Source: a virus
Strand: one strand, 5' to 3'
Virus record (IMG/VR): IMGVR_UViG_3300023220_000167
Coordinates: 1 to 35,119 of that record
DNA: 35,119 nucleotides
The notes under the pieces were generated by a model. The model ran no database searches. It had not been told where the DNA came from and saw only the letters and a program-made list of their open reading frames with translations. The translations under genes were made by a program, and so were the position numbers. Positions 1 through 35,119 of the stretch are shown here, piece after piece (position 1 is the stretch's first letter; the number at the start of each line of letters is the position of its first letter).

Positions 1-59
1 ATCTTGATGACATTCTGGGAAATGTGGCCGCGTCCATTCATGCAGTTTCAGAAAGCGTG
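1..59 (+). repeat. Terminal direct repeat, left copy (matches 35040-35098)
   Basis: 59 of the first bases equal 35040-35098 except T46 versus G35085. Together with the split dnaB frame this shows the sequence closes into a circle or is terminally redundant. The unit length is 35039 bp. Confidence 0.9.
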
Positions 60-959
60 GAACAGGGCAACGGGCTTATTCATGTTTCTGAAAGTAGTAT
101 AATGGAGAGGATAGAGAATGATGAACCCGAATGTGGTGGGGTGACAACCGGCCTTAGGGTTCTTGACGATTTAACCGGTTCTTTTCAGCCCGGTCAATCT
201 ATTGTATTGGCTGGAAGGCCGGGCATGGGAAAAACGGCGTTGGCTCTAAGTATGGCTAAAGGTGCGGCGCAAGCGGGGCATGGCGTGGCTTTCTTTAGTC
301 AGGAAATGGCGCATAAGGATTTGGTTCATAGACTGCTGTCAGAAACGGTATGGAAATCTAATTTCAGAATTACGTACCGGGATATTATGAGGCATGGTGC
401 CGGTGATTTTACCCTTGGGGCATATCAAAAAACGCAATTAAATATAGCTTGGCAGGAAATAAAAGAATGGCCTCTTTTTATTGAGGATCAATCCAGCATG
501 ACCGTTGCCGGAATATATGCCCGGTGTCAGGAATTAATACACCGACTTAAAGGATCGCCGACCAGTCTGGATATTGTTTTTATAGATTACTTGGGCTTGA
601 TGAAATCATCTGGAAGCTATAGGGGCAACAGGGTCCAAGAGGTAGGGGAATTATCGCGGGGTATCAAAGAGCTTGCCAAGCGACTTAATGTGCCGATTGT
701 GATCCTGTCACAGCTTAACCGGGGTGTTGAGAACCGGGGAGATAAACGGCCTTTGATGTCAGACCTTAGAGATACCGGGGAAATTGAACAGGATGCGGAC
801 AAGATCATGTTTGTTTACCGGCCAGAATATTACAATGAAGGTGATTGCCCCAATACGTTGGAGGTGCTTGTCAAGAAGCAGCGCAACGGGGCAACCGGAC
901 GGCGGGATTTTTACTGTGATATTTCCAGCAACGTAATAAAGGATATGACACATGATTAG
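1..959 (+). CDS. dnaB: Replicative DNA helicase DnaB, C-terminal part (gene wraps from window end)
   Basis: This is the RecA-fold motor part of the phage replicative helicase, which unwinds DNA at the fork as a hexamer. The frame is open from position 3, so the GTG at 24 is not the true start. Joined to the N-terminal part at 34673-35041 it gives about 441 residues, normal for DnaB. Walker A GRPGMGKT is encoded near 213-236, Walker B IVFIDYLG near 573-596, and the conserved SQLNRGVE and DLRDTGEIEQDAD segments follow. The stop overlaps the start of the next small gene by 8 nt. Identity is secure. The only uncertainty is the junction sequence, where the two ends of the window differ at one base (Val codon here, Gly codon at 35085). 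Confidence 0.96.
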   Translation, partial: LDDILGNVAASIHAVSESVEQGNGLIHVSESSIMERIENDEPECGGVTTGLRVLDDLTGSFQPGQSIVLAGRPGMGKTALALSMAKGAAQAGHGVAFFSQEMAHKDLVHRLLSETVWKSNFRITYRDIMRHGAGDFTLGAYQKTQLNIAWQEIKEWPLFIEDQSSMTVAGIYARCQELIHRLKGSPTSLDIVFIDYLGLMKSSGSYRGNRVQEVGELSRGIKELAKRLNVPIVILSQLNRGVENRGDKRPLMSDLRDTGEIEQDADKIMFVYRPEYYNEGDCPNTLEVLVKKQRNGATGRRDFYCDISSNVIKDMTHD

Positions 960-1107
960 ACAGATACCAACGGCCTTGAATGCTGAATATCTATTTGAGC
1001 AATTTGTTAAGCGGACCAATCTTGCACACTACACTAGATCGGTATCTGATGTTGAAAAGGCGCGGGATGCTTTAGACGAATTTAAAGATGCGTTTGTTGA
1101 TGACTAA
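952..1107 (+). CDS. Small hypothetical protein (51 aa) coupled to dnaB
   Basis: ATG at 952 lies inside the last codons of the helicase gene, so translation is probably coupled. The product is 51 residues, charged, with no membrane segment and an acidic C-terminus (EFKDAFVDD). I do not recognise the family. It is the last gene of the dnaB transcription unit: after it comes about 550 bp without a long ORF. Its overlap style matches most gene junctions in this genome, which is the main reason to accept it despite its size. Confidence 0.6.
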   Translation: MIRQIPTALNAEYLFEQFVKRTNLAHYTRSVSDVEKARDALDEFKDAFVDD

Positions 1108-1133
1108 TAGGAGCGTTCAGACTCCACTAGGTC

Positions 1134-1171
1134 TTTTGTGGAGTGTGAAATCGAAAATACACTCCACAAAA
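1134..1171. other. Perfect 13-bp inverted repeat, 12-nt spacer
   Basis: TTTTGTGGAGTGT (1134-1146) and its exact complement (1159-1171) flank a 12-nt A-rich spacer. The T-tracts are on the outside of the arms rather than after the hairpin, so this is not a standard intrinsic terminator on either strand. It could be a protein-binding palindrome, a cruciform-forming site near the replication module, or an RNA hairpin protecting the 3' end of the dnaB transcript. Function not determined. Confidence 0.6.
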
Positions 1172-1239
1172 CTTGTAAGGATTGAACTACCGAGGATTTC
1201 TCGGCTGTTGATTGAATGGTGATAATCTGTGACCGGCTG

Positions 1240-1272
1240 AACTGTTGCAAAAACTGCAACAGTTGGTTTTTC
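1240..1272 (+). terminator. Probable intrinsic terminator after the dnaB unit
   Basis: A perfect 10-bp stem, AACTGTTGCA (1240-1249) with TGCAACAGTT (1255-1264), closes a 5-nt loop and is followed by GGTTTTTC. Stem plus T-run on the plus strand is the classical terminator layout, although the T-run has only five T after two G. It would end transcription of dnaB and the 51-residue gene before the RNA-rich region. Confidence 0.6.
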
Positions 1273-1281
1273 AACGGAAAG

Positions 1282-1378
1282 GGTCGCTGATTTGCTACGC
1301 TGGCTCAGCAGACCGAAGCCTCGATAGGTTCAAAACCATAGGCAGTGAACTCGTAGAATATATATTCTTCTTTTTCTG
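1282..1378 (+). ncRNA. Candidate structured RNA segment (three consecutive hairpins)
   Basis: Three hairpins follow one another. First, GGTCGCTGA (1282-1290) pairs with TCAGC-A-GACC (1305-1314, one bulged A). Second, GCCT/AGGC (1318-1321 with 1340-1343) encloses GGTT/AACC with a CAA loop. Third, the palindrome AGAATATATATTCT (1355-1368) is followed by TCTTTTTC. No ORF of credible length fills this stretch. The segment GACC-GAA-GCCTC resembles part of the twin RNA downstream, so it may be a diverged relative. No clear promoter was found, so existence as a separate transcript is uncertain. Confidence 0.35.
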
Positions 1379-1402
1379 AATTGGCAAGATCAAAAAGGAG
1401 AT

Positions 1403-1425
1403 AGTCCATGAAAATTTGTTATATT
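1403..1425 (+). promoter_or_regulatory. Extended -10 promoter for the first twin RNA
   Basis: TGTTATATT at 1417-1425 is an extended -10 (TGn plus TATATT). It sits in a 20-nt block nearly identical to the promoter at 34561-34583. The expected -35 position (1397-1402) reads GGAGAT, a poor match, so activity would rely on the extended -10 or an activator. Predicted start is at or next to G1431-G1432, exactly the base of the RNA stem. Confidence 0.55.
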
Positions 1426-1500
1426 TTATTGGGGGCTAGGTCAGGCCGACCGAAAAGCCGCAAGCCTCACGGCCCGCCCCTATCCCTTTTTTTTGAGTGA
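1408..1500 (+). CDS. Possible 30-aa leader peptide overlapping the structured RNA
   Basis: AAAAAGGAG followed 7 nt later by ATG (1408) is a very good ribosome-binding site, and the frame stays open for 30 codons to TGA at 1498-1500. The peptide is basic in the middle (RSGRPKSRKPHG) and ends in a hydrophobic run. The equivalent frame is not kept in the second RNA copy (no ATG, one-base length change, no stop), so coding is not what conserves this sequence. It could be a leader peptide in an attenuation device or simply coincidental. Confidence 0.25.
   Translation: MKICYILLGARSGRPKSRKPHGPPLSLFFE
1431..1494 (+). ncRNA. Twin structured small RNA, copy A
   Basis: About 64 nt. The outer stem is GGGGGC (1431-1436) with GCCCCT (1476-1481), hairpin 1 is GGTC/GACC (1439-1442, 1448-1451), and hairpin 2 is GCCG/CGGC (1457-1460, 1470-1473). 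A tract of eight T follows at 1487-1494. A second copy is at 34589-34649. Differences between copies keep pairing: G40-C50 becomes A-T, C42-G48 becomes T-G, and G31-T81 becomes A-T. Unpaired parts, including CGAAAA and the hairpin 2 loop, are almost unchanged. I do not recognise a known RNA family. It could be a free small RNA or a 5' leader. Confidence 0.7.
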
Positions 1501-1506
1501 ATGGCC

Positions 1507-1535
1507 TTGAACCGTTCATGAAACTTTGCTATAGT
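1507..1535 (+). promoter_or_regulatory. Sigma70-type promoter for RNA at 1543 and the rep operon
   Basis: TTGAAC (1507-1512), 17-bp spacer, TATAGT (1530-1535), with extended -10 TGC directly before it. The element shares the layout TTGAAY-N6-TGAAAMTTTGY-TATAKT with the promoter before dnaB. Transcription should start near 1542-1543, the 5' base of the next RNA stem. Confidence 0.75.
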
Positions 1536-1542
1536 TCGTCTT

Positions 1543-1617
1543 GGTGATGCTATCACAGTGTTCGAAAACTGATGCCTCGCTGGTTTACCTCTACCAGATC
1601 ACCAACCACTTTTTTTT
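1543..1617 (+). ncRNA. Structured leader or small RNA upstream of the replication initiator operon
   Basis: The outer stem GGTGAT (1543-1548) pairs with ATCACC (1598-1603) and can extend two pairs. Inside are CAGT/ACTG (1556-1559, 1568-1571) and CTGGT/ACCAG (1580-1584, 1593-1597). Eight T follow at 1610-1617. A rival hairpin GTGAT-GCT-ATCAC (1544-1556) uses the same 5' strand, so two folds are mutually exclusive. The segment GATGCCTC (1571-1578) is complementary, with one G-T pair, to GAGGCATT (1651-1658), the ribosome-binding region of the gene at 1661. The layout suggests attenuation and translational masking in cis, or antisense action in trans. Confidence 0.6.
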
Positions 1618-1660
1618 AGTGGTTTGATAAAGAGGGTGGTTTAATTAAAAGAGGCATTCA

Positions 1661-1870
1661 ATGATCGATTATACCGAATTCAATAAACTCGCCAAACGGT
1701 GTGATAAAGCCGTTACCGAATTGATAGAGGCATATTTAAGTTTAGAGAAACTTATCGAAATTCCACCATTTATTGATGTTGGCGATGATGATAGATTTTT
1801 AGAAGAAATTAAGTTCGCGCTTGAAGCAATTAGAACGTCTCTTGCGGAGGCGGAAAATGAGAGAATTTAG
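1661..1870 (+). CDS. Small hypothetical protein (69 aa), first gene of rep operon
   Basis: ATG at 1661 follows AAAGAGG at a suitable distance. The 69-residue product is acidic and predicted helical throughout (heptad-like Leu/Ile spacing in residues 18-33 and 46-66), compatible with a small coiled-coil protein. I do not recognise the family. Its stop lies 14 bp inside the initiator gene, so the two are probably translated together. Its ribosome-binding site is complementary to a segment of the RNA just upstream, making it the likely direct target of that regulation. Confidence 0.7.
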   Translation: MIDYTEFNKLAKRCDKAVTELIEAYLSLEKLIEIPPFIDVGDDDRFLEEIKFALEAIRTSLAEAENERI

Positions 1871-2768
1871 TAAAATAACATGTGCCGTCTGGCAGTCGTC
1901 AAAGTTCCGAAAACTTGATGATAAATCTAAACTCCTGTATTTATATTTTCACACATCGACACACGCCAATTCTATTGGCTGTTACTATATCCCTGTAGGG
2001 TATATTTCTGCTGATTTGGGATGGGACAATAGGGCTATAGATAGGGCTATCAAAGGGCTATCCGTAGACTTAATTCAGTGGAATAAAACTGAAAATATTG
2101 TAAAGATTAATAGATTTTTAAAACACTCACCAATTACAAATAAAAAGCATGCCGCTGGTGCTGTTAAATTAGTCTCTAGTTTACCAGATTGTAATGAAAA
2201 GCTTAATATAATCAGTGAGTTAATAAAATCCCCTCATTGTGTAGGTTTTCCTGAATTAAAACTACCAGATAGGGCTATGGATAGGGCTATAGATAGGGCT
2301 ATCCCTACAGAGACAGAGACAGAGACAGAGACAGAGACAGATAAAAATACATCAAAAAAGAAAAATGATGAAGACTTTGAAACATGGTGGAAAGAATATC
2401 CCAGAAAAATTAGCAAGGGCAGTGCAAGAAAAGCTTACCAAGCAGCCTTGATGAAAACTTCCCCTGCCGAGCTTCTTAAAAAAGTCAAACTTTACGCCGT
2501 GTCACGAAAAGGAGAAGACCCAACATTCACAGCCCATCCAGCAACATGGCTTAACGGGGAACGCTGGGCAGATGAAGCGACCATCCAGCTTACACAGCGT
2601 CAGCGCGATGCCCGGGAATGGGAAGGAAGAATTGCCGGATTTAAGGCCACGGGTAAATGGGATCACAACCACTGGCAGGGTGAGCCGGGCCAGAAAGGGT
2701 GCGTGGTCCATCCTGAAATTTTGACAGCCCACGGTTTTGAGGTTTTTAAAATGCGTCCGGCTCAATAA
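1857..2768 (+). CDS. Phage replication initiator (lambda O / primosomal type)
   Basis: 303 residues from ATG 1857, chosen because GGAGG stands 6-7 nt upstream; a TTG 36 bp earlier is weaker. The N-terminal third looks like the winged-helix DNA-binding region of phage initiators (LLYLYFHTS, SIGCYYIP, DLGWDNRAIDRAI). The middle holds repeats RAIDRAI and DRAMDRAIDRAI then a Thr-Glu repeat encoded by the iteron DNA. The C-terminal part (about 190-245) has the pattern WWKEYPRK, SARKAYQAAL, HPATWLNGERW common in phage replication proteins that contact helicase or loader. Expected to bind the internal iterons and load DnaB. Family assignment strong, exact subfamily uncertain. Confidence 0.85.
   Translation: MREFSKITCAVWQSSKFRKLDDKSKLLYLYFHTSTHANSIGCYYIPVGYISADLGWDNRAIDRAIKGLSVDLIQWNKTENIVKINRFLKHSPITNKKHAAGAVKLVSSLPDCNEKLNIISELIKSPHCVGFPELKLPDRAMDRAIDRAIPTETETETETETDKNTSKKKNDEDFETWWKEYPRKISKGSARKAYQAALMKTSPAELLKKVKLYAVSRKGEDPTFTAHPATWLNGERWADEATIQLTQRQRDAREWEGRIAGFKATGKWDHNHWQGEPGQKGCVVHPEILTAHGFEVFKMRPAQ
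2031..2360. other. Putative replication origin: six iterons inside the initiator gene
   Basis: AGGGCTAT occurs at 2031, 2043, 2054 and again at 2271, 2283, 2295. Spacing is 12, 11 and then 12, 12 bp. The second cluster is followed by a 6-bp tandem repeat ACAGAG (2307-2340, nearly six units) and then a strongly AT-rich stretch from 2341. Iterons inside the initiator gene beside an AT-rich, easily melted region is the layout of lambda ori within O. In frame, the iterons encode Arg-Ala-Ile/Met repeats. Binding by the encoded protein is inference. Confidence 0.65.
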
Positions 2769-2775
2769 GAGGAAA

Positions 2776-3420
2776 ATGATATGGTTAAACCGATCTCACT
2801 ATCAGTTCACAAAAACAATCTTGAACATCGGTGACGAATTAACAGAAGAGAAAAGTATCATGAGAAAAAAATATACCGCATTAACCGTGATCGAAAAAGA
2901 GGTTGTTGACCTTGCCGGGGATCATACCTTAAATCAGATAGCCGATATAACCGGACGGTCGCCCGAAAGCATAAAAGGTGATCTGCGCAGACTTGAGGTA
3001 ACGGCAAAAAGAAGCAAATACGGCCCAATAGTCACCTCGGAAGAAAAAACTCAAGAAATAGTTTCTCTTGCCAAAAAAGGACGCACCACCCGAGAGATTG
3101 CTGAAGCGGTGGGGGTCTCAATTTCCACAGTCGGTGTTTATTGCAGACGCGCTGGCTTAGAGCCAAGCAAACCTCCCCCACACAAAACTGCAAAAAAGCC
3201 TAAGACGAAAAACAAATCAGCGCGGAAAATTCCACAGGCCGGGTTTTGGGAAATCGAGCGATTATGCGATACCATTAAAAGGGCCGGATATATTCCGGTG
3301 TACGCCGAAACCGTCACGGGGAAACATGAAAAAGTTCAAAGCACGGGCAGATTTATTGTAGGGAAAAGGATTCTGGAGAATTTTGCTGCCCTGAAAAATT
3401 TTGCAGTGAGGGTGTCATGA
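2776..3420 (+). CDS. Two-HTH DNA-binding protein with conserved C-terminal domain (paralogue A)
   Basis: 214 residues from ATG 2776, which has AGAGG a few bases upstream; ATG 2860 is a possible shorter start. Two helix-turn-helix units are visible: one near residues 45-80 (TLNQIADITGRSPESIKGDL) and one near 95-125 (TTREIAEAVGVSISTVGVYC), resembling Hin or sigma-like HTHs. A basic Pro/Lys linker follows, then a C-terminal domain with AGYIPVYAETVTG and TGRFIVGKRI. The same architecture and C-terminal motifs occur in the minus-strand gene at 30987-31646. Its place between replication and structural genes suggests a transcriptional regulator, possibly of late genes. Function not proven. Confidence 0.75.
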   Translation: MIWLNRSHYQFTKTILNIGDELTEEKSIMRKKYTALTVIEKEVVDLAGDHTLNQIADITGRSPESIKGDLRRLEVTAKRSKYGPIVTSEEKTQEIVSLAKKGRTTREIAEAVGVSISTVGVYCRRAGLEPSKPPPHKTAKKPKTKNKSARKIPQAGFWEIERLCDTIKRAGYIPVYAETVTGKHEKVQSTGRFIVGKRILENFAALKNFAVRVS

Positions 3421-3521
3421 TAAAGCTTGGCGGTAGTGACCCGTTTGACCGGTTAATGGTTATCGGCTATTGTAGGTTAATTACCAATGATATGACAAAA
3501 GGTGTCAGTAATGATAATTGA
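3417..3521 (+). CDS. Very small ORF (34 aa) bridging regulator and fibre gene
   Basis: ATG 3417 overlaps the stop of the regulator gene as ATGA, and the frame ends at 3521, 11 bp inside the next gene. The start style matches the many ATGA junctions of this genome. The 34-residue product has no recognisable motif. It may be a real small protein or merely carry ribosomes through the gap. Low certainty. Confidence 0.35.
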   Translation: MIKLGGSDPFDRLMVIGYCRLITNDMTKGVSNDN

Positions 3522-4275
3522 TTTTACCGATGGCCTTGGTTCTCATGATGCGGAACTGGCCGAAAATGTACTGCTCGAAGATCGCCCTACATCAACCCCT
3601 GATGCCGTGGGTGATATAAGGGGAGTTTCATTCAATTACATCACAGCGGCTGCGGTCAACAAACCGCCGGGGACTGATCACGGACTGATGACCCTGTCGT
3701 TTGGTGCGCACTGGAAATATCAGGTGGCATACGACTGGCGCACGAACAAAGCTTATGCCCGATCTCTTGACGGGGCAGATTGGACGACATGGGCCGAAAT
3801 TCTCATGGCCAGTGGCACGCTCGGATTGGGGCGGCTGGAATCTGATGCTTCAGGCAATATCACGTCTCAGGGACCGGGGAATGTCAGAGTTGTTCAGAGT
3901 CAAGCCACCTTTATTTTGAACACCGCAAAAATAAATATTCCGGGCCTTTCCGTGACGCTGACAGGCTCGGTGGCCAAGCCGGTGACGTACAAAATTGAGG
4001 CCAACGTGCGCACCGACTCAGTCGTCACCCAACAGGTCGTGGTTTTACAATTATTTAACGCCACAACTGGTCTCGTGCTACCAGACACAGAGGTCTTGTC
4101 TCGATTTGATATTGGCTTGACATTTACCGCGCTACAAACAACCACGGGCTTGGGTGATTTTATCACCGTCACAGAACCGACCACGATCACGGTTCAGGGC
4201 AGTTCTGATCTGGGAACGGGGGCGAGCCTGAATGACGGGAACGGTCGCAGTTACCTCATGGCGCACCGCATCTAA
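3511..4275 (+). CDS. Fibre-like structural protein with pyocin-knob-type repeat
   Basis: 254 residues from ATG 3511, preceded by AAAGG 8 nt upstream; GTG 3502 is less likely. Residues about 67-95 (WKYQVAYDWRTNKAYARS then WTTWAEIL) match the knob pattern of phage tail fibres and pyocin tails, in which an aromatic- and Arg-containing strand precedes W-x-x-W. The C-terminal half is Thr/Val-rich and probably beta-structured, ending in NGRSYLMAHRI, compatible with a trimeric fibre or head-fibre tip. It lies before the terminase genes, an unusual place for a tail fibre, so a head fibre or decoration role is possible. Confidence 0.65.
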   Translation: MIIDFTDGLGSHDAELAENVLLEDRPTSTPDAVGDIRGVSFNYITAAAVNKPPGTDHGLMTLSFGAHWKYQVAYDWRTNKAYARSLDGADWTTWAEILMASGTLGLGRLESDASGNITSQGPGNVRVVQSQATFILNTAKINIPGLSVTLTGSVAKPVTYKIEANVRTDSVVTQQVVVLQLFNATTGLVLPDTEVLSRFDIGLTFTALQTTTGLGDFITVTEPTTITVQGSSDLGTGASLNDGNGRSYLMAHRI

Positions 4276-4302
4276 GTTTACTTTTAAAAATGGATAATAA
4301 TC

Positions 4303-4572
4303 ATGGCAAATTCTGATACACACCAAGTAACTGAATCATGGGCAGCAGTAAAGGCAAACGGAAGTGATATAACAGATGGAATTTTTACCATTCTCAATCA
4401 GGAGGCTGAAAAAATTGCTTGCAAAATATCTGACGTTTTACCCACTCAGCAACGTGGTGATTTTAATATTTCCACTGAAACCGATGGTTTTAAAATGACT
4501 CTTTCTGCAACTGAAAAGCTATATACAAAAGTTTCAAAAGGCACCGCTGATATTGGGGTGATGACAGGATGA
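4303..4572 (+). CDS. Hypothetical protein (89 aa) upstream of small terminase
   Basis: The product is 89 residues, has no membrane segment and is not recognised. The C-terminal part alternates hydrophobic and polar residues (FNISTETDGFKMTLSAT), suggesting beta structure. Its stop overlaps the start of the small terminase gene by 4 bp, so it belongs to the packaging operon. It could be a structural accessory of the preceding fibre gene. Confidence 0.7.
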   Translation: MANSDTHQVTESWAAVKANGSDITDGIFTILNQEAEKIACKISDVLPTQQRGDFNISTETDGFKMTLSATEKLYTKVSKGTADIGVMTG

Positions 4573-4982
4573 CCGCCGGACGACCAAGCAAGTATAATCC
4601 AGACGAACTAAACCATGTAACCAATCTCTGCATGATGGGAGCAACCAACGAAGAACTGGCTAAATTCCTCGATGTTGTCACATCAACTGTCGATTTATGG
4701 ATGATAAAGTACCCTGAATTTTTGGGTGCCGTAAAAAACGGCAGAGAGTATGCGGATACAGCAGTGGCTAAAAGCCTGTTCAGCAAGGCATGTTCCGGTG
4801 ATGTGACGGCATGTATCTTCTGGCTTAAAAACCGCCGTCCTGATCAGTGGCGTGACCAAACCAACGTGAAGCATGAGCATGAATTTGCCGCTAAAATGAA
4901 TCTGGCCCATGAGACGTTAGAGGATAAAATCAATGCGGCTTTCGCCTCAGAAACTCCAGAAGTTAGCAGCAAGCCTCACTGA
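4569..4982 (+). CDS. terS: Terminase small subunit
   Basis: 137 residues. Begins MTAGRPSKYNPD, typical of small terminases, followed by a helix-turn-helix (ATNEELAKFLDVVTSTVDLWMIKYPEFL, about residues 25-55). Next comes the FWLKNRRPDQWRDQ segment, a hallmark of this terminase family in which the small subunit binds packaging DNA and hands it to the ATPase. The C-terminal tail is charged. The gene starts within the ATGA of the preceding gene and overlaps the large subunit gene by 50 bp, an arrangement that ensures co-translation of the two subunits. Confidence 0.9.
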   Translation: MTAGRPSKYNPDELNHVTNLCMMGATNEELAKFLDVVTSTVDLWMIKYPEFLGAVKNGREYADTAVAKSLFSKACSGDVTACIFWLKNRRPDQWRDQTNVKHEHEFAAKMNLAHETLEDKINAAFASETPEVSSKPH

Positions 4983-6216
4983 TGCCGAGCGAGCCGCCTT
5001 AAATTATAAATGGGATATATGGGCTAGGGATCAGCAGATGGCCCCTGCCGGTTTATGGTTTTGCTGGCTCGTATTGGCTGGCCGGGGATATGGTAAGACT
5101 CGCATGGGTGCTGAATATATTCGCGGTCTTGTTGAAAGTAACCCTGACACAAAACTACGATTGTCATTGGTGGCAGAAACCGCAGCCGATGTACGGGACG
5201 TGATGATCGAAGGGGAAAGCGGCATCATGGCAATCTCCCCACCTTGGAACCAACCCAAATACGAACCGTCAAAACGTCAACTCACATGGCCCAACGGGTC
5301 CATTGCAAAAACATACTCGGCGGAAGAACCGGATCAACTGCGTGGCCCTCAGTCTCATTATGCGTGGGTAGATGAACCCGCTAAATTTAAATATCTGAAT
5401 GACACGTGGTCCAATCTTTTATTTGGCTTGCGATTAGGTGCCAACCCTCAAGTATGCGTGACGACAACACCGCGCCCCCTGAAGTTCTTCAAAGAATTGC
5501 TGAGAGACGACACGACTGTAGTAACCCGGGGGACCACGTATGATAACCGTGCCAATCTCCCCCAGGCATTCTTTGATAAGATCGTTAAGCGCTATGAAGG
5601 CACCCGCCTTGGAAGGCAGGAATTGAATGCTGAAATACTTGAGGATATTGCCGGTGCGCTATGGAACCGCGCATGGTTTGACCGGGATAGAATTAAATCG
5701 ATTGATAAAACCACGCTTGACCGGATTGTTGTTGCCATTGATCCGGCTGTTACATCTGGTGAAGAATCAGACGAAACCGGAATCATGGTGATGGCTCGTA
5801 AGGATGAGGAATACTTTCTTTTAGAGGACATATCGGGACGTTATTCGCCTACTGAATGGGCAAGGGTGGCGGTCGCAGCGTATGAGAAGTGGCAGGCTGA
5901 CCTTGTGATAGGTGAGGCTAACAACGGCGGTGACATGATAGAGGCGGTCTTGCGTAACATTAATAAAAATGTTAGTTATAAAAAAGTAATAGCAACACGC
6001 GGGAAAACAATTCGTGCAGAGCCAGTCGCAATGCTCTATGAAAAAGGACAAGTTCATCATGTCGGTTCATTTTCAACGCTTGAGGATCAAATGGCAGAAT
6101 TCACGCTAGATTATAACCGTAGCCGCGATGGTAGCCCAGACCGCATGGACGCTTGCGTATGGGCCATGACCGAATTAAGCGGCGGCAACCATTTCAAGTG
6201 GGATGATTTAGTATGA
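4933..6216 (+). CDS. terL: Terminase large subunit (packaging ATPase and nuclease)
   Basis: 427 residues; drives DNA into the procapsid and cuts the concatemer. The N-terminal ATPase has Walker A AGRGYGKT (residues 49-56) and Walker B with catalytic pair DE at 147-148 (YAWVDEP). The C-terminal RNase H-like nuclease has D270 in VAIDPA, E328 in IGEANNGGD and D403/D406 in SPDRMDA. Length and motif spacing are complete. The family resembles the terminase type of gene transfer agents and related siphoviruses. The first 50 bp overlap the small subunit gene, and the stop overlaps the portal start (ATGA). Confidence 0.96.
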   Translation: MRLSPQKLQKLAASLTDAERAALNYKWDIWARDQQMAPAGLWFCWLVLAGRGYGKTRMGAEYIRGLVESNPDTKLRLSLVAETAADVRDVMIEGESGIMAISPPWNQPKYEPSKRQLTWPNGSIAKTYSAEEPDQLRGPQSHYAWVDEPAKFKYLNDTWSNLLFGLRLGANPQVCVTTTPRPLKFFKELLRDDTTVVTRGTTYDNRANLPQAFFDKIVKRYEGTRLGRQELNAEILEDIAGALWNRAWFDRDRIKSIDKTTLDRIVVAIDPAVTSGEESDETGIMVMARKDEEYFLLEDISGRYSPTEWARVAVAAYEKWQADLVIGEANNGGDMIEAVLRNINKNVSYKKVIATRGKTIRAEPVAMLYEKGQVHHVGSFSTLEDQMAEFTLDYNRSRDGSPDRMDACVWAMTELSGGNHFKWDDLV

Positions 6217-8216
6217 AGTTTTTCAGTAAGGCCACTAAAGGGAATGCTTTTTCTATCTTCATGCCTCGCATGGCGGCTGGGGGCAGTCTCACAAACAACA
6301 GAATCCTTAACGATTACGGCAAATGGCGGTTATTGCGTCAAGTTGTCGATAAGATAGCTGAGATAGGCGCGGCCATCGATTGGATCGTGGTTGACAAGGA
6401 TGGCGAACAGATTCTTGATCACCCGCTTGAGAAGTTGATGGACGATGGCAACGCTGAATTTCCCGGATTAGTTAACCGGCAACTGATAATCAAGCACTTG
6501 TGTCTGGCTAACGAGGCAATTCTTTTAAAACGGTCGATAACGCCGGGACAGCCTGTCACTGATCTGTGGCCGATTCCGCCCAACTGGATCACTGAGCGTC
6601 CGGCACTGGGGACGGGTCAATGGAAAATCGATGCCAACCAAGGAAAGAGCCTATCTTTTAAACCTGAAGACATTTGTCACATTAAAATTCCAGACCCGGC
6701 TGATCCTTATCTTGCCCCCATTGGCATTGCGGAAAGCTTGGGGGATATTCTTGAGACTGATGTAAATGCCCGTAAATTTACCAAAACATTTTTCCTGAAC
6801 AATGCCCGCCCAGATTTATTGATTGCCAGTGACGATCCTGCCAATCCAATCGGCCCCGCTGCAAAAGAAGTCCTTGAGGAATCTTGGGTTCAGAAATTCT
6901 CCGGTGCGCTTAATCGACATAAACCGTTCTTCTTGCCCGCCAAGGTATGGGTCAAGGAATTGCAACAGTCATTCAAAGACTTAGCCATGAAGGATGTGAA
7001 TGATTCTGACAGGGATGCTGTCATGCAGTTCTTCGGGTTCCCGCCGGAGATATTCGGCATCGTGGACAGCAGCAATCAAGCCACCTCGAAAGAGGCCATG
7101 AAGATTGCGTTACGGTTTGTCATTGTCCCTAAGCTTGCGCTGATCAAGTCCAGCCTTAATAAAACACTGGCCCCACTATTCGGCGATAACGTGTTTCTTG
7201 ATTTCGTTAATCCGATCCAAGAGGATAAAGCGGATAAGATCGAGATCATGGCTAAACATCCACACGCCTTTAGCCTAAATGAGATACGAAGGTCTGCGGA
7301 TGAACCAGCAATAGACGGTGGCGATGATCTCTTTGCCGTACCATTCAACTTGGTTATAGGCGACATTGATGGCTCTGTTGAACCAGCCGAACGTTCATTG
7401 ACTGTGATTAACCGTAAAACTGGTTTGACGGGGCCGCAAGCTTTCATGACTAAAGAAGATGTGCTAAGTGATCGTAACCTTGAAAATGCTATAAGTGCGA
7501 ATAGTCCGGTCAGAGAAGCGACTGTGGCTATGCAGGACGTTGTTCGAGATTTTGGGGAAGATCAGTTTGATCAGCTTGATGTGGCTTTCGATTTCAATCT
7601 GGCAGATACCCGTTCGCAAGTATTTCTTTCAGAATTTGGTGCGGATCGGATACGGGGGATTAATGAAACCACGCGGCAAGCCGTAAAGACCACCCTTGCT
7701 GAAGGTGTGGCTGCGGGAGATTCGTTTGTTAAATTGACTGAGCGGGTAGGCAAAGTATTTGACGTTAGGATCGCCAGTGCGGAAACCATAGCCCGAACGG
7801 AAACGGTGCGTGGGTCAACTTTTTCCGCTGAACTAGCCATGAAACAGGCTGGTGTGGATGAAAAGATGTGGCTTGCCTCCTTTGATAGCCGTGTGCGGGA
7901 TAGTCACGTTGCCCTTGATGGTGACGTTGTGAAGGTGGGGCAGGATTTCAGGACACCAGACGGTGATACAGGCGCAGGGCCGGGTCTATTCACAAGAGCC
8001 TCAAACTCCATTAATTGCCGTTGTGCTGTTCTGGCAGTCACACCAGAGGCACGAGCCGCCGCAAATTCGGTGGATTTCAGATTGAAGGTTGCTAAAACAT
8101 TTGATAATCGCCGGTTGCCTCATGAACGGATATTGCGCCGGATATTTAAACGGGCTTTCCGTGATCAAGAACGGGCTGTCATCGAATCTCTTGAAAATTC
8201 AAATAATAACGGGTAA
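6213..8216 (+). CDS. Portal protein fused to MuF-like head morphogenesis domain
   Basis: 667 residues. Residues 1-400 resemble HK97-type portals: the dodecameric head vertex and DNA gate (LWPIPPNWITERPA, DICHIKIPDPADPYLAPIG, FFGFPPEIFGIVDSSN). After a linker, residues about 480-610 show the phage Mu gpF pattern: IARTETVRG, W-L-A-S-F-D-S-R-V-R-D-S-H, DG...G.GPG and terminal NCRC near 601. MuF proteins are minor head components injected or used in assembly, and in most phages they are a separate gene. There is no stop or frameshift between the domains here, so the fusion looks genuine. Confidence 0.9.
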   Translation: MKFFSKATKGNAFSIFMPRMAAGGSLTNNRILNDYGKWRLLRQVVDKIAEIGAAIDWIVVDKDGEQILDHPLEKLMDDGNAEFPGLVNRQLIIKHLCLANEAILLKRSITPGQPVTDLWPIPPNWITERPALGTGQWKIDANQGKSLSFKPEDICHIKIPDPADPYLAPIGIAESLGDILETDVNARKFTKTFFLNNARPDLLIASDDPANPIGPAAKEVLEESWVQKFSGALNRHKPFFLPAKVWVKELQQSFKDLAMKDVNDSDRDAVMQFFGFPPEIFGIVDSSNQATSKEAMKIALRFVIVPKLALIKSSLNKTLAPLFGDNVFLDFVNPIQEDKADKIEIMAKHPHAFSLNEIRRSADEPAIDGGDDLFAVPFNLVIGDIDGSVEPAERSLTVINRKTGLTGPQAFMTKEDVLSDRNLENAISANSPVREATVAMQDVVRDFGEDQFDQLDVAFDFNLADTRSQVFLSEFGADRIRGINETTRQAVKTTLAEGVAAGDSFVKLTERVGKVFDVRIASAETIARTETVRGSTFSAELAMKQAGVDEKMWLASFDSRVRDSHVALDGDVVKVGQDFRTPDGDTGAGPGLFTRASNSINCRCAVLAVTPEARAAANSVDFRLKVAKTFDNRRLPHERILRRIFKRAFRDQERAVIESLENSNNNG

Positions 8217-8224
8217 TATTTCTC

Positions 8225-9412
8225 ATGCCAAAAATTATCAGACTCAGAACCAAAACTGAAATTAAACTGTCCCATGAAGACGATCGGACAATTGATTTCA
8301 TCATTTCAACAGCGGCAAAAGACAGGGACGGTGACACCATCGATCCCAAAGGCTGGATACTCACGAACTTTCTTAAGAATCCTGTGGTTCTCTTTGGTCA
8401 TGACAACCGATCTTTACCCGTGGGCAAGGCTGAAAATATTCGGTTGGAGGGTGGTGCATTAAAAGCGTCTGTTAAATTCGCCGATGCTGAGATGAATCCA
8501 TTGGCTGAATCCGTCTTCCAGATGGTGAAGGGTGGTTTCCTTAATGCAACAAGCGTGGGCTTCTCCCCTGTTGAATTCGAACGAAATGACGGAGGCATTA
8601 AATTCATCAAGCAGGAGTTGCTGGAGTTCTCTATTGTGCCTATTCCATCCAATCCAGAAGCTTTGGTAACTGCCAAAGGGCTTGATCTATCGCCGGTTAA
8701 AGACTGGTTCAAGGGCTATCTGGACGATTGGGAGAAAACAAAAGATTGTGCAATTGTCTCAAAAAGCCAAATGAATAATGCGTGTGATATTATCCGAAAA
8801 GCAATTAATACTGAGAAAAAAGACACTATCACGTTCGATGAGGCGCACCCAGACGGAACGCCGATTGCCCCAGAGGGTGAGGCATGGGACGGACCGGCAC
8901 AAGTGGCGGCGGCTGATGTGGATGATTTGAAGATCATGGCAACCTTCGTTGAACAAACTGATGAAGAATTAAAAAAAGGCGACTTCAAGCTGCCTCACCA
9001 CCGTGAAAAAGGTAGCCACGCGGTCGTATTCCGAGGTGTCGTTGCGGCTATGGGGGCTTTGCTTGGGTCCAGTGGCGGGGTAGATATTCCAGACAGTGAT
9101 AGGCGCGGGGTTTATAATCACTTGGCAAAGCATTACCGTGAGTTTGATAAAGAGCCGCCTGAATTCAAGGCTGTTGAAGATCAGACATTGAAAGATTCCG
9201 CATTGATGCTGGATGGTGACGGAAAGATCAAGAATGTTCTTGAACTTTTGACCGGTCAACTGAAATCTTCATTGAAAGAAACAGCAGAATTACGGAAAGC
9301 CGTTACGGAACAATCAGCACAGATAGAAGAATTAACGTCAGATATAACACGGAATCGCTTACCGCATGGTGAGAAATTGATCCGGATCATTCCTGATAAG
9401 GCGACTGCATAG
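8225..9412 (+). CDS. HK97-type prohead protease with C-terminal extension
   Basis: 395 residues. The N-terminal 150 form an S78-family prohead protease, which cleaves scaffold and capsid N-termini during maturation. His59 lies in VVLFGHD, Ser110 in NATSVGF and Glu134 in LLEFSIVP, the expected triad-like set. Residues 200-320 contain an additional conserved region (FKLPHH, DIPDSDRRGVYNHLAKHYREF), and 330-375 look coiled-coil. Because no separate scaffold gene is present and the next protein has only a short N-terminal extension, the C-terminal part may act as the scaffold. That role is inference. Confidence 0.9.
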   Translation: MPKIIRLRTKTEIKLSHEDDRTIDFIISTAAKDRDGDTIDPKGWILTNFLKNPVVLFGHDNRSLPVGKAENIRLEGGALKASVKFADAEMNPLAESVFQMVKGGFLNATSVGFSPVEFERNDGGIKFIKQELLEFSIVPIPSNPEALVTAKGLDLSPVKDWFKGYLDDWEKTKDCAIVSKSQMNNACDIIRKAINTEKKDTITFDEAHPDGTPIAPEGEAWDGPAQVAAADVDDLKIMATFVEQTDEELKKGDFKLPHHREKGSHAVVFRGVVAAMGALLGSSGGVDIPDSDRRGVYNHLAKHYREFDKEPPEFKAVEDQTLKDSALMLDGDGKIKNVLELLTGQLKSSLKETAELRKAVTEQSAQIEELTSDITRNRLPHGEKLIRIIPDKATA

Positions 9413-9463
9413 CCGCGATACCTTGCATAAGGTTAAATGTTAAACAAATTTTGGAGAAATATT

Positions 9464-10705
9464 ATGCCCGAAGGCAAAAAAAAAGATGACAATGATGTTG
9501 TCGAAATGACACAGACCGAATTGCAGAAAATGATTTCTGACAATACGGCAAAAGCGGTTGCCGATGCGCTGGCCGCTGATAAAAAAGCAAATGAAAAGAA
9601 GGAAGATAAAACCTTCGGCACATTTGCCCATCACATTAAAAAAGTGAATGAAGATCAAGCTAAAACCTTTATCGGCAATCCCGAAAAAGACAATCTGAAG
9701 CTTGGTAAATTGATGGCGTTTGCTGGATTGCTCAAAGGCAATGAAAGCAAGGCGTTTGAACTGGCTGAGAAGGTTTATAAAGAGCTACCTTACTTTGAAA
9801 AAGCCTTGAACTCAACTGACTTGGTAAGCGGTGGCGTGTTGATTGCTGAAGAAGTTGCGTCTGATGTGATCGAATTGTTGCGGCCTCTGGCTGTTGTGCG
9901 GAATCTAGCACGTAGCCGTCAAATTCCTACCGGCGCATTCCGTCAAGCCCGTGCGACTGCTGGTGCTGTTGCCCGATATAAAGGCGAAGGCACAACCACC
10001 AATGCAAGCCAGCTAACCACAGATCAGATTGTTCCAACGCCTCATATTCTGGAATCTCTGACCTCTATTTCTGATCTGTCGAATGATTTTACTAATCAAC
10101 AGTCACAGCGTATCGCTCAGGAAGATTTGCTGCGGGTCATGGCGTTGCGTGAAGATGTGGCGTTCTTGCGTGGCACGGGTACTCAGTTTGAACCTAAAGG
10201 GTTGTTGAATTTTGCTGCCAATACCAGCGCACAGACCTCAACAGCCGTTGCGGATGTCCGCACGGATATTAGGGGGTTAATTGATTTCCTTGGTAACGCC
10301 AATGTGTCTATGGATAATTTGGCCTTCCTGATGACAACACGCTCTAAAGGGTTCTTGGAAGACCTGAAAACAGCCGGTGGTGAAACGAATGAGTTCTCAC
10401 TTGCCGTGAATGATCAAGTTCGGGGCATCCCGGTATTTTCCACTAACAATATTCCGAATAATCTTGGTGGCGGTACAGAATCGGAAATTTATCTTGCCAA
10501 TATGAGCGATGTTGTCATTTTTGACGCTATCGATTCATTCCGATTGAAAGTGTCAACGGAGGCCACCTATAAAGATTCGTCTGGTGCTGATCGTTCTGCA
10601 TTTGCCAACGATGAGACGGTTATCAAGATGACCAGTGCGCACGATATGATTCCACGGCACAATGAATCAATCGCGACATTAACCGCCGTAACCTATGGTG
10701 TATAA
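9464..10705 (+). CDS. Major capsid protein, HK97 fold
   Basis: 413 residues from ATG 9464, chosen for the GGAG 7 nt upstream rather than ATG 9437. The first 90 residues are charged and helical (KKKDDNDVVEMTQTEL and following), like the delta domain removed by the protease. The rest matches HK97 capsid proteins: SGGVLIAEEVASDVIELLRP, PTPHILESLTSISDLSND, FLRGTGTQFEPKGLLN, and a P-domain ending in MIPRHNESIATLTAV. Forms the icosahedral shell. Placed directly after the protease, the standard order. Confidence 0.95.
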   Translation: MPEGKKKDDNDVVEMTQTELQKMISDNTAKAVADALAADKKANEKKEDKTFGTFAHHIKKVNEDQAKTFIGNPEKDNLKLGKLMAFAGLLKGNESKAFELAEKVYKELPYFEKALNSTDLVSGGVLIAEEVASDVIELLRPLAVVRNLARSRQIPTGAFRQARATAGAVARYKGEGTTTNASQLTTDQIVPTPHILESLTSISDLSNDFTNQQSQRIAQEDLLRVMALREDVAFLRGTGTQFEPKGLLNFAANTSAQTSTAVADVRTDIRGLIDFLGNANVSMDNLAFLMTTRSKGFLEDLKTAGGETNEFSLAVNDQVRGIPVFSTNNIPNNLGGGTESEIYLANMSDVVIFDAIDSFRLKVSTEATYKDSSGADRSAFANDETVIKMTSAHDMIPRHNESIATLTAVTYGV

Positions 10706-10716
10706 GGAGAAAAACC

Positions 10717-11127
10717 ATGACAACTCGTAGAACAAATGCAGGTGATTACGTTAAACTGCAAAAAGCGATTGATCCGGAAACCAGTGCGGCAGCTACCATT
10801 ACAGGTGCAGCCATTGATCGTACCGGATTTGATTCTTGCGTACTTCATGCGGCGGCTGGTGCGGCCACAGGAACCCCTACTGCTCAGACTGTGGATGCCA
10901 AGATACAAGATAGCGCGACAAGTGGCGGAACGTTTGCTGATTTCACCGGTGGTGCGATTGCGACAATCACTGCGGACGATAGTGACGCTGAGAAAGATGT
11001 TGATCTCAGTGGTGCTAAAGCGTTTATCCGGGTGGTGGTAGCTGTTGGATTCACAGGTGGTACAACGCCAGCGATTCCAGTTGCATCAACACTGGCTCTT
11101 GGTGGCTCTGAAGTTGAACCTGTTTAA
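10717..11127 (+). CDS. Putative capsid-associated (decoration-like) protein
   Basis: 136 residues with strong GGAG ribosome-binding site, 11 bp after the capsid gene. Rich in Ala, Thr and Gly with alternating beta-type strands (VDAKIQDSATSGGTFADFTG, AFIRVVVAVGFTGG, IPVASTLALGG). Proteins of this sort commonly follow the major capsid gene in siphoviruses and are thought to decorate or stabilise the shell. No catalytic motif. The structural role rests on position and composition only. Confidence 0.6.
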   Translation: MTTRRTNAGDYVKLQKAIDPETSAAATITGAAIDRTGFDSCVLHAAAGAATGTPTAQTVDAKIQDSATSGGTFADFTGGAIATITADDSDAEKDVDLSGAKAFIRVVVAVGFTGGTTPAIPVASTLALGGSEVEPV

Positions 11128-11134
11128 CAAAACG

Positions 11135-11161
11135 TGGGAGGGGGGGCATAATCCTCCCTCC
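11135..11161 (+). other. G-rich hairpin between capsid and connector genes
   Basis: GGGAGG (11136-11141) can pair with CCTCCC (11153-11158), and shifted registers such as GGAGGG/CCCTCC are also possible. There is no T-run afterwards, so it is unlikely to be an efficient intrinsic terminator. Such a hairpin could lower read-through or stabilise the abundant capsid message at its 3' end. Confidence 0.45.
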
Positions 11162-11184
11162 TATTCATCGATAAGGAGATTACA

Positions 11185-11376
11185 ATGAAAGTTGTTAGAT
11201 TTACGTCAAACTATGCGGGATATAATGCTGGTGAAACGGCAGGCTGGAAAGATGAATATGCCGACAGCTTGGTTAAAGATGGCTTTGCAGAATTTGTGAA
11301 GGCTAAGCCCGGCCCAAAAACCAAATCCGTAAATAAGCGCAAAACCAAACCAGTGAAGAATATTATTAAAAAATGA
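11185..11376 (+). CDS. Small basic hypothetical protein in head module
   Basis: 63 residues. The N-terminal half (VVRFTSNYAGYNAGETAG) resembles small SH3-like phage proteins that follow the capsid gene. The C-terminal half is very basic (KTKSVNKRKTKPVKNIIKK), suggesting nucleic-acid contact or disorder. It has a strong AAGGAGAT ribosome-binding site. Its stop overlaps the connector start by 4 bp. Family not certain. Confidence 0.65.
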   Translation: MKVVRFTSNYAGYNAGETAGWKDEYADSLVKDGFAEFVKAKPGPKTKSVNKRKTKPVKNIIKK

Positions 11377-12230
11377 TCACATTCCGCACACGACCAATCA
11401 ATACTGATTTCACCACCTTGTCAGATGTCAAAGAGGCTTTGAACATTTCCGGCACGGGGGATGATTCCTTTATCAGCAACTTGATCGAACGTGCTACAGA
11501 TGAGATTCTGCAATTTACAAGACGGGAATTTGCCCGCGCCGCTGTGACAGATGATGTGGTGAGCATGGGGCGGCGGAGGCTGTTGTTATCTTATCCGCCC
11601 ATATTGGTGATTGAGGCAGTCCGGCTCAGAGGTACTGCCCTAGTTGACATAACAGACATAAAAATCATTAATAATAATGCGGGGATTGTGGCACGGGCAA
11701 AGGTGTTTGAGTCTACACAGGCTCACCGTGCGGACCTCACCGTGCAGCCAGTCAATTATGAAGACTTACCAGACTGGTCATTTGATTATACGGGCGGTTT
11801 CCTGATGCCCGGTGATAATATAATTTCAGACACGACAATCAGTGCAAGTTCGGCTGATAACTCATTTAACAAAGGTGGTGTGTTTCCGTTACTGGTGGCT
11901 GGTGATGCGATTAAAGTTTCAGGCTTCACTGATCCTGCCAATAACGGTGCATTCACGGTGGTCAGCCGGACAGCGACCAAGATTGTTGTATCAGCCACCC
12001 TCGTCACTGAGGCGGCAACACCGGCCATTAATATGGTTGTTGATACATTGCCTAAATCCCTTCAACATGCAGCTATTGAAATCGTCACAAGTCTTTTCGA
12101 TGCCCGTGCCAGATCACGGGATATTAAGGCTGAAAAACTAGGTGATCATTCCACAACTTACGGCGATGGTGGCGGGATAATTCCTGATGCAATAAAACGG
12201 TCTTTGACCAGATGGGCAAGCATGACATGA
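11373..12230 (+). CDS. Head-tail connector (gp6-like adaptor) with inserted beta domain
   Basis: 285 residues, longer than usual adaptors of this class (about 100-200). The N-terminal 80 residues are the helical adaptor pattern (TLSDVKEALNISGTGDDSFISNLIERATDEILQFTRR). The C-terminal 70 return to helices (LPKSLQHAAIEIVTSLFDAR), ending in a helix that docks to the portal in known adaptors. Residues about 145-215 (SSADNSFNKGGVFPLLVAGD, VSGFTDPANNGAFTVVS) look like an inserted beta-rich domain. It connects portal to tail. Start overlaps the preceding gene as ATGA. Confidence 0.8.
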   Translation: MITFRTRPINTDFTTLSDVKEALNISGTGDDSFISNLIERATDEILQFTRREFARAAVTDDVVSMGRRRLLLSYPPILVIEAVRLRGTALVDITDIKIINNNAGIVARAKVFESTQAHRADLTVQPVNYEDLPDWSFDYTGGFLMPGDNIISDTTISASSADNSFNKGGVFPLLVAGDAIKVSGFTDPANNGAFTVVSRTATKIVVSATLVTEAATPAINMVVDTLPKSLQHAAIEIVTSLFDARARSRDIKAEKLGDHSTTYGDGGGIIPDAIKRSLTRWASMT

Positions 12231-12361
12231 ATGACGATGACCACAAAAAATATCTTTTGGCTTTTCATGCAGGAAGCCATGTTGGTTTGTCCGCAAGAGA
12301 ATTCGTGGTAGCTTTAGGAATAATGATTTTAGTTCTTCTGGCCGTTGTGGCTTTGACATGA
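12227..12361 (+). CDS. Small single-pass membrane protein (44 aa)
   Basis: ATG 12227 overlaps the adaptor stop (ATGA), and its own stop overlaps the next start in the same way. Residues 26-43 form one hydrophobic helix (VVALGIMILVLLAVVALT); the first 25 are polar and acidic/His-rich. A membrane protein inside the head-tail connector module is unusual and may serve superinfection exclusion or lysis. Function unknown. The perfect coupling on both sides supports it as real. Confidence 0.6.
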   Translation: MNDDDHKKYLLAFHAGSHVGLSAREFVVALGIMILVLLAVVALT

Positions 12362-12501
12362 GTAAGAAATATAAGAATACAGAAGAAATGTATAAAAAAG
12401 CTGTTCAACCTTTCTTATGGGATGACACCATATGCTGGAAGGATGTGTTTTGGTTGCGAAAACTTAGCTATTATTTAATGTGGAGAAAGAATTTTAAATG
12501 A
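12358..12501 (+). CDS. Small hypothetical protein (47 aa) rich in Trp and Lys
   Basis: ATG 12358 and the stop at 12499-12501 overlap both neighbours by 4 bp. The 47-residue product has four Trp and many Lys (FLWDDTICWKDVFWLRKL). It is not recognised and has no clear transmembrane segment, though the C-terminal half is amphipathic. Accepted because of tight coupling. With the preceding 44-residue gene it forms an inserted pair in the connector module. Confidence 0.55.
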   Translation: MSKKYKNTEEMYKKAVQPFLWDDTICWKDVFWLRKLSYYLMWRKNFK

Positions 12502-12812
12502 GCGTCCGCCATCTTTTAAATAAAACTGTAACCATCGATCGCGATAGTGTGGCCTCAGACGGTGCAGGCGGTCACACGCGAACCCCCGCCACGATTGCCA
12601 CGGTTAGGGCCAAGATTGATCCAGCGGGGGCAAGGGATCGGGCCATTGCTGATCGTGACGCTGATCGGGTTACACACATCGGTTACTTCGAGGCTGGTTT
12701 GGATGTGATTAGGGATGATTTGGTTACTGAAGGTACGTTGAAATATAAAGTTCTGTCCCTGTTGCCGCCGTCTTCCCCTGACCACCTTAAAATTGTGATG
12801 GAGATACTTTAA
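12498..12812 (+). CDS. Head closure / head-tail joining protein
   Basis: 104 residues. The pattern LLNKTVTIDRDSVASDGAGG, ATVRAKIDPAG, and a terminal beta pair (YKVLSLLPPSSPDHLKIVMEIL) matches the SPP1 gp16-like head-tail joining family. That family caps the adaptor ring and accepts the tail. Order after the adaptor is as expected. Coupled to both neighbours by overlapping stop and start codons. Confidence 0.85.
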   Translation: MSVRHLLNKTVTIDRDSVASDGAGGHTRTPATIATVRAKIDPAGARDRAIADRDADRVTHIGYFEAGLDVIRDDLVTEGTLKYKVLSLLPPSSPDHLKIVMEIL

Positions 12813-13393
12813 TGGCTAATGGTGTAATTAAAACCGCTGCCGCCTTATGCACTCAAGCGGATACTGACCTTGTAAATAATACTCAGGGTTCAATATCGCC
12901 TGCCGATATTCGTAATATGGTGAAAGATTTGATTGCAAGTGCTGGTTCGCCAACTGGTGGCTTGCATATCAGTACAAAGGCGGTAACGACAATTGCCGCA
13001 GCCAATACTTTTACAAAGGCTGCTGGAACAACTGTTGCTTTTTCTGGGAACAATCAGTTTTCTATGCCGACCGACAATCGACTCCAATATACTGGGGCTT
13101 TGTCAAATCGGGTTTTTGTTATCAGCGCGTCCGTATCTGTCACAACGGCACTGGACAACCAACTGCTGCATTTAATTCTTGCTAAAAATGGTGATCCCAC
13201 AGATGCGGAGAGCGTGGCAACAATTCAAGAAATCAAACACGAAAAAGCAATCGACGTTGGCAACCATACCCTGACAGGTCACTTTACATTATCACCTAAT
13301 GACTTTATTGAATTGTTTGTATCAAACGAAACCGGCACAGCAAATATCACGGCTGAGCGGTTGAATATGACGATGGTCGGGAAATTCACATGA
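12812..13393 (+). CDS. Structural protein with predicted jelly-roll C-terminal domain
   Basis: 193 residues; starts TAATG-coupled to the joining protein. The N-terminal 50 residues are helical (LCTQADTDLVNNTQGSISPADIRNMVKDLIAS), a segment often seen at the base of phage fibres. The rest is a beta-rich domain (FVISASVSVTTA, LHLILAKNGD, TGHFTLSPNDFIELFVSN) reminiscent of C1q/TNF-like jelly rolls at tips of head fibres. No enzymatic motif. A head fibre or decoration protein is the best guess. Confidence 0.55.
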   Translation: MANGVIKTAAALCTQADTDLVNNTQGSISPADIRNMVKDLIASAGSPTGGLHISTKAVTTIAAANTFTKAAGTTVAFSGNNQFSMPTDNRLQYTGALSNRVFVISASVSVTTALDNQLLHLILAKNGDPTDAESVATIQEIKHEKAIDVGNHTLTGHFTLSPNDFIELFVSNETGTANITAERLNMTMVGKFT

Positions 13394-13785
13394 CCAGAGG
13401 CGTGAAATGGCGGGGGCCAGAGTTTCAGAAAAAGGTTGACGATGATCTTGTACGCCGTATGGGGCGCACGGTCATTTTTCTGCGTGATGAGACGGTCAAA
13501 GGATTGAGCCGGACCCAACAGACCGTGCGGTCTGGTAAATCACTCAAAGGTCTTGATCCATCGAAGCCGGGGGAATTTCCTAAACGGGTTACTGGCCGGT
13601 TGCGTAATTCCATAGCAACTCAAGTCGAAAAGGTTGGTCGGAAAATTATCGGTCGTTATGGGACAAATGTAAAAGATTATCCCCTTGCGTTGGAATTCGG
13701 GACTCGCAGAATGAAGGCCCGTCCTTTTTTGCGTCCTGTATTTTTCCGTAGCAAGGCAATCATTCGAAGGATTTTATTAGGATGA
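13390..13785 (+). CDS. HK97 gp10-like head-tail protein
   Basis: 131 residues, very basic. The C-terminal signature YPLALEFGTRRMKARPFLRPVFF is diagnostic of the HK97 gp10 family, small connector or tail-completion proteins. The preceding GRLRNSIATQVEKVGRKIIGRYGTN is also typical. Start overlaps the previous stop (ATGA), and its own stop overlaps the next start. Confidence 0.88.
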   Translation: MTRGVKWRGPEFQKKVDDDLVRRMGRTVIFLRDETVKGLSRTQQTVRSGKSLKGLDPSKPGEFPKRVTGRLRNSIATQVEKVGRKIIGRYGTNVKDYPLALEFGTRRMKARPFLRPVFFRSKAIIRRILLG

Positions 13786-14204
13786 GTCGGGAAATTACCA
13801 AGGCGATATTTAATGTGCTGAATGGGGATGCGACTTTAACCGCGCTCTTGTCAACATTCAATAGTGTGCCTGCAATCTTTACAACAGACCCGGCCCCGCT
13901 TAAGGCAGCCTTGCCCTACATCGTAACGGCTGGACAAGTAAGTGATGTAGCGTTTGATACCAAGACTACAGATGGACGGGATTTTGTGCGCGATGTTCGA
14001 TGTTATGCGGACAATACCCGTGGTTCCAGTGATGTGATTGAGGATATTGCCGAGAGGGTGAGATTTCTGTTTCATAGGAAACCATTTACGATAACAGGCT
14101 TTGGCGTTATAATCGCCAGCGTCACAGGACCAATCGCCAGAGACGAAGAAGATGTTTACGGCAGAATATTAACAATTCAGGCAACAATGCAAGTCTGTCC
14201 ATAG
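13782..14204 (+). CDS. Tail terminator / completion protein (DUF3168 type)
   Basis: 140 residues. The pattern ITKAIFNVLNGDATLTALL, PYIVTAGQ, RDVRCYADNTRGSSDVIEDIAERVRFLF fits DUF3168 proteins, which form the hexameric ring ending tail polymerisation and joining tail to head. Located just before the tail tube gene, the usual place. Confidence 0.85.
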   Translation: MSREITKAIFNVLNGDATLTALLSTFNSVPAIFTTDPAPLKAALPYIVTAGQVSDVAFDTKTTDGRDFVRDVRCYADNTRGSSDVIEDIAERVRFLFHRKPFTITGFGVIIASVTGPIARDEEDVYGRILTIQATMQVCP

Positions 14205-14213
14205 GAGAATAAA

Positions 14214-14630
14214 ATGTCAACCAGCACAGTTTTGAACGGAACGCTTTTCACCATCAAGAACCGCACCTCGACCGGCCCTGATGTGTATAATCTTTTCACA
14301 GAAGAAACAAATTTCAGCTTTGAAGAAACCCGTTCGGAGATAGACGTTTCGAGTAAAAGTTCAAGCGGAAATTTTCAGGGCATCCCCGGTCAATATAAAT
14401 CAACATTCACAGTTGATGGATTGATCATTAATGCAGATACGAATATTGCTGTGATTGAAACCGCAATTCGTGGGGCCGGAACAGGACGGGCCAGACGTTT
14501 CCAGAACAGTGTCGAGGTTGATCAATTTAATTACATCATCACATCTTTCACTCGCACGGGCGGCAATGAAGAGGCAGCAACTTATTCATTGTCCGGCACC
14601 CTATGCGGTCAACCCGGAGCGATTGTATAA
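14214..14630 (+). CDS. Major tail tube protein
   Basis: 138 residues with strong AGGAGAA site. Beta-rich with the motif ETNFSFEETRSEIDVSSKSS and a central GQYKSTFTVDGL strand pair, as in siphovirus tail tube proteins. Sits between tail terminator and tail assembly chaperone. A related protein is encoded at 18618-19109. This copy, being in the canonical place, is the likely main tube subunit. Stop overlaps the next start (TAATG). Confidence 0.85.
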   Translation: MSTSTVLNGTLFTIKNRTSTGPDVYNLFTEETNFSFEETRSEIDVSSKSSSGNFQGIPGQYKSTFTVDGLIINADTNIAVIETAIRGAGTGRARRFQNSVEVDQFNYIITSFTRTGGNEEAATYSLSGTLCGQPGAIV

Positions 14631-14962
14631 TGAAACCGACAAAAGTAAAAATTAACGGCAAGATTTATGAATTTAAATATACCGTTAACAGCCTTTGCGA
14701 ACTTGAAGCAGCCACAGATTATAAGGACATAAACCAGCTTATGGTGGCAGTTCAGACTGGTTCTATTATGGCTATTCGAGCGATGGTGTGGGCCGGATTA
14801 ATTTGGAGAAAACCAGACTTAACATTGAGTGAAATCGGTGAAGTCATGGGTGATCTTTCAGGAATGCAAAAATTTGCAGAAGCCGTGGGTGAAGCATTTG
14901 CAGCAAGTTCACCAGTTGCCCCCAAAGTTGAAGGCGATACAGAAGCGGACCCCATGAAGTAG
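14630..14962 (+). CDS. Tail assembly chaperone, unshifted form (GTA gp10-like)
   Basis: 110 residues from ATG 14630, coupled to the tail tube stop; a start at 14603 would lie within the tube gene. The pattern INGKIYEFKYTVNSLCELEAA, AIRAMVWAGLIW, LTLSEIGEVMGDL fits the GTA-type tail assembly chaperone family, which guides polymerisation of tube protein around the tape measure. Ends in EADPMK. A CCCC run at 14950-14953, just before the stop, could serve a -1 frameshift into the next frame. Confidence 0.8.
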   Translation: MKPTKVKINGKIYEFKYTVNSLCELEAATDYKDINQLMVAVQTGSIMAIRAMVWAGLIWRKPDLTLSEIGEVMGDLSGMQKFAEAVGEAFAASSPVAPKVEGDTEADPMK

Positions 14963-15279
14963 AGGAAGAAGCAGGCCGATTCTTCCCCTACGAAAAAGGT
15001 TTCGCCATAGCGATTGGCGAACTTGGTCTAACGCCTGAAATATATTGGGCCATGACCCCGCGTGAGTTGTTTCTTGCTGCTGATCATCGGCGACTGAATG
15101 AACGGGTGCAGACGACAACTGCTGCATGGCTTGCCGCTTATTATCAGAGAATGAAAAAGATGCCTGATTTAAAACATGAACTTTTAGGCATATCGAAACC
15201 GAAAAAACTGGCAAAAAGCGCATCCGATAACGCAAGAGAACAGATGGCTTTAATAGAGAAAATGGCGGAAAATGGTTGA
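14932..15279 (+). CDS. Tail assembly chaperone extension, probably made by -1 frameshift
   Basis: This frame is open from 14932 and its conserved-looking part starts before any ATG: AGRFFPYEKGFAIAIGELGL then EIYWAMTPRELFLAADHRRL. The first ATG (15052) would cut off half of it. It lies -1 relative to the chaperone gene, whose stop is at 14960-14962. The only suitable slip site between 14932 and 14959 is CCCC at 14950-14953. A G/GT-type fusion of two chaperone forms is well known in siphoviruses. The last bases overlap the tape measure start. Confidence 0.75.
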   Translation, partial: RRYRSGPHEVEEEAGRFFPYEKGFAIAIGELGLTPEIYWAMTPRELFLAADHRRLNERVQTTTAAWLAAYYQRMKKMPDLKHELLGISKPKKLAKSASDNAREQMALIEKMAENG

Positions 15280-17929
15280 TAGCAAAGTTGCAGAGGGGTT
15301 TGTTGAACTCACGCTCGATACAGGAACGCTGACCCGTGGACTGTCACGTGCGCAAAAATCAGTTACCCGCAGCCTTAAAAGCATTCAAGGGTCCGCCGAC
15401 CGGACGGGTAAAGCATTATCACTTGCCTTGACCGCCCCTTTACTTGCCGCCGGAATTGCCGCCGGAAAAACTGCTGCTACGTTCGAAACAAACATGGCTA
15501 AGATTGTAGGACTTGTTGGCTTGAGTGCTGAAGCGGTTGACGGGTTGGGAAAGTCTGTCTTGGAACTTGCCCCCGAAGTAGGCAAAGGGCCGATAGAACT
15601 TTCTGAGGCTTTATTTACGATCACATCAGCGGGGGCGCGTGGGCAGGAGGCCTTAGACCTTTTAACCGCATCCGCTAAAGCCGCAACGGCTGGTCTGGGG
15701 TTGACTGAGGATGTGGCAAAGACCACGGCCAGTGCCATGCAAGCCTTTTCCAAAGATAACCTTACGGCTGCTCAGACCATAGCAATACTTGTCAACATTG
15801 TGAGAAAAGGAAATGTTGAGGGCCGTGATTTGGCCTCAAGCTTTTCAAGGGTGACCGCCACGGCGGCTTCTCTGGGTCTATCACTTCAAGAAACTGGTGC
15901 GGCCATGGCAACGATTACGCTTACAGCCAGTGATGCCGCCATTGCCTCGACACAACTTGACGCGCTTTTCAGAGGGCTTGGGCGGTCCACGCCTGTATTC
16001 GATAAGGCATTAAAAAAACTCGGGTTGTCTTTTGAGGGCGTTCAAGCGCAACTTCAGCAAGAGGGGTTACTTGCCACCTTGCGAACCCTTCAGACGGAAG
16101 CGGAACGTACCGGCACACGTCTAAACGAGCTTTTTGTAGACAGTTCCGCCGCTGCTGGTGCTATGGCAATCTTGAATATTAATGCCGAAATAGTTGACGA
16201 CATTTTTAAAGCCTTAGCTGACACGACTGAAAATGATTTGGACAAGGCTTTTCGGGCCATAACCGATACGGGTGCATTTAAATTTACTCAAGCTTTGGTA
16301 AGTATTCAAACCGCATCAACACAATTAGGGCAAGTTATTTTACCGATATTGGCCCCTATTATTACCAAGATCGCGGCGGCTGTGGTTACGGCTGGTAATG
16401 CCTTTGCAGAATTGGCCCCGGAAATGCAAGAAACAATCTTAAACGGACTGGCCTTAGCCGCCGCCTTGGGTCCGGCTTTAATCATCATTAGCCTCATGGC
16501 TGGTGGGGCTGCTTCATTGGTAACTGGTTTAGGATTTTTGGCTAGAGGGCTTTTTGCTGTTGCCAAGGGGGCATTAACTGCTGTTGTTGTGCTTGGCGGC
16601 TTAATTACTCTTCCTGTAATAATTGGCGCGGCCATTGCCTCCACCCTTGCTGCCATTTTTCTTTTCAAGGATGCCATCGCGGATTCTTTTTCTGAAATAG
16701 GAATAATAATTAGTGGTGAATTTGAACTGGCTTTTGCAAAGACTATAAGATTTATTGATAATTTTACCACTGAAGCAGCTAAAAAGTTTGACACCTTAAC
16801 CACTGACATTGCCGAAGCAATCTTAGGCCTGCCCGGTAAGATAGACGAAGGTCTTGACGCTGTAGCTTTAATACTTTTTGAGTTGCCCGGTAAGGTTGTT
16901 GACGGGTTTGACACCTTAACCACCGACATTGCGGAAGCAATCTTAGGGGGGGCCGAGGGCGTAGCCGAAGGGATTGTTAAGGGAGCCGAGAGCGTTGTCG
17001 ATGGATTCGATACGGCAACCACTGACATTGCGGAAGGGATTGTTAAGGGGTTTGAAGCTGTAACCACTGTTGCCACGGATAAGCAAATTAAAGAGCTTGA
17101 AGAAAAGGTTGCCGCCGCCACGGATGGGTCTTCGAAGAAAGTCGCAGAAGCATTTTCTAGAGATTTTGAGGCAATTCTAGCCGGAGCCGGAGTTGCTTCT
17201 GACAAGATCAAAGAGATATTCAGCGGACTCCTTGACGATATCCCCGGCTTTGATGCGTTAGCAAATAAATTTCCCGAACTCGCCGGAAAACTCAAAGATG
17301 CAATAGCCGAATTGAACGAGTCAATCAGTTCAAAGTTTGATGAGACTTTGAAAAAATTGACTGGTGGAATCGACAATCTGGAAAGCAAAACCAAAGATAC
17401 CGCCAGTTCCATAAAGGATGTTTTCACGGATGTGAGTAGTTCAATATCCAGCAACATAACCAACGTGATTACCGGAGCAACGTCTGCCCTTGATGCCCTG
17501 CGGAATGTTGCGAACCAGATAATCGGGTCAATTATTTCCAGCATTATTGGATCACCAGACGGTGGCGGGTTTCTTGGCGACCTGTTTTCGTCAGCAAAAG
17601 GTAATGTCTTCAGTGGTGGCTCACCCGTTCCATTTGCGAATGGTGGGATTATTTCCGGCAGAACAACCTTCCCTATGGGCAATGGTGGTACTGGGCTGGC
17701 TGGAGAGGCTGGTAACGAGGCTATATTCCCCTTAAGCCGCGTGGCGGGGGGCAAGCTTGGCATCAGCGCGGAGGGTGTCAGTAATGATAATGTGGTCATC
17801 AACCAGATAAATAATTTCACACCAGACGTTAGAGCCACGGTCCGTGAAGAAATTGCCAACGCGGCATCACTTTTGATTAATGCGTCTAAACAGGCAACCA
17901 TTGCCGCATTGAGTGGGAGGCGGACTTGA
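15272..17929 (+). CDS. Tail tape measure protein
   Basis: 885 residues, the longest gene, and therefore the tail length ruler. The N-terminal 120 residues are the classical tape-measure start (LTRGLSRAQKSVTRSLKSIQ, FETNMAKIVGLVGLSAEAVDGL, ALFTITSAGARGQEALDLL). Two hydrophobic stretches near 395-450 (LGPALIIISLMAGGAASLV, VVVLGGLITLPVIIGAAIA) are probable membrane-interacting segments for DNA entry. Residues about 505-595 hold three copies of a repeat. The C-terminus (FANGGIISGRTTFPMGNGGTGLAGEAGNEAI) is the motif found where the protein docks at the tail tip. Confidence 0.95.
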   Translation: MVDSKVAEGFVELTLDTGTLTRGLSRAQKSVTRSLKSIQGSADRTGKALSLALTAPLLAAGIAAGKTAATFETNMAKIVGLVGLSAEAVDGLGKSVLELAPEVGKGPIELSEALFTITSAGARGQEALDLLTASAKAATAGLGLTEDVAKTTASAMQAFSKDNLTAAQTIAILVNIVRKGNVEGRDLASSFSRVTATAASLGLSLQETGAAMATITLTASDAAIASTQLDALFRGLGRSTPVFDKALKKLGLSFEGVQAQLQQEGLLATLRTLQTEAERTGTRLNELFVDSSAAAGAMAILNINAEIVDDIFKALADTTENDLDKAFRAITDTGAFKFTQALVSIQTASTQLGQVILPILAPIITKIAAAVVTAGNAFAELAPEMQETILNGLALAAALGPALIIISLMAGGAASLVTGLGFLARGLFAVAKGALTAVVVLGGLITLPVIIGAAIASTLAAIFLFKDAIADSFSEIGIIISGEFELAFAKTIRFIDNFTTEAAKKFDTLTTDIAEAILGLPGKIDEGLDAVALILFELPGKVVDGFDTLTTDIAEAILGGAEGVAEGIVKGAESVVDGFDTATTDIAEGIVKGFEAVTTVATDKQIKELEEKVAAATDGSSKKVAEAFSRDFEAILAGAGVASDKIKEIFSGLLDDIPGFDALANKFPELAGKLKDAIAELNESISSKFDETLKKLTGGIDNLESKTKDTASSIKDVFTDVSSSISSNITNVITGATSALDALRNVANQIIGSIISSIIGSPDGGGFLGDLFSSAKGNVFSGGSPVPFANGGIISGRTTFPMGNGGTGLAGEAGNEAIFPLSRVAGGKLGISAEGVSNDNVVINQINNFTPDVRATVREEIANAASLLINASKQATIAALSGRRT
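16789..17060 (+). repeat. Internal tandem repeats in tape measure gene
   Basis: The segment encoding FDTLTTDIAEAIL occurs near 16789 and near 16908 with few base changes. A third, more diverged copy (FDTATTDIAEGIV) lies near 17007. The nucleotide identity of the first two suggests recent duplication. Repeat number in tape measure genes changes tail length. Confidence 0.7.
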
Positions 17930-18618
17930 CAATAACCTTCCCCCGCGAATTGCCAACCAGTCTGAAAACTGCCAGAGTCAGCTTCACCCTTGATGTGAAT
18001 GATTCAGTTTTTGAAAGCGACATTTCACGGAAAGTGAATATTCAATCTCACGCTGCCGGAACAACTGACCGATTCACCGGTGAATTATCAACAAACAATT
18101 TGAAAAAATCTGATTGGCTGAACTTGACCGCATGGATAAATTCCCTGAAGGGTCGTCAAGGAACGTTTTTGGTTAATGATCCAGACCGGGAATTTGCCCA
18201 AACATTTGTTGCGAATTCTGGCCCTACCTTTGACAACACATCCATCACTTTTGATTCAACAGTTGTAACCTTTGATTCTGGAGAATTTCCGGGCAATGGC
18301 GCGGTAGACGGCGCGGGCCAGATGGGCAATAGTCTGAATACCAAAGATTGGCCGGTCAGTACCACTATAATGAAAATCGGTGACATGTTTCAGCAACAAG
18401 TTCAATCACACATCTTGACTGAAAACGCTGTGACAGATGCGTCCGGCAAGGTTAAATTGCAATTTGAACCTGTGATTAGAACCAGCCCTGCCGATAACAC
18501 TGTGATTAAAACCAAAAAAGCACAGATAATCGCACGGCGAATAAGCAGCGCAATACCTTTTCAGACAGAAGAGGTGGCATTCTTGCCCATAACAATAGGA
18601 TTTGAAGAGGTGATATAA
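17926..18618 (+). CDS. Distal tail-like protein with TFD repeat motif
   Basis: 230 residues from a TTG start at 17926. The TTG overlaps the tape measure stop (TTGA) and is preceded by GGGAGGCGG at the right distance, and there is no ATG nearby. The N-terminal part (DWLNLTAWINSLKGRQGTFLV) resembles minor tail proteins that follow the tape measure. The middle contains TFDNTSITFDSTVVTFDSGEF, a three-fold T-F-D repeat also present in the next gene product. The C-terminus has a beta domain (KVKLQFEPVIRTSPADNTVI). It is likely a tail-tip component. Confidence 0.65.
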   Translation: MTITFPRELPTSLKTARVSFTLDVNDSVFESDISRKVNIQSHAAGTTDRFTGELSTNNLKKSDWLNLTAWINSLKGRQGTFLVNDPDREFAQTFVANSGPTFDNTSITFDSTVVTFDSGEFPGNGAVDGAGQMGNSLNTKDWPVSTTIMKIGDMFQQQVQSHILTENAVTDASGKVKLQFEPVIRTSPADNTVIKTKKAQIIARRISSAIPFQTEEVAFLPITIGFEEVI

Positions 18619-19109
18619 TGGTAACATCCTCAGTCGATAATGGAACCACCATTGTGGTAACTATTCGGACCGGAAATGGTCAGCCCAATGTTTACACAGT
18701 GCTGGGAGGTCAGACAAATTTTTCATGGGAAGAAACAGGTGCCGAAATTGATACCTCAAGCAAAGGCGACACGGGAAATTTCCAGCTAATATCTGGTCAG
18801 AAAAAGACTGTTTTGAATCTCTCAAATTTTATTGTGCCATCGGATGCGGCTTTTGCAGAAATTCAAAATCGGATTAGAACACGACAGCCGATTTTTGTAA
18901 GACGGCAATTTAAGGGTGCGGATAAAGAGCAGGCAATCGCATTTGTGACCAGCCTTACGCAAACTGGGGCAGTGGAAGAAGCCGTAACAGCCGATATAAG
19001 CATGACTTTACAGGGGGGCTGGCAGGCTATAAATGATGTTTTTACTTTTGATAATTCAAATGTTACCTTTGATAGTAATTTAATCACATTTGATAATGCA
19101 ACAATTTAG
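18618..19109 (+). CDS. Second tail-tube-like protein, paralogue of 14214-14630
   Basis: 163 residues, TAATG-coupled. QTNFSWEETGAEIDTSSKGDTGNFQ aligns over its length with the tail tube motif ETNFSFEETRSEIDVSSKSSSGNFQ, and the later ITSFTRTGGNEEAATYS is matched by VTSLTQTGAVEEAVTAD. The extra C-terminal 25 residues carry the TFD repeat seen in the preceding protein. It probably forms one ring at the distal end of the tube, joining the tube to the tip. That is inference from position and homology. Confidence 0.75.
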   Translation: MVTSSVDNGTTIVVTIRTGNGQPNVYTVLGGQTNFSWEETGAEIDTSSKGDTGNFQLISGQKKTVLNLSNFIVPSDAAFAEIQNRIRTRQPIFVRRQFKGADKEQAIAFVTSLTQTGAVEEAVTADISMTLQGGWQAINDVFTFDNSNVTFDSNLITFDNATI

Positions 19110-19118
19110 GAGAAGAAA

Positions 19119-19757
19119 ATGGTAGCTTATGTAAAAAAATCAATCGGATTGGGTGCAGTCCCCAATGATGATACGGGCAGCACCCTTATAGTTGGTGGCG
19201 GTATCATCAATGACAATAATGATGAGATTTTCGGCGCAACAGATTATGAAGCTGGTGGCGCGAAAGTATTCAAATATGAAGCCAACGGCATTGCGCAATC
19301 GCAACAAGGTATAAAGTTCGGTGGCACTTCTGCATCAAATTTAATTAATGATTTTCAGTCCGGCGAATATTTTCCAGTCCTTACAGCCGAAACAAGCGGA
19401 ACAATAACTTTAAATACCATCGGGGATAGCCTTGCGATTAAAAAAATAGGCAACACTTGTTGGGTTAAGGGTCAAATCTTAGTTCTAAGTGTAGCGGCCC
19501 CTGTGGGGGCCTTGTCTTTAAGCTTGCCTTTTTTAGTACCTTCCCTTACCGATGGTCAGGAGATTTCTGCAGGCTCGGTTGGGTATGGAGGTTTAAACGC
19601 ATTAGGCTCAGCGGGGTCTTTAATTGTGCGGGTCGAGACTTCTGGGGCTAAAGCTATAATAGTAGAGCAGACAACAACCACGCTACTGAATGACGTAGCA
19701 GACCATATAAAAGCAAACAGCTTTTTATGGTTCGACTTTTCATTTACAACAGTATAG
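19119..19757 (+). CDS. Hypothetical tail structural protein
   Basis: 212 residues with a good AGGAGAA site. The first 80 residues are Gly/Asn-rich (TLIVGGGIINDNNDEIFGA), and the C-terminal half alternates beta strands (TITLNTIGDSLAIKKIG, LSLSLPFLVPSLTDG) ending in FLWFDFSFTTV. That is a pattern of phage fibre-tip domains. Located between tail-tip genes. A fibre or spike role is plausible but no diagnostic motif is visible. Confidence 0.6.
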   Translation: MVAYVKKSIGLGAVPNDDTGSTLIVGGGIINDNNDEIFGATDYEAGGAKVFKYEANGIAQSQQGIKFGGTSASNLINDFQSGEYFPVLTAETSGTITLNTIGDSLAIKKIGNTCWVKGQILVLSVAAPVGALSLSLPFLVPSLTDGQEISAGSVGYGGLNALGSAGSLIVRVETSGAKAIIVEQTTTTLLNDVADHIKANSFLWFDFSFTTV

Positions 19758-19768
19758 GAGAATATTAG

Positions 19769-19963
19769 ATGGCTTTAAAAGAGAGAACAGTAATTAATCG
19801 TTGTGAGATTTTTGCATCGGGTCATATCCAAGTTCAGATGGCAAATGAAATTTACGACACTTTAACAGGCGAAGTTAAATCTCAAATCTTCGTTCCATCT
19901 GTTATTTCAAAAGATCAAGAGACACCTGTCGAAATTCAGGCCTTTCTTGACAATAGTAAATAA
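19769..19963 (+). CDS. Small hypothetical protein (64 aa) in tail module
   Basis: 64 residues, preceded by AGGAGAA. Beta-type sequence (TVINRCEIFASGHIQVQMANEIYD) followed by a polar C-terminus. Resembles short phage proteins next to fibre genes that describe receptor-binding tips, but I cannot name a family. The stop overlaps the start of the next gene by one base. Confidence 0.6.
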   Translation: MALKERTVINRCEIFASGHIQVQMANEIYDTLTGEVKSQIFVPSVISKDQETPVEIQAFLDNSK

Positions 19964-20592
19964 TGGCCCGTGACCTCGATCCACCTGTCGACATTGCCGT
20001 TGCAAGCGGAAAACAAAACTGGGCTCTTTTATTAGAGCTTGGTTTTGATTCCGGTGTGGTCAACGTCTGGTCTGGGGGCGGTGAACTTGTTGCCAACGGC
20101 AAGAAATGGCAAGGCTTGGGAGACATGGGTAGCATATCTGGGGTCACCGAGGTCACGGATTTAACCGATGTGGTTCTCAAGGCCACCCTGTCCCATGTCA
20201 TGACGGGATTAATGCCCGAACTTGTGACTGAAATGACCACGCAGGACACAACATTCCGGCCATTTGAATTTTTAATTGTATTTTTTGATGATAATCGCGT
20301 TGTTCTTGGCACGGTTATTCTTGCGGTTGGGTTTATTGATCAGGTTCAGTTGAGTGTTGATGGTGATAGTGGTGGAATCACCATTGATCTTGTGACCGAA
20401 ACGGCTTTATTGGGCAGAAGTAATTTCGTTAGGTTAACCAATGATGCCCAACAAAACATTTTCCCCGGTGATCTGGGGCTTCAGTTCGTTACTGATCTGG
20501 ATGATCAAATTATTTGGGGTAATTCAGGCGATGTCACAACGATTGGGCGCGGTAGCGGTGGTGGTCGAGGCAGAAGAACAGAGGTATTCTGA
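19963..20592 (+). CDS. Tail tip / hub-associated protein
   Basis: 209 residues. The motif NVWSGGGELVANGKKWQGLGDMGSISG followed by a beta-rich core and a Gly/Arg-rich end (GRGSGGGRGRR) is typical of the protein immediately before the NlpC-like peptidase in GTA-like tails. Position corresponds to GTA gp13 although sequence similarity is not obvious by eye. Probably binds the hub. Confidence 0.6.
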   Translation: MARDLDPPVDIAVASGKQNWALLLELGFDSGVVNVWSGGGELVANGKKWQGLGDMGSISGVTEVTDLTDVVLKATLSHVMTGLMPELVTEMTTQDTTFRPFEFLIVFFDDNRVVLGTVILAVGFIDQVQLSVDGDSGGITIDLVTETALLGRSNFVRLTNDAQQNIFPGDLGLQFVTDLDDQIIWGNSGDVTTIGRGSGGGRGRRTEVF

Positions 20593-21002
20593 TGAAAAGA
20601 ACGTCCACATGGGAAATTGATTTCATTAAATTCATTGATGGCATCCGAAGCAAACCTTTCCAGTGGGGATCATGGGATTGCTGCCAGATGTGCGGTGAGG
20701 CTGTGGAGGCAATCACTGGTCACAATCCTGTTACTGAAGCGTTTGAACAGTACCGTACCAAAATGGGTGCCTTGAAGGCCATTAAAGCCTATGGGCAGCG
20801 TAATCTGCTGGATGCCCTCAAAGACGTTCTTGGTACTGCCCTGCCAATCCACAATGCTATGCGTGGCGATGTTGTTTATACCGTTCGGGAAGACGGACCT
20901 GTCATTGGCATGTGCCTTGGTCAACAATCTGTTTTTGTGGAGCCCCAAGGATTAATCGAATATCCCACATTAAAACTTATGAAAGTCTTTAAAATTGGGT
21001 AA
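20592..21002 (+). CDS. DUF6950-type cysteine peptidase of the tail tip
   Basis: 136 residues. FQWGSWDCCQMCGEAVEAITG near residues 24-44 has the W-G-x-x-D-C pattern of NlpC/P60-like phage proteins. In these a catalytic Cys begins a helix and cleaves peptidoglycan stems during DNA entry. A later strand MRGDVVYT with the following G-x-C-L-G fits the DUF6950 fold; the usual catalytic His is not obvious (nearest H84 in PIHNAM). Placed between two tail-tip genes like GTA gp14. Confidence 0.7.
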   Translation: MKRTSTWEIDFIKFIDGIRSKPFQWGSWDCCQMCGEAVEAITGHNPVTEAFEQYRTKMGALKAIKAYGQRNLLDALKDVLGTALPIHNAMRGDVVYTVREDGPVIGMCLGQQSVFVEPQGLIEYPTLKLMKVFKIG

Positions 21003-23001
21003 GTTTGTCAAAAAAGTCGGGGGATTTATTGCAAGCGCGGTGCTGATCACAGTCGGAGTTTTGACAGGCAATCCTTTTTTGATCAAGGCCGGCATTGTTG
21101 TGGGCCTGAGTTCCGCGTCCGCGTTGCTTTCCCCAAAGCCCCAGGCGGGAAATCTGACAAATCAACAAGGTGTAAATCTTCAGCTTAGAATTGATACGGC
21201 AGCCACAAGGCAGATTGTTTATGGTACGGCAGCCACGTCCGGCTCATTAGTTTATCGTGAAGCATACGGCACAAATAATAAATTCATGTCTCTAATTATT
21301 GCTGTTGCCGGGCATGAAATTGAATCGTTTGAAAAACTCACATTCGGCGGTGTGGAAGTTCCATTTTCCGGGGACAATGCTACCGGCACATTCGCCGGGG
21401 TCATGCAAAGATTTACGCATCTGGGAACCGATGGTCAGACAGTCGACACCAATCTGGATGCCAATTCAGCAAAATGGACGGCTGCACACCGCTTGCGCGG
21501 AATTGCCTATTATCATTTTAAACTGACCTTTGATCCCGAAAAATTCAAACAGGGTTTTCAAAATCCTGTGCAGATTATTAAGGGCCGGAAGATTTATGAT
21601 CCCCGTAAAGATAGCACCAACGGCGGATCCGGAACGCACCGCAGGGAAAACCCGACAACTTGGGAATTTTCGAATAATCCTGTGCTATGTATTGTCGATT
21701 ATTTACGTGGTGTCAGGATCAATAATACAGCAGGCGCATATGACGGAACATTAATCGGCGGAATGGGCTTTGCCGAAACCCGAATCGACTGGCCGAATAT
21801 TATCGCCGAAGCAAATATCTGTGATGAACAAATACCTGTGAAAGCCGCCGGTTTTGATAGTGGGTTTGATACGGGATTTGACGCAACATTATTACAGACG
21901 CAAACACGATACACCTGTGATGGGATCATTGATCCGCAGAATGACCACAGGGAAAATCTCAATATGCTGGCAAGTTCAATGGCAGGGACCGTTGCCCCAC
22001 AATCGGGCAAGTGGCGGGTATATGCTGGTGCGCCACGGGCAGCTATCAAGTCCCGAACAACAGACGATATAGTTGGCGGGATCAGTTTCAGGGCGCAAAA
22101 TAGTTTAGCCTCTAAATCCAATGGCGTGAGGGGTGTATTTGCTTCTGAGGATGAGGACTTCCAGATAAGAGATTATACGCCTCTACAGCCATCTTCTTTC
22201 GTCACTGAGGATGGGGGAAACGAACAATGGTTACAGCTTGACTTACCAATGACCACAAACGCCGTTCGCGCCCAGAGAATCTCAAAGATTTTTCTATTCC
22301 GTAACAGATTCCAGCGTCAGCTTGATTTGACACTTAACGCAATCGGTCTTCAAGATCAGGTCATGGACACGGTGAATTTCACTTATGCGCCGTTTAATAT
22401 CACCAATGAAAAATATATCGTGCAGGAATGGGCAATCAAATTTGCTAAGGATAATCAGGGCAATGTGGGGTTTGTTATTCAGGAAACATTGCTTGAAGAA
22501 GACGATTCAATATTTGGCTGGCAAGCGACCGTTGATGAACAGCCCGTTTTCTCTGTGGCTACGTCTGTCAAAAATGAAAAGCATAATGACCAAAGGAATT
22601 TGCCAGCCTTAAACGTGGCCGGGGCATTAGTATCAACTGATCCGACAAGCCTATTTTATTTGACAGCCAGCGAATCCGGGGGTGTGGCAACAATCAATAT
22701 TGCGGCACATACTTTAATTGGTGGATTTGGACAACGGTTTATTGGTGCCGGTTCAGTCACGGGTTTGCAAACCAATCAATTACATTATATATATGCCGAT
22801 GACGCAGTTTTTGAGGGCGGCAATGTGACATATATTGCAACAACACAAATTCGGGAATTATCTGCTGACAACGGGCGGCATTTTGCAGGCTCTATTGTAA
22901 CGCCAGCTTTAGCAGCACCCCCAACAAGTGGATCATCTGGTGGGGGTGTATCGGGGGGTACAGGCTTCCCAATATTTGAAGGACCGGGAGAGGTGCCATG
23001 A
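20995..23001 (+). CDS. Tail tip central hub protein (lambda J / GTA gp15 type)
   Basis: 668 residues, apparently from TTG 20995, which overlaps the preceding stop; no better in-frame ATG exists upstream. Residues 10-45 form a hydrophobic segment (GFIASAVLITVGVLTGNPFL) characteristic of these hub proteins. The body contains RQIVYGTAATSGSLVYREAYG, IDWPNIIAEANICDE, LNMLASSMAGTVAPQSGKWRVYAG and LDLTLNAIGLQDQVMDTVNFTY, patterns of J-like attachment proteins. The C-terminal 60 residues are Gly/Ser/Pro-rich. Roles: tail-tip closure and host recognition. Confidence 0.85.
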   Translation: MGKFVKKVGGFIASAVLITVGVLTGNPFLIKAGIVVGLSSASALLSPKPQAGNLTNQQGVNLQLRIDTAATRQIVYGTAATSGSLVYREAYGTNNKFMSLIIAVAGHEIESFEKLTFGGVEVPFSGDNATGTFAGVMQRFTHLGTDGQTVDTNLDANSAKWTAAHRLRGIAYYHFKLTFDPEKFKQGFQNPVQIIKGRKIYDPRKDSTNGGSGTHRRENPTTWEFSNNPVLCIVDYLRGVRINNTAGAYDGTLIGGMGFAETRIDWPNIIAEANICDEQIPVKAAGFDSGFDTGFDATLLQTQTRYTCDGIIDPQNDHRENLNMLASSMAGTVAPQSGKWRVYAGAPRAAIKSRTTDDIVGGISFRAQNSLASKSNGVRGVFASEDEDFQIRDYTPLQPSSFVTEDGGNEQWLQLDLPMTTNAVRAQRISKIFLFRNRFQRQLDLTLNAIGLQDQVMDTVNFTYAPFNITNEKYIVQEWAIKFAKDNQGNVGFVIQETLLEEDDSIFGWQATVDEQPVFSVATSVKNEKHNDQRNLPALNVAGALVSTDPTSLFYLTASESGGVATINIAAHTLIGGFGQRFIGAGSVTGLQTNQLHYIYADDAVFEGGNVTYIATTQIRELSADNGRHFAGSIVTPALAAPPTSGSSGGGVSGGTGFPIFEGPGEVP

Positions 23002-23393
23002 TTGAAAAAAATAGAGCGGAATTTCCAAACATAAATTACACGGATCGTGTGTTTGAGCATGACGGATCGTTGGTTAAAGTCAGAATGATCCGGCAGGATG
23101 TTCACAGGGGCGGTCTAATTTCGAATCCCCAAGCAATTTCATTATTGATAACAGGTTCTGTCTGTGATGGGCAAGGAATGGCTATAAAAAAGGCAAATGG
23201 CACCTGTTACATCTGCTCAGTGAACCATACCGTCACGCTTGAGCAGATGGCAGATATAAATCTGACAGATTTAGTGACAAAAATAATTGAAGAATGCTGT
23301 GTGATGACAATCAAACAGAAAAATAGAATTGAAAAAATGGACGCGCTGGTTAATTATTGGGGATCACCGGCAGAAAATTTTACAGGAGGTTGA
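22998..23393 (+). CDS. Hypothetical protein (131 aa) after the tail hub
   Basis: 131 residues, ATGA-coupled to the hub gene. A beta-rich middle (SLVKVRMIRQDVHRGGLISN, AISLLITGSVCDGQG) and a helical C-terminus; cysteines C56, C70, C73 and a CC pair near 99-100 might form disulphides or bind metal. I do not recognise it. The end of the tail operon is a common place for fibre or chaperone accessory proteins. Confidence 0.6.
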   Translation: MIEKNRAEFPNINYTDRVFEHDGSLVKVRMIRQDVHRGGLISNPQAISLLITGSVCDGQGMAIKKANGTCYICSVNHTVTLEQMADINLTDLVTKIIEECCVMTIKQKNRIEKMDALVNYWGSPAENFTGG

Positions 23394-23396
23394 ATA

Positions 23397-23651
23397 ATGG
23401 GATTAATTAAATGGTCAAAAGGTTGGTTTGCGGCGTTGGGATTCCACCATGCAATTTTAGGTATATTAATAGTGCTGGCTTTTAGCTTGGTTGATCTGGA
23501 ATTATTTGGCGCAACACTGGTGGCGGGGTATTTCATGGGCCGTGAAGAAAAAGAAATGGAATTACGCAATAAAGGCGCGGCTGGTATGGAATGGCTTGAC
23601 TGGATTACGCCAGCAATTTTAAGTTTTGGATTAGCATATTTTTTAGGATAA
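23397..23651 (+). CDS. Small membrane protein of lysis region
   Basis: 84 residues. Hydrophobic segments near 17-48 (AILGILIVLAFSLVDLELFG) and 67-83 (ITPAILSFGLAYFLG) with a charged stretch GREEKEMELR between. Good AGGAGG site. With the next two genes it precedes the peptidoglycan peptidase, so a holin or accessory role is likely, but no family motif is clear. Confidence 0.65.
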   Translation: MGLIKWSKGWFAALGFHHAILGILIVLAFSLVDLELFGATLVAGYFMGREEKEMELRNKGAAGMEWLDWITPAILSFGLAYFLG

Positions 23652-23656
23652 ATATC

Positions 23657-23887
23657 ATGGAAGAACGCAGAAAAGCGGACGGTTGGCACATTAAAAAAGA
23701 AATTTCATACGGCCATATTTTGACTACAGCGGTGATTGCCTTTTCTCTTTTGGGATGGGCAAATTCAGTGGATAAAAGATTAACGATTGTTGAATATTCA
23801 CAGGCACACTCGAAAGAGATGTTCCAGAAAATTGACACAAAACTAGACAGATTCACTGATAAACTTTACCGAGAGGAAGGCAGATAG
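23657..23887 (+). CDS. Single-pass membrane protein with coiled coil (spanin- or holin-like)
   Basis: 76 residues. Basic N-terminus, one transmembrane helix near 19-37 (YGHILTTAVIAFSLLGWA), then a charged helical tail (SVDKRLTIVEYSQAHSKEMF). This is the layout of i-spanins and of small phage hemolysin-type holins. The neighbouring peptidase gene starts directly after its stop. Lysis role likely, exact class uncertain. Confidence 0.65.
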   Translation: MEERRKADGWHIKKEISYGHILTTAVIAFSLLGWANSVDKRLTIVEYSQAHSKEMFQKIDTKLDRFTDKLYREEGR

Positions 23888-24334
23888 ATGATTAAGCTTT
23901 CACCTCATTTCACGCTGAGAGAATTGACACATAGCGCGTTGGCCGTGCGTCACGGTATTGATAATTTGCCGGAACCAAGTGATATTGTCAGATTAAAGCG
24001 GCTGTCGATGGAAATTCTTGAGCCGGTACGATCACACTATGGTATTCCTTTCAGCCCTTCCAGTGGCTATCGTAGCCCGGCTGTGAATAAATTGGCGGGA
24101 TCAGGTTCAACCTCGCAACATGTTAAAGGAGAAGCTGTTGATTTTGAGGTTCCAGGCATAGCTAACGCCAGCCTTGCGCAGTGGATTAAAGATAATCTGA
24201 TATTTGATCAATTAATTCTGGAATTCCACAGTCCCGCAGTGCCGTATAGCGGTTGGGCCCATGTGAGCCTAATTGACGGGAATAACAGACACCAATCGCT
24301 GATTTTTGACGGTAAACGATACAGGGAATTTTAA
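23888..24334 (+). CDS. Endolysin-type M15 peptidase (D,D- or L,D-peptidase)
   Basis: 148 residues. Peptidase M15_3 signature: FTLRELTHS at the start, SSGYRSPAVNKLAG, then zinc ligands H78 and D85 in QHVKGEAVDF and H125 in WAHVS, with a likely general base between. It cuts peptide bonds in peptidoglycan. No signal peptide, so release needs the holin downstream. Length and motif spacing are complete. Confidence 0.92.
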   Translation: MIKLSPHFTLRELTHSALAVRHGIDNLPEPSDIVRLKRLSMEILEPVRSHYGIPFSPSSGYRSPAVNKLAGSGSTSQHVKGEAVDFEVPGIANASLAQWIKDNLIFDQLILEFHSPAVPYSGWAHVSLIDGNNRHQSLIFDGKRYREF

Positions 24335-24335
24335 C

Positions 24336-24731
24336 ATGGGCATACCATTGATAGGCGGGATATTCAAAGCAGTGGACAAAGTTATCGGTGGCTTTGTGTC
24401 AGACAAAGGTGAGCGTGAACGTATGGCTCACGACATATCTATGGTCATTCACAATGCGAATATGGCGCAGCTTGAGGTCAACGCTGAAGAAGCCAAGCAT
24501 CCGAGCATATTTGTATCAGGATGGCGACCGGCGGTAGGTTGGATAGGTGTTCTTGGTCTAGCAATGCAATATATCATACAGCCCGTTGTTCAGTGGGTTG
24601 TTATTTTGACAGGAAATGATATACCTTTGCCCGATATTGACACCGCTGGCCTCTCAACAATATTGATGGCGATTTTGGGTGTTGCGGGATTGCGCACCGT
24701 TGAGAAAGTCAAAAAGGTTGCTCGGAAATAA
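24336..24731 (+). CDS. Holin, 3TM family
   Basis: 131 residues from ATG 24336; a start at 24306 would lie within the peptidase gene. The motif AEEAKHPSIFVSGWRPAVGWIGVLGLAMQY is diagnostic of the 3TM holin superfamily. Hydrophobic segments at about 66-90 and 105-122 follow an amphipathic N-terminal helix. It makes membrane lesions that release the peptidase at the end of infection. Last gene of the rightward late operon. Confidence 0.88.
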   Translation: MGIPLIGGIFKAVDKVIGGFVSDKGERERMAHDISMVIHNANMAQLEVNAEEAKHPSIFVSGWRPAVGWIGVLGLAMQYIIQPVVQWVVILTGNDIPLPDIDTAGLSTILMAILGVAGLRTVEKVKKVARK

Positions 24732-24757
24732 TATTGAGCAACACGTTTTAATGGATG

Positions 24758-24937
24758 TCATAACCATATTTTTCTGAATAAAAAAAAATCACCATCATCA
24801 GGTTTGCGATGGAATTGTTTACGGTTATGTTGATAGCACCCGATGGTACCGTTTTTAAACTTCATACGAGGCTTCCTGCAAATTGAAGTCGAATTAATGG
24901 CATATGTCACTTTATTACATCTATCTATCTTGGGCAT
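24758..24937 (-). CDS. Small putative zinc-binding protein (59 aa)
   Basis: ATG at 24937 has an excellent AAGGAGAAATTAA site. The product has C7, C20, C34 and H37 spaced like a small zinc finger, with SICRKPRMKFKNGTIGCYQH recalling short phage proteins ending in C-x-x-H-G-G. The final residues are read through a run of nine A/T at about 24780-24788, where a one-base length change would alter the C-terminus (to a form ending YGYDIH). Last gene of its leftward operon, convergent with the holin gene. Confidence 0.6.
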   Translation of the reverse strand: MPKIDRCNKVTYAINSTSICRKPRMKFKNGTIGCYQHNRKQFHRKPDDGDFFLFRKIWL

Positions 24938-24964
24938 TTAATTTCTCCTTATATGATAATACTT

Positions 24965-25243
24965 TCAATGCCGACACTCAGGGCAATTTTCCCACTCGCA
25001 GCCATGTATGCACCGGGCAAATTGTCGCGGGGTGAGTTGCTTCATGTTAAAAAATCGCCGGATAAGATAACCTCTTAAAATGCTGACCGCTGTGAAAATC
25101 AAAGTTATTTCGAGCGTATCCCGAAAAGAATTATCTGGATAATATAATGGGAAAATCAGCCATGCTGCAATGAGGCTGATACAAAACGCAAATCCTGTAT
25201 TGGTCATAGATTCAATCAATGATTGTTTTTTGGTCTGTTTCAT
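24965..25243 (-). CDS. Membrane protein, DUF7220-like
   Basis: 92 residues. N-terminal MKQTKKQSLIESMTNTGFAF, two hydrophobic helices (about 16-35 and 46-60) and SILRGYLIRRFFN fit the phage DUF7220 pattern of small inner-membrane proteins. The C-terminus adds two Cys pairs (RCIHGCEWENCPEC) that could bind zinc. Start overlaps the HTH gene stop (ATGA). Role unknown. Confidence 0.65.
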   Translation of the reverse strand: MKQTKKQSLIESMTNTGFAFCISLIAAWLIFPLYYPDNSFRDTLEITLIFTAVSILRGYLIRRFFNMKQLTPRQFARCIHGCEWENCPECRH

Positions 25244-25434
25244 AGTTTTTCGTCCTCATCTGCTCCGTCTCCAAACAGCCAAGCTATGACTTTGATTGTA
25301 GCTGATTGATCAATGCTTTTCCCTCCTTCCAACCGTGAAAGTGTCTTGGCCGGAATCCCGATGTCCATGGCAATTGCCTTCTGGTCTTTGTCGCTGGTGG
25401 CCCTATGAAGCCTCATCATTTTGCTAATTATCAT
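25240..25434 (-). CDS. Small XRE-type helix-turn-helix regulator
   Basis: 64 residues. KDQKAIAMDIGIPAKTLSRLEGGKSIDQ (about 16-43) is a clear Cro/C1-type helix-turn-helix with the typical recognition helix T-L-S-R-L-E. Single-domain size fits a Cro or Cox-like repressor. It follows the recombination genes after a 90-bp gap that contains two strong hairpins, so its expression may be attenuated relative to them. Confidence 0.85.
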   Translation of the reverse strand: MIISKMMRLHRATSDKDQKAIAMDIGIPAKTLSRLEGGKSIDQSATIKVIAWLFGDGADEDEKL

Positions 25435-25461
25435 GGTCTATTCCTATCAAATTAAAGGGGT

Positions 25462-25523
25462 GGGGAAGCGGACACTGGGGAGGAAAAACCCGCTTCCCCG
25501 GCACGGCGGATAAGAACCGTGCC
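25462..25523 (-). other. Tandem hairpins between recombination gene and HTH gene
   Basis: In the leftward message the first hairpin is GGCACGG/CCGTGCC (25517-25523 with 25500-25506). The second is the 10-bp stem GGGGAAGCGG/CCGCTTCCCC (25490-25499 with 25462-25471). They abut directly. Neither is followed by a T-run, so RNA processing, stability control or partial termination is more likely than a classical terminator. Confidence 0.6.
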
Positions 25524-26164
25524 TATTCCGGTTTATAATTATCGTCTCCGGGAAAATCGCTGGTTTGTGGCTCCTGATCATCAATTCCAGTGGCTATCGT
25601 TTTAAACTCGGTATGATCATTCTTCTCATTCAACCGGGCCTTGTCGTCACCGTTCAAAGACATATAGAAATCTTGATATGCCGTTAAACCTTGGCTTGCC
25701 TGATCCTGAGCACGTTTGTAAAGTTCCGGATAATTATCTTCAACATCAACCATATCAACTTTCAATGGTTTGACCGTGTAAAGCATCCGCTTTGTTTTTG
25801 AGGCGGTCAAAGGAACGTTAATGTCCTTGTCAATATGGGACATGTGGCTGATCCGAATGCCGCCCACCTTTTGGCCGCCAAAAATAACATTTGGATCGCC
25901 AAACAAGGTCATTGATTTTCCGGCGTACTCAGAACCCTCACTGCCCCACACCTTGACCATGACCCGCCGCATTGATTTACAAGGCTTAAATGGCTTCCCT
26001 GCGTCCCCCTGATAGTGAATACTGACGGGTTGCTGGTCATTCACATTGCCAGTGCTTTTGACACCTGTAATTGTTATGGTTTTGTCGCCAACTAAGAAAT
26101 CATCATAATTCATCTGATCGCTTTTAGGCGCGATTGTTTTTGACATATCAATATTGTTGTTCAT
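25523..26164 (-). CDS. Conserved phage protein next to YqaJ exonuclease (recombination partner candidate)
   Basis: 213 residues. A core with QPVSIHYQGDAGKPFKPCKS then MRRVMVKVWG, AGKSMTLFGDPNVIFGGQKVGGIRISHMSHID is a pattern I have seen in phage proteins encoded next to exonucleases. The beta-rich core may be an OB-like fold. The C-terminal 60 residues are acidic like the tails of ssDNA-binding proteins (ending DFPGDDNYKPE). A single-strand binding or annealing partner of the exonuclease is plausible. No biochemical assignment is certain. Confidence 0.65.
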   Translation of the reverse strand: MNNNIDMSKTIAPKSDQMNYDDFLVGDKTITITGVKSTGNVNDQQPVSIHYQGDAGKPFKPCKSMRRVMVKVWGSEGSEYAGKSMTLFGDPNVIFGGQKVGGIRISHMSHIDKDINVPLTASKTKRMLYTVKPLKVDMVDVEDNYPELYKRAQDQASQGLTAYQDFYMSLNGDDKARLNEKNDHTEFKTIATGIDDQEPQTSDFPGDDNYKPE

Positions 26165-26433
26165 TCGTTTAGTCCCTTCGGTAAAGTTGGTGCGTCACAA
26201 AATAGAACGGGCGGGGTTTCTTTCATATACCCGCTCCATCTATCTTGATCTGGTATCCAATAAGACACAATCACACGATTACATGCTGACACCGTGAACG
26301 CCCAAACCTTGATAAGGTGTTTCTCCATAATTGGGACTCCTTTCTTTGTGACTCTTCCTGTGTCGGTTTTTTCATAAAAGCTTTTATGGTGGTCTTGTGG
26401 TGTATTTTTCCACTGGCTCGCTTCACTGCTCAT
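26161..26433 (-). CDS. Small hypothetical protein in recombination operon
   Basis: 90 residues if started at ATG 26433, which overlaps the exonuclease stop as ATGA. An internal ATG at 26328 has an almost ideal AAAGGAG site 8 nt upstream and would give a 55-residue form (starting MEKHLIKVWAF). Both could be used. The sequence is rich in aromatic residues with no known motif. The stop overlaps the next start. Confidence 0.6.
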   Translation of the reverse strand: MSSEASQWKNTPQDHHKSFYEKTDTGRVTKKGVPIMEKHLIKVWAFTVSACNRVIVSYWIPDQDRWSGYMKETPPVLFCDAPTLPKGLNE

Positions 26434-27149
26434 GTTATCATGTCCGTTTCTATAATTCTTCGGGGTGTTAGCGTTAAGCGCGGATCGTTTGCCACGGCTG
26501 CTTCATATTTTGCCATATTTTCCTGAAGAACCTTTTCAAAACCAATGGCGGCTTTCTCGATAGCTTCTTGAATTTTCGGGTCTGGTTCAACACGAATCGT
26601 CACCATTTGGTTGCCGTTGCAAAAGCTTATAAAATCAATCCACTTTCGACCCGAGACAAATAAACCAGCCTGTAACTGCATCATGTATTCGCTCGGGATA
26701 ATTTCAGTGGTCCGGCCCGCGATATGATCCATGATTGTTTTTATCTGGTATTTGGGAACCCTTGATTTGACTTCCAATAAGCCATCATCACCAACCAAGG
26801 CATCCGGGGAATATCCAAGGGGAAAGCCCAATTTATTATTGATGATAAACCCGCAATATTTGGTTTCACGATTATACTCTCTGGCATATTGTTGAACCGC
26901 ATATGGTTCGTCTTCATGCCCCCTCATCATGTCATATGACATATAATTGTGCTGAATTGTTTCATCTATCCGTTGCGACAAAATATCATCATAAAAAAGT
27001 CTGGCATTAGCGGCTGTTGAAAGTTCCAGCTTCTTCGGTGTTATGACATTCTTCAATGTGCTGGCCGATAATACGCCATGTTTAAGCCTCAGCCATTCAT
27101 CCGTACCCTGTACGACATCGTGATAGTATTTTATATTTTGTGCTATCAT
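26430..27149 (-). CDS. YqaJ-type phage recombination exonuclease
   Basis: 239 residues. Pattern of the lambda Exo/YqaJ nuclease fold: WLRLKHGVLSAST near 18-30, MRGHEDEPYAVQQYAREY near 74-91, the catalytic GYSPDALVGDDGLLEVKSR near 112-131 (D, E-x-K) and PSEYMMQLQAGLFVSGRKWIDF. It resects dsDNA ends to give a 3' strand for annealing. First gene of the leftward operon, transcribed from the promoter at 27194-27222, so it is under the repressor-like control of that region. Confidence 0.92.
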   Translation of the reverse strand: MIAQNIKYYHDVVQGTDEWLRLKHGVLSASTLKNVITPKKLELSTAANARLFYDDILSQRIDETIQHNYMSYDMMRGHEDEPYAVQQYAREYNRETKYCGFIINNKLGFPLGYSPDALVGDDGLLEVKSRVPKYQIKTIMDHIAGRTTEIIPSEYMMQLQAGLFVSGRKWIDFISFCNGNQMVTIRVEPDPKIQEAIEKAAIGFEKVLQENMAKYEAAVANDPRLTLTPRRIIETDMIT

Positions 27150-27193
27150 ATCTTATCCTTTAAAATGAGGGATTTTCCGTTCCCTTGGCTTGA

Positions 27194-27222
27194 ACTGTAA
27201 CAAGATACTTGCATTTTGTCAA
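27194..27222 (-). promoter_or_regulatory. Leftward promoter of the recombination operon
   Basis: On the minus strand TTGACA (27222-27217), 17-bp spacer and TACAGT (27199-27194). A palindromic site CAAG-ATA-CTTG (27201-27211) lies in the spacer and a second site overlaps the -35, so repressor binding would block it. Confidence 0.75.
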
Positions 27223-27233
27223 TAAGAAACTTG
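27201..27233. promoter_or_regulatory. Paired operator-like palindromes in divergent control region
   Basis: CAAGATACTTG (27201-27211) and TAAGAAACTTG (27223-27233) share the form AAGnnnCTT. Their centres are 22 bp apart, about two helical turns, on the same DNA face. They overlap the leftward promoter and end just before the rightward -35. The HTH protein encoded at 27299 is the natural candidate to bind them. Confidence 0.6.
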
Positions 27234-27235
27234 CC

Positions 27236-27264
27236 TTGACTTAAATAAATTTCTTTCCTATATT
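27236..27264 (+). promoter_or_regulatory. Rightward promoter of the HTH-GapR unit
   Basis: TTGACT (27236-27241), 17-bp spacer, TATATT (27259-27264). Predicted start near 27271, so the usable translation start downstream is ATG 27299 and not the TTG at 27263, which lies in the -10 box. Confidence 0.75.
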
Positions 27265-27298
27265 GTACGGGCCAGAAAATATTTTAAGAAAGAACACC

Positions 27299-27601
27299 AT
27301 GACGGAAACGCAAAATATATTAATCAAACTGAAACAGAAACTTGTCGGCTGTCAATTATCGTTTGCCGATCTGTCACGGCACTCAGGCATTACTGAAGGG
27401 GCAATTTCAAGGGGCTTTAAGGGCAAGACTTTAGCCATGAGGCCGGAAACTTTGGAATTGCTTAAGCTAAAAACCGATGAATTAATCAAACGGAAAAAGG
27501 AATATTATGACAGACGCATCCCATATATCCAGCGACAGAATCCGCTCACTCGTGGAACGGATCGAAAGACTAGCAGAAGAAAAACAAACTCTGACCTATG
27601 A
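27299..27601 (+). CDS. HTH repressor-like protein
   Basis: 100 residues from ATG 27299 (AAGAAAG upstream). LSFADLSRHSGITEGAISRGFKGKT (about 20-45) is a helix-turn-helix. The rest up to residue 70 is helical and basic. The last 30 residues are read through DNA that also encodes the start of the GapR-like protein, a 95-bp overlap unusual in this genome, so the C-terminal tail may be non-essential or the product of a lost stop. Probably the autoregulator of the divergent promoters. Confidence 0.75.
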   Translation: MTETQNILIKLKQKLVGCQLSFADLSRHSGITEGAISRGFKGKTLAMRPETLELLKLKTDELIKRKKEYYDRRIPYIQRQNPLTRGTDRKTSRRKTNSDL

Positions 27602-27773
27602 TATTAAGGAGGTTTATTCTGAGGCCAAAGCGGAAGGATTTGATGTGAAAATTCTCCGCAAGATTATTGCCCGGCGCAAGATGGACCCCCATGATCTTGA
27701 TGAAATGGCGGCCTTGATTGATCTCTATGAGAGTGCCTTGATCCAGCCACAATTAAATCTGGTGAAACAATGA
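27507..27773 (+). CDS. GapR-like nucleoid protein (DUF2312)
   Basis: 88 residues, the length of Caulobacter GapR (about 89). The DUF2312 pattern is plain: RIRSLVERIERLAEEKQTLTYDIKEVYSEAKAEGFDVKILRKIIARRKM, followed by DEMAALIDLYESAL. GapR forms a coiled-coil clamp on overtwisted DNA ahead of forks and polymerases and helps gyrase. Start ATG 27507 has AAAGGA upstream. A phage copy may support replication of the phage or alter host chromosome structure. DUF2312 is largely alphaproteobacterial, supporting the host guess. Confidence 0.9.
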   Translation: MTDASHISSDRIRSLVERIERLAEEKQTLTYDIKEVYSEAKAEGFDVKILRKIIARRKMDPHDLDEMAALIDLYESALIQPQLNLVKQ

Positions 27774-27786
27774 TTTATCGGCGCAA

Positions 27787-27930
27787 TCAAAATAACCTAT
27801 CAAGGAGATATGAAGCCGCTATAACCATCAAAGCGGTCAACATGCACCCAATGATCAAAGGATAGCCAAAGACCCCCCGTGCGGCGTGTAAATCGTCTTC
27901 CCAATGTTCGTCATATTTTTCATGTTGCAT
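27787..27930 (-). CDS. Small single-pass membrane protein (47 aa)
   Basis: ATG 27930 lies inside the end of the upstream gene (11-bp overlap) with AAAGGGA about 9 nt before. The N-terminal 20 residues are acidic/His-rich (MQHEKYDEHWEDDLHAARG), then one hydrophobic helix (FGYPLIIGCMLTALMVIAAS). Not recognised. Last gene of the leftward small-orphan operon and convergent with the GapR gene. Confidence 0.65.
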   Translation of the reverse strand: MQHEKYDEHWEDDLHAARGVFGYPLIIGCMLTALMVIAASYLLDRLF

Positions 27931-28108
27931 TTATTTTATCCCTTTTTCCTGAGTTATATTTATCAAATGTAGCTTGATGAAATCGGTTAACCTTATCCCG
28001 AACAGACGGGGCGGCTTTTAAGTGACATAAAATACCTTTTTCATAAGCAGTAGGATTTTTCTGCATCCGCCAAAGATTGATGACTTGCTTTATAAATTCC
28101 ATGCTCAT
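27920..28108 (-). CDS. Hypothetical protein (62 aa)
   Basis: 62 residues, basic, helical by appearance (MEFIKQVINLWRMQKNPTAYEKGIL). No recognised motif. The start overlaps the preceding stop by ATGA; the ATGAGC start is shared with most genes in this operon. Could be a small DNA- or host-protein-binding factor. Confidence 0.6.
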   Translation of the reverse strand: MSMEFIKQVINLWRMQKNPTAYEKGILCHLKAAPSVRDKVNRFHQATFDKYNSGKRDKINAT

Positions 28109-28266
28109 TTGTGCAACTCCTTCAATTTGGCGAGGTCTGATTTTACAGCATCAAACCGAACCCGTATTTCTCTTTCTGGGTCACCCTCAAGGTGTGCCAC
28201 ATCAAGAAACTCTAGACTGATCTCAATGTCTTCAATCATCTGTCGGGTACTCTTAAAGTCGCTCAT
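28105..28266 (-). CDS. Small acidic hypothetical protein (53 aa)
   Basis: ATG 28266 is coupled to the preceding stop (TAATG), and the stop overlaps the next start. 53 residues (MSDFKSTRQMIEDIEISLEF, then AVKSDLAKLKELHK): acidic N-terminal half and a short heptad at the end, suggesting a coiled coil. No family recognised. Support comes from operon continuity. Confidence 0.6.
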   Translation of the reverse strand: MSDFKSTRQMIEDIEISLEFLDVAHLEGDPEREIRVRFDAVKSDLAKLKELHK

Positions 28267-28496
28267 TAGTTTTGATCCTTTGGTGGTGTCCAGCCTAGTT
28301 GTATTAGGGCAGACTTGATTAATTTTTCACGGGTGTTTGCTATATACCGAGTTGTGCTTAAGACATATTCCCTCTGCATATCCTTGACTTCCTCATCAAT
28401 TTCAATACACCCATCAACAACACCTATGGCGTATTTAATGTTCAGGCCGTATTCGGTTTTATATTCTTTGTCTGTTAATATAGGTATATCGCTCAT
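28266..28496 (-). CDS. Hypothetical protein (76 aa)
   Basis: 76 residues from ATG 28496, preferred to 28517 because it makes the same TAATGAGC junction as its neighbours. Mixed acidic/basic (YAIGVVDGCIEIDEEVKDMQ, REKLIKSALIQLGWTPPK). Unknown function. Upstream gene stop overlaps. Confidence 0.6.
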   Translation of the reverse strand: MSDIPILTDKEYKTEYGLNIKYAIGVVDGCIEIDEEVKDMQREYVLSTTRYIANTREKLIKSALIQLGWTPPKDQN

Positions 28497-28870
28497 TAGT
28501 GTGCTGTCCTTTCCCATAAAACATTACCTTCAATGTCTTCAACTTTTACCGTGCCGGGATTAAGTTCAATATTTGCCATTAACACTTCTTCATCTGTTCG
28601 ACCCCTCGAATTGTGGCAGCAAACAGGATAGAAGTGCAACTCTTTTGATTTCCCAAACTCTCTAAAAAATAGCCATGTTGGGCCTTGTCGAACGCTCGTT
28701 TGTCCCAATTCGATTTTCACAATAGTTCTTCCAATGGAGTTTAAGAATTTCCAACCGGTCCCATGCTCGTCCAATGCCTGAATAACTTCTTTTTTTAAGC
28801 ACCGGATGTAATGTGGATAAATGTAACCGTTCTGATCGACCATCGCCCAAGCAATTTGTTTTTTGCTCAT
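28496..28870 (-). CDS. Hypothetical protein (124 aa)
   Basis: 124 residues, beta-rich (AWAMVDQNGYIYPHYIR, TIVKIELGQTSV, TWLFFREFGKS) with a central CCH cluster (PVCCHNSRG) that might bind metal. Ends in a strand pair VEDIEGNVLWERT. I do not recognise a family. Coupled to both neighbours by ATGA and TAATG overlaps. Confidence 0.65.
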   Translation of the reverse strand: MSKKQIAWAMVDQNGYIYPHYIRCLKKEVIQALDEHGTGWKFLNSIGRTIVKIELGQTSVRQGPTWLFFREFGKSKELHFYPVCCHNSRGRTDEEVLMANIELNPGTVKVEDIEGNVLWERTAH

Positions 28871-29052
28871 CTTCGTTGCTCCTTATCTTGTGCAAAATTC
28901 CAGCCTCTGACCCATACATCTAAATCCTCAGAATTAAGGTGAGGGCCATAAAGCATGTAACCATCTTCGACAGTGACCTCTAATGTAAAATCTATTTGGC
29001 CCTGCAAAAAAATAGAAAAAGCCCGGGTTCCATATTCGACATGATCGCTCAT
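28867..29052 (-). CDS. Hypothetical protein (61 aa)
   Basis: 61 residues, acidic and aromatic (FSIFLQGQIDFTLEVTVEDG, DVWVRGWNFAQDKE). Probably a small beta/alpha protein. No recognised motif. The next gene begins within its stop, and it starts directly after the preceding stop. Confidence 0.6.
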   Translation of the reverse strand: MSDHVEYGTRAFSIFLQGQIDFTLEVTVEDGYMLYGPHLNSEDLDVWVRGWNFAQDKEQRR

Positions 29053-29202
29053 TTAAAAACTCCCAATATGTATAATCAAGGAGGCTACAACCAATCCCGC
29101 CCCCGCCCCGCAATAGTAATAAATATTATCTGATTTTTTTGACAAAAATCCTACTAGGTAAAATATTAAGGCCATGATCATTATAACCGCTTGTACGCTC
29201 AT
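29053..29202 (-). CDS. Small two-helix membrane protein (49 aa)
   Basis: ATG 29202 overlaps the preceding stop; a start at 29262 would run back through that gene. The 49 residues form two hydrophobic helices (AVIMIMALIFYLVGFLS and GAGAGLVVASLIIHIG) with a charged turn KKSDN. Possibly a host-membrane effector or exclusion protein. Unknown. Confidence 0.6.
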   Translation of the reverse strand: MSVQAVIMIMALIFYLVGFLSKKSDNIYYYCGAGAGLVVASLIIHIGSF

Positions 29203-29405
29203 CTTAGTTTTCCACTTCCTGTCATAATTAATCTTTGCACTCCATTTGGATCGCCGCCACATTTTGGATTACGACAATTAGTTCCTTTTTCAAACGACCA
29301 GCCACAAGAACATTTTGTCCAACAATCACAGTTTCTTAGTGTAGATTTCTCGCAAATAGTACATTGCATATCTGGTTGATCAAATAATGTGTCAAGTATG
29401 CTCAT
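29199..29405 (-). CDS. Zinc-ribbon-like protein (68 aa)
   Basis: 68 residues with eight Cys: C15-x2-C18, C26 and C28, C32, C34 and C44, C49. CTICEKSTLRNCDCWTKCSCG is compatible with two small zinc sites. This resembles short phage zinc-ribbon proteins that bind nucleic acids or host polymerase. Function inferred only from cysteines. Stop overlaps the next start. Confidence 0.65.
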   Translation of the reverse strand: MSILDTLFDQPDMQCTICEKSTLRNCDCWTKCSCGWSFEKGTNCRNPKCGGDPNGVQRLIMTGSGKLR

Positions 29406-29665
29406 TTTAATTTTTCCAATTCAATTTGAGATTTTCTATATAACTCTGCCATATCCGAATGAGCGCACTTTAATTGATCTAGTCTACAGGTCAATGTCGC
29501 AACGGCTGCGCTATATTCCTCAATTAACCTTAAAAGGTTGTCACCGCTAATTGTCTTATATACACAAGTGCCGCCTTCGTGGTCATGTTTGCACACGCGA
29601 ATACCGATGTCTGCTGACTCGTAATTGTTGCCAAAAAGGTGGTAATATTTCTCGCATTCACTCAT
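29402..29665 (-). CDS. Hypothetical protein (87 aa)
   Basis: 87 residues. N-terminal Cys/His-containing part (VCKHDHEGGTCVYK) and C-terminal helix with heptads (LIEEYSAAVATLTCRLDQLK, ELYRKSQIELEKLK) that suggests coiled-coil dimerisation. Not recognised. Start is TAATG-coupled to the recombinase-like gene. Confidence 0.6.
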   Translation of the reverse strand: MSECEKYYHLFGNNYESADIGIRVCKHDHEGGTCVYKTISGDNLLRLIEEYSAAVATLTCRLDQLKCAHSDMAELYRKSQIELEKLK

Positions 29666-30165
29666 TATAAAGCCCTCCGAATTGTGGAACTGCTGACCCC
29701 AATCTTATCTGCAATGTCATCAATATGAACGTCATCGGCCTTTAAAGTTTTTGCTCTAGATACCTGATCAGGAGAAAGGGCCAATGGCCTCCCTGCTTTA
29801 CCTTTAGCCGCCCTTGAGCGGTCTTTATATTCGGCACCATTAAGAGCAGCCATCATGTCGGCACGATCCTGAGTAGCAGGATTTGAAACCCTGTATGTCC
29901 TTTTATCTTTAAGACTATAAATACCCTTTGATCCGCCAAGGGCAATATTTACACAAACAGCATCAATGTCTCTTTTCCCAATGACAGATAAATCCCAAAC
30001 GACTAGGATGTCATCTGGTTTACGGAACTCGCCTTGCCGCGTTATTCCCTCTAAGGTGCTATGGATATTGTCCTTAAGAACGCCATGGGCCAGAAGCTCC
30101 TGCTCTTGCTTGGTCGGGGTTAGTGTTCCAGACTTTCTTTGAATATATCCTATTTTATGTTCCAT
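29665..30165 (-). CDS. Degenerate serine-recombinase-like protein with C-terminal HTH
   Basis: 166 residues from ATG 30165; an ATG at 30204 lies in the predicted -10 box. The N-terminal part follows the resolvase fold (IGYIQRKSG, QEQELLAHGV, KPDDILVVWDLSVIGKRDIDA). However, the usual L-D-R-L-G-R reads LSVIGK, so two key arginines seem lost, and the catalytic Ser region is shifted by one residue. The C-terminus (GRPLALSPDQVSRAK, IDDIADKIGVSSSTIRRAL) is a good resolvase-type HTH. It likely acts as a DNA-binding regulator rather than an integrase. A perfect inverted repeat overlaps its own promoter. Confidence 0.7.
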   Translation of the reverse strand: MEHKIGYIQRKSGTLTPTKQEQELLAHGVLKDNIHSTLEGITRQGEFRKPDDILVVWDLSVIGKRDIDAVCVNIALGGSKGIYSLKDKRTYRVSNPATQDRADMMAALNGAEYKDRSRAAKGKAGRPLALSPDQVSRAKTLKADDVHIDDIADKIGVSSSTIRRAL

Positions 30166-30193
30166 ATTTATTTTCCATAATTTGTAATTTTGA

Positions 30194-30232
30194 ATTGACT
30201 TCATATTATGACAATGCTATAACGAAGTCAAT
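30194..30232. promoter_or_regulatory. 9-bp inverted repeat operator flanking the promoter
   Basis: ATTGACTTC (30194-30202) and GAAGTCAAT (30224-30232) are exact complements. One arm covers the start point and the other the -35 box, about three helical turns apart. Autoregulation by the HTH protein of this operon is likely. Confidence 0.6.
30203..30231 (-). promoter_or_regulatory. Leftward promoter of small-orphan operon
   Basis: Minus-strand TTGACT (30231-30226), 17-bp spacer, TAATAT (30208-30203), start near 30196. It drives the operon from the recombinase-like gene down to 27787. Confidence 0.65.
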
Positions 30233-30250
30233 AACTAATTTGAAATATTA

Positions 30251-30268
30251 AAACGCCCGGAGATGGGC
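30251..30268 (+). repeat. Short repeat with GCCC/GGGC hairpin, copy 1
   Basis: AAACGCCCG followed by GATGGGC, forming GCCC/GGGC. Nearly the same sequence occurs at 30735-30752. The two copies bracket the RNA methyltransferase gene and might mark the edges of an inserted cassette. Confidence 0.5.
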
Positions 30269-30282
30269 AGGGAGATAAGAGA

Positions 30283-30726
30283 ATGAGAATGAGAGGTTAT
30301 TCAGCAATTGGGTTACACCACCCTAAAGATATGAATAATATTGGAAGCGCATTAAGAGCCTGTGGTTGCTACGAGGCTGCAATGATGGCTATCACTGGGA
30401 ATAGATATGATAAACATTCTGCCGACACAATGGCCCAATTTAGGCACATGCCTTTATTAAAAGTGGATAATTTAAAATCTGTTATCCCTCATGATTGCGT
30501 TCCTGTCGCTGTTGATCTTATCGAAGGGGCAACGCCTTTACAAGATTATGAACACCCTGAGAGAGCGTTTTATATTTTTGGGCCTGAAGATGGAACATTA
30601 GGGAAACCTGTTACCTCTTGGTGTCGGGATACTATCTATATTCCCACGAACAGGTGCATGAATTTGGCGGCTACGGTCAATGTTGTTTTGTATGACAGAT
30701 TAGCCAAACAGTTACTTAAACAATAA
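30283..30726 (+). CDS. SPOUT (TrmH/TrmL-type) RNA 2'-O-methyltransferase
   Basis: 147 residues, single-domain like TrmL. Motif 1 HPKDMNNIGSALRACGCYEA, motif 2 AFYIFGPEDGTLGKP near 92-106 and motif 3 IYIPTNRCMNLAATVNVVLYDRL near 118-140 form the SPOUT trefoil knot binding S-adenosylmethionine. N20 and the Glu of GPEDG are present. Such enzymes methylate ribose in tRNA or rRNA. It lies as a rightward island between leftward operons, and a tRNA-like element begins about 20 bp after its stop. Confidence 0.88.
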   Translation: MRMRGYSAIGLHHPKDMNNIGSALRACGCYEAAMMAITGNRYDKHSADTMAQFRHMPLLKVDNLKSVIPHDCVPVAVDLIEGATPLQDYEHPERAFYIFGPEDGTLGKPVTSWCRDTIYIPTNRCMNLAATVNVVLYDRLAKQLLKQ

Positions 30727-30734
30727 AACTTTTT

Positions 30735-30752
30735 AAACGCCCGTGGATGGGC
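30735..30752 (+). repeat. Short repeat with GCCC/GGGC hairpin, copy 2
   Basis: AAACGCCCGTGGATGGGC matches the copy at 30251-30268 except around two bases. Its right part is the 5' acceptor strand of the tRNA-like element, so the hairpin and the tRNA fold exclude each other. Confidence 0.5.
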
Positions 30753-30827
30753 TTGGAATTGGTGATCCTGCCATAAATATATGGTGCCGCATAATTGCTC
30801 TTGAGAGTTCGAATCTCTCCCCATCCG
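30745..30827 (+). tRNA. Class II tRNA-like element (Ser/Leu type), anticodon loop abnormal
   Basis: Acceptor GGATGGG (30745-30751) pairs perfectly with CCCATCC (30820-30826). Then comes G73 (30827) and CC at 30828-30829, with T where CCA needs A. The T-arm is exact: GAGAG-TTCGAAT-CTCTC (30803-30819). The D-arm has a 3-bp stem with A14, G18-G19 and A21 (GGAATTGGTGATCC). A long variable arm pairs GCA/TGC. The anticodon stem GCCAT/ATGGT leaves a 6-nt loop instead of 7, so the anticodon cannot be read reliably. It may be a functional odd tRNA, a decaying tRNA, or tRNA-derived attachment DNA. Confidence 0.6.
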
Positions 30828-30832
30828 CCTTA

Positions 30833-30958
30833 TTAACCGCCCACTAGGGCAAAGAGGTCCGCTACGGTGGGCGGGTCGGGGATGTCGCATACTAAGCCAT
30901 CTGGATAGTGCCAGAACATTACCCGGCCCGAATCATCGATATGTGTAGAAAACTCCAA
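30833..30958 (-). CDS. Small hypothetical protein (41 aa), TTG start
   Basis: The frame is closed by a stop two codons before TTG 30958, so TTG (or ATG at 30919, 28 residues) must be the start. The product is protein-like, with FSTHIDDSGRVMFWHYPDG followed by VCDIPDPPTVADLFALVGG, and short enough to be missed. An 8-bp stem CCGCCCAC/GTGGGCGG lies at its 3' end. It follows the two-HTH gene in the same leftward unit. Function unknown. Confidence 0.5.
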   Translation of the reverse strand: MEFSTHIDDSGRVMFWHYPDGLVCDIPDPPTVADLFALVGG

Positions 30959-30986
30959 ACTTTATACATGGGAAATTGACTGTAAT

Positions 30987-31646
30987 TCATCTTTTCAATT
31001 CCGCCGCAAAATCTTTAAGCGCATCCAGCGTTTCAATAATCAACGCCCCCACGATAAACCGCCCAGTTAGCCGGATGCTGTCATGGGTTTTTGTAACAAA
31101 TTCTGCGTGAACAGGAATGTAACCGGCTTTGCGGAGTTCCATGCAGGTGGTTTCTCCATAATTCACCGGATAGTTCTTGGGCGTTTTCTTGGATGGTTGT
31201 TGTTTTTTCAGTTTCTTCTTAGGCCCACCCCTTTGTGGTAGCGAAATAACAACGCCACGCTTTCTGCATATTGCCCTAACGGTACACCTTGAGATTCCCA
31301 GAGTTTCCGCTATTTCTGACGTTGTTTTGTAGGTGCGGGCAAGCCTAAGAACTTCAGCTAAAGTATGTTTCGCTCTAACGGATGCAAGGCAGGGGCGGTA
31401 TTCAACGCCCGATCGGGACGCAACCACTCGTACGTGGCAGGGACTACATCCGAGGATTTCGGCTATTTCTATCGCTGTATGGTTTGCACAGAGTTCAAGA
31501 ATCTTTTCCCTGATAACACGGTTCTTCATTTTACTATCAGCACTCATTTTCTCTCCAATTTTGTTTATTTTGTTGATTATAATCATCATCTGGTCCGGGG
31601 GGATCATGGAAAAATGACCGGACTTTATTGCTTTGAGATTGCTCAT
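30987..31646 (-). CDS. Two-HTH DNA-binding protein (paralogue B)
   Basis: 219 residues; starts ATGA-coupled to the nuclease gene. HTH 1 near 52-75 (TAIEIAEILGCSPCHVRVV) and HTH 2 near 98-120 (TTSEIAETLGISRCTVRAIC). A basic linker with many Lys/Pro precedes the C-terminal domain AGYIPVHAEFVTKTHDS then TGRFIVGALI and ALKDFAAEL. The C-terminal motifs match those of the plus-strand protein at 2776-3420, so the two are paralogues in opposite operons. Expected to act at DNA, perhaps with related sites and opposite effects. The C-terminal domain is not one I can name. Confidence 0.78.
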   Translation of the reverse strand: MSNLKAIKSGHFSMIPPDQMMIIINKINKIGEKMSADSKMKNRVIREKILELCANHTAIEIAEILGCSPCHVRVVASRSGVEYRPCLASVRAKHTLAEVLRLARTYKTTSEIAETLGISRCTVRAICRKRGVVISLPQRGGPKKKLKKQQPSKKTPKNYPVNYGETTCMELRKAGYIPVHAEFVTKTHDSIRLTGRFIVGALIIETLDALKDFAAELKR

Positions 31647-32038
31647 TTCACTATTCTCATTTTTTCAGCCAGTCGGATAAAATCATCAAGATTGTCAATT
31701 ACCCGATAATCCGCCCCGGCTAAAAGTACAGACTCCTCAAAATATTCCTGCACGGGTGATTGTTTCCCTGCGCGGTTATCAATGATATGCCTTTTTCTGA
31801 TACCTTTTTTATAGGTGGTAGCCTTCTTCAGTTCGACAAAAAAGATTTGAGGCCGACAATCAACGCACCACAGAAAAATTAGATCAGCCATGCCGGGGAG
31901 AAGACCCATTCTTTTAAGTTCTACCATTTTCCGTGCCGTGACTTTTCGCTCATTCAAGGTTGCCCAGAATATTACACCATCACGCAATTTGAGGTGGCAC
32001 CATTGAACAATCTGTTTTTGCAGTTCTGCCTCAGTCAT
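31643..32038 (-). CDS. VRR-NUC family nuclease
   Basis: 131 residues from ATG 32038, which overlaps the upstream stop (ATGA) and has GGGGG before it. VRR-NUC pattern: EAELQKQIVQWCHLK, ATLNERKV, LPGMADLIFLW (metal Asp), IFFVELKKA (E-x-K) and QSPVQEYFEES, a PD-(D/E)xK-type fold acting on branched or structured DNA. In phages this enzyme is usually linked to recombination or Holliday junction resolution. Confidence 0.88.
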   Translation of the reverse strand: MTEAELQKQIVQWCHLKLRDGVIFWATLNERKVTARKMVELKRMGLLPGMADLIFLWCVDCRPQIFFVELKKATTYKKGIRKRHIIDNRAGKQSPVQEYFEESVLLAGADYRVIDNLDDFIRLAEKMRIVK

Positions 32039-32232
32039 TTTACCCCCTTTGATTTCCAATGCTGGTCACTAACTGGCCCACAGAGCATATGATTCTTGAT
32101 GAGCATATTGGTTATTGCACAAGCTATCCTATCAGCACCGCTTGTTCCGTCATATCTTTTCAGGGATTGTCTTTCTTCACGGATTGCTAAAGAAATGGCT
32201 TTTTCAAGGTCGCTCATCATAGGTTTATTCAC
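32035..32232 (-). CDS. Hypothetical protein (65 aa), probable GTG start
   Basis: GTG 32232 stands 7 nt after AAGGAG, better placed than the ATG codons four residues on. 65 residues, helical (LEKAISLAIREERQSLKRYD, ADRIACAITNMLIKN). Not recognised. Overlaps both neighbours, consistent with one polycistronic unit. Confidence 0.6.
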   Translation of the reverse strand: MNKPMMSDLEKAISLAIREERQSLKRYDGTSGADRIACAITNMLIKNHMLCGPVSDQHWKSKGVK

Positions 32233-32497
32233 CGTACTTCTCCTTTAAATATTTAAGCTCTTCACGTTCTTGCCGCTCATACCATTTCTCTGTATTTTTA
32301 CGCTGTCGAACGTCTTTATCTGTCTCCAGTCTGGAAAATTCGAAATGACACCCTTCATCACAATCACCATATCTATCTGATTCAAATACTGCATCATCAG
32401 GAACGCCGGCCTTCCGAAGTTTTTCGATAATTTTTTTTAATGTCATACCGTCATAGTCAGCAAGGCTATGTCTAATAGTTATATTTTTTCTGCTCAT
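32225..32497 (-). CDS. Hypothetical protein (90 aa) with C-terminal coiled coil
   Basis: 90 residues. LADYDGMTLKKIIEKLRKAG (a small domain), GDCDEGCHFEFSRLE with Cys/His residues, and a strongly charged C-terminal helix KNTEKWYERQEREELKYLKE. Function unknown. Coupled to the 73-residue gene upstream by ATGA. Confidence 0.6.
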   Translation of the reverse strand: MSRKNITIRHSLADYDGMTLKKIIEKLRKAGVPDDAVFESDRYGDCDEGCHFEFSRLETDKDVRQRKNTEKWYERQEREELKYLKEKYGE

Positions 32498-32715
32498 TTA
32501 TATATCTCCATAAGTTTAACAGGATCGTAGTAAGGTTCGTACAGGGCCACGATAGCCCTCTTATAATCACCAGTCAGAAAAGCCCGCAACATATCTTTAG
32601 CCGCAGCATCCTTGCTCTTTCGAAACTTTCCTACTATTTCCCAGTTTCTGTGGCCCGGCCTCCTAGCATGAGCTACGAAGGTGGGGCTTTTGGGAAATTT
32701 GATATGAACTCTCAT
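32494..32715 (-). CDS. Small basic hypothetical protein (73 aa)
   Basis: 73 residues. MRVHIKFPKSPTFVAHARRP followed by NWEIVGKFRKSKDAAAKDML suggests a small beta-hairpin plus helix domain like those in some phage regulatory proteins. No family assigned. First gene after the Cro-like HTH gene, with 64 bp between. Confidence 0.6.
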   Translation of the reverse strand: MRVHIKFPKSPTFVAHARRPGHRNWEIVGKFRKSKDAAAKDMLRAFLTGDYKRAIVALYEPYYDPVKLMEIYK

Positions 32716-32779
32716 TCAATTATCCTTAAAAAAAGAGGCGGCAGCCAACTGTAGAAGACCACCGCCCAAGTTTGAGACA

Positions 32780-32974
32780 TTATTTTAATGAATCCCGGTA
32801 ATTCCGAATTTCCATAGGATCAAGATTTAACCGTTTACCCAGCCGAACAGCGAGGTCCATACTTGGCCGGAACGCGCCGGAAACAATAGAAGACATATAG
32901 CTATAGTTCAGCCCTTGTTCTTCTGAAAATTCACGCATCGACAATCCGGTTCGTCTGATAGCAACTTTTAACAT
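32780..32974 (-). CDS. Cro-like HTH regulator
   Basis: 64 residues. IRRTGLSMREFSEEQGLNYSYMSSIVSGAFRPSMDLAVRLGKRL is a Cro/C1 helix-turn-helix filling almost the whole protein. It is the first gene of the leftward operon and faces a divergent rightward promoter, with an inverted repeat between. The natural role is repressor of both promoters. Confidence 0.85.
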   Translation of the reverse strand: MLKVAIRRTGLSMREFSEEQGLNYSYMSSIVSGAFRPSMDLAVRLGKRLNLDPMEIRNYRDSLK

Positions 32975-33007
32975 TTTTCACCTATTGTTATATTAATTTG
33001 ATAATTA

Positions 33008-33036
33008 GTTATGAACTTTTTCAAATAATATGTCAA
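33008..33036 (-). promoter_or_regulatory. Leftward promoter for Cro-like operon
   Basis: Minus-strand TTGACA (33036-33031), 17-bp spacer, CATAAC (33013-33008). The -35 lies within the left arm of a 12-bp inverted repeat. Confidence 0.65.
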
Positions 33037-33081
33037 ATTAAAATTGACTTTTTCAAGAAAAAAACATGATTTAATTTGACA
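33031..33081. promoter_or_regulatory. 12-bp inverted repeat operator spanning both -35 boxes
   Basis: TGTCAAATTAAA (33031-33042) and TTTAATTTGACA (33070-33081) are perfect complements, centres 39 bp apart. An extra TTGAC half-site sits at 33044-33048. Each arm contains a TTGACA -35 box, so one repressor can silence both directions, perhaps by looping. Confidence 0.65.
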
Positions 33082-33101
33082 GGGCCGTGAATTGCTATAG
33101 G
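33076..33101 (+). promoter_or_regulatory. Rightward promoter for methyltransferase unit
   Basis: TTGACA (33076-33081) and extended -10 TGCTATAGG (33093-33101). The spacer to TATAGG is only 14 bp, so recognition probably depends on the extended -10. The -10 resembles the one before the RNA at 1543. Confidence 0.5.
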
Positions 33102-33135
33102 CTGAACGTACAGAAACAAAAAAAAGGAGACTGAA

Positions 33136-33453
33136 ATGAGATACGAAATAGAATTTGTTTACCCCTTGTTTGGGGTTGGTTTTGAAATTAAGGCAATCTT
33201 TGAAAAAAACGGTGATGAGATGGTTCTTGCGGAAGGAATTGATGCGGTCGGCCCGGATGACAAGTGTTGGTATACAGAAATGGATCATTTTTCAGCAACA
33301 ATAAAATTGCCGGGACGCTTTCAATTTGAAACTGTCTCAATCGCTAAACTAATAAAGAGGACAGCCTTTGTTGAATTGGAAAAGCAAATTGAACGCGATG
33401 AGCAAGACGCAGAAGATGAAAAATGGTTTAAAGAAAATGAGGTGACAAAATGA
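33136..33453 (+). CDS. Hypothetical acidic protein (105 aa)
   Basis: 105 residues with an ideal AAGGAG site. Beta-rich N-terminal half (YEIEFVYPLFGVGFEIKAIF, FSATIKLPGRFQFETVS) and an acidic helical C-terminus (EKQIERDEQDAEDEKWFKEN). Acidic tails of this kind occur in DNA-mimic and anti-restriction proteins, but nothing here is diagnostic. First gene of the rightward early unit, coupled to the next gene. Confidence 0.65.
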   Translation: MRYEIEFVYPLFGVGFEIKAIFEKNGDEMVLAEGIDAVGPDDKCWYTEMDHFSATIKLPGRFQFETVSIAKLIKRTAFVELEKQIERDEQDAEDEKWFKENEVTK

Positions 33454-33740
33454 CAAATCTTTGTGAAATAGAAAGCCAGCTTGACAATGATGAGGCTGGA
33501 TATAGTGATGTAAAAAAGGCCATTAAGGCTCTGGAAGATGCTGTTCGTAAAGCCATGAAGGGCTGTGAGATTGACGGGGTAGATGCCTCTTATCAAGAAT
33601 TTTTGGACGGATTAAGTGATAATGTAAGTGATCTGGATTTTGCCATTTCAAACGATTTTGAGCCGTTCAGAACTGAAATCGCGGCGGATTATGAGTATCA
33701 GGTCATGGGTGATTTCAACTCTGCTATTGGACGGGTGTAA
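33450..33740 (+). CDS. Hypothetical acidic protein (96 aa)
   Basis: 96 residues, strongly acidic (ESQLDNDEAGYSDVKKAIKA, LDGLSDNVSDLDFAISNDFE), mostly helical. ATGA-coupled to the preceding gene and one-base-coupled to the methyltransferase. Possibly a partner of the methyltransferase or an anti-restriction protein. Unrecognised. Confidence 0.6.
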   Translation: MTNLCEIESQLDNDEAGYSDVKKAIKALEDAVRKAMKGCEIDGVDASYQEFLDGLSDNVSDLDFAISNDFEPFRTEIAADYEYQVMGDFNSAIGRV

Positions 33741-34516
33741 TGATTGAACGGGGCGGAGGCGTGAAAAAAGTAATCATCGGAAACGCGACCCTATACCATG
33801 GGGATTGTCTGGAAATTATGCAAACTTTGGACAAAGTTGATGCGGTGGTGACTGACCCGCCTTACTTGGTGTCCAAGGGGGGGTTTGCATCTAATCTGCA
33901 GCTCGAAGGTGGCTTTGGGGGATGGCTTAAAGATTATGGAAATCAGGGCGATATTGTAAAGTGTGACATGGGCTTTGATGACTGGGCGCAATTGGTTTTC
34001 TCAGCTCTTTCTGACAAATGCCAAGCATATTTTATGACTAATGGTCGCAATATCAAAGATATGCAGACGGCACTTGAGGGCGCAGGATTTAAATTACACA
34101 CAGTTCTTGTTTGGGATAAAAAAACAGCTCTACCAAATAAATACTATCAGAATATAACAGAATTTTGTTTATTTATGTATAAAGGCAAGGCTTTCACAAT
34201 TAGTGATCCCGCGTCAAAAAACTTAGTATCAATTTTTCAGCGCGACGAAAGCACGCACCCAACTGAAAAGCCAATAGAGCTTATGCGGTTATGGATTGCC
34301 AACTCAACACAAAGAAACGATCAAGTCCTAGATCCCTTCATGGGCAGCGGCACCACAGGAGTCGCATGCGCAAAACTCGGGCGAAAATTCATCGGCATAG
34401 AATTGGATGAAACATATTTTAACATCGCCTGTGAGCGTATTCAGGCGGCGTATGACCAGCCGGATTTATTCATCGATGCACCGGAAAAATTGCAACAGGA
34501 AGAATTAGAGATTTAA
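33740..34516 (+). CDS. DNA methyltransferase (N6-adenine or N4-cytosine, class beta)
   Basis: 258 residues. DPPY at 39-42 (motif IV) precedes THPTEKP near 173-179 and DPFMGSGTTG near 197-206 (motif I, S-adenosylmethionine binding), the order of class beta enzymes. Small size and absence of a restriction gene nearby mark it as an orphan phage methylase. It might protect phage DNA from host restriction or mark the origin. Likely target adenine because of DPPY, but cytosine-N4 cannot be excluded. Confidence 0.92.
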   Translation: MIERGGGVKKVIIGNATLYHGDCLEIMQTLDKVDAVVTDPPYLVSKGGFASNLQLEGGFGGWLKDYGNQGDIVKCDMGFDDWAQLVFSALSDKCQAYFMTNGRNIKDMQTALEGAGFKLHTVLVWDKKTALPNKYYQNITEFCLFMYKGKAFTISDPASKNLVSIFQRDESTHPTEKPIELMRLWIANSTQRNDQVLDPFMGSGTTGVACAKLGRKFIGIELDETYFNIACERIQAAYDQPDLFIDAPEKLQQEELEI

Positions 34517-34523
34517 AATTTCT

Positions 34524-34549
34524 CGATATTCAACCGTATGAGAATATCG
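34524..34549. other. 8-bp inverted repeat upstream of dnaB promoter
   Basis: CGATATTC (34524-34531) and GAATATCG (34542-34549), 10-nt spacer, ending 5 bp before the -35 of the next promoter. No T-run follows, so an operator or RNA end-protecting hairpin after the methyltransferase gene is more likely than a terminator. Confidence 0.5.
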
Positions 34550-34554
34550 TATAC

Positions 34555-34583
34555 TTGAATGCCTCCTGAAAATTTGTTATATT
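34555..34583 (+). promoter_or_regulatory. Promoter of twin RNA copy B and dnaB
   Basis: TTGAAT (34555-34560), 17-bp spacer, TATATT (34578-34583), with TGT giving an extended -10. Predicted start at A34589-G34590, the first bases of the RNA stem. Shares the element TGAAAATTTG with the promoter at 1403. Confidence 0.8.
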
Positions 34584-34588
34584 TTATT

Positions 34589-34649
34589 AGGGGCTAGATT
34601 TAGCGATCGAAAAGCCGCAAGTCTCACGGCTCGCCCCTATCCCTTTTTT
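34589..34649 (+). ncRNA. Twin structured small RNA, copy B (dnaB leader)
   Basis: About 61 nt. The outer stem is AGGGGC (34589-34594) with GCCCCT (34633-34638). Hairpin 1 is GATT/GATC (34597-34600, 34605-34608), hairpin 2 is AGCCG/CGGCT (34613-34617, 34627-34631), and a U-tract lies at 34644-34649. The hairpin 2 loop GTCTCA (34621-34626) is complementary to TGAGAC (34649-34654) right after the U-tract. Located 23 nt before dnaB, so it can either terminate as a small RNA or be read through as the dnaB leader. Confidence 0.7.
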
Positions 34650-34672
34650 GAGACCAGCCAAAGGACACGGCT

Positions 34673-35119
34673 ATGTTACATTATAATATAGATGCAGAAC
34701 AGGCATATCTTGGCGCGGTATTGGTAAACAATGCGGCGATAACAGAGCAACTTAAACCATTCCATTTTATAGACCCTGCACACCAGAATATTTATACGGT
34801 AATACTTAGGGAGGTCAGCATTGGTAATGCACCGTCGCCCGTAACCTTGTTTCATATGCTGGAAGATGACCCCCTTTTAAGAGACGTTGGAGGCTCGGCA
34901 TATCTGGCTCGACTGGCCGGTGCGGCGGTATCAATTATTAATTCGTTAGGATATGCAGAAATCATCACGGGTTTGTGGAAACGGCGGGAGGTGACGAAAA
35001 TCGCCAATGAAACGATCCTGCTATTGCAAGAAGACAATGATCTTGATGACATTCTGGGAAATGTGGCCGCGTCCATTCATGCAGGTTCAGAAAGCGTGAT
35101 GATTTCTGCATATCCTAAC
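34673..35119 (+). CDS. dnaB: Replicative DNA helicase DnaB, N-terminal part (continues at window start)
   Basis: ATG 34673 with AAAGGAC about 8 nt upstream. Residues 1-110 are the DnaB N-terminal domain (DAEQAYLGAVLVNN, PFHFIDPAHQNIYTVI, DVGGSAYLARLAGA, SLGYAEIITGLWKRREV), which forms the collar and contacts loader and primase. The last true codons are near 35098. The final 21 bases are an inverted copy of upstream DNA and add eight spurious residues. The real protein continues at position 3 of the window. Confidence 0.94.
   Translation, partial: MLHYNIDAEQAYLGAVLVNNAAITEQLKPFHFIDPAHQNIYTVILREVSIGNAPSPVTLFHMLEDDPLLRDVGGSAYLARLAGAAVSIINSLGYAEIITGLWKRREVTKIANETILLLQEDNDLDDILGNVAASIHAGSESVMISAYPN
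35095..35119 (-). other. Foldback chimera at contig end
   Basis: 35095-35119 is the exact reverse complement of 34945-34969. The junction falls on a 4-nt shared sequence (CGTG at 35095-35098). This is typical of multiple-displacement amplification or library chimeras and not a biological terminus. Confidence 0.8.

Follow-up and report, generated by a model that had tools for sequence, protein, structure and literature searches.

In RNAs of the Rfam family int-alpA (RF02996), the loop of the 3' hairpin (H2) matches two sites downstream of the RNA, the second of which usually lies over the start of the next gene; this arrangement argues for a probable switching of early phage genes in the manner of the C4 RNA. 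As judged from sequence comparison, int-alpA RNAs probably control these genes via pairing of the H2 loop with both sites, which gives a concrete and testable function to a family for which no functional study was found. In the phage genome described here, a covariance model identifies two such RNAs, designated copies A and B; copy B is located directly in front of the replicative helicase gene dnaB.

Junction RNAs and their neighbors in the phage genome

The window, i.e. the whole stretch of 35,119 nucleotides that was analyzed, is a circular phage genome with a short overlap, positions 1-59 being repeated at 35040-35098. Given this end repeat and a circular genome, dnaB spans the junction and extends from 34673 to 959: its first part begins with ATG 34673 and reaches to 35119 on the plus strand, and the remainder occupies 1-959. 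The gene was assigned by means of the Pfam DnaB N-terminal domain (1.3e-20) and of PHROG DnaB (7.5e-77). The last 25 bases (35095-35119) are an exact inverted copy of 34945-34969, and the end of the window behind the circular overlap is likely a chimeric contig end. In another part of the genome, a 531-codon open frame (16306-17901, minus strand) runs antisense to an 885-aa ORF (15272-17929), which contains internal repeats of about 100-120 nt.

Two blocks of 86-89 nt, at 1409-1497 and 34567-34652, had been proposed in an earlier note to be twin structured RNAs with compensatory base changes. The blocks are real, with 78 of 89 aligned positions being identical, and so are the differences that preserve pairing: in hairpin H1, a G-C pair is replaced by A-U and a C-G pair by U-G, in the outer stem a G-U pair is replaced by A-U, and H2 of copy B contains an extra A-U pair. 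CGAAAA and the U-tract are seen in both copies. That the peptide reading frame is not conserved was also confirmed, as copy A possesses an ATG at 1408 and copy B a CTG instead. In contrast, the statement that no RNA family has this shape turned out to be wrong: the Rfam model RF02996 (gathering score 35.8) assigns both copies to int-alpA; they align end to end (model positions 1-71), copy A with a score of 47.8 bits and copy B with 41.9 bits. Both show the shape of this family, namely a three-way junction with CUAG, CGAAAAGC, H2, and CCUG. The location between int and alpA, from which the family is named, is not found here, since dnaB is the neighbor; however, it is a location and not a structural criterion for membership in RF02996. 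In the list of 25 Pfam families for 50 genes downstream of int-alpA RNAs, AlpA is absent as well.

The three-way junction which both copies had been predicted to form is borne out by their alignment to one Rfam model, whereas it is the fold of minimal free energy only for copy B. For copy A, an alternative fold reaches -21.5 kcal/mol and the junction -19.6 kcal/mol. As the stability of the copies is not unusual (z-values of -0.2 and -1.1) and the junction is not the preferred fold of copy A, the evidence for the structure comes from the covariance model and not from energy; free-energy folding was not significant and was dropped as evidence for either copy.

Copy B (34587-34653, plus strand), which is assigned by its RF02996 score and its fold, is preceded by a promoter-like site at 34555-34583 (TTGAAT-17-TATATT, with TG before the -10 box), as determined by a consensus scan that places the putative transcription start at about 34589-34590. 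The earlier claim that transcription starts coincide with the base of the stem agrees with this site, whereas copy A is devoid of a recognizable -35 box. In copy B, the outer stem (34588-34594/34633-34639) is followed by UA, by H1 (34597-34608), by GAAAA, and by H2 (34614-34630) with the loop CAAGUCUCA (34618-34626); the U-tract is located at 34644-34649. Site 1, UGAGAC (34649-34654), is perfectly complementary to the GUCUCA of the H2 loop. It is followed by a hairpin (34656-34672, stem AGCC/GGCU), whose loop AAAGGACAC exposes the Shine-Dalgarno (SD) sequence of dnaB. The pairing with site 2 is restricted to 4 nt (GUCU/GGAC). As read from the sequence, the order of promoter, junction RNA, U-tract, site 1, SD hairpin, and ATG fits the layout of the family. 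The identity of homologues to the dnaB and initiator of this phage does not exceed about 50%. In the vicinity of the nearest dnaB relatives that were searched (contigs G007-G009), no int-alpA RNA turned up, and none of the nine related or int-alpA-bearing contigs examined contained a dnaB-linked RNA.

Copy A (1429-1499, plus strand) consists of H1 (1439-1451), GAAAA (1452-1456), H2 (1457-1473) with the loop CAAGCCUCA at 1461-1469, and a U-tract at 1487-1494. It retains the scaffold with a higher RF02996 score than copy B; its site 1 is degenerate, offering only a 4-nt match (UGAG, 1494-1497), and it stands alone, with no ORF directly behind it. Copy A may be trans-acting or a relic. Among the sequences near the start codons of the window, no candidate for a trans target was clearly above the others, and a search of the window for perfect complements of the whole RNAs gave no convincing result. 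The best match, a 17-nt complement (including G-U pairs) of the 3' tail of copy A, is located at 27937-27953 (minus strand) just before a possible small ORF; this U-rich match may be due to chance. From 1408 to 1500, copy A is also read by an ORF of 30 codons, which has a good SD sequence (AAAAGGAG), and in the interval between dnaB and copy A a long, near-perfect hairpin (TTTTGTGGAGTGTG ... CACACTCCACAAAA) is found at 1134-1171, having an RNA fold z-value of -2.73.

The RNAs had been thought to precede both replication units. This applies to copy B in front of dnaB, whereas copy A is separated from the replication-initiator operon by a third three-way-junction RNA (RNA C; 1538-1618, plus strand, fold z-value of -2.36), which had been missed. 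The promoter-like site of RNA C (1507-1535, TTGAAC-17-TATAGT, with TG before the -10 box) resembles that of copy B. The RNA comprises an outer stem (1541-1548/1598-1605), H1 with CAGU/ACUG, a linker AUGCCUC (1572-1578), the H2 loop UUACCUCU, and a U-tract at about 1610-1617. Its putative targets are located at 1629-1657 on the same strand and consist of a site 1, AAAGAGG (1629-1635), and of the SD region AAAAGAGGCAU (1647-1657). The linker is complementary to GAGGCAU (1651-1657) at the SD sequence of a 69-aa ORF (1661-1870), and ACCUCU of the H2 loop is complementary to AGAGG at 1631 and 1650. The second gene behind RNA C, on the plus strand like the first, encodes a replication initiator/primosomal protein (1821-2768); inside this gene, repeated units of the GATAGGGCTATC type (2025-2310) are reminiscent of an iteron-bearing origin. 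For RNA C, no Rfam family matched at E ≤ 1 when the 741 bases around copy A and RNA C were searched, and it belongs to neither RF02996 nor C4. Its interpretation is tentative, because it is a single sequence for which no relatives were found.

Complementarity of the H2 loop to two downstream sites

The int-alpA set was compiled by a pattern scan of viral contigs, and later of viral plus GTDB genome contigs. It consists of 100 structured members, 66 of which have distinct H2 hairpins, in about 57 clusters; int-alpA RNAs were found in genomes of Pseudomonadota, Planctomycetota, and Bacillota. The earlier note had made its proposal dependent on homologues elsewhere, and these exist as about 57 non-redundant relatives in viral and bacterial contigs plus 30-33 held-out members. 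In nearly all members of the set, the H2 loop is complementary to the sequence right behind the U-tract (site 1). A perfect complement of at least 6 nt within 20 nt was observed for 58% of the 66 distinct H2 hairpins, compared with 4.5% for shuffled loops; the number of matching five-mers 0-9 nt past the U-tract was 96, compared with 7.5 when loops and tails were re-paired. Usually, the H2 loop has a second match (site 2), which is located at the SD sequence or the start codon of the next gene. At positions -20 to -6 relative to the start codon, 44 such five-mers were counted versus 8.5 after re-pairing; counting by cluster gave 27 of 54 versus 9.5 (maximum 17), half of the clusters being without a clear 5-nt site 2. 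Since re-pairing preserves the purine-rich character of SD sequences, site 2 does not reflect generic anti-SD matching. Moreover, in 40 of 67 members, as opposed to 9.1 in shuffles, the interval between site 1 and the start codon forms a hairpin whose loop contains the SD sequence.

These findings were reproduced with a held-out set, whose members were fetched by the covariance model and not by the pattern. Scores above the cut-off were reached by 14 of 385 genomes in the Alphaproteobacteria sample, 3 of 399 in that of Bacilli, and 39 of 369 in that of Gammaproteobacteria, the class names being those of named center genomes. Among 30 parsed members with new H2 hairpins, 90% had a match of at least 5 nt, compared with 25% after permutation, and twin sites occurred in 20 of 30, compared with 3.2 (at most 11 in any of 1000 permutations). 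These values agree with another parse, which covered 33 partly overlapping members (82% versus 21%). The latter parse, which was the first and stricter one, omitted 26 of 60 loci, and the parse of 30 members omitted 29 of 61; some of the omitted loci, e.g. L454, carry twin sites by eye. Permutation tests and the held-out set take the place of a formal pseudoknot count on the alignment, because the members of the family cannot be aligned in their 3' tails. Given a downstream complementarity far above permutation in two independent sets, which is accompanied by the co-variation described below, it is quite improbable that int-alpA RNAs are trans-acting small RNAs with unlinked targets (cf. the Rfam class 'sRNA') and that the downstream matches are incidental, although a promoter, a compact fold, and a U-tract are seen in some members and copy A stands alone.

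A U-tract (T-run) was detected in only 8 of 33 held-out members, and a terminated small RNA is therefore not universal in int-alpA. An intrinsic attenuator in front of dnaB, which acts by termination only, would agree with the U-tract that follows the stem in either copy of the window. This explanation is improbable, however, as the tract sits 4-5 nt off the stem in both copies, is missing in most of the held-out set, and leaves the conserved loop complementarity unexplained. The earlier proposal of a dnaB attenuator or regulatory small RNA goes in the right direction, and a regulatory structured RNA before replication genes is supported; the family itself is a known one. At locus L399 (about 1500-1570), which has no U-tract, the H2 loop CCUUG is complementary to CAAGG just before the start codon, constituting a single-site form. 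A 23.6-kb viral contig (G006, locus L246) contains three int-alpA RNAs; the fully parsed one has a loop of its own and a matching downstream site. In E. coli genomes, one prophage-type int-alpA locus gave no match and thus no direct K-12 context. In three related prophage-type loci, the sites are lost. In Acinetobacter phage vB_AbaS_qsb1, an int-alpA RNA and an AntB antirepressor gene form an insert amid tail genes, and the sites are lost.

Co-variation, downstream genes, and candidate mechanism

Loop, site 1, and site 2 co-vary across int-alpA members. In a prophage group located before rha-type antirepressor genes, a G in the loop is accompanied by C in sites 1 and 2 (13 cases) and an A by U in each of them (4 cases). 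All loci that possess the two sites follow this rule, and the site-2 change is a silent one (AAC/AAT). Similarly, loop, site 1, and site 2 read CUCAG/CUGAG/CUGAG in Aeromonas phage 4_4512 and CACAG/CUGUG/CUGUG in Aeromonas phage KLEA5. In 44 of 49 cases, the pairing with site 1 abuts the 3' end of the loop, which is the geometry required for an H-type pseudoknot. The same loop bases are used by both sites in 43 of 45 cases; consequently, the two pairings are mutually exclusive. The junction bases (C-UA-G, GAAAA, CCUG) are nearly invariant.

The genes downstream of int-alpA RNAs are early phage genes, i.e. genes for antirepressors, replication proteins, and homing endonucleases, and their start is located at a median distance of 26 nt past the U-tract. 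The 50 downstream proteins include HNH endonucleases (6), DUF1376 (5), Rha (3), and endonuclease VII (2), as well as the P22 antirepressor (P22_AR_N), KilA-N, DnaB, primase, GIY-YIG, and LAGLIDADG; the starts of the DUF1376 proteins can be read as resembling phage replication proteins. This arrangement also bears on the suggestion of an antiterminator similar to the put RNA of phage HK022, which binds RNA polymerase and favors read-through of downstream terminators. For int-alpA, this suggestion, which was made in the earlier note only, is in line with a structured RNA before early genes. It is nevertheless unsupported and has hardly any probability: the feature conserved in the family is that the H2 loop is complementary to the ribosome-binding region downstream, and the genes follow at once, which does not imply distant terminators.

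In the mechanism that we propose, one promoter would give rise to a small RNA, presumably terminated at the U-tract, and to a longer mRNA. The constant three-way-junction scaffold would present a variable H2 loop of about 9 nt, and pairing of this loop with site 2 would block ribosome binding and repress translation. Pairing with the adjacent site 1, which would form a pseudoknot in cis or an anchor in trans, would compete with the pairing at site 2 or guide it. The outcome would be the control of an early phage gene (an antirepressor, a replication protein, or a homing endonuclease; dnaB in this phage) and, furthermore, a probable immunity against phages sharing the same loop.

Concerning the mode of action, a constant scaffold with diverse loops favors a phage-specific recognition in trans, and the pseudoknot geometry as well as the members without U-tract favor a cis component. 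On balance, we lean slightly towards the view that int-alpA RNAs are widespread antisense/immunity RNAs of phages, in which about six exchangeable loop bases would recognize a decoy beside the RNA and the ribosome-binding hairpin of an early gene, without cross-regulation between phages that differ in these bases. A possible, though clearly less probable explanation is a leader switch that acts in cis only: the H2 loop would alternate between site 1 (pseudoknot) and the SD sequence (kissing interaction) of the same mRNA and play no role in trans, perhaps controlled by a ligand or protein which binds to the conserved junction. Pairings that abut the loop in the ideal manner of an H-type pseudoknot and exclude each other, the many members without U-tract, and the nearly invariant junction bases would all agree with such a switch. 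However, the loop varies in nearly every phage, which is needless for regulation in cis and needed for recognition in trans, and copy A keeps its scaffold without any cis target. The exchange of loops would be a simple test of the specificity of RNA-based phage immunity.

Comparison with known RNA systems

In the Rfam model RF02996, which is classified as sRNA, the 3' tail is unpaired; the model contains neither the SD hairpin nor the complementarity between the loop and sites 1 and 2. Among the known systems, IsrK of Gifsy-1 (RF01394) is similar in that one promoter generates a short RNA and a read-through mRNA, and in that complementarity between the two controls translation near an antirepressor (PMC4825925). 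It differs with respect to the pairing, which extends over about 30 nt and involves the coding part of orf45, and the short RNA is an activator (PMC4825925). IsrK belongs to a different family, and RF01394 gave no hit here. The leader upstream of C4 in phage P1 (L470, 131-212) matches isrK below the threshold (35.1 bits, as against a cut-off of 50), which hints at a relationship between IsrK and the c4-a1b1 leader. The CI RNA of satellite phage P4 confers immunity via pairing of the RNA to sites that flank it in the leader of the replication operon (PMC4825925). It acts through premature transcription termination, the RNA is processed, and no SD target is known for it.

The main comparison is that with the antisense RNA C4 of phages P1/P7 (RF01695). 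Like int-alpA, C4 is a three-way junction that shares a transcript with its target and is encoded shortly before it, with one target directly behind the RNA (a2), a second one at the SD sequence (b2), and b' in the H2 loop; as for int-alpA, the target leads to an antirepressor (PMC5320573). In the P1 record, C4 occupies 48343-48419 and is followed after 3 nt by a2 (48423-48429), by b2 (48452-48459), which is placed at the SD sequence of icd, and by icd at 48470. The H2 loop of the P1 junction carries b' (UCACUAAC, the complement of b2), and a' (CUGUCAA, the complement of a2) is located in the strand behind H2. A study of Acinetobacter reported that b' partly covers the ribosome-binding site and that a' binds the sequence upstream (PMC5320573). 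C4 differs from int-alpA in addressing each site with a segment of its own (a' or b'), whereas one loop serves both in int-alpA, and in being cut out by RNase P. With its two unpaired segments for two downstream sites, RNA C can tentatively be regarded as C4-like.

Complementarity to the SD region of the next gene, a feature of C4, is found at the level of the int-alpA family; copy B itself has 4 nt only. The model RF01695, with which P1 scores 68.8, gave no hit in the window at gathering, none in the 741 bases around copy A and RNA C at E ≤ 1, and none in 12 int-alpA loci at the curated cut-off. Thus, int-alpA would appear to work like C4, yet it is not filed as C4, because one loop is used and the covariance models do not cross-hit. 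This comparison points to a far wider counterpart of the C4-type RNA control known from P1/P7, one that would use a single loop for two targets and accompany antirepressors, replication proteins, and homing endonucleases.
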